Shown here in pieces: positions 1 through 64,000 of a DNA stretch of 64,000 bases. The position numbers and the translations under genes are program-made. Position 1 is the stretch's first letter. Every line of letters begins with the position of its first letter. The notes below the pieces were generated by a model. It was not told the DNA's origin. It saw only the letters and a list, made by a program, of their open reading frames with translations, and made no database searches. The DNA is from Chrysoperla carnea (taxonomy: Eukaryota; Arthropoda; Insecta; Neuroptera; Chrysopidae), in the NCBI RefSeq assembly GCF_905475395.1, contig NC_058339.1:16004001-16068000 (forward strand), given 5' to 3'.

Positions 1-2370
1 AGACTTTTTAATATAATCTATACTTTTATAATTTTCCGTTCAATTAAAGGTTCAGTGTCATAAAATGGTTTAGTCTTTTCCATGAGCAAAATGGTAAAGC
101 AAAAGATTTATCCAGTTAAAATAGTAACGCAAGATTTGAAATTTACACAATTTGTGTTGCCAAATTTTAACAACGAAAAACCAATCATAGTTAATTTGGA
201 CAGTTCTTCTCATATAACTTCGTCATTAAAATTATTTCTCATCATTAAAAGAAAAATTCCAAGCGTAGGTCTACACAGCCGTAATACAATCAATTTAAAT
301 TCAAAAATATAAAATAAATACCTCGCTAATTATTTTTATAACGCGCTCTAATACAGTTTTGGTTATGCGAAAATTCTTTTTTTGCACAAATTTCTAGATA
401 TTTTCCTGTATCAAATGCCGAAAGATCCATTCCTGTCGGCGAAAAATTTGAGATTGAGTTAGTGTTCTGTAGGTAATTGGTGTATTTACTTTGTTAGACA
501 GCAGATAGTATGTATATGTACGATGGGTGCTTGATTTTTATATACAGATTATAAAATATTAAATTTTTATTATTTAAAAAATAATTAATCATATTTGACT
601 ATCGTTTATAATGACGATCAAATGCATTTTAAATACTTATTTCATTGCATCATATTGTTAATTGGAAAGCCTTTTCAAGATTAACCTGTTCATAAATGGG
701 TTTCCAAGTATACCATTTAAAATGTTGCTAGTTGTGTTAATTTATATATGCCTTTATTTACCTAGAGTTTTCATGGATGATTTTTAAACCCTTGTTAAGC
801 GACTATCATATTAATTAATAGACAGGTAGGGTAAGATGTAGTTCCTGGAGCCTAATTAACCTTAAATCATTCTCAGATAATAATAAGGATTTTTTTATGC
901 GAACGCAAGTATAAAATAAAAGTCATGTCTTCCAGTGAATTTTATTTATATAGCTTTATTTAGTGGCAGTAACTAAATGCTAGCATATGTTTCTTTCAAT
1001 TTTTCAGACCGCCCCCAAAATGTTCTTCAAATCGTTCTGATCAAAAACTCTCACGGCCACAAAACTTTTTAACGAGTAGTTTTCGATCTACGGGCGATCA
1101 AAGTTACACACATATTATATTTATAGTACATATATGACTAAGAAAATGACTTTTTGTGAAGCTTTTTCAAATCACCCCCAAAATGCCCTTTGGATCGTTC
1201 TTATCAAAAGCTCTCACCGCCGCAAAATATTTTAACGGGTTGTTTTCGAACTACGAGCGATTAAAGCTAAACATACATTATAGTTATATAGCCCGTAGTT
1301 CGAAAACTACCCGTTACATAATTTTGTGGCCGTGAAAGCTTTTGATCAGAAAGTAATAAAATTTTGTGGCTGTATGTCATTCATTTAACATATATGTCAA
1401 TTTGCTATCTATAGATGCGTCAAAATTTTTTATCTCGACAGCACATCTTTAGGAGTGACAATACAGAATGGACAGTAACCAGTAGGTAAACAAAATGAGA
1501 AAGACTGGAAATACAATGTTCTTTATGATGATCTTTATTGTGCCTGAAGATTATTACAAGCCAAGTCGTGAGTAATAAAGGTATGTAGCCTAACATGTTA
1601 TTTGGCAAATTGGAATTGACCATTGACTGGTTTATATTAAGTTGAAATAAACTGCAACAGTAGTAGTTGATTATCGATCACTAATAATAATAATCGTAAT
1701 CGTGCTTTAAAAAACATATGTTTATTATTTATATTTTATTACATTTACAATAATTCTGTTAACATTGGCACGCTAACTTAATCATAATTTTCAAAACTAC
1801 TACTGAACGTTTATAATAACTTATAGGCGTTATCGATCAACTGAGCAGCGATAGTATGAGTATTTTTTTGCACTAATTTTGGATTGCACTAAAGTGGAAT
1901 CGCGGTAACTCAACAAACATTTGCAGGGTCATGTTGGATTATGGAATTTGTCGGACTATAAAATACTACCACAGAGCCCCTGTAGTCCAGATTTTGAACT
2001 AAAAATAGATTACCTAATCCGAAAAATTACACATGAAAGTGATCAGATTTCAACCTTTTTTCTCCAGAAATTGATTAAAAAACAGCGAAAGTCATAAGTA
2101 TAGCAGAAGTTTTAAAGTAATATTACTAAAAACATTATTCTGATTAGTTCATTCTGAATTATAAAAATTTTATTTTTCTCTTTACAAGCACATTAAATTA
2201 TTAACGTGGAAATAATTTTGAAGTTATTTATTTACACGTTTGCGTGCACATTGAAGCTTAGAGTTACAACAAATAATAAATTATACTATAACACGGTTAT
2301 TGTCTCTCAGATCTTTGTGATTTTTATATACTGATAATTTCTAGACAAAGATTATGGTCATAAACAAGAT
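1..2370. other. Intergenic AT-rich DNA, no gene recognised
   Basis: Only short open frames occur here (the longest is 76 codons at 82-312), with no recognisable domain or gene-like splice pattern. The sequence is strongly AT-rich. The one structured part is the direct and inverted repeat cluster at 1009-1353, listed separately. Confidence 0.6.
1009..1353. repeat. Direct plus inverted repeat cluster
   Basis: A block of about 120 bp at 1009-1130 (starting near ACCGCCCCCAAAATG) recurs in diverged form at 1172-1289 (ATCACCCCCAAAATG). The second half of the block then appears inverted at 1290-1353: GTAGTTCGAAAACTACCCGT is the reverse complement of the motif around 1238-1258. The layout is two head-to-tail copies followed by a truncated inverted copy. 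No coding frame runs through it. It is probably a fragment of a foldback-type repeat; the family is not identified. Confidence 0.7.
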
Positions 2371-3340
2371 CAAACCAGTGAAAACAAACAATTGACTGAG
2401 TTAATTGTTGAAATACCATGCATAGACAGTGTTGATTACTCTATCACATTATACATACATACATGTCACACATATGATACATACTATACAATTTATGCCC
2501 TATTGGCGCCCTCACGGGTAAACAGTGATGTTTACGAAAAAATGTTTCAAGCAAAAGTTGGTTTTTTTTTTACACGGAATATTTTTTACCTTTAAACTTT
2601 TGTTCTATCTTTAAAGGTTTACAAGATGGGTCTTGGGTGACCTATTGTTGCTCATTTGACCTATGTTGCTCATTTACGCAGTGATGGATTACCGCCTAGG
2701 CCCGTGAAGCCCGGGCCTAGGGCGGGACAATTTGAGGGGCGGAAAATTTTTCAGAATGTCAAAATTTTAAATCTAATATAATGTAACGACAATACATTTT
2801 AAGGATCTATTCGAATTTTTTTTATATAAATTTACAAATAAATTTCTATGAAATAGAATGGAATTTATTTTCTGATTAACTTTTTTATTTGTGAGTGCAA
2901 TACTGATAAAGTATTGCACTCACATTGAGTTTGGGTAACACAGTGAGAACGTTACATATATAATATATTTACAGAAAACAAGAGCGCTGCTTATTATATC
3001 TAAATAATATAAACGGATTCAAAAAAATAAAATTTCATCTTTTTAAAAGGGCGGCTAATGACAGGGCCTAGGGCGGCAAAATACTTAATCCGCCACTGCA
3101 TTTACGAACTCGACCTCACTTTTTACCTGGGTACGCTGTAAAAATTTCAGTTTGATATCTTTTTTCGTTTTTGAGTTATCGTGTTGACAGACGGACGGAC
3201 AATCGGAAATGGACTAATTAGGTGATTTTATGAACACCTATAAAAAAATTTTGTTCGTAGCATCAATATTTTTAAGCGTTACAAACTTGGGACTAAACTT
3301 AGTACCTACACCTTGAAAGTTACATATATGCATGGAATAA
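2371..3340 (-). repeat. Dispersed repeat family A, copy 1, split by a hAT element
   Basis: This is the most complete reverse-oriented copy of a non-coding repeat seen at least six more times in the window (9420, 10611, 14165, 21470, 25127, 51155). Hallmarks are GACTGAGTTAATTGTTGAAAT, a segment on an AAACATCACTGTTTACCCGT theme, a GACAGACGGACGG tract, GTTTTTGAGTTATCG, and an end near CAAACTTGGGACTAAA. No ORF is conserved between copies. A 420-bp hAT element interrupts it at 2679-3098; skipping that insertion restores the alignment with the copy at 9420. Confidence 0.75.
2679..3098. mobile_element. Non-autonomous hAT element (420 bp) nested in repeat A
   Basis: The element begins CAGTGATGGATTA and ends TAATCCGCCACTG, giving imperfect terminal inverted repeats of the CAGTGGCGGATTA type. 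Flanking it are two identical 8-bp copies of CATTTACG (2671-2678 and 3099-3106). The uninterrupted repeat-A copy at 9630 has this 8-mer once, confirming it as the target duplication. An 8-bp duplication with CAGTG ends is characteristic of the hAT superfamily. The interior is AT-rich with no transposase frame. Its subterminal GGGCCTAGGGCGG tract resembles the ends of the larger elements at 18060 and 28284. Confidence 0.88.
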
Positions 3341-6135
3341 AAATATGGTGGAAGTGTTTAAAAGTGCATTTGTTTTTTCATCACTCGCGCTTTCAACCTT
3401 ATTTTGATATTCGAGTAAAAAATTTTATTAAATAGACAAGACCCTTATATCTATAATCTATATCTAATGCATGTTAATGTTTAATCCTCCGCCTTTACAT
3501 GTGTGACCTATCTTGTTTTGTTATAAACAATAAACATCTATAAAAACATATACATCGCATCGGCCAGAGTGTCATATTACACTAAATATTTTTGGTTTAC
3601 AATTATTTACATTTTATTTCCTAAAAATCTTTTGTGTATATCAGACACGCATACAGGATGTTTCAATTTCAATTTTTTTTTTTTTAGGAGTTTAATATCT
3701 CATTCAATGCCACATACCTCTGACTACAGATAATTCATTTCTTGATTATACAGGAGTTTTTTCACGTACTTAATGTAAATGCACAAAATCCTTACAAAAA
3801 TAGGCGGGGGAAGTGTCTCCATTTTAAGGAAAACCGTTTTAGGCTATATCTCCATGGTAATCGTTTATGACTTATACGACTATGACGATTTACTTTTTAA
3901 CTATTTAACCGATAAATCTTCTAATATTTCTTTAAACAAGAAAATGATAATAACTTAAGTTTTAAATCTACAAAATTTCCTAAAACTTATACTTTATACT
4001 TTTTTTTCTAAAATTAATATTTATGACGTTATAACGCGTTTTATTTTTCTACCACCGGTTTATATGGTAAAAATTATTTACAAATCATGTTAAAGGTATG
4101 CATTGAATTAACAAACAGCCTGTATATATACTGATAATAACAAAATAATCTAAAAACACCCTTAAATGTATGAATGAACCGTGCGTACGCGTGTGTTACA
4201 TACATTACATACAGATTATTAGACTGTTTATCATAAAATATCCACATAATAGCCTTCCAGACTCCCCATCCCATTTGTGTGATTTAACATTCTCTCATCT
4301 GTTTATTTTTATGTGTTGCTTTCAAATAAATGATATATTCATCTGATATTATTGAATTCTACTTATTTCCGTTCAGTTCAATTGTGTTTATTTTTATACA
4401 CATAGGTACTACTACTACTTTATGTCTATACAGGGTGTTCTGTTATTGATAGCAGAAAATGGTACTAGTAAATTAAGCTTATCAAGCAGGGGCGTAGGAA
4501 CGAAATTTTTGCTGGGTGGGCAGGTTCGAAATTTTTTTTTTGCTGGGTGGGCAGAAAGGTCAATTGTTAGTGAAAAACTATTGTTTTGCCCTTAAAATTA
4601 TCCTACACGAAATTTTAATAGAGCAATAAAATTTTTAATCTCTTCAACAAAGGGGCATGGCCCACCCAGGGAAATTCCTGGGTGGGCAGCTGCCCACCCT
4701 GCCCATACGGCTCCTACGCCCCTGTAATATCAAGACAAATGGAAAAGCTCTTTACCATATTTCGATCTGAGGCCTGATTCGGAAGTTGTGGCTATGGGAA
4801 AAATAGAAAGATTTATGAATTAACAAACCTATCAAATTCATTAAATTAGTAGGTGTCACTTTAGAGTATAGAGGGAACTATCATAAAACAATAATTGATT
4901 GTAAATTGATTTAATTGGGTACCGAATACTAAAAATAATATTATTTTGTCTTTATTTTTAAGAAAATACGCAACGCAAACTTCCAAAACATCACGGTGCG
5001 TGCCTCAAACACCAATTATAATTTCTATAATAATGTAATAGATGTAGTAAATTAAGTAACACAGGAACACATAAAACAGCTTCTCTATATCCCTAATGAG
5101 TGAAAGAATTTTCAAATTTAATTTTATGGAAATCCAAAAACTGAATGGCTTCAATATAGTATGATAATCTTTAATGAGACCACTAGTTGAAGCTACTTCT
5201 GCAAATATAAAACGGAATAGCGGACGGATGAACAGACAGGTAAAAAGAAATGGACTAAAATTAGTATAATTTGACATATATTTCATATATACAGTGTACA
5301 AAAATAATCAAAGCTCAACATCAGTCAGCTTACAATAATCAAAACGAAATATATTTAGGTTAAAACATAAAAACTAATTTTATTTATTATTAATTGTATG
5401 GATATTTTATTTGAGCATGATTTTGAATAAATTTCTGTTAAAAGATTCCTTTGAAATGTTAAAACGTGTGCAAAACTACACTTTTTGGATATAATAAATA
5501 ATAATTATAAAGACCCAACTCAAAAAAATATAAATAATTATTTACTACTTTGTGAAAATTTAATTTATCAATTATAGTAGCGTTCACAGTAATTACTGAC
5601 ATTACATGTGCTGAGTGTTTATGAGGCTTTTCGAGTATGATACTATTATTGCACCAGCTGTATGGTATTGAAGTACATTAATAGTACAGCAGAAAAAATA
5701 GAAAATTTGTTATTATATTTAAATTTGCAAGACACCGGTGGCGGTCTTAGATGCGTCGGCGTATAAATAATGTTTATTTGGATAACTCAAAGACAGAAAA
5801 TTTGGGAAAATGAAGATCCCTTCTCCAAGCCACAGTCGAAAAGTACAACGTTCCAAATAAATCCGGCACAGAAGGGAAATGTAATAAGAATTTCGAAAAA
5901 GAACGATATGATAGCATTAGTAAGGGGAAGGGGAGATAGTTATTAGTAAGGGGAGGATTGGATACGTCACTAGAAATGGAAACTCTGGATTTTATATTTA
6001 GTTGGCCTACAAGCGGGTGTTGCGAGCAATTAATGGGTGTTGGCAAAACAGTTTTTTAAGGATAAATTTTTTAGCCAAAAAAAATAAAAATTTATTATAA
6101 ATTAAATATAATTATTATTACAAAAATAAACATTT
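3341..6135. other. Intergenic AT-rich DNA with one short element
   Basis: No gene recognised. Open frames at 4074-4274, 5005-5301 and 5774-6046 (all minus) show no known domain and no splice partners. The only structured piece is the 238-bp inverted-repeat element at 4487-4724. Confidence 0.55.
4487..4724. mobile_element. Short hAT-like MITE (238 bp)
   Basis: The terminal inverted repeats are CAGGGGCGTAGGA at the left and TCCTACGCCCCTG at the right, a perfect 13-bp match. Inside, GCTGGGTGGGCAG and CTGCCCACCC blocks add subterminal inverted repeats. The flanks TTATCAAG (left) and ATATCAAG (two bases beyond the right end) agree at seven of eight bases, so the target duplication is imperfect or the boundary is off by two. 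It has no coding capacity. hAT is inferred from the CAGGG termini. Confidence 0.72.
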
Positions 6136-7098
6136 TCAACTTAAACTCGTGGGTGGCTGATCTAAATGCAATTCTTTCCTAAGATCCTCAGGAACATCGA
6201 CATACGTTCGATCAAGACCAACCGCAAATATTAATTTTCTTAAATCTTCAACATTAACGGGATCATTTTCACTTGACCAAATGGTTAATGTGGAACCATT
6301 AATTTTTTCAATCAATTTCAATATTTCTTTAAAACTTTGTGCTGCTAAGCCTGCTCGTACTGGAAATGTAATACTTTGAGTAACATTATTATCATTAATT
6401 ACATTAATCATTTCTTTAATATTTGATTCACTATATGTTCCATTACTATTATCTGGACCATATTTTGTTGTCCATCCAATCGATAAAATGCTTCGGGTAA
6501 ATTGTTTTGCTCCAGACAAGAATCGATCTGGATCAACTGGCTTCACTTTACTTTCAATTGGACCGCTTAGAATATCTGCATTGATCCATACAGGATACTC
6601 CATCTATGAAACAAAATATGCTTATTAACATCTAACTGAATGTTTCATTTGGTTTACAACTAGGCTAACTTTATCATAAAGCTTGTTGATTATTTCTAAA
6701 GATTGTTCAAATACATCAATGGATTTGAAGTCAAGTTTAATGCCTTTGGTAACATTTTGATTTTGATTAAATTCAAAAACTGTCAGCAAAAATTTTTCTA
6801 ATGACAAATCCGATATAAAATTGGGTGGATGACCCATTATAGGAAAGGGTTTTGATATTGGATTATCAATCAACACACCCAAAACAACATCGGCCTCTAA
6901 CATATCAACATCATCTGCAAAAAAAAAAAAAAAACATAACTATAGTAATTATATTCCATTCGGTTTGAGATTTGAGATCATACTACTAGATAAAGCATCT
7001 GATAATTTCTTCTTGTCATTTACAGCATGGGCCCACAAAATCTTCGTTAAGTTTGCTTCTGGTTCTATGTAAGTATTTTGTTTTTCATTTTCCGTCAT
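6136..7098 (-). CDS. FAM151/menorin family protein
   Basis: Three exons read on the minus strand: 6987-7098 (ATG at 7098), 6670-6914 and 6136-6603. They sum to 825 nt, or 274 aa plus stop, close to vertebrate FAM151B in size. Junctions are phase-consistent with GT donors and AG acceptors. Family signatures are ILWAHAVN near residues 21-28, DVDMLEADVVLG at 39-50, GHPPN soon after, and WINADILSGP at 125-134. The menorin (DUF2181) family is thought to adopt a phosphodiesterase-like TIM-barrel fold. In C. elegans, MNR-1 is an epidermal co-ligand guiding sensory dendrites, and mouse FAM151B is needed for photoreceptors; the activity in insects is unknown. No signal peptide is evident in this model, as in FAM151B. 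An 8-nt stretch before the ATG stays open, so an upstream coding exon cannot be excluded. Confidence 0.87.
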
Positions 7099-8864
7099 TG
7101 TAGAATCTGCAACAAACTTAATATCAATTAAAATCCTTTAACTCACTTAACCTATCCAATTTTTTTTATAATGCATATGTTTATAATTCATAAAAGTCTA
7201 AGAAATTTGCAATTAAATAATAATTATAAGAAATTAATAATTGATTTTCAAATCTCAAACATAAATTTGTGTCAGAACTACTTAACTAAAAATCGGTAAA
7301 AGGGCTTATAACGAAAAAAATATATCTATACGAACATGCACAAAAATTGATTAATCACAGCTGATGAAACATAAATATTTCTTAAACTTTATTAAAATTT
7401 AGATGAAATAAATTATTGTATGTCTTATTTGGTTACAAAAAAGTTTATCATCATGTTTCATACTTCACTTTATATTAATAAATATATTAGGCCATCCCGC
7501 CATCTATTGATTACTTAAAGAATTGGATGGCTATCATCATAAGAGCAGAGGGAATTGCTTTTTTGAATCAATTTGAAGATTAATGAATAAATTATCAGAC
7601 TTATAATTACGTTTATGGTGGGTTGATATATAAATAATAAATATTTTAAACCTTGTCAAATAGCTAGTTAATACCAGATGAAGTTTAAATAATAAATAAT
7701 TTAATTGAGAGTTACTAGTGGCGTGTTCTTTATTTTAGACTAGTCGTTACATGCCTCGTCAAACAATAAAAAATTAAACAAATATCGCCACTTGATTTGT
7801 TTGTTGACCTCTTATCCACCTTAAACAATAAAAATCGCATCGATTTAAGTTTGTTCTTTGGCATTAACTTCACATCTCGTGAGGCATAGTACCTATTGAG
7901 AAGGAAGGGACATAAGGGATTTACACCCTCATGTTTTTTTATGGGTTTCAGAAATTAACCGCTTTCTACCTAATTTGTGCTTTGCTGAAGTATTTTGTTA
8001 AGCCCATTTTTATGATCATGGTAGGTACCAGAACAAAACTTATCAAAAGTTTAACTTAATAGGCGTATATCAATGATCGATCATTCCTATAATCTGTTAT
8101 GTTCATATGCATCCGCCCTACCCACTTATCACCCACCCACTTTGAAAGATTCCCCTTTTCTTTTACTAGCTACTTTTAATGTAGAACTTGGATGACGTTG
8201 AATATACATTTTCGGTATGTTGCGATTAGAATATTAGATTGTTTCTATTTCTTCTTTTATGTCGATTCTTTTCCTTCGAACAATTACTTCTTGCATGTAT
8301 AGAAAATATAAGAAAGGTACCTACTTTTAGGGATGTTTTCCTTATTTTCAGAAGGTTTTCATCACTTAAGGGACAATGGGCTTTTATAACTCTCGTAATA
8401 AAACTGAAAGTGTTGAATATTTGAATTGAACACAATTTTTGATGTTAGAAGATAATTGAAGTTCTTCAGAACTGAAACATTTATGGATAAGGCATGCATT
8501 CTGATTCCTTGTGACTGCGACAGTTTGAATAGGTAGTTTTTAAACAGACTAGGAAAATCAAAATTTTCTTAAGGAAATACAAATTTCAATATTACTTCAC
8601 CATTTCTAAAAACAAGAGATATTTAGATATTTCGGTGATTTATTACTGATTACAAATTTCATTTATGGATTATTGATTACGGACTCCAATGAAAGGATGC
8701 AATCAATTATAGATTACAAATTTAATCATCCATTTACAATGAGAATGGGGATTGCATTCATGGCAATTTTGTTGCCTGTCTTTGTTTAGTTTTTAAAGCG
8801 TCGCTATTTTTCTAGGTATAATAATTATATTTTTTCAATCACGTTAACTTATTCTATGGTAGAG

Positions 8865-8980
8865 TTGGTTTATTTTATTTTGGACCGTACAAACAAAGAG
8901 AATAAATAATACATACATACATACATATATAATGTTATTTACTCTCTTTGTTTATAAGGTCCAACATAAAATAAATCAAG
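8865..8980. repeat. Hairpin-forming inverted repeat (~116 bp)
   Basis: The left arm TTGGTTTATTTTATTTTGG followed by ACAAACAAAGAGAATAAAT pairs with the right arm ATTTACTCTCTTTGTTTATA followed by CCAACATAAAATAAATCAAG. The arms are about 45 bp with few mismatches and flank a CATACATACATACATA microsatellite loop. This looks like a tiny palindromic MITE. A hairpin RNA is conceivable but nothing supports it. Confidence 0.65.
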
Positions 8981-9419
8981 TCTACGTACATTTATCAACA
9001 AAATTTAACTAATGGCTTTCCACAAATTTTACTTGTCACAATAATCAACCGCTTTAAGTTATTAACTTATTGTTGCAGTTGGTGCATGGAAGCTTATTAA
9101 ATAAACAAATTTCGTTTTGTGAAATGATAAAAAGATATTTACCAATAAGTACAAATACAAAAACACAAATTATGAACAATTTCAAAATATTACTAAACAA
9201 ATTATTTTTTCTGTTTATCATTTTCTTTTCTTTATAAGTTAAGTTTTATACAATGAAAATTACAAATACGATAGTTATTTAAAGAAAATATTTCACACGA
9301 GTTCCAAGTGCGAGCCCGACACAAGTAAATAGTAAATATAAATATATCTCTAGTAGAGTTGATTGTAATAAATGTTTCAATTATTTAATACAATTTATCT
9401 ACCTATCTATAATAATTAT

Positions 9420-9965
9420 ACCATGCATATATGAAATATACCAAGGTATACTAAGTTTAGTCCCAAGTTTGTAACGCTTAGACATATTGATACTATGAAC
9501 AAAATTTTGTCTGTCCGATTGTCTGTGTGTCTATCTGTCGGTTCTCTGCCTGTCATCACAATAACTCAAAAACGAAAAGAGATATCAAGCTGATATCTCT
9601 CATTCTCTCACGTTAAAAGTGAAGTCAAGTTCGTAAATGAGTAACATAGGTCAATTGGGTCTTGGGTACGTAGGACCTATCTTGTAAACCGTTAGAGATA
9701 GAACAAAAGTTTAAGTGTATAAAATGTTATTTATAAAAAAAATAAACAACTTTTGTTTGAAATATTTTTTCGTAAACATCACTGTTTACCCGTAAGAGCG
9801 CAAATTGTATAGGTAGTATGTATTATATGAGAATATCAGTTATATATGTGTGACATGTATGTATGTGTAATATGATAGAGTAATCAACACTGTCTATACA
9901 TGGTATTTCAACAATTAACTCAGTTAATTATTTGTTTTCACTTGTTATCATAATGCATTCAATGC
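9420..9965 (+). repeat. Dispersed repeat family A, copy 2
   Basis: This forward-oriented copy runs from CATATATGAAATATACCAAG through AGTCCCAAGTTTGTAACGCT, the ATAACTCAAAAACGAAA block and the ATCACTGTTTACCCGT block to CAACAATTAACTCAGTTAAT. It is uninterrupted where copy 1 carries the nested hAT element. Internal frames are short and not shared with other copies, so it appears non-coding. No terminal inverted repeat or clear target duplication is visible, and the class (SINE, Helitron-like or other) is undetermined. Confidence 0.75.
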
Positions 9966-10610
9966 GAGGGCACATTCATAAAATTTTATACTAACTAGCA
10001 TATATTAGCTAGCAATATATATTTTCAAAAAGTTTGAATTTTAGGTTCCTATATATTCGCACCGTGCGTGAGTTTTATGGGAGGCGTTTCCATGATAACG
10101 ATACACTACTTTAATTATAGAATTTTATGGATGCATATATAATTGTATGGATTGCATTTATGACTTACATTGTAAATTTAATATTATTGTCTCACAAATT
10201 TAAATAAATAATTATGATAATAATTTACATTTGAAAAATAATATTTGTGCAATTTGATTTCTTATTTTCACAATTTTTAATGCATGTTTAATCAATTAGT
10301 GTTTTTCAATAATTTTAATTTGACATTTTCTATAACATTAATATGTAAAGAATTGCAAATTAGTCATAACAGCCTCCTTTATCGCCAAAATTTTTCACTG
10401 GTAGCGCTGGCATCGATTTTATTGTCCCTACCATGACTACGCACAAAACGAATAGACAGTAATAAATATAACACAAAATTCAAGGTAGTATATTATCACG
10501 CCAAATATACCGAGGAAATGTATAAATTTTAAACAACAGTGACCTCATGAAATCAATTTGACGATACACATCAAAAACAGCCAAAAACCACATTGGTTTT
10601 GCAACTTTTT

Positions 10611-10700
10611 TATACCCTGTATATATGAAATATATTTAATGAAGGTATACAAATTTAAGTCCCAAGTTTGTAATGCTTAGAAATATTGATGGTGATTTAT
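10611..10700 (+). repeat. Repeat family A fragment
   Basis: A short 5' piece starts TATACCCTGTATATATGAAA and continues through AAGTCCCAAGTTTGTAATGC to AAATATTGATGG, matching the start of the copies at 9420 and 25127. It stops abruptly about 90 bp in. Confidence 0.7.
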
Positions 10701-10928
10701 TATTTAACCTTGGCGTGTAGATGAGCAGAAATAATGATAATTTGCAGGATGGATCCATTTGATAATAAAAAAATCTTGTTATCAAATCAGAATAATAATA
10801 ATCGTCCTGAATTACGTATATCAGCAATCATCAATAAAAACAATAATAAACTCGAGATTATTTTTAACACGGTCAATTTAAATCTCTTGCGTAATTAAAA
10901 CAATGTTATAAAAAATTAGCTGCTCTTC

Positions 10929-11239
10929 CAGGGCCGAAACTCCAATAGGGGGTACGCAATAAATTAATAAATGAACTTGCTGTACCGTAAAATCTAGGAA
11001 AAAGAGGTTTCAGTTATAAGTTTTTACCATAGATAAAAAAATAGTAGTTCTTACGTTTTTATGTTAAGAAATATTTTGTAAGCGCTTGTAAAACATTACT
11101 AGCATGTCATGACTGCAGTTTCTACAAATTAGTACGATGTGATAAACAATTATTTATCGAATGATAGCTAGTGATTTTTCTACGCGGCTCCCAAATTTGA
11201 TTTTGCCTCGGGGCCTTTGCAGCTCTACTTTCGCCCCTG
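10929..11239. mobile_element. Probable hAT-like short element (311 bp)
   Basis: The ends CAGGGCCGAAACT and CTACTTTCGCCCCTG form an imperfect inverted repeat (CAGGGSCGAAAST) of hAT type. I found no convincing 8-bp target duplication; flanks TGCTCTTC and CCCCTATC do not match well. The interior is AT-rich and non-coding. The assignment rests on the termini only. Confidence 0.45.
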
Positions 11240-12381
11240 CCCCTATCCTAATCAACTTCATCATGAATGTTTATTTTCGCGAACCCCACTTTTGTTTGCT
11301 ACGTCTTTACAAATACAATAAAATTCTGCGGTGACTGCTGTCTTCGAAAAAGATCCATATAATCCATATAATTGTAGAATAATACTCTTAAAATCAAGAG
11401 GAATAAGTTGTGATTTGTAGCTTTGCTTAAAAATAATATCTCTATGTTAAAATATGCATCGGCGAATTGAATCATTAATTGGATTTTTATAGACTAATCA
11501 ACCTCGGTACTAAATCAAGCCGGAAATTACAAAATAATTCTGATTTATTCATTATTTGTAAACCAAAGTTCATGATGATAATGTATGAAAACTCACTTCG
11601 TATTTTCCATTATTGCATTGAAAAGACAAATAAAATCCAAAAAAAAAGCAGACACTTTTTTATTATTTATTGATTGTATATTTTTTTTAAATTTTGTACT
11701 AATTTGATTTTGATATTTAACACGTTTTTATTATCAGTATAAATATTTTAATATTTTTATCATCACTCAAGAAACGTGACACGTTTTAAAATAAAGAATA
11801 TGATATGGTTTCTTATTTATTGTCTTATAGGCAATTTTAATAACAATAAAGTTATACATATTGCAGTTACACGTTCAGTGAATTATTATTTAATAATGAA
11901 CGTCATTCGTTTTGAATTTAAATTCTTTTATTATAAGTGTTTGTAATCCTATTCGTTCATCAGTTATTCAATTATTTTTATAAGAAACTTAACCATTATT
12001 ATTGGTTCTTATGTTCCTAGCCCACTTATTGGATCTTTTTTTTTTTTTGTATCTTATATAATTCTCAAGATATTTTTCATTAAGAACTTTCGAAACATAC
12101 TGCGTCAAAATTATTAGTTCGCTCGGTTGTTACTACTCTAATAATAACACAAAGATTTTTGGTTTAACAATGTAATCGTTTTTCGAAATCGAATTTTGGA
12201 ACAAAAGTTGTTATGTTTGTAACGAAGAACACTTAAATTTTTAAATGGCCTTGTAAATTCTAGTCAATTTCGTGACGATTTCTCAGTAACAAGTTTTAAC
12301 CCTACAACTTTTGTATGAAATATTTTTTAAATTTCATTTTCTTTAAGTAACTCAGTCTCAAGTTAAATGGTAAACTCTGAT

Positions 12382-12572
12382 ATATACAGAGTGGTCCATT
12401 TTAATCTATACACCTAAATGTATACCGTTTTGTAGTTAACCAATCAAAAATTAACTTGACAAAAGTTGCAAAGTTTGATGGAGGACATCATGTTCTATCA
12501 TCAGATTGGACCTAGTTCTTCGGGTTTCTTTAATAGCCAATTTAGATCCTAAACGGTAAGAGATAGAAAGCC
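12382..12572 (+). repeat. Solitary arm of the 35602-36378 foldback family
   Basis: It runs from ATATACAGAGTGGTCCATTT through AGTTAACCAATCAAAAATTA and ATCAGATTGGACCTAGTTCT to AGATCCTAAACGGTAAGAGA. The same order of motifs occurs in the left arm (35602 onward) and, inverted, in the right arm (up to 36378) of the foldback in the MCORP gene. Here only one arm is present. Confidence 0.7.
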
Positions 12573-12697
12573 AGAGGAGTGAGCCAAAAAGAAGTAAAGA
12601 AAAAAATCATCGATTTTTCTATTGTATATAGTTTTGTATATCTATTTATTTTGTATTTACATTTTATCGCAGAAAATAAAAGGTACTTGTAGTAGGT

Positions 12698-12958
12698 CAG
12701 CGGTCTGGGAACTTTTTTAATCATGCCCCAAAATATTTTTGTGTAAGTTGATATTACCTCATGGCGAAGAGCAATTCGCCTCTTTTTAGCATCTTTCATA
12801 TTATAGCCTCCCATGATAATTTTGAAAAGAAAACAATAACAAAAAATTTAATTTAAACATCATTTATTCAATTTATATACTTTTTACTCACAAAATTTTC
12901 ATTTTTACCGCCATTTTTACCCCATTTGGGGTAGTTTACCCCGGTTCCCCGACCGCTG
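12698..12958. mobile_element. Non-autonomous hAT element (261 bp), perfect TSD
   Basis: The termini CAGCGGTCTGGGAAC and GGTTCCCCGACCGCTG are inverted repeats with one mismatch over the first 15 bases. Identical TAGTAGGT 8-mers flank the element (12690-12697 and 12959-12966). Both features are diagnostic of hAT. A short minus-strand stretch near 12740-12800 reads RRIALRHEV, which could be a remnant of a parental hAT coding region, but it is too short to assign. The exact duplication suggests a fairly recent insertion. Confidence 0.88.
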
Positions 12959-13143
12959 TAGTAGGTGAACAACGACTGTTTATACAAAAATCAAAACACA
13001 AATTTCAATTAAAAAAAATTATATTTTCATGAATTAAATACAAATTCATAAACATTTAGAAATAAAATTATACATCGTAGTAATACTTTTTATGGCAAAG
13101 GTAAATAAACTATGCATATATTATTATTACACTATTACATGCA

Positions 13144-16100
13144 TTAATCACATTCTTGAGAAATAAATCTACGAACTACATTTGGTGTTAAACCTGCAAT
13201 TGCATTCTGTAACAGATAAAATTCAATATTAAAATACTTTTAATCGTTAAATTCAAATTAATTCTATTGAATTTTACCTCTTTTAAAGTGCCTGGTCTCG
13301 TTAATAAATAATAAATAGCATAACCAGGAATCCAAATCATTGATGCAGCACTTAATAGTAAACCAGTTAATGTTCCCCACCATGGGTATTCATAATCACC
13401 ATATTTCAATGGACTGAATTCAACAACTTCGCAAATAAAAATCACCTGTAAAATAGTTTTAGAGACAAGTTTTATAATCGTAGAAATTGACAGTGTGTAG
13501 GTCTCAGGGTCAGGTGGCAGATGGGTACTAAATTTAAATAACTAGACTAGGCAAGTAATAAAACGTTATCGATTCATTTCATTTACCTAGCTGTTCAATT
13601 GAATGGCTAAACATCGTTTAGCTCGCTAGTTGAACGACGCTTTCTTATTGTGGTTCACGTGTTCAGATTTTATGGACTAAATCAGGGAGCTTTGTATGAT
13701 TAAAAGCCAGGATACTAATTATTGCGGCTAAGAGATCGTATTGGAATATCATCTAAAGATCGAATTTGAGTATCACTTAAAACTTGGATTAGAAATGTTA
13801 CAGATAAGGGTATCCATTATAAAGTTCGACTCAAGAATTAAATACTGTGTTATATTTGTTAGAAAAATTAAGAATATTTCTCTGTATTTACTTACAACCA
13901 TAACAAATGGAGCAAAATATTTCCAGCACAAACGTAAAAATAATCCAGGCCGTTTGCCAGTCATTTCACTAATACATTGTGAAAAATTGTCAACGCCAAA
14001 TATCCATGAAATTGATATACTTTCAAAGAAACATATCCATAACAGAGAAATACCACTTGCTGAATAGTAATCCATCAGTTGAAAAATATAAATTCCACCC
14101 TGGAAAAAATAAATAATTTAGTATTTTATTATTTTTACTGTAGTCTGATCACAATATCTAATATGGTTCTCTTTTCGTTTTTGAGTTATCGTATCGACAG
14201 ACAGACGGACCGACGGACAACCGAAAATGGACTAATTAGGCGGTTATATGAACACCTGTATCAAAATTTTGTGGTATGATATAAAAATAATAAATATGAG
14301 TTAACAAAAAACTTAATCAAATTTAGCTTGACTTGTAAGACATTGTCGAGGCTTGGACAATAACTGGTAAACCAAGATTTCATTTATTAGCCTTGGCAAA
14401 GGCTTGGGCAAGAACTGGCATAACAAGGCTGTGTTGCCTTTCATCGAATCTATCGCCAAGCTTGGCATTTCCTATTAGGGTGGTAGATAGTGGTAGGATA
14501 AAACCTAACTCTTTGATATTAACAATTATAATATTGTTTTATGATAGTTCGACATTAGAGTAACTCAAAAAAAAGTTGCTTATATAAACGAAACGTTGAG
14601 AAATAATTTGCAGGCTATTTTATCTATCTATAAATTCATAAAATACTCCGAATACGTACATGTGTTGTCATTGGTATGCCCAATAAAAACATGACTGTAC
14701 AAATTCCAATTGTAAATAGAGTTCTTTTTGGACGTAAAATTTTTGGCCACATATCAACCATACCAGTAATTACCGATTCAACCAAACAAAATAAACTGTC
14801 TATACCCAATATCTACAAAAAAAAATATTAATTTAAAATTGCCTTAATTTATAGTAAGATTTTTAACATAGGTTAGCTCAAAAATTATCGCAATATTCTG
14901 AATAAACAATGAATATAAACGTTTGAAATTCCACCCACAATAAACAGGACACAGGAAATAAAATATTTAGTATTTCTATCCTGTTTCACAACCGATTTAA
15001 TTTAAATAAAAATTGAATTAAATTAACTGAATATAAACATTCAAATTAATTACCAAATTGCAAATATTTGGATAATTTTTGATGTGTTATACCCGAAAAG
15101 TAAACGTACTGCAAACATAATAAAAAATATTGCTGCCCACAAGAAACTTTCTGGTAATGTTTCCATAACAGCAGGATAAGTTAAAAACACTAAGCCTGGA
15201 CCACTGGTTACAACATTTTCAACACTTGTATTTTGTAAAAATGCTAAATGACCCAAAATTGTAAATGTTAATCCACCAGCTAATAGACTTGTTAAGGTGT
15301 TTACACTTGTGGTAATTATGGCATCTCTAAAAGAAAAATTACAATTATATTCTTATAATTATTACAATTTTTATATAATATATAGCCACAAGTGAAGCTC
15401 CTGGCCCATCAATACAAATTCTAAGGCTCTTCTAGACATGAAACCTACGGGAAACCTCGACTTTTTTATTGCAGCCCACCCAGTAAATCGGATAAACACC
15501 CCCCAAAATTAGATTTTTCTGTTATATACGTGCTAGAAATATGGGATTTCAAATTGACAGAATACTTCGAAAAATTTCATTATGTACATCGTGACCCCTC
15601 CCCTCCAAGCTACCCTTGTAACTAACATTCATGATAGATAGATGGGATTTGTTTGCTGGCATTACAATTTATGGAATGGTATTTTCTGTGACGCGGAGCC
15701 AAGGCTATACAGGCATATAGTTTATATTTAAATTTTTGTAATGGAGCCAGCATATGTAAGAACTTCAAAAATTCTAACACGTGTCTATTAAAGAACAGTG
15801 AAACTGATAACCTTGAACTTTTTCTACAGAGTAATTTTTTAAAATTTATTAATTACTTGTAAGAATTGTGGTGGAAATTATTGTACGATCCTAAAGCTTG
15901 CAATGCACCGGTTCCACTACTATATGCAAAGAATATTTGGGTTGCTCCATCTAACCAAGGTCCAGCTTGTAAAAGTGTTTCCCATCGTGGTGTAAAATAT
16001 GCTTTAAGTCCTTCAAATGCACCATCCAACATTAGAGAGCGTATAAATAATGTTATTAATATCACATATGGAAATAATGCTGTAAACCATATAATCTAAA

Positions 16101-19100
16101 AAATTATTGAGATTAAAATATTAAATATAAAATTAGTACAAAATAATTGCTTACCTTTCCACTTTGATGGAGACCTCGTCGAATTATAAAATAAACTAAG
16201 ATCCAGCCAAGGAACAAATATAATAAGAGATCCAATTTAATACTGCCTAAATCATTTAAACCTTCCGAAATTCCTAAAACTTTACGACTAATTATCATTC
16301 AGACACAATTCGTAAATTTATTTTAATGCAACTTAGGATGTTTCACGCCACGACTGTTATAGCGATCGGACGTCAAACATCCTAAGGGCATTGTCCATGA
16401 AATACTCACTCCCAAAATTCTGAAACTGGTGATGTAGTGAGAGTCACTTGAATAGTCAGATTCCTCGTTGATGTAAAATTTAGTATTTCTGGTATATCAG
16501 TTTCATTGCGACTATAATCAGGCACATAACAGAGTTCGGTATTCCACTCATTATCTGAAATTCAACTTTTCTTAATTAATATTATAGTGAATGGATAACC
16601 GAGCTTTGCTCGTTACTTATTTTATCCCCTGCATACTAAATGTCATGAAAATCGTTGTAGCCGTTTTGAGATTAAACTTTCCAGGAGAAAACGACGTTTT
16701 CTTAAAATTAAAACTTGCCTAGATTTTTGCCCCAAAAGCCCCTGCGTACTTATTGTGTAAAACGCCATCTACGGAAACCCATCTTTAATGGTTCAGTGTC
16801 GGTAAAGCAATCGGTAAAGTAATATTACTACTCGCTAATAGATGGCAATAAGAGTCACATTTTTCAATGTTTCCTGAAAACACGGATAAAATGACATTTT
16901 CTAAAAATGAAACCAAGCTAGATAGATTTATCGCCCCAAAAAACCCCTGCATACTAATTTTCATGAAAATCGTTCGGGAGAATCTCCTATACTATTCATT
17001 ACGACTGTACCACTAAGCACTTTGTTCGCGAGAAATTATCGTTTGTATGTAATAAGGTACCTGTACAAATAAATATGTAAACGCGAATAAACTAAAATAG
17101 AAACATACTTCGAAATCCCAGACAGTGAATGATATATTTATAAATTCAAAAATGAATAATATTTAAAAATAACTTACTGCATGAACCCCATGGTAATTCA
17201 GGTATTCGAGAAAAAGTGCTGATCAAGTAAAATAATGTCCATGCAATAATAACACAATAATAAATATTTAACAAAAATACTAATGTCATTGTAGCATAGC
17301 CGACACCCAATGCCAAAGGGCACAATTGACCCGTCAATGACATACCACCTTCACCAACATATTGTCCAATTGCAACTTCTTGATAAAAGATTGGAATACC
17401 GCAAAATATCATTGCTATTCCATAAATGATCAAAAATGCACCTGCAATCGAAAAATTTAAATAGATATTATTATCAGATAATTACATATAAAAAAACTAA
17501 TTATAGCTTATATCACTTCCGCCCTCCAAATATTGCAGGGAAAAGTGATTCTTAATTTGAGGTAAAATATACTAATTTTCCACCAAGTAGACAATCTTCT
17601 TCTCTAAAAAAATCTAAATTTTTTGTTTTTTACCTAGTTTTATTTTCAGTGGGAAATTTCTTTTTACAGTAGAATCTCGATAAGTTAAAGTCCAAGTATA
17701 GAGGTTTTAAGTTATCAAGTGTCTATGTTAGGTAAAGGTTAATATAGAGGTATGTACATGTTTCTATGTACCCCAGTTAATATAGAGGTATGTACATGTT
17801 TCTATGTAGTTACTGAGGGCCTATACAGAGATTATTTATTTAAGTTATAGAGGTTGCGTCTTTTAAGTTATAGAGGTTTTGGGCTCTGATGGGAAGAGAA
17901 CATAGTATTTTTTGAAGTAACAGAGGTTTTTATGTTACCGAGGTTTAAGTTATCGAGATTCTACTGTATTTTGTTTCTAGTAGATCTTCTACCATTGGCC
18001 TCAAGAACTTTGATTTGGTCAAAAGTTCAGGGAACAAAACAATAAGTTATACTAGAAAGCAGGGCCGGATTTAAATTTCTGCCGCCCTGGGGCACTGAAG
18101 AAAATGCCGCCCTATGACTGAAATTTTATTTTAATAGTTTTGATATCTTATTTTTTAAGAATTAGAATAACTAATTAATTGGAGAAAAAAGAACCGCTTC
18201 ATAACGAGCTGACTATCTGGTTGCAGATAAAGAGTTTAACGCAATTCTTTTTTCAGTATGAAACTGTAAGACTTCCCAGCGATGCGTCGATGCAGTAAAA
18301 AAGTTGTATAAAGTTTGTACTGTATGGAAGAATGAAGCAGCTTCTGGGGCGTATTCTACTGCGTGAACTCTAACTAAATTCATAGAATGAGGAGCACAAG
18401 GAGCATGTTCTGCAAGATATAATTTCATGAATTATTGCCTGTAAGCCCGAATAAATCCCTGATACATTATTCGCGTTATCATATAACTGACTTTGACAAA
18501 CTGAGAGATCAAGATCAAAAAACTCAAGAACAGATAATATAGCAACTAGCAAATCTTCAGCTTTATGTCCAGAGTTCTCAATAAACATGAGAAAAAAAAA
18601 TTTTTTAATTCTTCTTCTTTTTAATAAAAAAAACTATATTTATCAATTCCAGAAAAAAAAATATCAAATTTTATTTTTTTAAACCTTTATGGAAATAAAT
18701 TAATTTTATTTTAATAGTTTTCACTTAAATTTAATATATTATAATATACAAAATTTTAATTTGATACATAATGCAATTATATTTCTTGAAAGATCAAATG
18801 TTTATTTAAAAGAATTAGTTATTTATATATTTTATAGAAAATGTTTTCTCACTTTCCAAATTTTGTCGCCCTAGAAAATTTGCCGCCCTGGGCGCTAGCC
18901 CCGACTGACCCTAGTGTAAATCCAGCACTGCTAGAAAGGTAGAAATAGAATACGGGCCATTGCCATGCTTCTAATGGTATCTCCTTTGTTGAGGTCTTTG
19001 GGTCTCAGAGTTGAACAGCGAAAATGAAAACATTGCCTTTTTTGCATTTTTTAGCTAAAGTCGGTACAAACCGTTCATAAAACTATATATTATTGGCATC

Positions 19101-22100
19101 TCAAGAAAAGGCTTTTTTCGAATGTAAGTATATATCATGTAAGGATGGGAAAAGATAATTTTTATCTCGAACAAGGGGTTGATGGTTAATAGAGTTTGAT
19201 AATTTTACAACAGCAACTATTCAACCTCTCTCCCTGGACTATCATCACGATTTTAACAATAGCAAAGTTGTTAAAATCAGTTCGTGAATTTTGATCTGAA
19301 ACAACCAAAGAACCAATCATAGAAATGTGAAACACATGCATAGGTATATCCTCCGTTCGTCGGATACAAATAATTATTGTCTCTCAGTTAAAACATGCGT
19401 GTAAATAAATATTATAATAGTGCAATCAAAATATTTATATAAGAAATAAAGAAATAATTCAAAGTTCAATATTTTTTAATAAATTGTAAATTAGGAACAA
19501 TTGCAGTTAATTTATTGTTTGAAAATATATACTCGAAGTTAACAAAAAAGTTGTTACTAATACTGTAATAGAATCATATAGTCCGAGAGCTGGTAGACGT
19601 TTTTCGATTAGTGTTTCGGAATTTATTATGAAAATTTGTCAAATACCTCTCCCATAATATCCTAATACAAAAATGCAGACCTGGCTGGAAGATAGCGGTA
19701 TCTTTAGAACTCCATTATCAAACATATACAATTTTTTGTTGTAAAAAATATCTTTGAGGCAAGTTGAAATTTTTTTAAAGTAAACAATATTGAAAATGAA
19801 AAAAGTAAACAAGCCAGGCCATTTGTGAGGGATTTTAGCCCTTAAAGATGCTTCCAAATTATTTTGCAAATAAATCCAAAAAATATGTTTGAGGTAAGTT
19901 GAAATTTTTATAGGGTATTAGTTAGTATTAAAAATAAATATCCTAAAAAAAACAGGTCATTTTGATGGGATTTTCTGGCAGGTAAAAAATCCCATCCAAA
20001 TGATCTGTCTTTCTTAGCAATTTTGTTTTTAATACTAATATATCTTACAGGGCTAAAATCCCACGCAATTGGCCTGGCTTGTTAACTATAAAGTTTGCAT
20101 ATAGAAATAAAGTGACGTGCTATGTTCATTCTTGATTTTTTAATAATTAATTTCAATCCATTCAACATTATAATTAATATAAATATGCCGCCTGTATAAT
20201 TTTAAACATTGTAATAATAAACAATAAATATTTTAAACTTCAAATAAAAATATATAGAATTATATATTTCTTGCGAAATTTTTAATACATTTGCCAAATC
20301 ACATGAAAATATTAAAGACATTTAATTGGTAGATACAAAGTCAATAAAACAAATCAATCCATAAATAGTTTTTATAAATCATTTTGTATTCTGTGAAAGT
20401 CAGTTTATTTTATATTTATTTGTAACATTTTAAAAACACTAATTATCAAATAATTATAGTCTTAGTTTCTATATAGACTTTGTATGATAATACGGCGATT
20501 GGATTTCAAAAAAAGCAAATTTTACAAAAAAAAAAAAAAACTATAACTGTTTGTCCCATTCATATCTTCACATTTCTTTCTTGTTTGCATTAGCCATTAA
20601 TCAGTGTCTATCTTATCTTGGCGTTAGCTAGCGAGGCACTAAGTTTAACTCAAGATTTGTGATAAAAGTAATATAATTTAATTGCTTCGACCGTTCGACG
20701 GAGGACGAACATTTCAGTATGACTTATTCACGTGTTCCACTCAAAGAGTTCATATTCTACTAGCTTTGAACTACCCGATTTGCTGAGCAACTTCAATTTT
20801 AATTACAAAGATTACTGTGTTAAGCTTCATTTCATATGCCGTCACTTATCCTCCATTTGTTCACAATTTCATCGAAAACATTAGGAAAATAATTATCCTA
20901 ATCCCACCACTGGAATTAAATTCCGAAGTTAGGTATTTTTTATGTAATTCTTCACTATTACGTGGTTTTAATATAATTAGATATGAATTTGAGTTAATTT
21001 ATGTAATTTGAGAATATTATACAAATTGCACTCTCTTTTTAAATTGCTTACTTAGAAATGACCTTCATTTACTGATAAAGACTATAATTGAGACTTTTTT
21101 ATTTTGTGCAATTTACAAAGCAATTCATAAACATTTCAAATATTACAGTAACTTTATACATTACAGTCTGCAGCAAATTCGGTAGTTGTGATTCTTTGCA
21201 GACTTGTTTATGATGTTGATCTAATGAATAATCCAAGTTTGTGACCTCGAGCGCTGAACGCAAATTGCCAAAAATCGAAAAAAGATCAGATGGCAACAGT
21301 AAATTTTTATGGTATATTTTTGGACAAAAGATAAAAATGGCATTAGTCCGTGCTTTATAATGATAATGCCGATTATCTATCAAGGAGAATAATAAAAATA
21401 TGCATTTTATGAATTCTTGTAGTGCCAGAATAATTTCAATAACCATTAAGATAGAGCTCTGCCTAGTGCTAACGGTTTACAAGATTGGTCCTGCGGACCC
21501 AAGACCCAGTTGACCTATGTTAGTCATTTACCCACTTTCTACATTATGAGCACGCTATAAGTATTTTTAGCTTGGTATCTATTTTCGTTTTTGAGTTATC
21601 GTGATGGCGTTCGTATCATAAATATTTCTAAGCGTTACAAACTTGGAACTAAAACTTATATACCATGATATATATTTCGTATGTACAGGATATAAAACGA
21701 ACAAAAATGTTGTTATTGGAAAATATAAATCTAGCAATAAATTTTTCCAATCAAAGAAGTTTTTATAAAAACATATTTAGCAAAAAAATCGAATACGTTG
21801 CACAAAAATATAAAGGTCTTAGCTATGCTTTTAATAAATGAAAGAAAGAGGTTGATTCCAAGTATGCAAATTTAAAAAAAAAAATCAACGAAATCCGGAA
21901 GATAGTTTCTGAAGAAATCATGACGGGCGCTTAGAAACTTTGGTACATTTTGATGTTCATAAAATCACCTAATTAGTCCATTTCTACCTGTCCATCCGTC
22001 ATCATGTTATCATGCGTTACGTTAAAAATTTGGAAAAACAAAATATTACTTACCACCTCCATTTTTATAACATAAATATGGAAAACGCCAAACATTTCCT

Positions 22101-22312
22101 AATCCCACCGATAAACTAATACAAGAGAATAAAAAATCTAATTTATTCGACCATCCTCCACGTATATCACATGCATCCTCTTCAATATCACCAGCACGTT
22201 GATGCATAATTTTCTTTGATTTCTTTATATCACAATCCATTAGATCATCTGGATTGACCATATTTGCTGATGAATTTAAGAAAACTGATACATTTTCTTC
22301 GTCTTGATACAT
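13144..22312 (-). CDS. SLC6 Na+/Cl- neurotransmitter transporter (glycine/GABA-like), frameshifted
   Basis: Ten exons on the minus strand: 22054-22312 (ATG at 22312), 17178-17441, 16410-16554, 16155-16287, 15857-16095, 15110-15327, 14660-14812, 13896-14099, 13278-13445 and 13144-13206 (stop TAA). All junctions are GT-AG and phase-consistent. The sum is 1846 nt, one more than 615 codons, because a T run at 15300-15303 carries an extra base in exon 6. Family marks are [14 protein letters not shown] in TM1, a Cys-bearing EL2 with N-glycosylation sequons (NET, NFT, NLT), [18 protein letters not shown] in TM6 and [11 protein letters not shown] in TM8. The expected product is a 12-helix plasma-membrane symporter coupling Na+ and Cl- to amino-acid or amine uptake. 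The TM6 region recalls insect glycine-transporter-like members, but the substrate cannot be fixed from sequence. Intron 1 (4.6 kb) holds several mobile elements. Confidence 0.9.
14165..14285 (-). repeat. Repeat family A fragment in SLC6 intron 7
   Basis: Reverse-oriented internal piece with CTTTTCGTTTTTGAGTTATC, a GACAGACAGACGGACCG tract and GGACTAATTAGGCGGTTATA, matching copy 1 around 3160-3260. It lies in the intron between the exons at 14660-14812 and 13896-14099. Confidence 0.7.
16580..17000. repeat. Degenerate duplicated repeat in SLC6 intron 2
   Basis: Two related blocks share CCCCTGCATACTAA, TCATGAAAATCGTT and a CCAAGCTAGATAGATTTTT-like segment (about 16615-16760 and 16880-16985). ACCGAGCTTTGCTCG at the left resembles the ends of dispersed insect repeats. 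No ORF is present. It lies between exons 2 and 3. Confidence 0.45.
17667..17966. mobile_element. pogo/Tigger-like MITE (300 bp) in SLC6 intron 1
   Basis: The ends CAGTAGAATCTCGATAA and TTATCGAGATTCTACTG are perfect 17-bp inverted repeats, flanked on both sides by TA (17665-17666 and 17967-17968). This matches Tc1/mariner-superfamily elements of the pogo/Tigger group. The interior repeats the AAGTTATAGAGGTT theme and a duplicated segment around GGTATGTACATGTTTCTATG, with no transposase frame. Confidence 0.88.
18060..18930 (-). mobile_element. Defective hAT element (871 bp) with transposase relic
   Basis: The ends are CAGGGCCGGATTTA and TAAATCCAGCACTG. An identical 8-bp duplication CTAGAAAG flanks it (18052-18059 and 18931-18938). 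The minus strand keeps pieces of a ZMYM1-like hAT transposase in two overlapping frames: an N-terminal part with [15 protein letters not shown] (18370-18588) and a following part with [20 protein letters not shown] and [11 protein letters not shown] (18213-18428). Going from one to the other needs a frame change, so the gene is broken, and most of the transposase is missing. It sits in intron 1 of the SLC6 gene. A closely related copy lies at 28284-29147 in the opposite orientation. Confidence 0.88.
19808..20083. mobile_element. Palindromic MITE (276 bp) in SLC6 intron 1
   Basis: The left end AACAAGCCAGGCCATTTGTG and the right end CAATTGGCCTGGCTTGTT pair, followed inward by GGGATTTTAGCCC at both sides. 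The arms pair along most of their length, to a centre where GATGGGATTTT and AAAATCCCATC close the hairpin. It is non-coding. No target duplication is obvious and the superfamily is unknown. Confidence 0.7.
21470..21700 (-). repeat. Repeat family A, shortened copy
   Basis: Reverse-oriented copy in SLC6 intron 1: AACGGTTTACAAGATTGGTC, CAAGACCCAGTTGACCTATG, TTCGTTTTTGAGTTATCGTG, then AGCGTTACAAACTTGGAACT. Compared with copy 1 the middle part (the GACGGACGG tract) is deleted. A forward fragment of the same family with GATGTTCATAAAATCACCTA follows at about 21950-22010. Confidence 0.7.
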
Positions 22313-25126
22313 TGTTGTCACTCGCACGTTGTAATAAATATTCGCACAAAAAAAAAAGGTTTTGTTTGAGGTATTTTTGGTTAATTCGAATTTGTATGTT
22401 TGTTTTTTGTACAAATGTTTTAAACTAATCGCTAAATTTCAATATACATTTTATAATTTCGTATTGAATTCAAAAAATATTGATTGTTATTTGATCTAAA
22501 TTGTAACAATGTGTGTTGCTTATACATTGATAACTGTTCGAACAATTGTATGAAAGTGACTGCCTATACTGACAAACTAAACTGTAACAATCTTTTATTT
22601 CTGTTTCAACTCATTTTACTATTTATATTATATGTAATTATATGTATATTATTAAATCTGATTGTTACGTCATTCTGGTAAAGTATTCAAAAGTACACTT
22701 TATACAGGGTACGTCACGGAGATCTCCCCGATTTTGAATAGGCATCGCCATGTGCTTAGACCACAGCTAAGGCAATATCCATTGGTGAAGATAATGTTAA
22801 GGCATCACCAGCGATTTGTCCAGAGGGGAGGATACTGGACAGATCAAATTCATAGTTGTCTGACAATAAATTACTAGCATTTGCATTAATTACGTCTCCC
22901 TCTTTTTACTTGGCGATATCCTTAGGGGTAATGAATTGAACAAGCAAATATTTTAAGAAAAACGAGTCGTTATATCGTCTTGTATTAAAAACATAAAGTC
23001 TAAAACTTTATTCGACCCCTTCTGCTTTATTCCGAGCCTTAAAGGTGTTAGAAAGATTATCCTTTCAATTTTATGGAACTTCTGCAAAAAAATTCAATAT
23101 GCTCCCGAACGAGCTTTTTTGATCGCGTCCTTCACCGAACATAATTGACACTTTTGATTTGTTTTGTATCTCCTGAAATAATGATCCTGCCTGATATGAT
23201 TTGAAAGTATCTTTTTTTAAACACTCTCATTTAGTTTTATACTAAAAATGTTTCTTCTGTCCCAATTTTTATTAATCCTCGACATTTTGATTTTTTTTTA
23301 AAGGTAATTTAATCAAGAGTGATCTTTACTATATACAAGATTATCGGTTCAGTTTGATGCGAGCTACAAGGAAAAAATCGTATTTGTCGGGGGTTTTTTA
23401 AATTTTGTAAATATAATTTGTTTCATGTCGGCATTATTTTTTTTTTAGTTATCTGGTCACGATTTTTCAGCCTGTGGTTTCCATTTAAGAACGAAGGATT
23501 AAAATTTTCAATGGTTATATATTGTTATTCATATTCTAACAATAACTGTTAAGTAACAATTAATTGTTTTATGTTTATATAAAACAATGATATAATACAA
23601 AATATGCTTTTGTGTATACTTAAAGAATCATGTATTTTTTAAATTAGAAACTGAATCGTAAATAATCCTAAATAAGAAGAAATTAAACACTTGAATAAAC
23701 GAATCTTTAGTCTATAAGACTACATACGTGTAACGGAAGTAAACACAAGTATTAATAAAATAAAAATAGATTATTGTATTCGAGTTTATGTAGGTAGTAG
23801 GTATATGATTATAGTTTTTCTGATGCAATAAATTTAATTAAAAAGAAAATATATATTCACACATTTTGCATTACATCAACTTGGAAATAGGTATATTTTA
23901 CGAGACAAGTTCAATTAACAAAAATAAATCACTAACGTTTGCAAATTTATGTATTTGTTATTAGGTATTTCGTAGGTACTATGAACATAAATATTATGTA
24001 TGCAAATAATTAATTACCTATTAAATAAAACTTAAATAATCAGTGATAATTTTCACGAAATTTTATTTTTGATTTCATTAATAATGCTATTCGCTCCGTG
24101 CATGAATTTTATTTCAAGGAGTTATTAAGTAACGAGACACTGCTTTATTAATACATTTGTATAGATTGTATCTTTGTTTTACATTGAATATTTAATACGT
24201 GTAAACAATTGAAAATTAGGGATATTTTAAGTAAAGCGCATGATTTCTTACTTTTATAAGATAAGAGCGCTGCGGTTGATTTAGCTGTCCCCTACACCTA
24301 CTATGCTTCCTAAAAAATGAAACTATGTCTGCTTGAACTTCACTACTAAACGGGAGGAACGATTTTGATGAAATACTGTAAGGTGATACCTGAACCCCTG
24401 GAGTTGAGTATATACTACTTTGTTTTGGAATCCCTTTTTAAGGGTTAAATAGGGTAAAAGTTTTTGAACAATCCAGCTAGAAAGTTTCTTCAACGAAGAG
24501 TTTATGAAAAAAATCCTTCAAGTAAAAGTTGCTCTTCTGGAGTCGGAGAGGGGGGGGGGTAAGTATCTCACAGGAGTGGATACTTTACCTATGACTAAAT
24601 CAACCATTGTAGACAATATGTACATAACGGAAAACTTAACTGATCAACTTTTCTAGCATATTGAGTCATGTCCAATATGATAGAAGAAAGTGGAACACCT
24701 TTCAAATCTTGAAAGGGGCTCGGGGCACTGCCCATCTTGCCCTATTGTAGTTTTGGCCTTGTAGTTAACGGTACAAATTATAATGGATACTTTAATTACA
24801 AATATTTGTTGAATCTGTTATGAAGCATGCATGATATTCACGTGAATCCTATTTCAAAATGTATAGTGATGAATGCTAAAATTAAAAATTGGCTCAAAAC
24901 ATTGAATAAATTGAGAAAAAAATGCGATATATTTTATTATTAGTTATAGTTTACATCATTAAAATGACCTTGAGATTTTCATAAGGTTGGCATATTACAG
25001 AAATAGCCTTTCTATTTAAAAGAATAGATAGTAAGTTTTCACTGTCAAGGTATCAACACTAACGGTAGATAGATATGATGTCAAGCCTACATTATTGAAC
25101 TTACTATAAAACCATTACTTATACGA

Positions 25127-25640
25127 TTATTATACCCTGTATACATGAAATATATATCAAGGTATACTAATTTTAGTCCCAAATTTGTAACGCTTAGAAA
25201 TATTGATGACACGAGCAAAATTTTGGTATCGGTGTTCATAAAATCACCTAATTATAGTCCATCTTTTAAACCGTTAGAGATAAAACAAAAGTTTAAATGT
25301 AAAAAATGATCCTTATGAAATATATATATACAAAAATAGGCAACTTTTGTTCGAAACATTTTTTGTAGACATCACTGCTTACCCGTGAGGGTGCAAATTA
25401 GACTAAAACTTTGGGTCCATTTGCTCTTATAACTATAAAAGATAGGGAGTTTAAAACGGAAACAAATTATAAAAAGACATAGAAATAATTATTCAGTTTT
25501 CAAAATGTCGAAAATTTTTAAAAACCAAATAAATTGTGGCCATAAGGATGCCATAACTACGATGGCTTTTTAATATCTTCTAGAATATTTTCTATACAAG
25601 GTATTTAAGCAATTAGCTCAGTCAATTGTTTATTTTCATT
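25127..25640 (+). repeat. Dispersed repeat family A, copy with internal deletion
   Basis: Forward copy starting TATACCCTGTATACATGAAA, with AGTCCCAAATTTGTAACGCT, CATAAAATCACCTAATTATA, then CTTTTAAACCGTTAGAGATA, CATCACTGCTTACCCGTGAG and finally AGCTCAGTCAATTGTTTATT. The segment with the GACGGACGG tract is missing between the second and third marks. A unit of about 150 bp unrelated to other copies (near 25400-25560) is inserted before the end. Confidence 0.7.
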
Positions 25641-27792
25641 CTATTTTAAAATTACTTTACTTATTTAAGGTAAACATACATAAAGAAAGATGATTTTCTG
25701 TTTTATGTATAACATAATGGGAATTCTATATAGAGTTGAGCTTACAGAAATCCAGGAGTTCATTTTCGTTTACAAACAGGTCACAACAGAGGTGATTTAA
25801 GACATTTTGTGCTCGTAGAGAGTTTTAAAAATTAACGCCCGCAGTAATAAAAACCTATCAATAAAGACCTTGTTTTTAGTTCTTCAGTTTCAAGTTCTTT
25901 ATTTCTTAGAGCCTATAAAATCGCGAATCGAATAAAATCAATTGCCGTGGTCGCCAAAAAATATATTGATTTGCAAAAAATTATGTTTTGATTTAATCGT
26001 CACTTATTTGCTGACCAAACTACTTTACATAAAAGAGGGAGCGTCGTAATAATGCCGGAAGACGCCAAAATAATCAAAGATATCAATGCCACTTATATAC
26101 CAACAGTGAAAAATTAATACTTGTTCATATTTGTTGAATTATGAGACGAAACCGGCAAGAAAATGCCAAATCTTAAAAATTACGTCATCATGCCTCAAGA
26201 TAATAATATCCTCTTGACAATAATTTAAAAAAAAACCCGACTGCGTTAAAGATACTCTGAAAAGAAAGAAAAAAATCCAGTAGTTTATATAGCGATTTTA
26301 AAAGTCGGGGACACTTGTGTTTTTAAGACGAATATAACTATACCTAAACTGTCGAAATACATTGAGCCAAACATGATACTGGCGAAAAACAAAACCACTC
26401 CTTGATAGTCGGGTATAAATAGAACCTTTATCATTGCAAAAAAAATATATTTCATGAAATTATTTATAAAAATTCACAAGTGTTTTTGTTAAAAAAACTT
26501 TCTCCAGATAATTAAACTAATTATTATCAATAAAAATTACGTTTAGATATTTTTTTTTTAAAGTTAAATAACTGTTATTAATAATCGTTTAAAAATTTAT
26601 AAAAAAATCCTAATAATTTATTTTAATATTACTTCCATTACAATTATTTAAGTATTTACCTTTAATATTAAATTAGTTCTTAGAACATTATCTTCCTCTT
26701 ATCAAACATATTGATAAGAGTCAACTGTACAAAGAAGCTTAGAGGTTGAAAAATTATTAAAGAAATAATCCACTTGATCTCCGGTGTTGCGTTGATAACT
26801 TTTAACACCGTTTGAATCGAAAAAAAAACAACAGTGGTCTATGACTATTAAGAAAGTTGACTATGTAGTATTTGACAATTCATTCATACATTTGATCAAT
26901 TTTTAATTACATATTCATCAATCTTCCCAACGCTTGCTAAAACCCAATTTTAGCCTATATCGTAGAACTTTAAGCAATAGGTTGTCGCACGGCAAAAATA
27001 TTTTCCCAGTAGTGTTAAAAAACTTTGCAGTGAAAATCGTTTGCAAAATAATGAAGCCATATTAATTTTATTTAATTGATAATAAAAAAAAATATATTCG
27101 ACAAATTATAAAAGTTAAATTAAATATTTATATATAATAAGTGTAGTCCTAAAATCTGATCAATCTTTCGTAAAATTTTTTCAAGTGGAATCATTGAAGC
27201 TAATAAATTAGACGTTTGTGATTTTCCTAATTATGGCCAATGATTGTTGATTACTATTTTAATATAATTAATTAGAACATTTGAATTATAATCACATGAA
27301 AAAATGAGTGATTAATTTTTTTTTATTAAAACGAATGTGCCAGAATTACCAATCTATGGATTATATGGAAGTTAGGTAATGGACTAAAAGAGAGTCATTT
27401 TAATGTTATGGGTTTAATTAGTTTTTTTTTCGCTATAATTTTTACCTCGTTATTGAACGAAATACCTACTTTTTACAATCACTAAATAAATAATAGATAT
27501 TATTATACTGAAGCAAAAAAAATTCGTTTTTAAGCAAAATATATATTGAATTTTTAATTAGCTTATTAAATTTTGTATATTTAATTTTTTATTTTTTGTT
27601 GATTAATAAAAAATAGGTTTTTACTATATAGTACCCTACTTTTAAAGAATTTTTTTCACAATCAAGTCCATTCTTATATACAAAAAATTTTGCAATCATA
27701 CAATTGGAATAGAATTTCAGTAAATAAAAACAGCTACTATAATATTATTATGAATAAACTACAATACGAATTAAATAGTAATGATAATATTT

Positions 27793-27978
27793 CAGTATTT
27801 CTCAAAGTGGACGCTAACGCCCACTTGTAGGCGCTAGAGGCCTACAGAAGCGCAGTTGGGTAAATTTTTATAGGATAAATGTAAAAGGCTAAGACTATGA
27901 TATAACACGCTTTGGAGTCGTTGGAAAATAATTGATTCTCAAAATGGACGGTAGGCAAAATAAGTTTCAGAACCTCTG
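27793..27978. mobile_element. Probable hAT-like short element (186 bp)
   Basis: The left end CAGTATTTCTCAAAGTGG and the right end AAGTTTCAGAACCTCTG resemble the common hAT terminus CAGNGNTTCTCAAACT. The flanks TAATATTT and TACTATTC agree at six of eight bases, consistent with a decayed target duplication. It is non-coding. Confidence 0.5.
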
Positions 27979-28283
27979 TACTATTCGGACCTTGCGCAAT
28001 ATCGCGTATAAAAAAAGTTTCACGAGAAAAAACTAGTAGACAAGTTTTAAGTAAGAAAAAAAAAACATTTGACGCAGATATAAGTTACCAAAGCTTATTA
28101 TCCCTAGAGTATCAGAAGTTTGTGTGAGCATAAGTACTACTATGGTGGAACTACTTCCTCAAAAATTTTTAAAAGTCAGTTCTTGCATGGAATACTTGAA
28201 ATATCAAAACATTTTATGACCATGCATATATTCCAAGGCGGGCTATCGCCTACACCAACAACGCCATGACGTAGGGGTGACAG

Positions 28284-29147
28284 CAGTGCTGGATTTACAC
28301 TAGGGGCAGTCGGGGCTAGTGCCCAGGGCGGCAAATTTTCTAGGGCGGCAAAATTTTGAAAGTGAGAAAACATTTTCTATACAATATGTAATTAACTAAT
28401 TCTTTTAAATAAACATTTTATCTTTCAAGAAATATAATTTATGCATTATGTATCAAATTAAAATTTTGTATATTATAATATATTAAATTTAAGTGAAAAC
28501 TATTGAAATAAAATTAATTTATTTCCATAAAGGTTTGAACAAATAAAATTTGATACTTTTTTTTCTGGAATTGATAAATTAATATAGTTTTTTTTTGAAT
28601 AATTAAAAAATTTGTCTCATGTTTATTGAGAACTCTAGACATAAAGCTGAAGATTTACTAGTTGCTGTATTATCTGTTCTTCAGTTTTTTTATCTTGATC
28701 TCTCAGATTGTCGAAGTCAGTCATATGATAACGCGAATAATGTATCAGGGATTTATTCGGGCTTACAGGCAAGAATTCATGAAATTATATCTTGCAGAAC
28801 ATGCTCCTTGTGCTGCTCATTCTATGAATTTAGTTGGAGTTCACGCAGTAGAATGCGCCCCAGAAGCTGCGTCATTCTTTCATACAGTACAAACTTTATA
28901 CAATTTTTTTACTGCATCGACGCATCGCTGAGAAGTCTTACAGTCTCATACTGAAAAAAGAATTGCGTTAAAAACTTTATCTGGAACCAGATGGTCAGCT
29001 CGTTATGAAGCGGTTCTTTTTTCTGCAATTAATTAGTTATTCTAATTCTTAAAAAATAAGATATCAAAACTATTAAAATAAAATTTCAGTCATAGGGCGG
29101 CATTTTCTTCAGTGCCCCAGGGCGACAGAAATTTAAATCCGGCCCTG
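28284..29147 (+). mobile_element. Defective hAT element (864 bp), sister of 18060-18930
   Basis: The ends CAGTGCTGGATTTA and TAAATCCGGCCCTG correspond to the inverted termini of the 18060 element. The flanks GGTGACAG (28276-28283) and GGTTACAG (29148-29155) are an 8-bp duplication with one difference. The same ZMYM1-like transposase relic is on the plus strand: [20 protein letters not shown] in the frame from 28619, and AHSMNLVGVHAVECAPEAAS plus NFFTASTHR in the overlapping frame to 28931, broken by the same kind of frame change. Both copies therefore descend from an already defective master, mobilised by an enzyme made elsewhere. Confidence 0.87.
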
Positions 29148-29877
29148 GGTTACAGTGTTTTAAGGAAGCGGCAAATATGTTATTATAAGTTTTAAATAGC
29201 TTAAAATTTTAGGTGTTTAATAAAATTTTCAATTACGCAATTTTTGCTGCCACACAAGAGGCAGTAGTTAATCGTGGCGATTTTTCTTGTGTATTTAGCT
29301 AGTAAAATATTAGATACCTCTAAGGGCGATTATAGATTATAACATAATTAAAAAATAACTGTTCTTTCGCAAACGACGTAATAACCGTATATATTTAATG
29401 AATGCTATCTATAATAACATTAATTAAAATAATTTAATTACTTTCAGTTTTTCTTCAAGATAGAAATAGAATTAATATGAATAGTCTGATATTACATAAT
29501 TAACCATAATTAATATAAATTGTTAAACAATTATTGAAATTTAAAAAAAATAATATTTTTAGTAAATACTTATTATTAATTTATTAAGATCGAAACATTT
29601 TAATTAAAAGTTCAATTAGATTTAATATAATCAATAAGTTGGTTTTGTCTTTTGTTTATATTAAGTCAAATCTGCTTTAAACTTGAATCAATCTATTCAA
29701 GGAATTGGTGGTTTTTTTTAAATCACATTTTATATATAATGTTGTCCAATGTCCGATGTCAAGAACCTTCTTAATAAGAAGGCATCTTCTGACTAATGTT
29801 AATTCAGTTAGAAAGTAAACTGGTGTTCTTTTCATTACTTAAATACAATATTTAGGAAAAATAAATATAAACAAAAC

Positions 29878-30466
29878 AAAAGACCTTCCACAAATTATAT
29901 GTAATCTGTATTTCGGTCAAATTTTTTCAACGTTTGGAGAATGACAGTTTTAGCCATTCTGAATAAAAGTTCCCATGGTCACAAGTCATGAAAATGACAG
30001 GATTTCAAGTTATCGCTAAATTAAAATTGGAAAATGTACTCATTTATAGAAACAAAATTATTGTAATTTAATTGTCAAAAATCATGTACGTATATATGTA
30101 GCTGAAAATATTGATCTTAAAAATTCATGTTATTGATCCACTGAACATTTAACATTGCTTCTTCTTTGAATTTCGTAACATATTCCTTAACAAAAACAAG
30201 GATTATAAAACAACAGCCTTACATTAAAAAACACACGTATGCATGTAATTATACATATCTGTATATGTATTTGCCTATACACACATAGGCATATATTATA
30301 CAAATAAGTACATTTTCCAACTTTAATTTAGCTATAACACGAAATCCTGTCATTTTCATGACTTTTGACCATGGGAATTTTTGTTTAGAATGACTTAAAT
30401 CATTTCTCAAAATTTGAAAAGGTTTGGTCGAAATGCAGATTACATCTAATTTGTGCGAGATCTTTT
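29878..30466. mobile_element. MITE with ~180-bp inverted arms (589 bp)
   Basis: The left arm (29878-30060) carries TATGTAATCTGTATTTCGGT, TCCCATGGTCACAAGTCATG and AAAATGACAGGATTTC. The right arm (about 30300-30466) carries the reverse complements in mirror order, for example GAAATCCTGTCATTTTCATG and ACCATGGGAATTTTTG. Arms match at roughly nine positions in ten by eye. The central part of about 240 bp is AT-rich with no ORF. No target duplication is clear. Confidence 0.72.
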
Positions 30467-31524
30467 CAATTCTATAGATTTAAACTCGAATTTTGCCTCT
30501 TGACCGGACATGTAGTTAATGGACGTTCCTTTTCATACTACTTTCTTTTTTAAAAACCCAGTATAGTTTTTCAGCAAGGAAAAAAAATCCCGAAACTTCA
30601 AAAATTTTAATTTTATTTTTATAAGGCATTGAGAGATATTGAGCTTCATTTGTTTGTAACGATAAATGAAATTTTTTACGATACGACCCATTAATATTGA
30701 AATGGACACAAATAAGGTAAAACTCCTCTAAAATGTCATCGGATCTTAACGCGTAATAAATAGAACAATTAGTCTCGTCTTGGAATATAACAAAATTTAA
30801 TTTACCTAGACAACTCACTTCTATATATTAGTATTGTACGGTTGATTTTTCAATTGGCTTCAGTTTATGTCATGAAAACAATAATAATTGTTTCATTTAA
30901 TATAAATTTTAACGATTGAGTAATTTCTAATTTTAATAAGTTTATTATACAAATACAATATAAACATATAATATCAAAGTACCTATCATAACAAAGAAAG
31001 AACGTCACGTAGCTAGGACTCTAAGAGTAGAAAAAACAAACAATTTTACCAAACGTCTTATCTTGAGCAACAAAATCTCGGCCCATTGAGAATCGCAAAT
31101 GAGAATCACCAAACTTCCTCCATTGGGAATCTCTCTACATGAAATTGAACTAACAATATAGTCCTGAAAATGACACAATAAATGTTCTCTTACTCGAAAA
31201 AAGATTTTCTTGTTTTTATTGATTTTATACTCTAACATTATGGACAAGTTTGAATCCCTCCCCCTGGATGATGCCTGCACACGGACCTGCATTAATTTAT
31301 TTCGATTTTAAAGATTAAGCAGTCATCATAATATGAGATCTTATCTAATATATTTCTTTATCTTGAGCGAATAGAATAGAAAACAGGAAATTGATACATG
31401 CTATCGTTAAAAAAAAAGTAAACATACAAACAATATATAATTTATTTACAAAAAATAACAAATAACAATCAATAAAATAATAACAATTTAATAATACTTG
31501 GACTATGAAATAACATCAATTATT

Positions 31525-34500
31525 TTAGGCAAGAAAAAATTCGGGTCCAATAAAATCACCACATCTTGGAAAATCAGAGGGAGTTCGTACAAATTCAACT
31601 TGATTTCCAACTTGTAAAATCACATCAGCACCACGAGTCCAATCCATATTATGTTCTTCACGTAATATCCAATAACCTGTACAAAAAGTTCATAATTAAA
31701 TTGGGGATAACTATTACATAATCGTTTTAAATTTCTCGTCTCTAAAGGATATGGGGTAGATAATAAAAGGGTTTCCTGTCACTCTATAATTTGGAGCGCT
31801 ATTTGACTTAAACAGATAAAATTGTAGTCCATTCAACAATTATTGTTTTGTTTTTAAATCTTTCAAATGCGTGCAGGCTCTGATCATCACTAAGGGGGCT
31901 TTCGGAATCCAAAAAATTAATTTTGCTCTATCATATTCAAATTTTATTCAATTTTGATAAACCAAGTACGTAATCCTACTAAATTTGGGTCATACTTTCC
32001 AAATTTCTGATCAAAATTAACCTAGCTCTAATGAGTTTCAAGAATGTGGAGTCCTCGTCCCAGAATTAAGCTCATGAGTCATAGCTAGCGAAAAATTGAC
32101 ATCACAACTGAAAACAATGACCCAAAATTAGTGGGTTTCAAAAAAAATTCCAATAAGATCGGATCTAATTTGCCTGTGTTATCAAAAATATCGAATTTTT
32201 TAACTTTATGACGTCATCAGAATCCAAAAAATTTAATTTTGCTCTATCACATCCAAGTTTTGGCCAATTTTGATAAACCAAGTATGTAATTCTACTAAAT
32301 TTGGGTCATATTTTTCAAATTTCTGATCAAAATTAACCTAGCTCTAATAGGTTTCAAGAATGTGGATTCCTCGTCCTGGAATTCAGCATATAAGTGATAA
32401 ATAGCGAAAAATTGACATCACAGCTGAAAACAATGACCCAAAATTAGTGAGTTTCAAAAAAAATTCCAATAAGATCGGATCAAATTTGCATGTGTTATCA
32501 AAAAAAACGAAATTTTTAACTTTATGGCTTTATATAAATTAATGAGTATATAGTAACCGAGAAATACACGAATTTTAAGAAAAACTATTCAATATAGGGA
32601 ATATTAGAAATATGAAAAAATTAGAGGTATATTTTATAATGTTATCCAAGCCTAAATAATTTTAAATAATTGAAGCCGTATATTTAAAGATAAACCAAGC
32701 TGTTTATTTAATTGGATTGGATTTTACACCTCATATTTTCGTAATATATATTTCAATCACAATAAAAAAATAACATTATAAAAATATTTTATGTAAATTT
32801 TTTTCGTAATTTATGAGTTTATTTTTTGGCAAAACACGAAGTTTTAAAAAAAATGTTTTTTAATAAAAAATTCGACTGTAATTGCAAGCCGATTAAATTT
32901 TTTCACATCATTAAATGAATGCTAATGATAAACACTTTAACTTTCAATAATTTCAACATAGACAATCAATTTTTGCTATTATTGAACAAACATTCTTTCT
33001 ATATATGCAACTTCTATTACTAATTTGTAAAGATTTTGCATAAATGGTATCAATAAAAATAAAATACAAACACATTCCATAAAAATTGAGCCAACCTCTA
33101 TTTTTCTTGGTTTGAGCGTGTTCTGTCATTTGTAAAAGATGTTATCCTGAATACCTAATTTTATAACGGACTCCTGATAATAATTTTATAACGGACAATG
33201 ATTCTAATAATTAGTACGATTTAAAAATAATTAAAATTATTACCTGGACTGTCAGCTTTAAATCTTAATGCCACTACACCATATTTAGGTATCGTAATTG
33301 TATCCTTCCTGGATGGATTAATTAAATTGCGAGTAAATAGCATTCCTCGATGGTCTAGTTCTTTAATTTCCTCGAGACTAACCATTGTACTAAATTGTCT
33401 AGCACCAACTACCCAAAAACTGTACCCATGCATATGATAAATATGTCGATCAAGGTCTCCAGCTGAAAATGTTTAAAATAACAAGTGAAAATAAACTTAA
33501 GGTAGTTCCTCCGCGACCGTCCAGTCAAAAAGTTTTGGACTAATACTATCATTCAGTGCATTAACTGTGCTATGACTATTATACATATACCATATATTAT
33601 TTTCACAAGACTGTAGTTCCTCACTACTGTTTCTAGTATACATATAAGCACACACACTATGACATATGCCTTTAACATTAGTCTTCATATCTTTTCCACA
33701 AAAATCATCGCTAAAACGAGTTATTTATTTAAGTTTTTTATCGAAACTATATGGTAAATAATTTTTATTTTTATTTATATATTTTCTAAATATAGTATTC
33801 TACATTATATTAGTTTTTCATAGAGATGGTGGACGTCATTCATTGGTAAATAAATATAATATTTGTAAATTTGTGTATTTTTATACACTTCTCCCATGTA
33901 CACGTACAAATTGCGTCACTTTTAATTGCTAATATCTCATGTATGGCATGGTAAATCATCTTCTAATTTTAACAGCAAGTGTATTATGAATTAAATATTT
34001 TATATTCTGAGTTTTGAGAAATTCTTGGAATATCACTTTCGTGTAGGTACTACCTTAATTGAATGAAAGCTTTAAAATAACTAAAAGTTCTTTACCATGA
34101 TCAATAATTATCAGTTCAACTGTACTGCCTAAAGGTATTTGTTCAATATGAGTGCATTCACAATAATTTAAACCCAAACACTGTGATGGTAAATTTGATT
34201 GAGTACATTTTGACATCGAATCGGGATAAGCATTTTGTAGTACCAGCGGAGATGATGGGAATGTAAAACTAATATTGTTAATGTGCATTAATCCAATTCG
34301 TCCTCCTGGAAAACAAATATTAAAAAGTTAAATATTATTAAATTAACACTTCTTTAAATATTAATGAATACACTAGTTTACAAAATAATGATAGAGATAT
34401 TATTCTGAGATATATTTGTCCAACTTGATCCAATATTTGGATCGATTTTGGTCCGTATCTTAAAAACTATTCGCCCAGTCATCAAATGCACCCGATTTTT

Positions 34501-37500
34501 GTACTTTTTGGGTCAAAGTTACCTTATACATCGAGTTTTATCAAAATTGGAGATAAACAAAATTTTTCGATTTTTTGCAATTTTATTAAGGGGCTACGCC
34601 GCAGGCTTCCGTTTTGGTGGTAGTTTAAATCTTAATTTTATTGGACTAATATAGATTGATAACAGAATACACGAAAACGTTTCCTTCTGGCAAAATCTTG
34701 TTTAAGAGAGCGTTTAAAAATTTTATTGCACTACACCCCCACATCACATTCTACCTACACATTTATCGTAAATATTTCATTTCGAAAAGCGCATGAAATT
34801 TTTTTCATTTGTAATTTTAATTATGTTCCAAATTATAAAAATACCTACTAACAATTCACATTAACATTCACATTATTATGTGAACGGTTTTATGAATTCA
34901 AACAATTGAAATCATTAAATAATTTTTATATTACTCTTACTCTTGAAGTTATTACAATATTCAATAAAATTATTATAAATGACAATGATTTTATAAACAA
35001 TTCAATGTTTAATCACCCACCTGTTTGGGTTTGCTACACATAAATTATTATTACTTTTTAAACTAAATATATTTAGCTGAATCATTTCAAATTAATGATG
35101 GATTTAAAATTTTAAAACAACAGTCATTACTATAGACTGCGAGTCCATGCTAAAACTTTTCGAATGAAATGACCCACCAGAATATTGAAAAAGATGCTTC
35201 TATATAATCCAATTAATCTACGAAACGGATGACAAAATTGCTATCAGAAAAAAAAAGCGTTGTTATAGCGAAACAAGCCAAGAAACATAGTGTTTTTTGT
35301 TTATGGCTAAGTTAACCGAAAAAATTTTTTGCTAATAAAATAAAAATTGACATCCAATGCACAAAAATTAAATAGGAAATTTCTAGATTTAAAAAAGGGA
35401 ATTTTATCGTCAATTTCCGAAGCTCTACGTGATTTATTTCCGTACGACCTTTATGTAATTCGCTTCGAATACTTATGCAGAATTAATACCCAGCAAAGTC
35501 GTACATATTTGCTGATGCCGGGGTGAGGGATATTTGTTGATGTAGGGCTTAAACTTACTTTTACATATAGGAGCATTTTTTTCAACATGATCCCTGTTGA
35601 GTATTTTGTAGTTTACCAATCAAGAAATTACTTGAACAAAAGTGCCGAGTTTGAAAAGGGACATCTGGTTCTGGTATCAGATTGTACCTAGTTGCTTCAG
35701 TAATCAATTTTTAGATCCTAAAAGGTAAGAGATAGAATATCACTTTAAATTAGGAAGTTGGTTCTCATAAAAAAACTAACTTTTTTTATTTTAAATATTT
35801 TTTTCGAAATTTGTTAGCTTTCGGAGGAAATGCGACTTAAAAATATGGCATAGCTATAGAAAAATGCTTTAGCCAAAAAATGTCAAGAGCAAAAGAGTAC
35901 ATTCGCCTGTGGCCATGACTTTGAAATTCAAACATGAAATTCAAGTTTTTTTTTTTTTAATATCAAGTTCAAATGATCTTGAAAACTTTCCAGGGCTTAC
36001 AAATTATTAACACAGACGAATGACCTTTTTCTTTGCTGTCCTAGAAAACTTTTGAATAAAACATTTTCTGTAGCTAGCGTATTTTCTTTAAGTCACATTT
36101 CCTCCGAAAGCTAACGATTTTCGAAAAAATGTTTTAGATAAAAAATGTTAGTTTTTTTATGAGGATCAATTTTCTTCTAATTGAAAGTGTTATTCTATCT
36201 CTTACATTTTAGGATCTAAATGGACCATTAAAGCAACCTGGAGAACTAGGTCCAATCTGATGTCTAAACATAATGCTCCCCATCAAACTCTGCAACTAGT
36301 CTTTAAATTATTTTTTGGTTGATTAACTATAAAACGAGCTATTAGCCATTCTAGATTACAATGGTCCACTCTGTATAGCGGTGAGAGGGGGAATATAAAT
36401 TAACATTAGTTTGGTTGCTTCAGTTTTCAATCGGTCGAAAATTCCTACCGTTTCCTGTTAAGTTAAATAGAAATTGTCTAACTATTAACATCATAATTAC
36501 CTAGAATTCCACTATTCATGGAAGTGACACCAAAACCCAAAAACAATTTTTGCGACACATTTAATACCTGCAAATCACTTGGCAATGATTGTAACGAATG
36601 TATTGTATCAACACAAATATTTTCATTCACATTTTCACAATAATTATCCATTGTTAATATTTGATTATTAAATGCAATGTTACTTTGCTCGATATAATTG
36701 GTTTTAAAATCAATATCGGTAAATTTTTCATTATTAATATAATTAATTATCACTGATGCATTCACTGGATCACTAGCCATATCACAATTCACTGTTTCCA
36801 CATTTAATAAATATTTATCACTTAATTGATTTGTAGTTAACACAAAATCCAAACGTTCGCCACGATTTAAAATCACACTTGCTACATCTGTAGGAGTCGT
36901 TGGATGTCCATCTAATGCAATTACTTTTAAAATGTGTTTATTGATTGTTAATTGTATTGGGCATAAAATTGAGCTGGTCACGTACGCAATTCGAAAACGA
37001 TATCGTTTATTTGATTCTACTTGAATTTCTGTTTTTGTTTTTCCATTTATTAATAATGAATCGATTTCATCCACTTTTTGATAGAAGTTTTGTATTAAAA
37101 ATTGATTATTCCAACCTGGCAGAACAAAATTAAATAAAAAATCATGGTAATAAAGAAAAAGCCTTACATCTTTGAAATTTTTCACTGTTGTTTATTGGGT
37201 TGTACCGAAAAATCAGCCTCTCAGGGAGGGGGGGGGCTAGTCTCCTTTTTTGAGAAGTAGTTGGGGTTTTTTTTCCCCCTGAAAGGCCAATTTTTTGGTA
37301 CGAAGTTTTTACAAGCAAACAAACAATTGTGGAAAATTTCAAAGGTACAACGCTTTTTTCTTTTAGATATTTAGCTTTATTGTACTAACCAGAAATCATT
37401 AAGACGTGCTCGTTGGAGTCGATATCGTACAATTTTCTATGTGGTGTAAGATTTTCTGGTTGACGTACAATCAATGCACCAAATAAACCATTCATGGCAT

Positions 37501-37950
37501 TCATTTTTGAGTATGCTTCCCAAAAATGTGTGCCAGCAACATTTGCTCGAAATTTATATTGAAATCTTGTGTAACTTGTTAACGGACACTGTGATATCAT
37601 TGTTACGCCATCCATAAATGGTGTTTCTACTTGGGTTTGACCACGCCAATGAATTGATATACTTTGGCCAGGTAATTTATTCGTCACATCAATGACCAGT
37701 AGATCATTTTGACACACGTGTATAGCAGGACCAGGTAATTTTCGATTTGCGGTAATGATTGGTCGAACTGCACCATTTGTTGTAATACATTGATCATTGT
37801 CTAAACAATCTGTTGTGGCGTTACTCGGACATGATAAGCATTGTTCCTCGGATGATAGCGTCTGATAAAATTCTATATCGAATTTTACTCGACATATCAT
37901 TGGCCAATCTAGATCATGACAAGGGCGTTCACAACTTAAAAAATACTGAT
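31525..37950 (-). CDS. Multicopper-oxidase-related protein (MCORP-like), main exons
   Basis: Five exons on the minus strand: 37390-37950, 36501-37115, 34096-34305, 33244-33462 and 31525-31676 (stop TAA). All junctions are GT-AG with matching phases. The chain aligns with insect laccases: a Cys-rich start (CERPCHDLDW, CLSCPSN), the first cupredoxin domain, a middle domain with SLLINGK, and a third domain ending SDFPRCGDF. Of the four copper-binding motifs only one survives: HWHG is HWRG (about 152-155), HSH is EAY (196-198), HxxHxHG is kept as HIYHMHG (520-526), and HCHxxxH is replaced by LREEHNMDW. The trinuclear centre therefore cannot form, so oxidase activity is not expected. This matches the MCORP class, reported in Tribolium to be essential for viability and ovary development. 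Numbering assumes the 48806-48959 exon is the N terminus. Confidence 0.88.
31906..32530. repeat. Tandem duplication of a ~315-bp unit in MCORP intron
   Basis: Two head-to-tail copies (31906-32220 and 32221-32530) share TTTTGATAAACCAAGTA, AATTTGGGTCATA, ATCAAAATTAACCTAGCTCT, AGCGAAAAATTGACATCACA and TTCCAATAAGATCGGATC. By eye the copies are around 90% identical. There is no ORF. It lies in the last intron of the MCORP-like gene and looks like a short satellite or repeat-derived array. Confidence 0.85.
34390..34660 (+). repeat. Dispersed repeat shared with 56290-56760
   Basis: Motifs ATATTTGGATCGATTTT, TCGCCCAGTCATCAAATGCA, ATCGAGTTTTATCAAAATTG and CGATTTTTTGCAATTTT occur in the same order at 56320-56460 (there TCGACCAGTCTGCAAATGCA and so on). 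The 68-codon frame at 34448-34654 has stops in the other copy and is not taken as a gene. It lies in the MCORP intron between 34305 and 36501. Confidence 0.65.
35130..35580. repeat. Repeat family C, rearranged copy
   Basis: It shares GACCCACCAGAATATTGAAA-type sequence, CTACGTGATTTATTTCCGTA and CTTATGCAGAATTAATACCC with 47790-48110. The CTACGTGATTTATTT block has the same orientation in both places, while the TTATGCAGA block is inverted, so one copy has an internal inversion or each is a different part of an inverted-repeat element. It directly abuts the foldback at 35602. Confidence 0.55.
35602..36378. mobile_element. Foldback element (~780 bp) in MCORP intron
   Basis: The left arm (35602-35860) contains TTTTGTAGTTTACCAATCAA, AGATCCTAAAAGGTAAGAGA and TTAGCTTTCGGAGGAAATGC. 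The right arm (36055-36378) contains the mirror set, including CATTTCCTCCGAAAGCTAAC, CTCTTACATTTTAGGATCTA and a GGTCCACTCTGTATA end. The arms are about 260-320 bp around a 200-bp centre. The left arm lacks the outermost 40 bp seen in the right arm and in the solitary copy at 12382. No ORF. Confidence 0.75.
37199..37302. repeat. Hairpin in MCORP intron
   Basis: GTACCGAAAAATCAGCCTCT and GGCCAATTTTTTGGTAC pair across a loop containing G- and C-rich runs (GAGGGGGGGGG, CCCCCT). It fills much of the 274-bp intron between the exons ending at 37390 and starting at 37115. It resembles a miniature palindromic element. Confidence 0.55.
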
Positions 37951-38372
37951 CTGAAACAAAAAAAATATAGATTAGGTAGTATTTTTTTTAAATTTTATTT
38001 ATGGTCGCTTTTTAACATCTACGTCAATAGATTAGTATTAAATGGGTGATAAAAGTTCTAAATTTTAATGTAGACTCAATCACAATGCCTTCCATGGGTG
38101 TACCCAGTTTTTGGCCCAAATGGAGGCAAAAAAGAAATTTTGGTAAATGAGAAATGAGAGAATTTTGGTAAATGAGAGATTTCTCCATAAGAGCAATGGA
38201 TTAAAACTCGAACTTTAACAATAATTAATTAAAGACCCCGGTGGCTGTCCTTGTAACTTTGACAATTGATTTATATGTATTTCAACTACATATTATAAAA
38301 AAATCAATTCTTAATTTTTAAGATGCTACCCTGCTCCTACATCCTTTTTATAATTATTCTATGAATACTGAA

Positions 38373-38419
38373 TAGTTAGATCATAGACATATAAGATAGT
38401 TAGATCATAGACATATAAT
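38373..38419. repeat. 24-bp tandem duplication
   Basis: TAGTTAGATCATAGACATAT is followed by AAGA or AATC, twice in direct succession. A further degenerate TATAAGTCTATAAGTTAGAT follows. Confidence 0.75.
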
Positions 38420-41400
38420 CTTATAAGTCTATAAGTTAGATGGACTGGATTCGATAAATAAAATTCATTACCTATTTGAAATAAAGTGAAATGCAAATAT
38501 TATTCAAAAAAATCTTTTTGTAATAATAATAATTACGATCAAGTTATGATTTCACTTTTTATATATAATCAGTAAGTAATATTTAGTTACCAAAACCATA
38601 TGAAAGTGAAATTTTGGTTACAGAACAAACATAACTTATACGTATTTTTAAAATTGCCTAAAGATATTACATTTTTTATTGTGTTAGAGTACAATTTTTT
38701 AAATTTATCAGTATTATCTGAACACAGATATAAAATAATTGTAGAATAGTGGCGTTAAATTCATAGATCTGTTATTGTATTTCATAATAATGACATCTTA
38801 TGAATATTTTAAGACGTGTTCAACCATCAAGGTCACTAACTTGTCGCGGAAATAAAACACTAAAAATAGTCAAAAATCGAAAAATTCGTGAAACAATCAT
38901 TGGATTTTTGAATTGTATCGTGTTTGATAGTTTGATGAAACTGATGGTAATAAAACATCTTTATTTAATAAAAGTAATTATCATAATGATATAATTCCGC
39001 GATGTCTGTGCTTATAAATAATTCGATTTTTTAAAGTTTTTTATTTAAATCATTTAAATTAACATATAATCGAATTCTTAATGAAATAACCTCATTTAAA
39101 TATGTGTGAAATTTATATTTTATTAACCCTTTCACTTCTGGCGACGATTTTTAAAAAGGCTGTAAATATTTTTTTATTACTTAGAACCTAAAAATTAAAA
39201 CCAGAAATTGAACTTGTTATGAAAATTTTGTGTTTTAATTTGGGTTGAGAAAGGTTTACGGCACTGATGGGCAACGGTTACTCTTTAGAATAACTCAACT
39301 CTGTAGGTAGAATCAGATAATCTCAAGGAGTATCTGACTTCGGAACATACCTCTTTTGCTAAAAGTCACTCAGCCCACAAAAAAGTCAAAGTCTGCCCAG
39401 CTATGTACTTTACGAGACCATAATCTCTTCTTAATCATAACTCTCTTTCTTTTGATGAATTGTTGGTATCGTTTAACAAATACAATAGGTTACTAATGAT
39501 TTGTATAACTAAATTAAGGTGCCCGGATATGTCGAGTATCTATCTGAATAGGCAGATGGATCCAAAAGTTATTTACACTTGATACCTGCGCGTTTAACAG
39601 GAGAGTGGTGGATTTTTGCCTAAGGACCCACTAAACAATCCGGTTTCAAAATGAAGTCGACTTTTCAAGTTATGATCAAAAAAATTTATATCTAACAGCA
39701 TTTTTATCAGCTAGCACCACCGATGGTTCCCAAATAGATTTGACAATGCATATACATTCACAATGAAATGATACCGAGAGTATTCGGGAAGCAACGGTCC
39801 TGTCAGTGGCAAGCATCCAGCACAATAATGGTTTTCGATCTTGATCTACCTTAGCAAAGTGTATCGATTTCATTTCTCACATTATTCGAAGTTTGGAATC
39901 CAAAAATAATTGCTATAGCCGCATATGGGCGTAATATCGCTTTTACGAAAACAGAGCTCCCACAAATCGAGAAAATTAATATCTAATAAATTTAACTTTA
40001 ATTATTTCTGCTAAAATTCACTTAATTTTGAAGGTTTATACTCGCATGACAAAAATGATTAGTATTTTGCAAAAAAAGGAATGAACTTAAGAAAGGAAAA
40101 TGCACAAAAACTAACTTTCTTTTAAATGAAATGCATCAATCATGTAGAATACTTATATGTTATACACTACCTACCATTCATCCATTACATTCATCTTCAA
40201 GAGAATGTAGGTAGGTATCTTAAAAGATTTTTATTTTAGTTAATTTTTTATTTGGCTTTAGACATAATAATAATAATTGTTCACTCTCATGCAAAACAAA
40301 TATTTAAGTGAAATTTTACGATTAAACTGTGTGTACACCTATGTGAATTAATTGACGACTAAAATATACCTATGAGGTTCACATCTTTATATATACAATA
40401 CTATCATATTAAATATCAAGCGTAATTAATTAGATATAAGTATATATTTTTGTAAATTAATTACTTTCTAACTTCTAATTACTTTTTTAAAATGTTCCAT
40501 TATTAGGTTGGCTCCATTTAGTCGCATCAAATGAATACATATAAAATAGCCAATCTAGGAATAGCCAATCTTTCTTTCTTTATGTTATTTAAAATCAGAA
40601 ACTTTTCATAGGAGGGAAATAATCTGAAGGGGAGCCTAAATCACTAATGATAGAAGTTTAATATTTCGAGGGCGACAACGTTCATATGAAATTAGCAGAA
40701 AATAATGTATTTTAGAAAATATATATAAGAACAACAAAATTACTTGTTTTACAGTTAATTAGCGACTATTTAGCGACATATATATTTAACCCTTTCTCCT
40801 TCTTAATATTATCAGATGGGCTTTAGTAACAAATTATTAATTTTCAATTTTTATACTTTTGGAAAAAACTCTAGAAAAACTCTTTTTACGCATTCGAATT
40901 CTACGTGCTATGAAACGTAAAACCTCAAATTTTGAGGGGGGCTTAAATTTCTCGCCTTAATATTTATAGCATTGAAAATTTTTGATTTGATAAGAATACA
41001 ATTATAGGGAACATTAACAATAATAGCTGAACTCACAATACACGGAATTAGATAAATTAAAATAATAAACTCAGCAAGTATTATAAATAATACAGATTCA
41101 GCATTATTTATAAGTATGTCATTAACAAATACAAATAAAATATTTACATATAAGCGAACGAAGTCAAATGAATAATATTTAATTATTTTATAAAGAATAG
41201 CTATAAAAATCGCTAAAATACGCTGTCATTCCATCACTTTGTGACGATATTTAGAGAAAATTTTGTAATGTTGTACAAAGAATTTGATGGCAAGCTTTTA
41301 AAATATAAAATAATTACAGATCAAACAGATCGCATAAAAATATACTTAGATCGGAGAAATATCATTTTCCATTTTTCAGGTCCTTAATCTTACTTGGTCA

Positions 41401-42651
41401 TTCGAAGGTCTAATGCCAATATTTTTACAGTCTCCACTTTCGATTGACAGAAACTTCTAAAACGAGGGGAATTGTCATATTTTTTTACAAAATCAGAGAA
41501 ATTCAGACCCTAGATTTAACTATAGGGTTCTAAATTTTAGTCCCTTGCAAGCCAGAAGTGATAAAATTAGGTGCTCAGATCTGTCAACATCGGTATAATT
41601 TTTTCTTTACCGAAATTGCTATTACTGATATAAATTTTCCGAAACTATACAATTACAAATTGCAAAAAATTGAACCTTTTTGAACAACGTTTTCTTTTTT
41701 TCCAGACGTTGATGGAACTTTCGGAAAACAAAATCGAAAACATATATAAATGGGTGAGAGTAATTAATTAACAGTAATAATAAAAGTGATGGTGTAAGTA
41801 AAAAGTATATCTATGTTTTTATATTGATTAGTTTAGAAAGTAATCAATTTATAAAAAGTTATTATTTTTATTGTTAATTGTCATTTTTACTATCATATAA
41901 GTACTCGATCTAAGCTTCACAACATTAGTATTGTTTATTTATTTTATTTATTAAATTATTTAAAAAATCATATGATTGTATGTGTGTGTGTAGTTAGATT
42001 TTTACTCCTTAGATATCTACTTTCTATTATAATTCATTTTCGATAATTAATAAAAAAAATTTATTATTAGTCTTTTACTTTTACAACTTTTTTTTTTAAT
42101 AATTCCTGATACTCCAGTCGTTAACAAGAATTCTACGGCCATGAAGGGTAGTTTCAAATCATTTCCTATGCTTGGGGGTCCGTATAATCGATTTATAATA
42201 TCCTAAATTAACCTAAAATTGAGAGTGTTTTGCAATCTCCAAAAAAGAGGTAGGAGAGAAATGATCATGCATTTTCAGAACTCCGAGGTTTGATAAATAT
42301 ATCCCTAGGTGTTCCAACCTTTTTATTTTAATTTCGGGAGTGATATTTCTAAAACGGTTTAATTTAGAAAAACATTCCAACTCCCCAAAAAGGCACAACA
42401 GTCTGAAATGCTTTTAAATGTAGGTGATCAAGCACGGAAGAAGACAAAAAATCATGATTTTGTAGAAAAATCATAATTTAATTAATAATAAATCAAATTA
42501 TATGTTTTACCAATCAATTTAAGATTTATTTGCATTTACAAGAATAAGTGCGATATTTTAAGCGCCAGTGTAAAACCAAACTAAATTAATGTAAATAAAT
42601 TGACCTCTTACTATTTGCAAACTTCCTAACAATCTGTAAAACAGAATATAT

Positions 42652-42660
42652 ATAGATATT
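42652..42660. repeat. Left 9-bp target-site duplication of the foldback element
   Basis: ATAGATATT immediately before the left terminus; the identical 9-mer follows the right terminus at 46896-46904. Confidence 0.85.
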
Positions 42661-45600
42661 AGCTCCGTATACTTAGCAGATAAAATTGTTATTTTTCACT
42701 CAAACTATTTCCATTCATTTGGGAATCGTTTGGGAGGATTTGGGAATATAATTTTAGAATTTGGGAATTATTAGTTTTCCTGTAATTAATGATTCTTTTT
42801 TCAGCGTATAGTTAGCAGGTAGGAAATTAAATCCACTTAATTTTTATGTTATTCGAAAGGAAATCATTTGGGAATTACGATAAACACGGTTTCAGAGTTT
42901 GGGAATGTATAATTAATTAATTACACCTATTTTTTAGTTAATTGATAGGTTATGTTAATTAACCGTACATTAATTGTTATATAGCAGTATGGCGCCAATA
43001 TTCAAATATTACTGAATAATTTATTTTATAATTTATGTAAATGTTAAGTTTTATTTTGCCTTAAAACTGTTCTTATTCAATTGGAAATCGTTTGGGAAGA
43101 TTTAGGAATATAATTTTATTTAGGACTGATTAGTTTTCATTTAATTAATTAGTTCTTCAAAGCGTATACTTAGAAGGTAAAAAATTAAATTTTCACCATT
43201 TTTACGTTATTTGATAATAATTTACATGGAGACTAATCTAATTAATTTGGGAATCACATTAAACACGGTTTCATCATTTGGGACACTAAAATTATTTAAT
43301 TAATTACATTTATTTTTTAGTTGATTTTTTGTGGTTATATTAATGGCGGTAATATTCAAATGTTACTTCATTTACAATAATTTTGTTTTTTTAATTTATA
43401 TAAATGTTAAGTTTTATTTTCCCTTAAAACTATTCTTATTCAATTGGGAATCGTTTGGGAAGATTTAGGAATATATTTTTATTATTTAGGACTGATTAGT
43501 TTTCATGTAATTAATTAGTTTTTCAAAGCGTATACTTAGAAGGTAAAAAATTAAATTTTCGCCATTTTTACTTTATTTGATAAGAGTTTACATGGAGACT
43601 AATCTAATTAATTTGGGAATCACATTAAACACGGTTTCATCATTTGGGACACTAAAATTATTTAATTAATCACATTTATTTTTTAGTTGGTTTTTTATGG
43701 TTATATGAATGGCGGCAATATTCAAATGTTACTTCATTGACAATAATTTTGTTTTTTTAATTTATGCAAATGTTAAGTTTTATTTTTCATTAAAACTATT
43801 CTTATTCAATTGGGAATCGTTTGGGAAGATTTAGGAATATAATTTTATTATTTAGGACTGATTAGTTTTCATGTAATTAATTAGTTTTTCAAAGCGTATA
43901 CTTAGAAGGTAAAAAATTAAATTTTCACCATTTTTACGTTATTTCATAATAATTTAGATGGACACTAATCTAATTAATTTGGGAATCATATTAATCACGG
44001 TTTCATCATTTGGGAAAGTATAATTAATTTATTAATTACATTTATTTTTTAGTTGATTTTTTGTGGTTATATTAATGGCGGCAATATTCAAATGTTACTT
44101 CATTGACAATAATTTTGTATTTTTAATTTATGTAAATGTTAAGCTTTATTTTTCATTAAAACTATTCTTATTCAGTTGGGAATCGTTTGGGAAGATTTAG
44201 GAATATAATTTTATTATTTAGGACTTGTTCGAAACATTTGCCGAAAACAGTATAATTAACGAAAAAACGGACTGAAAAGTTTTACCCAAAATAATTATAA
44301 TTGTTTCTACGACATCAAGACACTCTTCGAAAAATATTTTCCAATAAATCCAATGAAAGTGGTTTCTTTTTCCATAAAAACCATTTTTTGTTCAAATTGG
44401 AATGAAGAAACACGCAAAAAAATTAAAACTCTGTCTTAACTATTCGGTTATTTACAAAAAAAAAAAAAAAAGTGCTCGGCTAATGTTTGCAAGTTATGGA
44501 TCAGACTGAATTTTTCGAGTTTTACGTATATATCAAGTTAAAAACTCTATAAAATGCTCAAACCAACTCAACCAAATTTGTGAAATTATATAGTACCTCC
44601 TACGCTAGCTTGTACCTGTACCTACTATAAGAGAATAAATATTTTATTTACAATTTTATCAATACAAATGCAGTTTTTATTTCATGATCAATTTATTTAT
44701 CTTTATTAGAATAAACAATTAGACTATCAATAATTTCCCTTTCTATCCACACTTCACACTTCCTAATTAACACTTATTTTATTGAACGAATTATTAATCT
44801 TTAATGAAAATAAGAATTTATTTCAATAGAAAAATTTGAAAGTAGTTTCGCAAAAAGCATTAATCTGCACCTACATAAAAAATGATACAAATTGAATATT
44901 TTGACATTAATCAGTCCCAAATAATAAAATTCCAAAATCTGAATATTTTGACATTAATCACTCCCAAAACACTTCGAACAAACCTTCACAAACGATTCCT
45001 GATCTTCGAAAATTTCCCGATTAAATAAAAATAGTTTTAATGTCAAATAAACATTTACATAAATTAAAAAAAAAAATTATTGTAAATGAAGTAACATTTG
45101 AATATTGCCGCCATTCATATAACCATAAAAAATCAACTAAAAAATAAATGTAATTAATTAAATAATTTTAGTGTCCCAAATGATGAAACCGTGTTTGATG
45201 TAATTCCCAAATAAATAAGATTAGTCTCCATGTAAATTATTATCAAATAACGTAAAAATGGTGAAAATTTAATTTTTTACCTTCTAAGTATACGCTTTGA
45301 AAAACTAATTAATTACATGAAAACTAATCAGTCCTAAATAATAAAATTATATTCCTAAATCTTCCCAAACGATTCCCAATTGAATAAGAATAGTTTTAAT
45401 GAAAAATAAAGCTTAACATTTACATAAATTAAAAATACAAAATTATTGTCAATGAAGTAACATTTGAATATTGCCGCCATTAATATAACCACAAAAAAAT
45501 CAACTAAAAAATAAATGTAATTAATAAATTAATTATACTTTCCCAAATGATGAAACCGTGATTAATATGATTCCCAAATTAATTAGATTAGTCTCCATGT

Positions 45601-46895
45601 AAATTATTATCAAATAACGTAAAAATGGTGAAAATTTAATTTTTTACCTTCTAAGTATACGCTTTGAAAAACTAATTAATTACATGAAAACTAATCAGTC
45701 CTAAATAATAAAATTATATTCCTAAATCTTCCCAAACGATTCCCAATTGAATAAGAATAGTTTTAATGAAAAATAAAACTTAACATTTGCATAAATTAAA
45801 AAAACAAAATTATTGTCAATGAAGTAACATTTGAATATTGCCGCCATTCATATAACCATAAAAAACCAACTAAAAAATAAATGTGATTAATTAATTAATT
45901 TTAGTGTCCCAAATGATGAAACCGTGTTTAATGTGATTCCCAAATTAATTAGATTAGTCTCCATGTAAACTCTTATCAAATAAAGTAAAAATGGCGAAAA
46001 TTTAATTTTTTACCTTCTAAGTATACGCTTTGAAAAACTAATTAATTACATGAAAACTAATCAGTCCTAAATAATAAAAATATATTCCTAAATCTTCCCA
46101 AACGATTCCCAATTGAATAAGAATAGTTTTAAGGGAAAATAAAACTTAACATTTATATAAATTAAAAAAACAAAATTATTGTCAATGAAGTAACATTTGA
46201 ATATTGCCGCCATTAATATAACCACAAAAAATCAACTAAAAAATAAATGTAATTAATTAAATAATTTTAGTGTCCCAAATGATGAAACCGTGTTTAATGT
46301 GATTCCCAAATTAATTAGATTAGTCTCCATGTAAATTATTATCAAATAACGTAAAAATGGTGAAAATTTAATTTTTTACCTTCTAAGTATACGCTTTGAA
46401 GAACTAATTAATTAAATGAAAACTAATCAGTCCTAAATAAAATTATATTCCTAAATCTTCCCAAACGATTTCCAATTGAATAAGAACAGTTTTAAGGCAA
46501 AATAAAACTTAACATTTACATAAATTATAAAATAAATTATTCAGTAATATTTGAATATTGGCGCCATACTGCTATATAACAATTAATGTACGGTTAATTA
46601 ACATAACCTATCAATTAACTAAAAAATAGGTGTAATTAATTAATTATACATTCCCAAACTCTGAAACCGTGTTTATCGTAATTCCCAAATGATTTCCTTT
46701 CGAATAACATAAAAATTAAGTGGATTTAATTTCCTACCTGCTAACTATACGCTGAAAAAAGAATCATTAATTACAGGAAAACTAATAATTCCCAAATTCT
46801 AAAATTATATTCCCAAATCCTCCCAAACGATTCCCAAATGAATGGAAATAGTTTGAGTGAAAAATAACAATTTTATCTGCTAAGTATACGGAGCT
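42661..46895. mobile_element. 4.2-kb Foldback/MULE-like element with tandem-repeat arms
   Basis: The two ends are exact inverted copies beginning AGCTCCGTATACTTAGCAGA, flanked by a perfect 9-bp duplication ATAGATATT. The left arm (42661 to about 44230) and right arm (about 44976-46895) are built of ~360-368-bp tandem units, each with GGGAATCGTTTGGGA, AAGCGTATACTTAGAAGGTA, AACACGGTTTCATCATTTGG and ATGGCGGCAATATTCAAATG. The outermost unit of each arm is diverged from the inner ones, yet matches its mirror partner almost perfectly. The centre (about 750 bp) is AT-rich and non-coding; no transposase is present. Long arms of tandem repeats and 9-bp duplications are typical of Drosophila Foldback (FB) elements and MULE relatives, so mobilisation in trans is likely. 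Superfamily membership is inferred from structure, not homology. Confidence 0.88.
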
Positions 46896-46904
46896 ATAGA
46901 TATT
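46896..46904. repeat. Right 9-bp target-site duplication of the foldback element
   Basis: ATAGATATT directly after the right terminus GTATACGGAGCT, identical to 42652-42660. Confidence 0.85.
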
Positions 46905-46973
46905 AGCTACATTAATGAATATTGTTAGCTATAGTTTATTTTGATTTACCTATTAATTATTATTGATTATTCT

Positions 46974-47136
46974 TAAAATCTGAAAAGAAACAAATAAGTC
47001 GAGTAGTTTACATAGCGGACTTTAACATTCGGGGCCCATTATTGGGAAGATTTGGGTCGATCTAGATTTTAATGAGTCCCGACTGTTAAAGTCGTTATGT
47101 AAACTACTGGACTTGTTTCTTTCTTTTCAGATTTTA
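46974..47136. mobile_element. Palindromic mariner-like MITE (163 bp)
   Basis: TAAAATCTGAAAAGAAAC at the left pairs with TTTCTTTTCAGATTTTA at the right. The arms continue with AGTAGTTTACATAGCGGACT against GTCGTTATGTAAACTACT. TA at both edges fits a Tc1/mariner-type target duplication. A partial relative occurs at about 26250-26320 (CTGAAAAGAAAG followed by AGTAGTTTATATAGCGATTT). Confidence 0.7.
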
Positions 47137-47789
47137 TTGAACGCAAAATCGTATAAAGTTAGCTATCCGATAAACCCAGTATCGTGTCGATTTACGCTTG
47201 TTTTTAACGATAGTGTCGAATTTACGATTGATTTTGATAATATTTAACCATTCTTATTATTTTTAACACAAAAAAAAGAAGAATTTTTAGAGGATATATG
47301 GTTACAAAAAATCATAAGTAACATCACTGTAATTTAGCTTTCATTTTCAAAACCACCTAAGTGTAAATTATTGTTAAGTACCCATATCTCGTATGTAACT
47401 ATTTCTGCTTACATAATTAATGATACTAATTAAAAAATTTTGTGGTTTTATTAATTATTATTTTTAAATTTTACATACTAAAATTTTCATAACCATGTAA
47501 TTTTAAAATCTGATATGCATGCGACACCTCCACAAACAGAATAAGTATTGAAACCCTGATGTAAGGCCCACTTAACGACAAAACGACAAAAATTTTCTAA
47601 ATTAAATTTTAGCAAAAAATTTCCATGAGTAAAATAATTACTTACATTCCCTGGTAATACAAATTTTATAAACTTGTCATATCTAAAGGGTTCTAGAACT
47701 GAAAAAACGATTCCAAATACAAAAGAATTTAAAGTTAATTGTAAGGAATCCACCAGGGACCAGCGCCAGCGGAAAGGTTACAGACTACA

Positions 47790-48110
47790 ACCCCATGCTT
47801 AAATTATTCTAGTAAAACGACCCATCAGGAATTATGTAGAAAAAGATGCTCCTATATGTAAAAGTAAGTTTTGCGCGATACAGGCGAGAAAAGATGAGAA
47901 TTGAATGGCACACCCATAGATGATAAATATTTATATTAGTTATCTATGGACCCATCCCTTGGTAGTTGTCTATGGGCACACTCCTGCACCAGCAATTGTG
48001 TACGACGTTGCTGAATACTAACTCTGCATAAGTCTTCGAATTTCAATTTCCGAAACCCTACGTGATTTATTTTTGTACGGCATTTATGTAATTTTTTCTT
48101 CAAATGAAGC
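47790..48110. repeat. Repeat family C copy
   Basis: It shares AAACGACCCATCAGGAATTA, AAAAAGATGCTCCTATATGT, AACTCTGCATAAGTCTTCGA and CCCTACGTGATTTATTTTTG with 35130-35580. Part of the segment is inverted relative to that copy. It is non-coding. Confidence 0.55.
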
Positions 48111-48805
48111 AAAGCTCATAGTGCAACATACAAAAACATACAAATATATAAACATTTATATAAAATTCAATTTAGCAAATTTAAGTATATTTAAAACAAT
48201 TAAAAAATGACATTTAACCTTGTCGAATGGACCTTGATACAAGAACTTGTTTAAGTCGATATTGCCTACATTGTCTTTTTTATTTAAATACCTAATAATG
48301 CTTATAAAATCGTTTGCGTCAGCTATAGGTATATTGAAATGATAGTGATTCCGAAAAATAAAGATGTTCAAACTGCTATTGCCTTCAATTTCAACACCAA
48401 ACAATAGTCAAAAAACATTCACTTTCGAATACATGCTGAATTTTGAAATATAATTTTACCTTACGTTTTACTCGCTACTTCAGTCGAATAAGCTAGATTG
48501 TTTTATAATATTAGGCAAACATGTTAGTTTTTACAGATGCTCCCCTACTCTAGGCATATAATTACTATTTTTAATACATGTTCTCCTAATATTAATTTAA
48601 GAACTTTTAATTTTTTTCACCACTTTTCTACGGAAAAGTGGTGTTTTCTACGGAATTTGTTGTTTGTTGTTTTAGCCGCGGATACAGGGTCTACATCAAA
48701 CTTTTATAGATACGGACTTCCTATTTCCGTCGAATCATAGTCCCCCAAAAATTAAATCATCAAGTTTACTAAACCCGTCACCACTTATTAAAAAGAAATA
48801 TTTAC

Positions 48806-48959
48806 CTGGTATTGGCGTGAAATATAAAATAGTTAAAACAACCGCAATCATTCCAGAAATAACAGCACTACGTAAAAGTATAACTTGTATATTCATTGTT
48901 AGCATTTTATAATATAACTTGCACAAAAAATTACTTTGGCTACTAGCACTGGAAGACAT
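48806..48959 (-). CDS. Putative N-terminal exon of the MCORP-like gene (signal anchor)
   Basis: Starting at ATG 48959 on the minus strand, this encodes about 51 residues and ends at a donor GTAAAT. The residues around 24-47 (IQVILLRSAVISGMIAVVLT and so on) form one hydrophobic segment after a Cys/Ser/Asn-rich, Lys-containing head, as in a signal anchor or signal peptide. The exon ends in phase 1, the phase required by the MCORP exon starting at 37950, and joining them gives 637 codons in all. No other gene in the region accepts it. The ~10.9-kb distance means the link is an inference. If membrane-anchored, the cupredoxin domains would face outside. Confidence 0.5.
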
Positions 48960-49525
48960 GGATGGCAGTTAAAATTATTTTTAAAAAAAAATTAAAATAT
49001 TTATTTGCAACAAACACTTTTTTTATGAATATAATTATTTAATTGTTTTCACATTTTTGATAGACGATTTGAATTTGTTGTAAACAAAACTAAAGATACA
49101 TATGATAATGTTATAAGATATCTCTCTCATATGTGGAAACAAGTTAACTCTCACATATCAAAGACTTTTAACTCGTTATTAAAAGTTGTATATGTTTTTT
49201 TGTTTTTGTAGTTAACATCAACTTATTCTCAATCTCAATCATGGAATGGATGAATTTTTTTTATTATTAACAATGGAAAGAGAACGTTTTTGTGTATAAA
49301 GCAACACTCAGACTCAGTTCAAGTGTATAAAGTATATAGTCGTATACCTTATACGAATTAATTTATTGATACCTGTATTTTGTATACATGTTTATACAAA
49401 AAAATTTTTCATTAAAAATCAGTGGCGGATTTATGTATTCACATTTGTATATGTACTTATCTATCTATATCGAACTATGTTTTTGTAATCAATAACTTTT
49501 GGACCAATAGCTGTACAATTAAAGG

Positions 49526-49946
49526 TGTTACAAATAAAGGAAAATGAAATAAACCGCTCGCATTTTGCTAAAATCTCAAGGAATGTGTTTTGTAGGTGTC
49601 AAATATCATTAATAATAAACATTAATTCAATGGAACGGTTAATGTTAAAGTTGACTTACAAAATTAATAAATAGGCAACTTGAATTACATATACGTTATA
49701 CATGTAACACTTAACATTTACGTCGTACAGGTTGCCTAATGACTAATTTTTTAAGTGAACTTTAACATTGATAGTTTTAAATTTAAACGAAAACTTATTG
49801 TTTATTACCAAATAGAAAAATTTGCGCCACTAACTCATGTGTTACTAATGATATATGACACCTAAGAAACACATTCCACGAGGTTTTAGAACAATACGAG
49901 TGGTTTCTTTCATTTTTCTTTATTAGCCGATTTTTGTATAACATCT
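49526..49946. mobile_element. Palindromic MITE (~420 bp)
   Basis: The left arm contains AAGGAAAATGAAATAAACCG, CAAGGAATGTGTTTTGTAGG and TTAATGTTAAAGTTGACTTA. The right arm holds the mirror of each: CTAAGAAACACATTCCACGA, AGTGAACTTTAACATTGATA and GTTTCTTTCATTTTTCTTTA. The arms run to a centre around 49690-49725. Non-coding, no clear target duplication. Confidence 0.68.
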
Positions 49947-51154
49947 TTTACATACCCTAGGGCTAGTTCAATGAATAAATTAATATCCCAGAAGGCGTAA
50001 CTAGTTATTTACGGCTGTATAATAGACATGAAAGACATAAGCAAATTTCTATTTAGTTTTTAGTAGTTTTTTTAGTTTAGCATGAAATCAATCATGTTTT
50101 TGATAAATATATGTAATATTTTAGGCTTTTTGAGTTACGTTTACAAATTGATACTGAATTTTGCAAATTTTTTGAAATTTTGAAAATATCGACACTGGTA
50201 GCACTAATGATTTAAACATTTAAAATAAAAACAAATAACTACTGTTAACGTTAAATCTTCTAAATATGTTATTCCAGTTTAAAATCTTAGCTTTATAATT
50301 ATTATAAAATATCCTTTTTTGATAATATTAGTCGACATGTGTAGAATTCCGCAGGACGGTAACCGTAGCTAAAAACAGAAAAAAATTCTCCCGACATATA
50401 CACCTGTTGAATAAGTTTACTGCATACAACATATATCTTCATACGACACTGATTAGTGGCCGGCCATCCAAGTTATTAACTACAAATGTTATTATTTAAC
50501 TTTTTTTTAAAAAGTGAAAGTAATAATTTTTTTAATTTGGAATAATTTTTAACAAAAATATGTAATAATCTGTATTATTTATTTACTTCAGATTTAATTC
50601 TATTGTAAACAAATTATAAATAGATTTATTAATGATTCAGGTGAAAATTGCGGAACTAGACATCATACAAAATATTATTTTATTTTAGACTATTTGTATC
50701 ATATGGCTATTAAAATTACGAGAAATCAGTTTTTAGACAAAAACCTATGTCATTTTTATTATTATTATATTATATTGATATTATATATTTTTATCTAATA
50801 ATTTAGTCATTACTTTTTCTATTGAAAATTATTATCTAAGAGTAAATGTAGCTTCCTATCTCTATTAACTCAGAGCCATTCTTCCAAATATCAAGCGCAA
50901 TCTAGGGATCCGATTTTCCCGTTTCAGATGGAGGGCTCATTCCGGTACACAGGTAAATGTTATTCAAATAATTAGGGATGTATGAGCATGATAACAATGT
51001 TTGATTTAAAGGCTCAACATTTTTGTATAGGTAGACTTTTACTCAAAGAATATGTGTTTAAATTTCAGCTTAGATATCCATCAATATAGATACATTGCTC
51101 TCATAGAGAAGTTTTTGATAATTTTTACTTGGAATGAATGAAAAAAAATAAAAA

Positions 51155-51350
51155 AATAAGTGAAAACAAATAATTGACTGAGTTAATTGTTGAAATATCA
51201 TGTATAGACAGTGTTGATTTCGTGTGTTTATTTTATGTCATGTAAGTAAAGAACGATAGTCGCTCTTAGATAGTCACATTGGTGTATATATAACACGACT
51301 GTTGTATCAGACACACATAACTTATATTCTCATATAATACACTACATAAT
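51155..51350 (-). repeat. Repeat family A fragment
   Basis: GTGAAAACAAATAATTGACT through AATTGTTGAAATATCATGTA and TAGACAGTGTTGATTT match the start of reverse copy 1 at 2375-2440. It diverges afterwards, with a later CACACATAACTTATATTCTC piece resembling the sequence near 9830-9860. Confidence 0.6.
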
Positions 51351-51747
51351 CCATTCCAGATGGAAACTTTTATCTGATTCTACTTATGAAGCAGTATTTC
51401 TTCCATAAAGTTTCCCAATTGTTTTCATTTTTTCGAAGGTGAAACCCCAAAGTGGTTGTACTATAAGTATAATATCATATCATATTATGGCCTTTGTTAT
51501 ACAGAAATATAAACAAAGAATGGTGTATTGGAAAGAAATGTATCTTAAAATCCAAATTTTGAATCGAGGAGAATTAACTTTGCCGCTATTTTATTTGAAA
51601 AATACAGGTTAACCAACAAAACTAATCGGTTTGTATGACAGATCATTTCATTTTTATATTTTCCTAGCAAGGTTATGTTTATGTTAAACATGTCAAAATA
51701 GTATAAATTAAATTATTATTTATAATAATTAAATTGAAGACAGGATA

Positions 51748-54700
51748 ATGAATCCTGATGAAGATGAAAGTGTTCATAGATTAGAGGGTATAAGTAACCA
51801 AAAAGGTGGTTTAATTATTAAGAAGAAACAACCAACATTTAAGGTACCACAACCATCATTATTGGGCTTAGATAAACTAGCTGCTCAACGTCGTAAAGAA
51901 CGTGAATTAGAAAATGCTAGAAAAATATCATTTTCAAACAAAGATGATGATGATTCATCATCTTCGTCTGATAGCTCCGGTGATGAAAAATTACAAGAAT
52001 CAGAAAAGAAATCGAAACGGAATTATCGTTTAACATACAATGAAACTCCAACCTACACGGGTGGAATAAGTAAAGAAGCTAAAGATCGTCTGCTAGATCG
52101 TTTAGCCAAAAATCGTGAAAAAGGTGTTTATGCAAGTACAAAAGATAAACGTGAAAAACGTCGAGATGAATACGAACGAAATCGACATCACGATCGATAC
52201 AGAGAACGTGATCGATATTATGAACGAAATGGTGGTGATTCGAATCGTAGTGAATCGAGAACACCTCGTTTTAAGGATGAACCACAAACACCGAATTTAA
52301 ATGTGAAAGAAACAGTCTCTAAATCAACTTGGGACGAAGACGATGTGGGAGATTATCATAGATCTCGATCATCGTGGGATTTTCCTACTCCATCCGTTTA
52401 CAAAAATTCTGATGATTGGTCAGAAAGAGCGCGTGGTAAAAGCGAACCAAAATCTGAGAGATCAGAAAGATCACATAGGTCTTACAAAACATCAATTAAA
52501 AAAGAACCAAAATCTTACAAATCTTCAAGTCGTAAAGGAAAAATTGTTGACGATACACCACGACCTACACCTGTTCATCGCTATAATGTTTGGGCAAAAG
52601 ATCGTAAAAAAACGGGTGCTACACCATCAGTTGGCAATGAAAATGTAAAATGGAAATCGGATGAAGACAAAGAATTATGGGAAGAAGAGCAACAACGTTT
52701 AGATCGAGAATGGTATAACATTTTTTTTTCTAGTTTCCTATTCTTTAATTCTTGATTCCTCATGGAACTGTGGCTAATTTCTAAAATGTCTTGAACGGTG
52801 ATCTAAATCTAATATCTTCCAACTCTAACTCTTAATATTTACTAATTCTTTATTTCGTCAAAACGGCAGTCAAACCAAAACGTTTTCGATAACATGATAG
52901 CAGCTAAAAAAGTTTTATTCGTTTTTTAAATAAATAATCCATAATTTTTTCACTAATTGTGACACTAATCCAGATATCATTCATACATCAAAATAGTCTG
53001 TTATACAAGTTGAAGCGCGAAAATCATCGGTTCAAATACGTGACTATCTCTTGGTCTATTAAACCAGATGTGCTTATTAGTCATATGAATTTTCTATTTG
53101 GGTGTAAACTCAAAATTTTCACTTCAATGTGGAAAATTAACATTATTTATTGTAACAGGTATAACATCGATGAAGGTTACGATGAAGAAAATAACCCATT
53201 TTCTACAATTAGCGAAGAATACACAAAGAAAAAAGAAGAACAACTAGAACAACGTAAAAAGAAACGAATATCAGCACAACAGAGACAAATTAACAAGGAT
53301 AATGAATTATGGGAAAGAAATCGAATGTTAACGTCTGGAGTTGTACACACAGTTGATGTAAACGAAGATTTCGATGAAGAGAGTGTAGATCGTGTCCATT
53401 TGCTTGTACATAATATTGTTCCACCATTTCTTGATGGTCGAATAGTATTTACAAAACAACCAGAACCTGTAATTCCAGTCAAAGATCCAACATCAGATAT
53501 GGCATTAGTATCACGTAAAGGTTCAGCTTTAGTTCGTGCCTATCGTGAGCAAAAAGAACGTAGGAAAGCGCAAAAGAAACATTGGGAGCTAGGCGGTACA
53601 ACGATCGGAAATATAATGGGTATTAAAAAGAAAGAAGATGAACCTGACGCCAAAATGAATGTAGAAGAGGATACAGCTGATTATAAAGCGGATCATAAGT
53701 TTGCAGATCATATGCGTGGAGACGTTGCAGTTGCAAGTGATTTTGCAAAGAAAAAGTCTTTTGAACAACAACGTCGATATTTACCAGCGTTCGCAGTACG
53801 TCAAGAATTGTTAAATGTTATACGGGAGAATTCTGTAGTCATAATTGTAGGTGAAACTGGAAGCGGGAAAACAACACAATTAACACAGTACTTACATGAA
53901 GATGGTTATACGAAATATGGAATGATTGGATGTACGCAACCGCGTCGGGTCGCTGCTATGTCGGTCGCGAAACGTGTTAGTGATGAAATGCATACACGTT
54001 TAGGTGATGAAGTAGGTTACGCAATTCGTTTTGAGGATTGTACTTCTGAAAAAACTGTTATTAAATACATGACTGATGGTATTTTATTACGAGAATCCTT
54101 ACGAGAGCCTGATTTGGATCATTATTCAGCAATTATTATGGACGAAGCTCACGAACGGTCTTTAAATACTGACGTACTATTTGGATTGTTACGTGAAGTT
54201 GTTGCCCGAAGGCATGATTTAAAATTAATTGTAACATCAGCTACCATGGATTCTAGTAAATTTTCAATGTTTTTTGGTAATGTTCCAACTTTTACTATTC
54301 CTGGTCGTACATTCCCTGTAGAGGTTATGTATAGTAAAAATCCTGTTGAAGATTATGTCGATGCAGCTGTTAAACAAGCAATACAGATTCATTTACAACC
54401 ATTATCAGGTGATATGTTGATATTTATGCCGGGTCAGGAAGATATTGAAGTTACTTGTGAAGTTTTAGCGGAACGTTTATCAGAAATCGACACTGCTCCA
54501 CAATTAACAATTTTACCAATTTATTCTCAATTGCCATCCGATTTACAAGCGAAAATATTCCAAAGGTCACCAGAAGGTTCACGGAAATGTGTGGTTGCTA
54601 CAAATATTGCAGAAACTTCCTTAACAGTTGATGGTAAGTCAAATATTTTTTTTTTTTTTTTAATATAGTGCCAAAAAAAATGTGTTTTCTTAAAAATTAG

Positions 54701-56151
54701 GTCGATAATATTTCATGTTTATATTCGACTTCGCAGATGTAATTTTGTATTTAACCTTTGATAATTTTTTTCTATAACCTGTGTTTTTATTGTCGCAGGT
54801 ATTATATTTGTGATCGACTCGGGATATTGTAAACTGAAAGTTTACAATCCACGAATTGGTATGGATGCCTTACAAATTTACCCTATAAGTCAAGCAAATG
54901 CAGGCCAACGAAGTGGTAGAGCAGGGCGAACCGGTCCTGGTATTGCATATCGTTTGTACACTCGACGACAATATCAAGACGAATTATTAGCTGCAACGGT
55001 ACCAGAAATTCAACGAACAAATCTAGCAAATACTGTCCTATTATTAAAATCTTTAGGTGTACGCCATCTTTTACAATTTCATTTCATGGATCCTCCACCA
55101 CAAGATAATATTTTAAATTCATTGTATCAATTATGGATCTTAGGTGCATTAGATAACACCGGAGAATTAACGCCATTAGGTAAACAAATGGCTGAGTTCC
55201 CATTGGATCCACCTCAATGTCAAATGTTAATTGTTAGCAATCAAATGGGTTGTACAAATGAAATATTAATTATTGTCTCAATGTTATCGGTCCCATCGAT
55301 ATTTTATCGCCCCAAAGGGCGTGAAGAAGAGGCTGATGGTGTTCGTGAAAAATTTCAAGTACCTGAAAGTGATCATTTAACTTATTTAAATGTTTATAAT
55401 CAATGGAAAATGAATAGTTATTCAGCGAATTGGTGTAATGAACATTTTATACATATAAAAGCAATGCGAAAAGTTCGTGAAGTTCGCCAACAATTGAAAG
55501 ATATACTTGTTCAACAAAAAATGGAAGTCACTTCTTGCGGTACTGAATGGGATATTGTTAGAAAATGTATCTGTTCAGCATATTTCCATCAAGCAGCTCG
55601 ATTGAAAGGAATTGGTGAATACGTTAATTTGCGTACTGGAATGCCATGTCATTTACATCCAACTTCTGCGTTATTTGGTTTAGGTGAGTTTACCAACTTT
55701 CTCATTCTTTAGTGTTTAGTTTATAATCGAGGTAATAAAACAGAGAAATTACCAAAAGGTCCAAATAATATCACTCTCTATCTTTGACTCGCCATGCCTT
55801 AACGCATTTCTTTTAATTTTAGGTAATACCCCAGATTATGTGGTGTATCATGAACTAGTAATGACAGCACGTGAATACATGCAATGTGTAACATCCGTGG
55901 ATGGTCATTGGTTAGCTGAATTGGGTCCTATGTTTTTCTCTGTGAAAGAAACCGGACGTTCTGGACTCGCCAAACGTAAACAAGCTGCTGAACATTTACA
56001 AGAAATGGAATCACAAATGGAAGACGCACAAAAAGCAATCAAAGCGCGTAAAGAAGAAGAAGAGCGGAAAGAAGCTGCTTTGAGTAAGGGACAAGAGATT
56101 TTAACACCTGGAACAACTCCACGACGTACACCAGCAAGATTTGGTTTATAA
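51748..56151 (+). CDS. DHX38: Pre-mRNA-splicing ATP-dependent RNA helicase PRP16/DHX38
   Basis: Four exons: 51748-52712, 53159-54633, 54799-55683 and 55823-56151. All are GT-AG, total 3654 nt, giving 1217 aa (human DHX38 is 1227). The N-terminal 320 residues are charged, with an Asp/Ser run and Arg/Asp/Glu-rich tracts, as in metazoan PRP16. The helicase core shows [10 protein letters not shown] (motif I, about 552), [12 protein letters not shown] (Ia), DEAH (II, about 648), SAT (III), [12 protein letters not shown] (V) and [12 protein letters not shown] (VI, about 849). Winged-helix, ratchet and OB-fold regions follow ([27 protein letters not shown]). The protein remodels the spliceosome after the first catalytic step so that exon ligation can proceed, in the nucleus. 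The reading frame is intact and nothing key is missing. Confidence 0.96.
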
Positions 56152-57625
56152 AAGTTATTTTAAATATGTTGTATTTTTCGTAAGAGTTAGAATTTAATGT
56201 GAATAAGAATTTTGTAATTATTCATTTTAATATATATTTTATTTAAAAAAATTGATGTAGTGTTATCATTTAATCATTATTTACCAAACAAACACACTGA
56301 AAAGAGAGAGTTTCTGAGATATCGCAATATTTGGATCGATTTTAGTTCGTATCTCAAAAACTATTCGACCAGTCTGCAAATGCACCTGATTTTTGAGTTT
56401 TATCGAAATTGGAGATTAAAAAAATTTTGAGATTTTTTGCAATTTTTTAATGGGTACGGTACCCCTTTAAAAATATCGAGAAAATCGGAAAAAAAATTTT
56501 GTTTTGGAATTTGATGAAACTCAGTGGATGGGGTAATTTTCCAAACCAAAAAGTATAAAAATCAGGTTAATTTAATGATTGGACCTATAGAAAGTTACAA
56601 AGTCAGCGCGGATTATGGGCAAAACTTCATTTTCAAAAAAATTAAAATCCATAAAATTGTAAACGAAAGGGAGGATAAGTGAGGGCTATAACGTGATAGT
56701 CTCTGTTTAAAAATGAGAAATTTCGTAGCAAAGCGGGCGGGTATCTGCTAGTAAGTATATATGTACATATGTTTATGACAAGGACACAGAGGAACTCGAC
56801 ACTGACAGTCTTCTCTCTCATTCATCATATCGCATTCACTTACAGACTAGCAAATTCTTCGCGTTCTCTATGTATAATATTCTATGGTGTAAACAGCATC
56901 CAAATAAATTGGACATAAAAAGTCCAATTCCTTTAAGTGTGCCGTGAAGGAAAGCAAATTGTGGAAAATCGCCTAATAGAAATTTAGGCGCAAGAGACAT
57001 TCTAAAATCGCCCAATTTGTGGAAAAACGTCCAATCTGGCAACCCTGCTGACGTTATTATAATAAACAGATTCGGAACTATTCATACTTAATCGAAGGTT
57101 GTCAAATTGTTACTATCCCAGCAGACTTCAAACGTAAGAGAAATCAAATATGAAAATTATTATTGTGAAAAGTTTACCTTCCATTAATCTGCTATTGTTA
57201 TTTTATAATTTCAGTAGTCCACCTCAGGAATGGAGTCAGATTCTGCCGTTTTCAGCAGCCATAAAATCTTACCATTCATGAATCCCTATCCTACGTCGAA
57301 AATTTGTTTTATAATAAAGAAATTGGCACCATGAATCAGGGGGATAAGAAAACAATTAACAACTTTTCTTTTATTTATTATTAAATAATTCGTTTTTGTC
57401 GGTGAGTAACACTACAAATATTTTCATATTTTATCTAAAATTAATTAACATAGGTAGATAACACGTTTATCATTAAATTTACAAAAAATTATATTATTTT
57501 TACATTCATTAACTTAAAAATTGTTTAGAGTTTACGGTTTGTTCGATTCACGGGATCTTCTTAAAACAAAGAATTGTTTAACATACAGAGTGAATCCATA
57601 AGAATTTTTAATTTGTATTTTAAGA
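56152..57625. other. Intergenic region with a dispersed repeat
   Basis: The first ~130 bp should hold the PRP16 3' UTR. A dispersed repeat follows at 56290-56760. At 57030-57047 the sequence CCAATCTGGCAACCCTG would fit a hAT right terminus, but I find no matching left end. No gene is recognised; the frame at 56836-57042 has no domain. Confidence 0.55.
56290..56760 (+). repeat. Dispersed repeat, longer copy of 34390-34660
   Basis: It shares TTTGGATCGATTTTAGTTCG, AACTATTCGACCAGTC, GAGTTTTATCGAAATTGGAG and GATTTTTTGCAATTTTTTAA with the copy in the MCORP intron. It continues through CAGTGGATGGGGTAATTTTC and ends near GCGGGCGGGTATCTGCTAGT, reminiscent of non-LTR retrotransposon or SINE tails. No ORF. 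Confidence 0.6.
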
Positions 57626-59764
57626 TTAGTTTATTAAAAAATCTAAATTTGCGTTTAAGAATAATATTTTGGAGATTTTTGAACCACTAAGTCTATTTCG
57701 GTTTTCATGTAGTATCCCACTATTTTTCGAAAAGATACGTTCATGTGGTAAAGATGTTGGAATAACACAAAGTCGATTTTTAACTAATGTTATAAGTTTT
57801 GGATAAATATTTTTTCGTTGCTGCCACCAAATTAATGGATTTTCACTTCTTGGAAGAAGCGGCTCTTGTAAATATTTATCTAATTCAAGAACGGCGTCAT
57901 CTCGTGGATTCCTATTTTGGATTACTTGCTTAGTTTGTATGTCGAATTGATTCCATAAACTATCACTTTCTGTTTTTACATTCACATGATGAAACAAACT
58001 ATCTTTTGAACCGATTCTTTCTTCCAAAGAAGTCATATAATTCAAAACAGATTGTCTAGCTTTTTCGAAATGATTATCATCATGAAATCCAAAGTTCTTA
58101 AATCGTGGATCTAAAAGTGTTGCTTCCGCTATTATCATACTTTCTCCTATATAATTCAATTTTGTTTCTACTTGTTCGATGATTTTGTTTATAAACTTTA
58201 AATACTCATGAGATTCGACTGTTTCATTTAGAATATTTTCATTTTTGAATTCATAACACTTTCTAAGTAATAAATCACATAAAAAAATCAACTTTGATAT
58301 TGTAACTGATTTTTCCGCGCTTATTTCTACAGTTATTTTCTCGAAGAATTTTAATACTTCACAAACGTTTTCTAGTAAAAACCAATCAATTTCTGTTAGA
58401 TGGGTGTCCGTTAAAATGGAAATAATGGATTCTTTAATGCTTAAAATTCTGGTAAACATTTCATAAGTGGAAATCCAATACATTTTCACATCATTAACAA
58501 CTTTCAATTGAATTGGAACTCCCATTTGTTTTTGAATACTTTCTAGATTTTCCGCAGCTTGTGTATTACTATTGAAATGTTCTACAATAAGTTTAATCTT
58601 TGAATGTAAGGTCTTTATTTCTAAAAGTGCCGATTGAACTATTGCATTAAGTGAATGACCAAAACATGGAATATGATTCCATCCGCACATTTCCACCGCA
58701 GCAGATATATTTTTTGTATTATCAGTAACCACTGCTGAAATCTTTTCATTTATGTTCCATTCACTAGAAATACGTTTTATTTCACCGGATATATCATCAA
58801 TGCTGTGCTCTTCGTTATATCTAAAACAATCTAATAAATAACTTTTTAGCGTAAAATTTTCATCCAAAAAATGTACGGTAATAGCTTGGAAATGATCGTT
58901 GTTTATAGATGTCCAACTATCCGTTGTAATTGTTACACCAGAATTACTTGTTGCTCTCAATTCTTCATGAATTTGGTTTGAAATTTTCAAATGTAACTCT
59001 GTTAATAACGTATTCAAAGCTTTACGGTCGGGAATTGTATATTGAGGATTCAACAATGATATCAGTTTTCGAAATTCTACATTTTCAATCATATCAAAAG
59101 GATGATAATTTTTAACAATCATCTTTAATAACTGCATATCAATCGCTTTGTTTCGAATTAAACTTATTTTAATAGGTTTCAACTTCTTTTGCGGTGGTGG
59201 TGAATCTTGGGAAATGGATGGTTTAATATCTAAAGGATCTTCATCAAATGAATTTTCTTCATTTGTGGCGATATTATCCTCATTCATTGAAAATGTTTTT
59301 TCGATTTGTATACTCAAGTGTTTTTTCTTATAATGCCTAATTAAGTTTGTGGTTGATTTATTCTTTATGGAAATTTCTTTGCCACATTGATTACATCTTG
59401 CTCGTGAATCACTTAAAAGAGTAAAACGTTTCCATGCTGCGCTTCTTTTCATTTTCATCGATACTTCTGGCGTTGATTCTATTTGCGATGTTTCTGGTAT
59501 ATAATTATCGTAAGCATAGAACGTATTTACGTTATCTGATTCATCTAAGTCTTCTTCATTTTCCTCTTTTTTGCACACACTTACTGCGGGAACACTTTTT
59601 TGTACTTTAACGATATTGTGTTTATTTTTAACATGTCTGAGTAAGTTAGTGGTTGCTTTGTTCTTTGTTGAAAGTTCGTTACCACATATATCACATTTTA
59701 CTTTTGTTTCTGATATAACAGTAAAAAGATTCCAAATTGTGCTTTTTTTCTTTACAGAACTCAT
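57626..59764 (-). CDS. hAT-family transposase-like protein with two BED zinc fingers
   Basis: A single uninterrupted ORF of 712 aa. Two BED-type fingers occur at about 10-50 (CDIC, then HVKNKH) and 110-150 (CNQC, then HYKKKH). The RNase-H-like core shows TTDSW with Asp282, VVTDN with Asp348, and CFGHSLN at 367-373. The C-terminal hAT dimerisation region has WWQQRKNIYPKL, PHERIFSKNSG (Glu675) and a FLNANLDF end. Asp282, Asp348 and Glu675 fit the DDE triad of hAT enzymes. It could be the transposase of a recent autonomous element or a domesticated ZBED-like gene. I could not find paired termini with an 8-bp duplication around it. The lack of introns favours a transposon origin, and the intact frame favours recent activity or selection. 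It lies on the opposite strand from PRP16 and the SR-protein gene. Confidence 0.92.
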   Translation of the reverse strand: MSSVKKKSTIWNLFTVISETKVKCDICGNELSTKNKATTNLLRHVKNKHNIVKVQKSVPAVSVCKKEENEEDLDESDNVNTFYAYDNYIPETSQIESTPEVSMKMKRSAAWKRFTLLSDSRARCNQCGKEISIKNKSTTNLIRHYKKKHLSIQIEKTFSMNEDNIATNEENSFDEDPLDIKPSISQDSPPPQKKLKPIKISLIRNKAIDMQLLKMIVKNYHPFDMIENVEFRKLISLLNPQYTIPDRKALNTLLTELHLKISNQIHEELRATSNSGVTITTDSWTSINNDHFQAITVHFLDENFTLKSYLLDCFRYNEEHSIDDISGEIKRISSEWNINEKISAVVTDNTKNISAAVEMCGWNHIPCFGHSLNAIVQSALLEIKTLHSKIKLIVEHFNSNTQAAENLESIQKQMGVPIQLKVVNDVKMYWISTYEMFTRILSIKESIISILTDTHLTEIDWFLLENVCEVLKFFEKITVEISAEKSVTISKLIFLCDLLLRKCYEFKNENILNETVESHEYLKFINKIIEQVETKLNYIGESMIIAEATLLDPRFKNFGFHDDNHFEKARQSVLNYMTSLEERIGSKDSLFHHVNVKTESDSLWNQFDIQTKQVIQNRNPRDDAVLELDKYLQEPLLPRSENPLIWWQQRKNIYPKLITLVKNRLCVIPTSLPHERIFSKNSGILHENRNRLSGSKISKILFLNANLDFLIN

Positions 59765-60304
59765 TTTAGTTGTTCAATATTTAACGATTTTAAAATAAAA
59801 AATAACAATCAAAGCTTAAAGTAACCATTCAATAAACATTATAATCACTAATATTAAATTGGATCAAATACAATATAATGGAACGTTTGTAATAAATATT
59901 CCAATTTGAATTTTAAAAGAAAACCGCCCGAAAATGTATCTGAATCTGAATCTTTTTTTATAAGTACTTTGAATCAAATTCATTAACCATGTTAAATGAA
60001 TATGAATATGATTTAAAACCATAGACACACAACTGATTGTATTTGTCAAACGAATCAAAAGAATGAATCATAGATAAAAATACTTGGCTTACTAATACTT
60101 TGTATTGCATTGTTATCCAGTCAAATTACACTTTGAAGGTTACAAAAATTCCCATAAAGGTAAAAATTGGTATGAATGTTCAGAATACTATTATAAATGA
60201 ATTGTGAAAAGTCCCCATCAATCCTCCTTGTGCAAAAAATTTTATTGAGGGGGGAAGTTTGCAAAAATAGGTTTTTCGCGTTTTTCAGCAAAACGATGAG
60301 TTTA

Positions 60305-60957
60305 CCAGCAAAAATAGTTTAGACAAAAATTGTAGATCATTCAATTTGCTACAAAATGTGTCTCTGAACCTTTTTTCATAAGTGCTGCCATTTTGGTGAT
60401 ATAGCGGTTCAAAGAATTGAAAAAATTATTTTATTCGTTTATATACATTTTTGAACCGCTATACGAGTAAAAATATGAGTCCCTATATCTTATACATACA
60501 AATTTAAAAATTTTTAGAATTTGAATCAACGTCAAGAACTCCGTCCCTATTTGTATTTAGTAGCATGGACTGAGTAACATCTGTGTTTCATTCAACCTAC
60601 CTCGTTTCAAAGGTCAAATACTTCACAAAATACGGTTAGTTTTAAGTATTGAAAGGGGTGGTGAATTTTCGGAGTACCTGAAAGACCAGACATCTGTAAA
60701 AACTCATGTGCAGTGTCGAAAAAATTATACTCGAAAAAGTAGCATTGATGCTGTGAAAAGACAGCGCCAAGAAGAAGAAGCTGGTTCATCAAAACTAAGT
60801 CCTCATATCTTTACTCGTATAACGGTTCAAAAATGTATTACGAAAAAAATAATTTGTTCAATTCTTTGAACCGCTATATCACGAAAAAAAGGTGTAGAGA
60901 CACTTTTTGTAGAGAATCAGATTATCTATAATTTTTGTCTGAATTATTTTTGTTGTG
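60305..60957. mobile_element. Inverted-repeat element enclosing a coding fragment
   Basis: The left arm (60305-60484) has TTTAGACAAAAATTGTAGAT, GATATAGCGGTTCAAAGAAT, TTTTTGAACCGCTATACGAG and AAAAATATGAGTCC. The right arm (60800-60957) has the mirror: CCTCATATCTTTACTCGTAT, ATTCTTTGAACCGCTATATC and ATAATTTTTGTCTGAATTA. Within each arm a smaller GGTTCAAA/TTTGAACC inverted pair exists. The 315-bp centre holds an open frame, listed next. No target duplication found. Confidence 0.68.
60598..60810 (+). pseudogene. Protein-coding fragment inside the inverted-repeat element
   Basis: One frame stays open for about 70 codons with no start codon. It reads GGEFSEYLKDQTSVKTHVQC and then RKNYTRKSSIDAVKRQRQEE. 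The pattern H-V-x-C-R-K-x-Y-T resembles a zinc-binding N-terminal segment I associate with uncharacterised transposon-derived insect proteins, but this is recollection, not a search. It looks like a captured exon or the remnant of a larger coding element. Confidence 0.4.
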
Positions 60958-61642
60958 ACTGTCTGAAGTCTGTTTTGACTTTGTCATTGCGCTCAATCTA
61001 TTCTTAGTTTCGAATTTCATTTCTTAACACGAAATTCTCAAGTCAGTCGTGAAATTTCATTATCGATAAAACTATAATAGTTTCGCTAAAAGTTGCTAAA
61101 AGTACGTTAACCATTAGTACGTAACCATTATTAAATAAGAATTTTTTCTTTACCGATTTAGTTGGATACTTGGATTCATTGGCAAATATATAGTTTATGG
61201 AAAAGTTCCAATCAAAACTTGTTTTTAAAAAATCGGCAAAAACTGATTTTAAATTTTAACTCTATATTTTTATATTTATTTCGGTAAAATTCGTTAGAGG
61301 TCGTTATTTTATTTTTAATGCTCATGTGCAATACTATTGATTATTGTCTCTTTTGAGTTTTGGTGGTTTTAATAGTTTTGACTACACAAAGTACTAAAAA
61401 CCATAAAAAATTGTAAAATAATGAATGATCTTTTAAGAAATAAATGAAAATAATTATTTAAAAAGCAAATGTCTTGAAGTTTTAGTCACAAGATATATCT
61501 ACTTAATAGATATAATAGTTGCTTAAGCATTTTTAAGTTTTGAAAGTCAAATTACATTCACCATGAGTTTGAGGTAAAAATAAAACTAAATTTTACACAT
61601 TTATATAATTTTAAATAATATTTATTTTATTTTAGACGTAAA

Positions 61643-62382
61643 ATGTCTCGTTATGCTACCGATTGTAAATTGTATGTTGGAGATTTAGGAAGTAATGCTT
61701 CAAAACAAGAATTAGAAGATGCATTTAGTTATTACGGTCCCTTGCGTAATGTTTGGGTTGCTAGAAATCCACCAGGATTTGCATTTGTTGAATTTGAAGA
61801 TCCTAGAGACGCAGAAGATGCTGTTAGGGGATTAGGTTTTGTATCATTTTAGCACAATCATGAGAATAACAACATCCGTGTCGCCGTGATTTGGCGGTGG
61901 AAACTGATAATAATTATAAAAATATTGATGTTGACGCGTTTGCGTTTCCCGCAAATGAATGTGGAAATTATAGTTGTGTCTTTGTTACTCTTACATTACA
62001 CAAAACAAGTGAAAAATTGCAAATTGATACACTTCATTTTTTTTTTTTGTATTTTTGCAAATTTTTATCGTTTAATCGCGGTATCACGGAGATATCTTTA
62101 CCACAGATATCGTTATCGAACTTACAAATCAATTGATAAAGAAAAATTCGTAATTATTATAAAATTATATGATTCCCTAGATGGTCGAACCGTTTGCGGT
62201 AGAAGAGCACGAGTTGAAATGTCTAATGGAAAAAGTGGTGGTGGAGGTCGTTACCGTGGTCCTCCACCAAGATCACGTGGTCGACCATTTCATCCAGATG
62301 ATAGATGCTATGAATGTGGAGATCGTGGACATTATGCAAGAGATTGTACTCGACATCGTAAAGGTGGAAGCGGTCGTCGAAG
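61643..62382 (+). CDS. xl6/SRSF7-like SR splicing factor (5' part; RS domain not seen)
   Basis: Two coding exons, 61643-61835 and 62181-62382, join in phase across GATTAG|gttttg and ccctag|ATGG, giving [19 protein letters not shown]. The RRM shows LYVGDLG (RNP2) and GFAFVEFED (RNP1) with VARNPPG between them. A Gly/Arg linker follows, then a CCHC knuckle [14 protein letters not shown] and a basic GSGRRR end at a GTAAGT donor. One RRM plus one knuckle is the signature of SRSF7 (9G8) and fly xl6; SRSF3 lacks the knuckle. Such proteins bind exonic enhancers and link splicing to mRNA export. The RS domain must lie in later exons, which I cannot find before 64000. An optional upstream start is possible: ATGAGTTTGAG at 61563 splices in frame over a ~60-bp intron. 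Confidence 0.9.
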
Positions 62383-64000
62383 GTAAGTTATGTTGAATGA
62401 TGTAATCCATTTGCTTCCACTTCAAATTCTACTAAAAACAGATGTTTTACATTTACAACTGATGAAATCTCCTACCACTTTATAAGGGCAATTTTTGAAT
62501 CGTATTTATAATTTTATTTCTTGTTAACAAATAGTTATTTTTTACCTAGAGGTTAAATAACTCCATTTTTTTAAAATAAAATTTGCCCTTAAAATACTAA
62601 AGAACTGGGCAAAACATTTATTATAAAATTTAAATTTGCGATCAATGATTTAAATAATTTTTTAACTAGGATTCTGATTTTGTGATCGAATCCCGAGCAT
62701 GAAAATTTGTTAATTTATTTACCATAATAAGTCATCGGCCGTGTCAAGTTCGGTTGTTTTTATTATTGGAATAATAAAATGCCAAATGTTTGTGGCTGAT
62801 ACGATGATCTGTAAATTATCTACCAAGGCTTGATAAATTTATTAGTTTTGATATCGTGAAATGATGGTAGTAAGTGGTCGCCTTTTTTTGTTCAATAGCA
62901 TTCGGAAAAATATTTTCAGCCAATAACTGCCAATTTTATTAAAAACTACTTATTTTCCCCCATAAATCGATCACTTATTAAAAGCTACGGTAAATTTAAT
63001 AAATTTTCATTTTATACCTCGATAACTCGATAATTTTTACTTTTAATTACCGTTTAACTCCAATGAATTCCAAGAAAATAATATAACATAAAACTTATAT
63101 CTCTGATTTTTGAGATTTACATTTTAATGAAATTATTTAAAAATAAATATTTGCCTACTTCTTTCAAAAATATACAACAAGAGCGGTGTTAAAATAATCT
63201 TGAAAGATACTAAAAACGTAATTTAAAAAATCATGACGTGTTCACATTGATTTTGCTACAAAGCATCGTTTTATAGGTATTTTTTGAGATGAGAGAGCGC
63301 CGATCAGATTCAAAAGGTAATCAATTCTCATAGATCACACATTCCACTCGTCGTCTTGATGTGTGAAACGCACGCATTCAATCACTGACACACACAAATG
63401 TGAGTTCCAACAACTAAAGAAAGAAATTCACATGTATGGTATGTATAATCAGATGGTCTACGTAGACTCTTCGCAGACGATTTACTGTGTACTCTACGAC
63501 GATGACTTTCAAGTTCAATATGGCCTCCTCTCCTACGACTACTCTACTACTTGCGTACTTCCGACGACGTGTTAAAGAGAGACTGCTAGCTACTTCTCCT
63601 TGTACCTCTAGACCGTAGTATTTCGTCGTCTTCACGTCAGTTCTACTGTCAATTCTACTAATAGTGTGTCATTTGCAAAACAAAACACAAAATGCAGTAA
63701 GATTTATAGTAATTTGAAAATAATATATTTTTTAATTTTTTATTAACAAATTAAATCATTCATTCGTTTGTTTGAATGTATGTATCACTTTGAAAAGTTT
63801 TAAGTTCAATTTGAAAACATTATCAAATTTAAGATTTAACATTTTGTATAAGTTCGTTTGGAGATTGGAGGCTTACTCCTCGACATTCGAATACTACAAT
63901 TATTTAGTAATAAGACTCGCGGCATTGATTTTACAAAACATGATTAAAGCGACGTCTCTTGGTAATCATATTCATTAGATCCAAAAACATTTTATGGAAC
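62383..64000. other. Probable intron of the SR-protein gene, truncated by the window edge
   Basis: It starts at the GTAAGT donor of the CCHC exon and no RS-coding exon is visible. The stretch 63340-63660 is less AT-rich than its surroundings and dense in ACGAC/CGACGA/CTACGAC motifs. It carries short frames on both strands that look unlike proteins. Confidence 0.5.

Follow-up and report, generated by a model that had tools for sequence, protein, structure and literature searches.

A foldback element in the window

The window, which is the whole 64,000-nucleotide stretch of Chrysoperla carnea DNA analysed here, contains at 42652-46904 a block that the preliminary description had presented as a 4.2-kb foldback element with exact inverted termini and a perfect 9-bp target duplication. 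The block, the termini and the duplication all stand, but its extent includes both target duplications and the element proper is the 4,235 bp at 42661-46895 (24% G+C). Both ends of the element are AGCTCCGTATAC, and in the window sequence the nine bases beyond either end are identical, ATAGATATT. A repeat search found the arms, 42660-44062 and 45494-46896, to be reverse complements at 100% over 1,403 nt. Within the arms direct repeats are spaced 354-379 bp apart, mostly 362-367 bp, and Tandem Repeats Finder gave a period of 366 with 94% matches over 43024-44225 and 45050-46532, in agreement with the tandem repeats of ~365 bp described earlier. The arms are unequal, the left having a terminal unit and three internal units and the right a terminal unit and four, of which the innermost is partial. 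The non-coding centre, first put at ~750 bp, measures ~770 bp, and the element contains no ORF of at least 100 aa, as expected from its description as non-autonomous. The features are as follows.

42652-42660, no strand: left 9-bp target site duplication ATAGATATT (sequence and flank comparison)
42661-43023, plus strand: left terminal unit, starting AGCTCCGTATACTTAGCAG, 94-100% identical in other two-ended copies
42666-43906, plus strand: five left-arm copies of the end motif CGTATA[C/G]TTAG, starting at 42666, 42805, 43163, 43529 and 43895
43116-43481, 43482-43847 and 43848-44213, plus strand: three internal ~366-bp units of the left arm (repeat search, Tandem Repeats Finder)
44226-44995, no strand: ~770-bp non-coding centre, present in several other copies too, often in inverted or split form
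44995-45341 (partial), 45342-45708, 45709-46074 and 46075-46440, minus strand: four inverted internal units of the right arm
45283-46890, minus strand: six right-arm copies of the end motif CGTATA[C/G]TTAG, starting at 46890, 46751, 46393, 46027, 45661 and 45294
46533-46895, minus strand: right terminal unit, ending at the minus-strand AGCTCCGTATAC (repeat search)
46896-46904, no strand: right 9-bp target site duplication ATAGATATT (sequence and flank comparison)

The end motif occurs eleven times in the element, once per unit, and has no copy with up to one mismatch in the window outside it. Because the motif recurs in every ~366-bp unit, each arm can be regarded as an array of putative transposase-binding sites, a role suggested by the sequence. 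No empty paralogue of the flanks of the window copy was found among 40 scored of 2053 candidates.

A recently mobile family

The host genome was searched, as the preliminary description had proposed, for such ends with 9-bp duplications. The AGCTCCGTATAC-type end, allowing two mismatches, has 136 occurrences in the 559-Mb genome, against none for the reversed pattern used as a control. Perfect 9-bp duplications flank 16 of the 24 two-ended units examined, for example the unit at C1:102.1 Mb, which has CACCGGGCC on its left and its right flank; the flanks of the other eight match at 8/9 (one unit), 7/9 (one) or 1-5/9 positions (six), and left and right flanks cross-paired between different units gave no perfect match in 552 pairings. 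The fear that other copies would have different termini or lack duplications was not borne out, as the termini are identical in dispersed copies, most of which also have the 9-bp duplications, while the number of units per arm varies from copy to copy. Arms built of tandem repeats, a variable unit number, dispersed copies, shared termini and target duplications are the characters of the foldback structural class.

Two copies (L026 and L028) are 99.95% identical across 3,697 bp and have different duplications, L012 and L013 are 99.85% identical, and the window copy and L035 are 99.3% identical. Since identity reaches ~99.9% between some copies that occupy different sites, the family has moved recently, and the window block is confirmed as one recent copy of a foldback family in this green lacewing. 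It is plausible that the family has not been described before; in the titles and abstract openings of open-licence papers, no lacewing foldback and no foldback capture of zinc-finger genes was present among the matches listed. The near-identical copies provide a dated set with which the transposase that moves FB-type elements could be sought.

We consider it very likely that this is a non-autonomous foldback DNA transposon, recently mobile and served by a transposase in trans, whose arms are motif arrays and which forms composite units carrying zinc-finger cargo. The ends, the repeats and the 9-bp duplications involved are seen directly. A transposase supplied from elsewhere would most likely recognise the end motif AGCTCCGTATA[C/G]TTAGCAG, cut at the outer ends and insert the element with a 9-bp stagger, and gain or loss of repeat units would change the length of the arms. 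Where host DNA lies between two copies, the pair could behave as a single composite unit bounded by its outer ends, and the enclosed DNA, in repeated instances C2H2 zinc-finger genes, would become cargo.

Composite units with zinc-finger cargo

Six units of 7.8-11.6 kb are bounded on the outside by perfect 9-bp duplications, several of the two-unit composites having been recognised only after the flank match had been noticed. Five of the six contain C2H2 zinc-finger ORFs of 421-686 aa (zinc fingers by Pfam):

C6:13085432-13093205: 645-aa zinc-finger ORF
C1:99418709-99426638: 686-aa zinc-finger ORF
C1:102120424-102129967: 593-aa zinc-finger ORF
C1:35203999-35215587: 421-aa zinc-finger ORF
C5:64886180-64895910: zinc-finger ORFs of 480 and 433 aa

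The six large units contain two of the listed zinc-finger matches, one of them the query gene itself, against 0.0145 expected. The cargoes of the five are mostly different; those of the C1:35.2 Mb and C6:13.09 Mb units are members of one gene subfamily. Related cargo copies were found elsewhere for three units (C6:13.09, C1:102.1 and C1:99.4 Mb). Foldback copies related to that of the window adjoin or enclose zinc-finger genes, and seem to have carried at least one such gene between chromosomes. The composite is represented by five duplication-bounded zinc-finger units and by a foldback-gene-foldback arrangement present on two chromosomes, and it would have moved as a whole unit. On a wider reading, FB/MULE-like foldbacks in green lacewings would be a vehicle for transcription-factor genes, their composites jumping between chromosomes to build and scatter the C2H2 repertoire and their arms becoming new 5′ flanks of these genes; we put this forward tentatively, at only just under an even chance. 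If true, a transposon would have a part in the expanded zinc-finger repertoire of the lacewing.

A sizeable possibility, though one we rate somewhat below even, is that the genes were captured in place, the zinc-finger DNA being copied into foldbacks already inserted, by gap repair or by replication template switching between the repetitive arms. The unit itself would then never have jumped, and the outer duplication would be older and belong to an empty foldback. In animals, most single-copy Pack-TIRs were attributed by Tan et al. to gap filling, and the multicopy ones to fork switching that preceded transposition (PMC8277862). Capture in place also accords with the difference in cargo between most units and with the frequent position of the cargo next to truncated foldback pieces (e.g. 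L021, L020). Two loci argue against it. The cargo at C1:99.4 Mb matches parts of C5:66192238-66198786 colinearly at 97-100%, and the two loci have both foldback/cargo junctions in common, the likeness on the right side ending at the foldback end. However, the C5 counterpart is without the last ~14 bases of the right end, contains insertions relative to the C1 unit and has a longer left foldback, so neither the direction nor the mechanism of the transfer is proven, and gap repair or template switching could have brought the cargo into a foldback that was already there. The gene at C1:99.4 Mb may be broken, since further finger-coding frames follow its 686-aa ORF. At C1:35.2 Mb, both foldbacks are complete, their inner ends are intact and the match is limited to the outer flanks; the left foldback also occurs solo and inverted at C5:65.09 Mb (L014), 98% identical and with its own 9-bp duplication. 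For the C1:35.2 Mb structure, an origin by inversion between two foldbacks was considered and rejected: it would make the inner flanks reverse complements of the outer flanks, which they are not.

In plants the capture of genes by DNA transposons is familiar, and in animals it is poorly documented. The survey of Tan et al. reports neither a Pack-TIR nor any other gene-carrying TIR element from insect reference genomes; among its 100 animal reference genomes there was no Pack-MULE, and its one FB4 case came from fly populations (PMC8277862). In that case, Ssk-FB4, the foldback contains a host gene and its 9-10 bp duplications differ from site to site, which indicates recurrent transposition (PMC8277862). 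Gene capture by Drosophila FB4 is already published. This animal Pack-TIR/Pack-MULE resembles the lacewing units in carrying a host gene within a foldback; it involves one gene and one family in fly populations, whereas five zinc-finger units were found here in one reference genome. Three of the lacewing units combine a host gene between the ends, an outer duplication and a related copy elsewhere, as a Pack-TIR does. The lacewing family is a known kind of element that is unusually rich in host-gene cargo, and with it one can test whether entire genes travel from one chromosome to another in foldback composites, and whether such movement contributes to lineage-specific zinc-finger expansions.

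Foldback ends beside zinc-finger genes

The proximity of foldback ends to zinc-finger genes was assessed for 100 of the 136 ends, with shifted positions as the control and the cargo of one foldback unit as the query. Of 4152 candidates, 150 were scored and 149 used; the one left out is a further piece of the gene at C4:29.956 Mb, which was already represented. Eleven of the 100 ends are located upstream of a zinc-finger match at a distance of up to 1 kb (shifted controls: mean 0.36, maximum 3) and none lies in the downstream class (mean 0.61, maximum 6). Four of the eleven concern close relatives of the query (89-91%) and seven distant ones (47-53%).

This association could simply reflect a promoter-proximal preference of the transposase, as plant Mutator has, combined with the large number of zinc-finger genes and with no special link between the two. 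Copies also lie upstream of other genes (L026 at a BTB/BACK/PHR gene and L037 at a ZAD-domain ORF), and the foldback junction points differ between related zinc-finger genes, which indicates separate insertion or rearrangement events and would fit such a preference. We nevertheless regard it as unlikely, given the excess of upstream ends over the controls and the state of the duplications. As classified by hand, all four two-ended foldbacks that have a zinc-finger ORF immediately next to them on the outside are without their own 9-bp duplication, whereas 11 of the remaining 14 have one (P 0.011), and rearranged composites therefore fit better than simple insertion.

Transposase and relationship to other elements

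Profile searches of the genome, together with partial reading of the interiors of several large units, found no transposase bearing the ends of the foldback family. The MULE profile PF10551 matched at 14 places (35 of 35 candidates scored); the arms were in none of these 3.2-kb loci, a result that a diverged transposase would escape. Blast of arm and centre against the same loci gave chance-level matches only (best E 0.017 among the matches listed), and the PF21056 profile matched at two places. Eleven of the 14 PF10551 places lie at C1:138.28-139.40 Mb, where the frames that were read look bacterial (Transposase_mut, Y1_Tnp, IS66, RelA_SpoT), and two are the MULE L042/L043, whose termini differ from those of the foldback. 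At the last, C5:22.80 Mb (L053), the two flanking ORFs have no Pfam match at 1e-8. As no transposase was found with these ends and the window copy has no ORF of at least 100 aa, that copy was probably mobilised in trans.

MULE target site duplications are 8-11 bp long, usually 9 bp, and the 9-bp duplication of the lacewing family falls in this range. A 9-bp duplication is also stated for MULE-type elements in PMC3169594. The end of Drosophila FB4 is quoted as 5′-AGCTCAAAGAAGCTGGGGTC in PMC9682801; its outermost five bases, AGCTC, are those of the lacewing element, and the rest of this 20-base end differs. FB4 is described as having 9-10 bp duplications and ~700-bp arms and as being moved by an unknown transposase (PMC8277862). 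Judged by the quoted end and the description, FB resembles the lacewing element in its long tandem-repeat arms, the lacewing units being ~366 bp. The FB/MULE-like assignment of the preliminary description is supported by the foldback structure and the 9-bp duplications, with the AGCTC as a point of resemblance to FB4, but not by a MULE-encoding relative, none having been found at the 14 PF10551 places. No NOF-like ORF was seen in the window element.

Target duplications are 7 bp in Galileo and 8 bp in hAT elements, and the 9 bp found here, together with the AGCTC common to FB4, makes a foldback of P type (Galileo-like) or hAT type improbable. Repeat-built long arms do arise in unrelated superfamilies (PMC3688188, PMC3169594), Galileo being a P-superfamily element with FB-like arms (PMC3688188). 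Least credible, with next to no chance of being right, is an assembly artefact or an immobile local inverted duplication: a fold of a duplicated haplotype could account for arms that are fully identical over their outer 1,403 nt, but the centre is unique, the two arms differ in length, PacBio HiFi reads underlie the assembly, and the 136 ends and 16 perfect duplications lie in unrelated flanks, which refutes it.

Tm1 of root-knot nematodes is a Mutator/Foldback element with a Phantom-like transposase (PMC3169594). It shares with the lacewing family composite repeated termini of variable length, 9-bp duplications, many non-autonomous copies and host-like cargo (a histone hairpin and Cg-1 in Tm1), and differs in its ~14-bp arm repeats, its other termini and the known element with a putative transposase (PMC3169594). 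Tetris of Drosophila virilis is likewise an apparently non-autonomous foldback with tandem repeats in its terminal repeats, the unit being ~220 bp against 366 bp here (PMC4079207). In the lacewing genome itself, the MULE L042/L043 (C1:139.76 Mb and C5:73.20 Mb) has ends of ~33-bp tandem repeats and 9-bp duplications, with termini GGATGTGGC as against AGCTCCGTA in the foldback. The longest word common to the L042 repeats and the foldback end motif, GCGTATAC, is 8 bp, a length reached in 592 of 5000 shuffles, and sharing it is therefore not significant. L042 had no match to solved structures at E 0.1; its open frame of 736 aa matches the FAR1, ZSWIM/RNaseH-like and MULE profiles.

The window element and its family

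The preliminary description of the foldback at 42661-46895 as a 4.2-kb element with repeat-built arms is confirmed: the arms are perfectly complementary over their outer 1,403 nt, each beginning with a terminal unit of ~363 bp (starting AGCTCCGTATACTTAGCAG) that a joint of ~92 bp separates from internal units of ~366 bp, three in the left arm and four, one of these partial, in the right, around a centre of ~770 bp. The left arm holds five occurrences of the motif CGTATA[C/G]TTAG and the right arm six: one in every unit, counting the partial innermost one, plus one at the extreme end. All share one orientation with respect to the end of their own arm; the remainder of the window has no occurrence at up to one mismatch. 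Three further features of the window lie outside the foldback.

Other features of the window
31905-32526: 316-bp unit duplicated in tandem, 90% matches
~46974-47136, in the right flank: palindromic repeat of ~130 bp, matched at 85-90% similarity by dozens of genome sites
57632-59764, minus strand: apparently an uninterrupted hAT-type transposase-like gene, whose open frame of 711 aa combines a hAT C-terminal dimerisation domain with two BED zinc fingers

The search for other copies with the same ends, as had been proposed, gave 136 genome occurrences of the end pattern at up to two mismatches, and none of the same pattern written backward as a control. When 24 two-ended units were each judged by their two outer ends, the 9-bp flanks were identical in 16, agreed at 8/9 and 7/9 positions in one unit each and at 1-5/9 in six, and flanks of different units matched in 0 of 552 control pairings. 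Three pairs of copies that occupy separate sites and differ in their duplications are almost the same in sequence, namely L026 and L028 (99.95% over 3,697 bp), L012 and L013 (99.85% over 2,044 bp) and the window element and L035 (99.3% over 4,237 aligned positions), and the family has therefore been recently mobile. The copy in the window is an ordinary representative of this new foldback family. The published Chrysoperla carnea assembly was built from PacBio HiFi reads (PMC10116181).

At G000 C5:63.082-63.111 Mb of the host genome (loci L056, L061, L064 and L065), five foldback ends stand in tandem at a spacing of ~251 bp and foldback arms enclose a 520-aa ankyrin-repeat ORF. A second foldback pair, 19 kb off, repeats the right flank, which suggests a local duplication.

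Enclosure of zinc-finger genes

In six large units on the host chromosomes, the outer ends are flanked by a perfect 9-bp duplication.

Large units with perfect outer 9-bp duplications (frames are zinc-finger frames, ATG to stop)
C6:13085432-13093205: 645-aa frame
C1:99418709-99426638: 686-aa frame
C1:102120424-102129967: 593-aa frame
C1:35203999-35215587: 421-aa frame
C5:64886180-64895910: 480-aa and 433-aa frames
C5:13968202-13976150 (loci L022, L062): 7.9 kb, duplication AACAATTAC; no ORF of at least 100 aa in the part covered, which runs to C5:13974000, 2.1 kb short of the end

The frames of the five cargo units each hold 9-19 C2H2 fingers by a strict pattern, and Pfam also gives zinc-finger profiles. 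Related zinc-finger DNA lies elsewhere for the units at C6:13085432-13093205, C1:102.1 Mb and C1:99418709-99426638; DNA downstream in the C6 cargo recurs at 94-97% in five other places, with part of it at 98% in a sixth, and the C1:102.1 Mb cargo has matches of 95-98% on C5. At C1:35.2 Mb, complete foldbacks of 2,282 and 2,236 bp stand on either side of the ~7 kb holding the 421-aa ORF. The outer flanks match (CTTATTAAC), and the inner flanks differ from each other and from the outer ones; the left foldback is found singly, inverted and 98% identical, at C5:65.09 Mb (L014) and has a 9-bp duplication of its own there.

Pieces of C5 match the C1:99418709-99426638 cargo in the same order; the gaps between them represent either DNA inserted on C5 or DNA lost from C1.

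C5 pieces matching the C1:99.4 Mb cargo
66192238-66192698: 100%
66193269-66194430: 98%
66195049-66197179: 97%
66197915-66198786: 100%

Both sites have the same left junction (foldback end GGAGCT, then CAATAAAAGTGG), with ~860 bp between it and the colinear stretch on C1 that are missing from C5. Over the right junction all 261 C5 bases compared, from cargo and foldback arm, are identical to those of C1. The likeness reaches ...TTTTATCTGCT and then ends on C5, where the right foldback end is without its last ~14 bases; the C1 end is intact with its ATAATATGG duplication. The sequences are most simply explained by a foldback-gene-foldback unit that moved whole; repair copying between repeats may instead have produced this likeness.

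Foldback ends also lie close to zinc-finger genes. Among the 100 ends listed of the 136, eleven stand no more than 1 kb upstream of a zinc-finger match, ten of them at up to 371 bp and one at 861 bp as measured to the match, and none falls in the downstream class; in 56 control shifts of 6-60 kb the mean was 0.36 (maximum 3) upstream and 0.61 (maximum 6) downstream. Junction points are unlike between related zinc-finger genes (locus L033 against L040, L034 against L020). The repeated enclosure of such genes by the family is a point worth following.

Comparison with known foldbacks and mechanism

The lacewing family works like FB4, Tm1 and Tetris. Drosophila FB4 likewise has AGCTC outermost (PMC9682801), and it has long arms, 9-10 bp duplications and no known transposase (PMC8277862); the latter paper also presents Ssk-FB4, which resembles the lacewing cargo units in carrying a whole gene with distinct duplications. 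Tm1, a Mutator/Foldback family of nematodes, shares 9-bp duplications and ends that are repetitive within (PMC3169594), and Tetris has arms of 220-bp units. That the window element is a non-autonomous FB/MULE-like element is supported by its having no ORF of at least 100 aa, its 9-bp duplications and its ends, and placement of the family in FB proper or MULE would rest on duplications and ends, not on a transposase.

What the sequences show directly is the ends, the arms built of repeats, the array of motifs, the 9-bp duplications and the near-identical copies; we infer that a transposase acting in trans would bind the repeated motif of the arms, cut with a 9-nt stagger and use outer ends as the ends of a composite. 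A search of the genome with PF10551 did not find the family's transposase among its 14 hits. Eleven of these fall inside a block that looks bacterial, two belong to a MULE that differs in its termini and has 9-bp duplications of its own, and the last is at C5:22.80 Mb (L053), where two ORFs beside it have no Pfam hit at 1e-8. The block, within chromosome 1 at G000 C1:138.28-139.40 Mb (loci L044-L052, L054, L055), contains IS256-type, IS200 and IS66 transposases, RelA/SpoT and ankyrin repeats, and could be endosymbiont DNA, integrated or mis-scaffolded; rickettsial symbionts are frequent in green lacewings, according to the title of PMC5557424. The MULE copies L042 (C1:139763598) and L043 (C5:73200257) have ~33-bp tandem repeats at their ends and 9-bp duplications TAAATTAAA and GATATTATA; the transposase frame has a stop in L043 and is open over 736 aa in L042.
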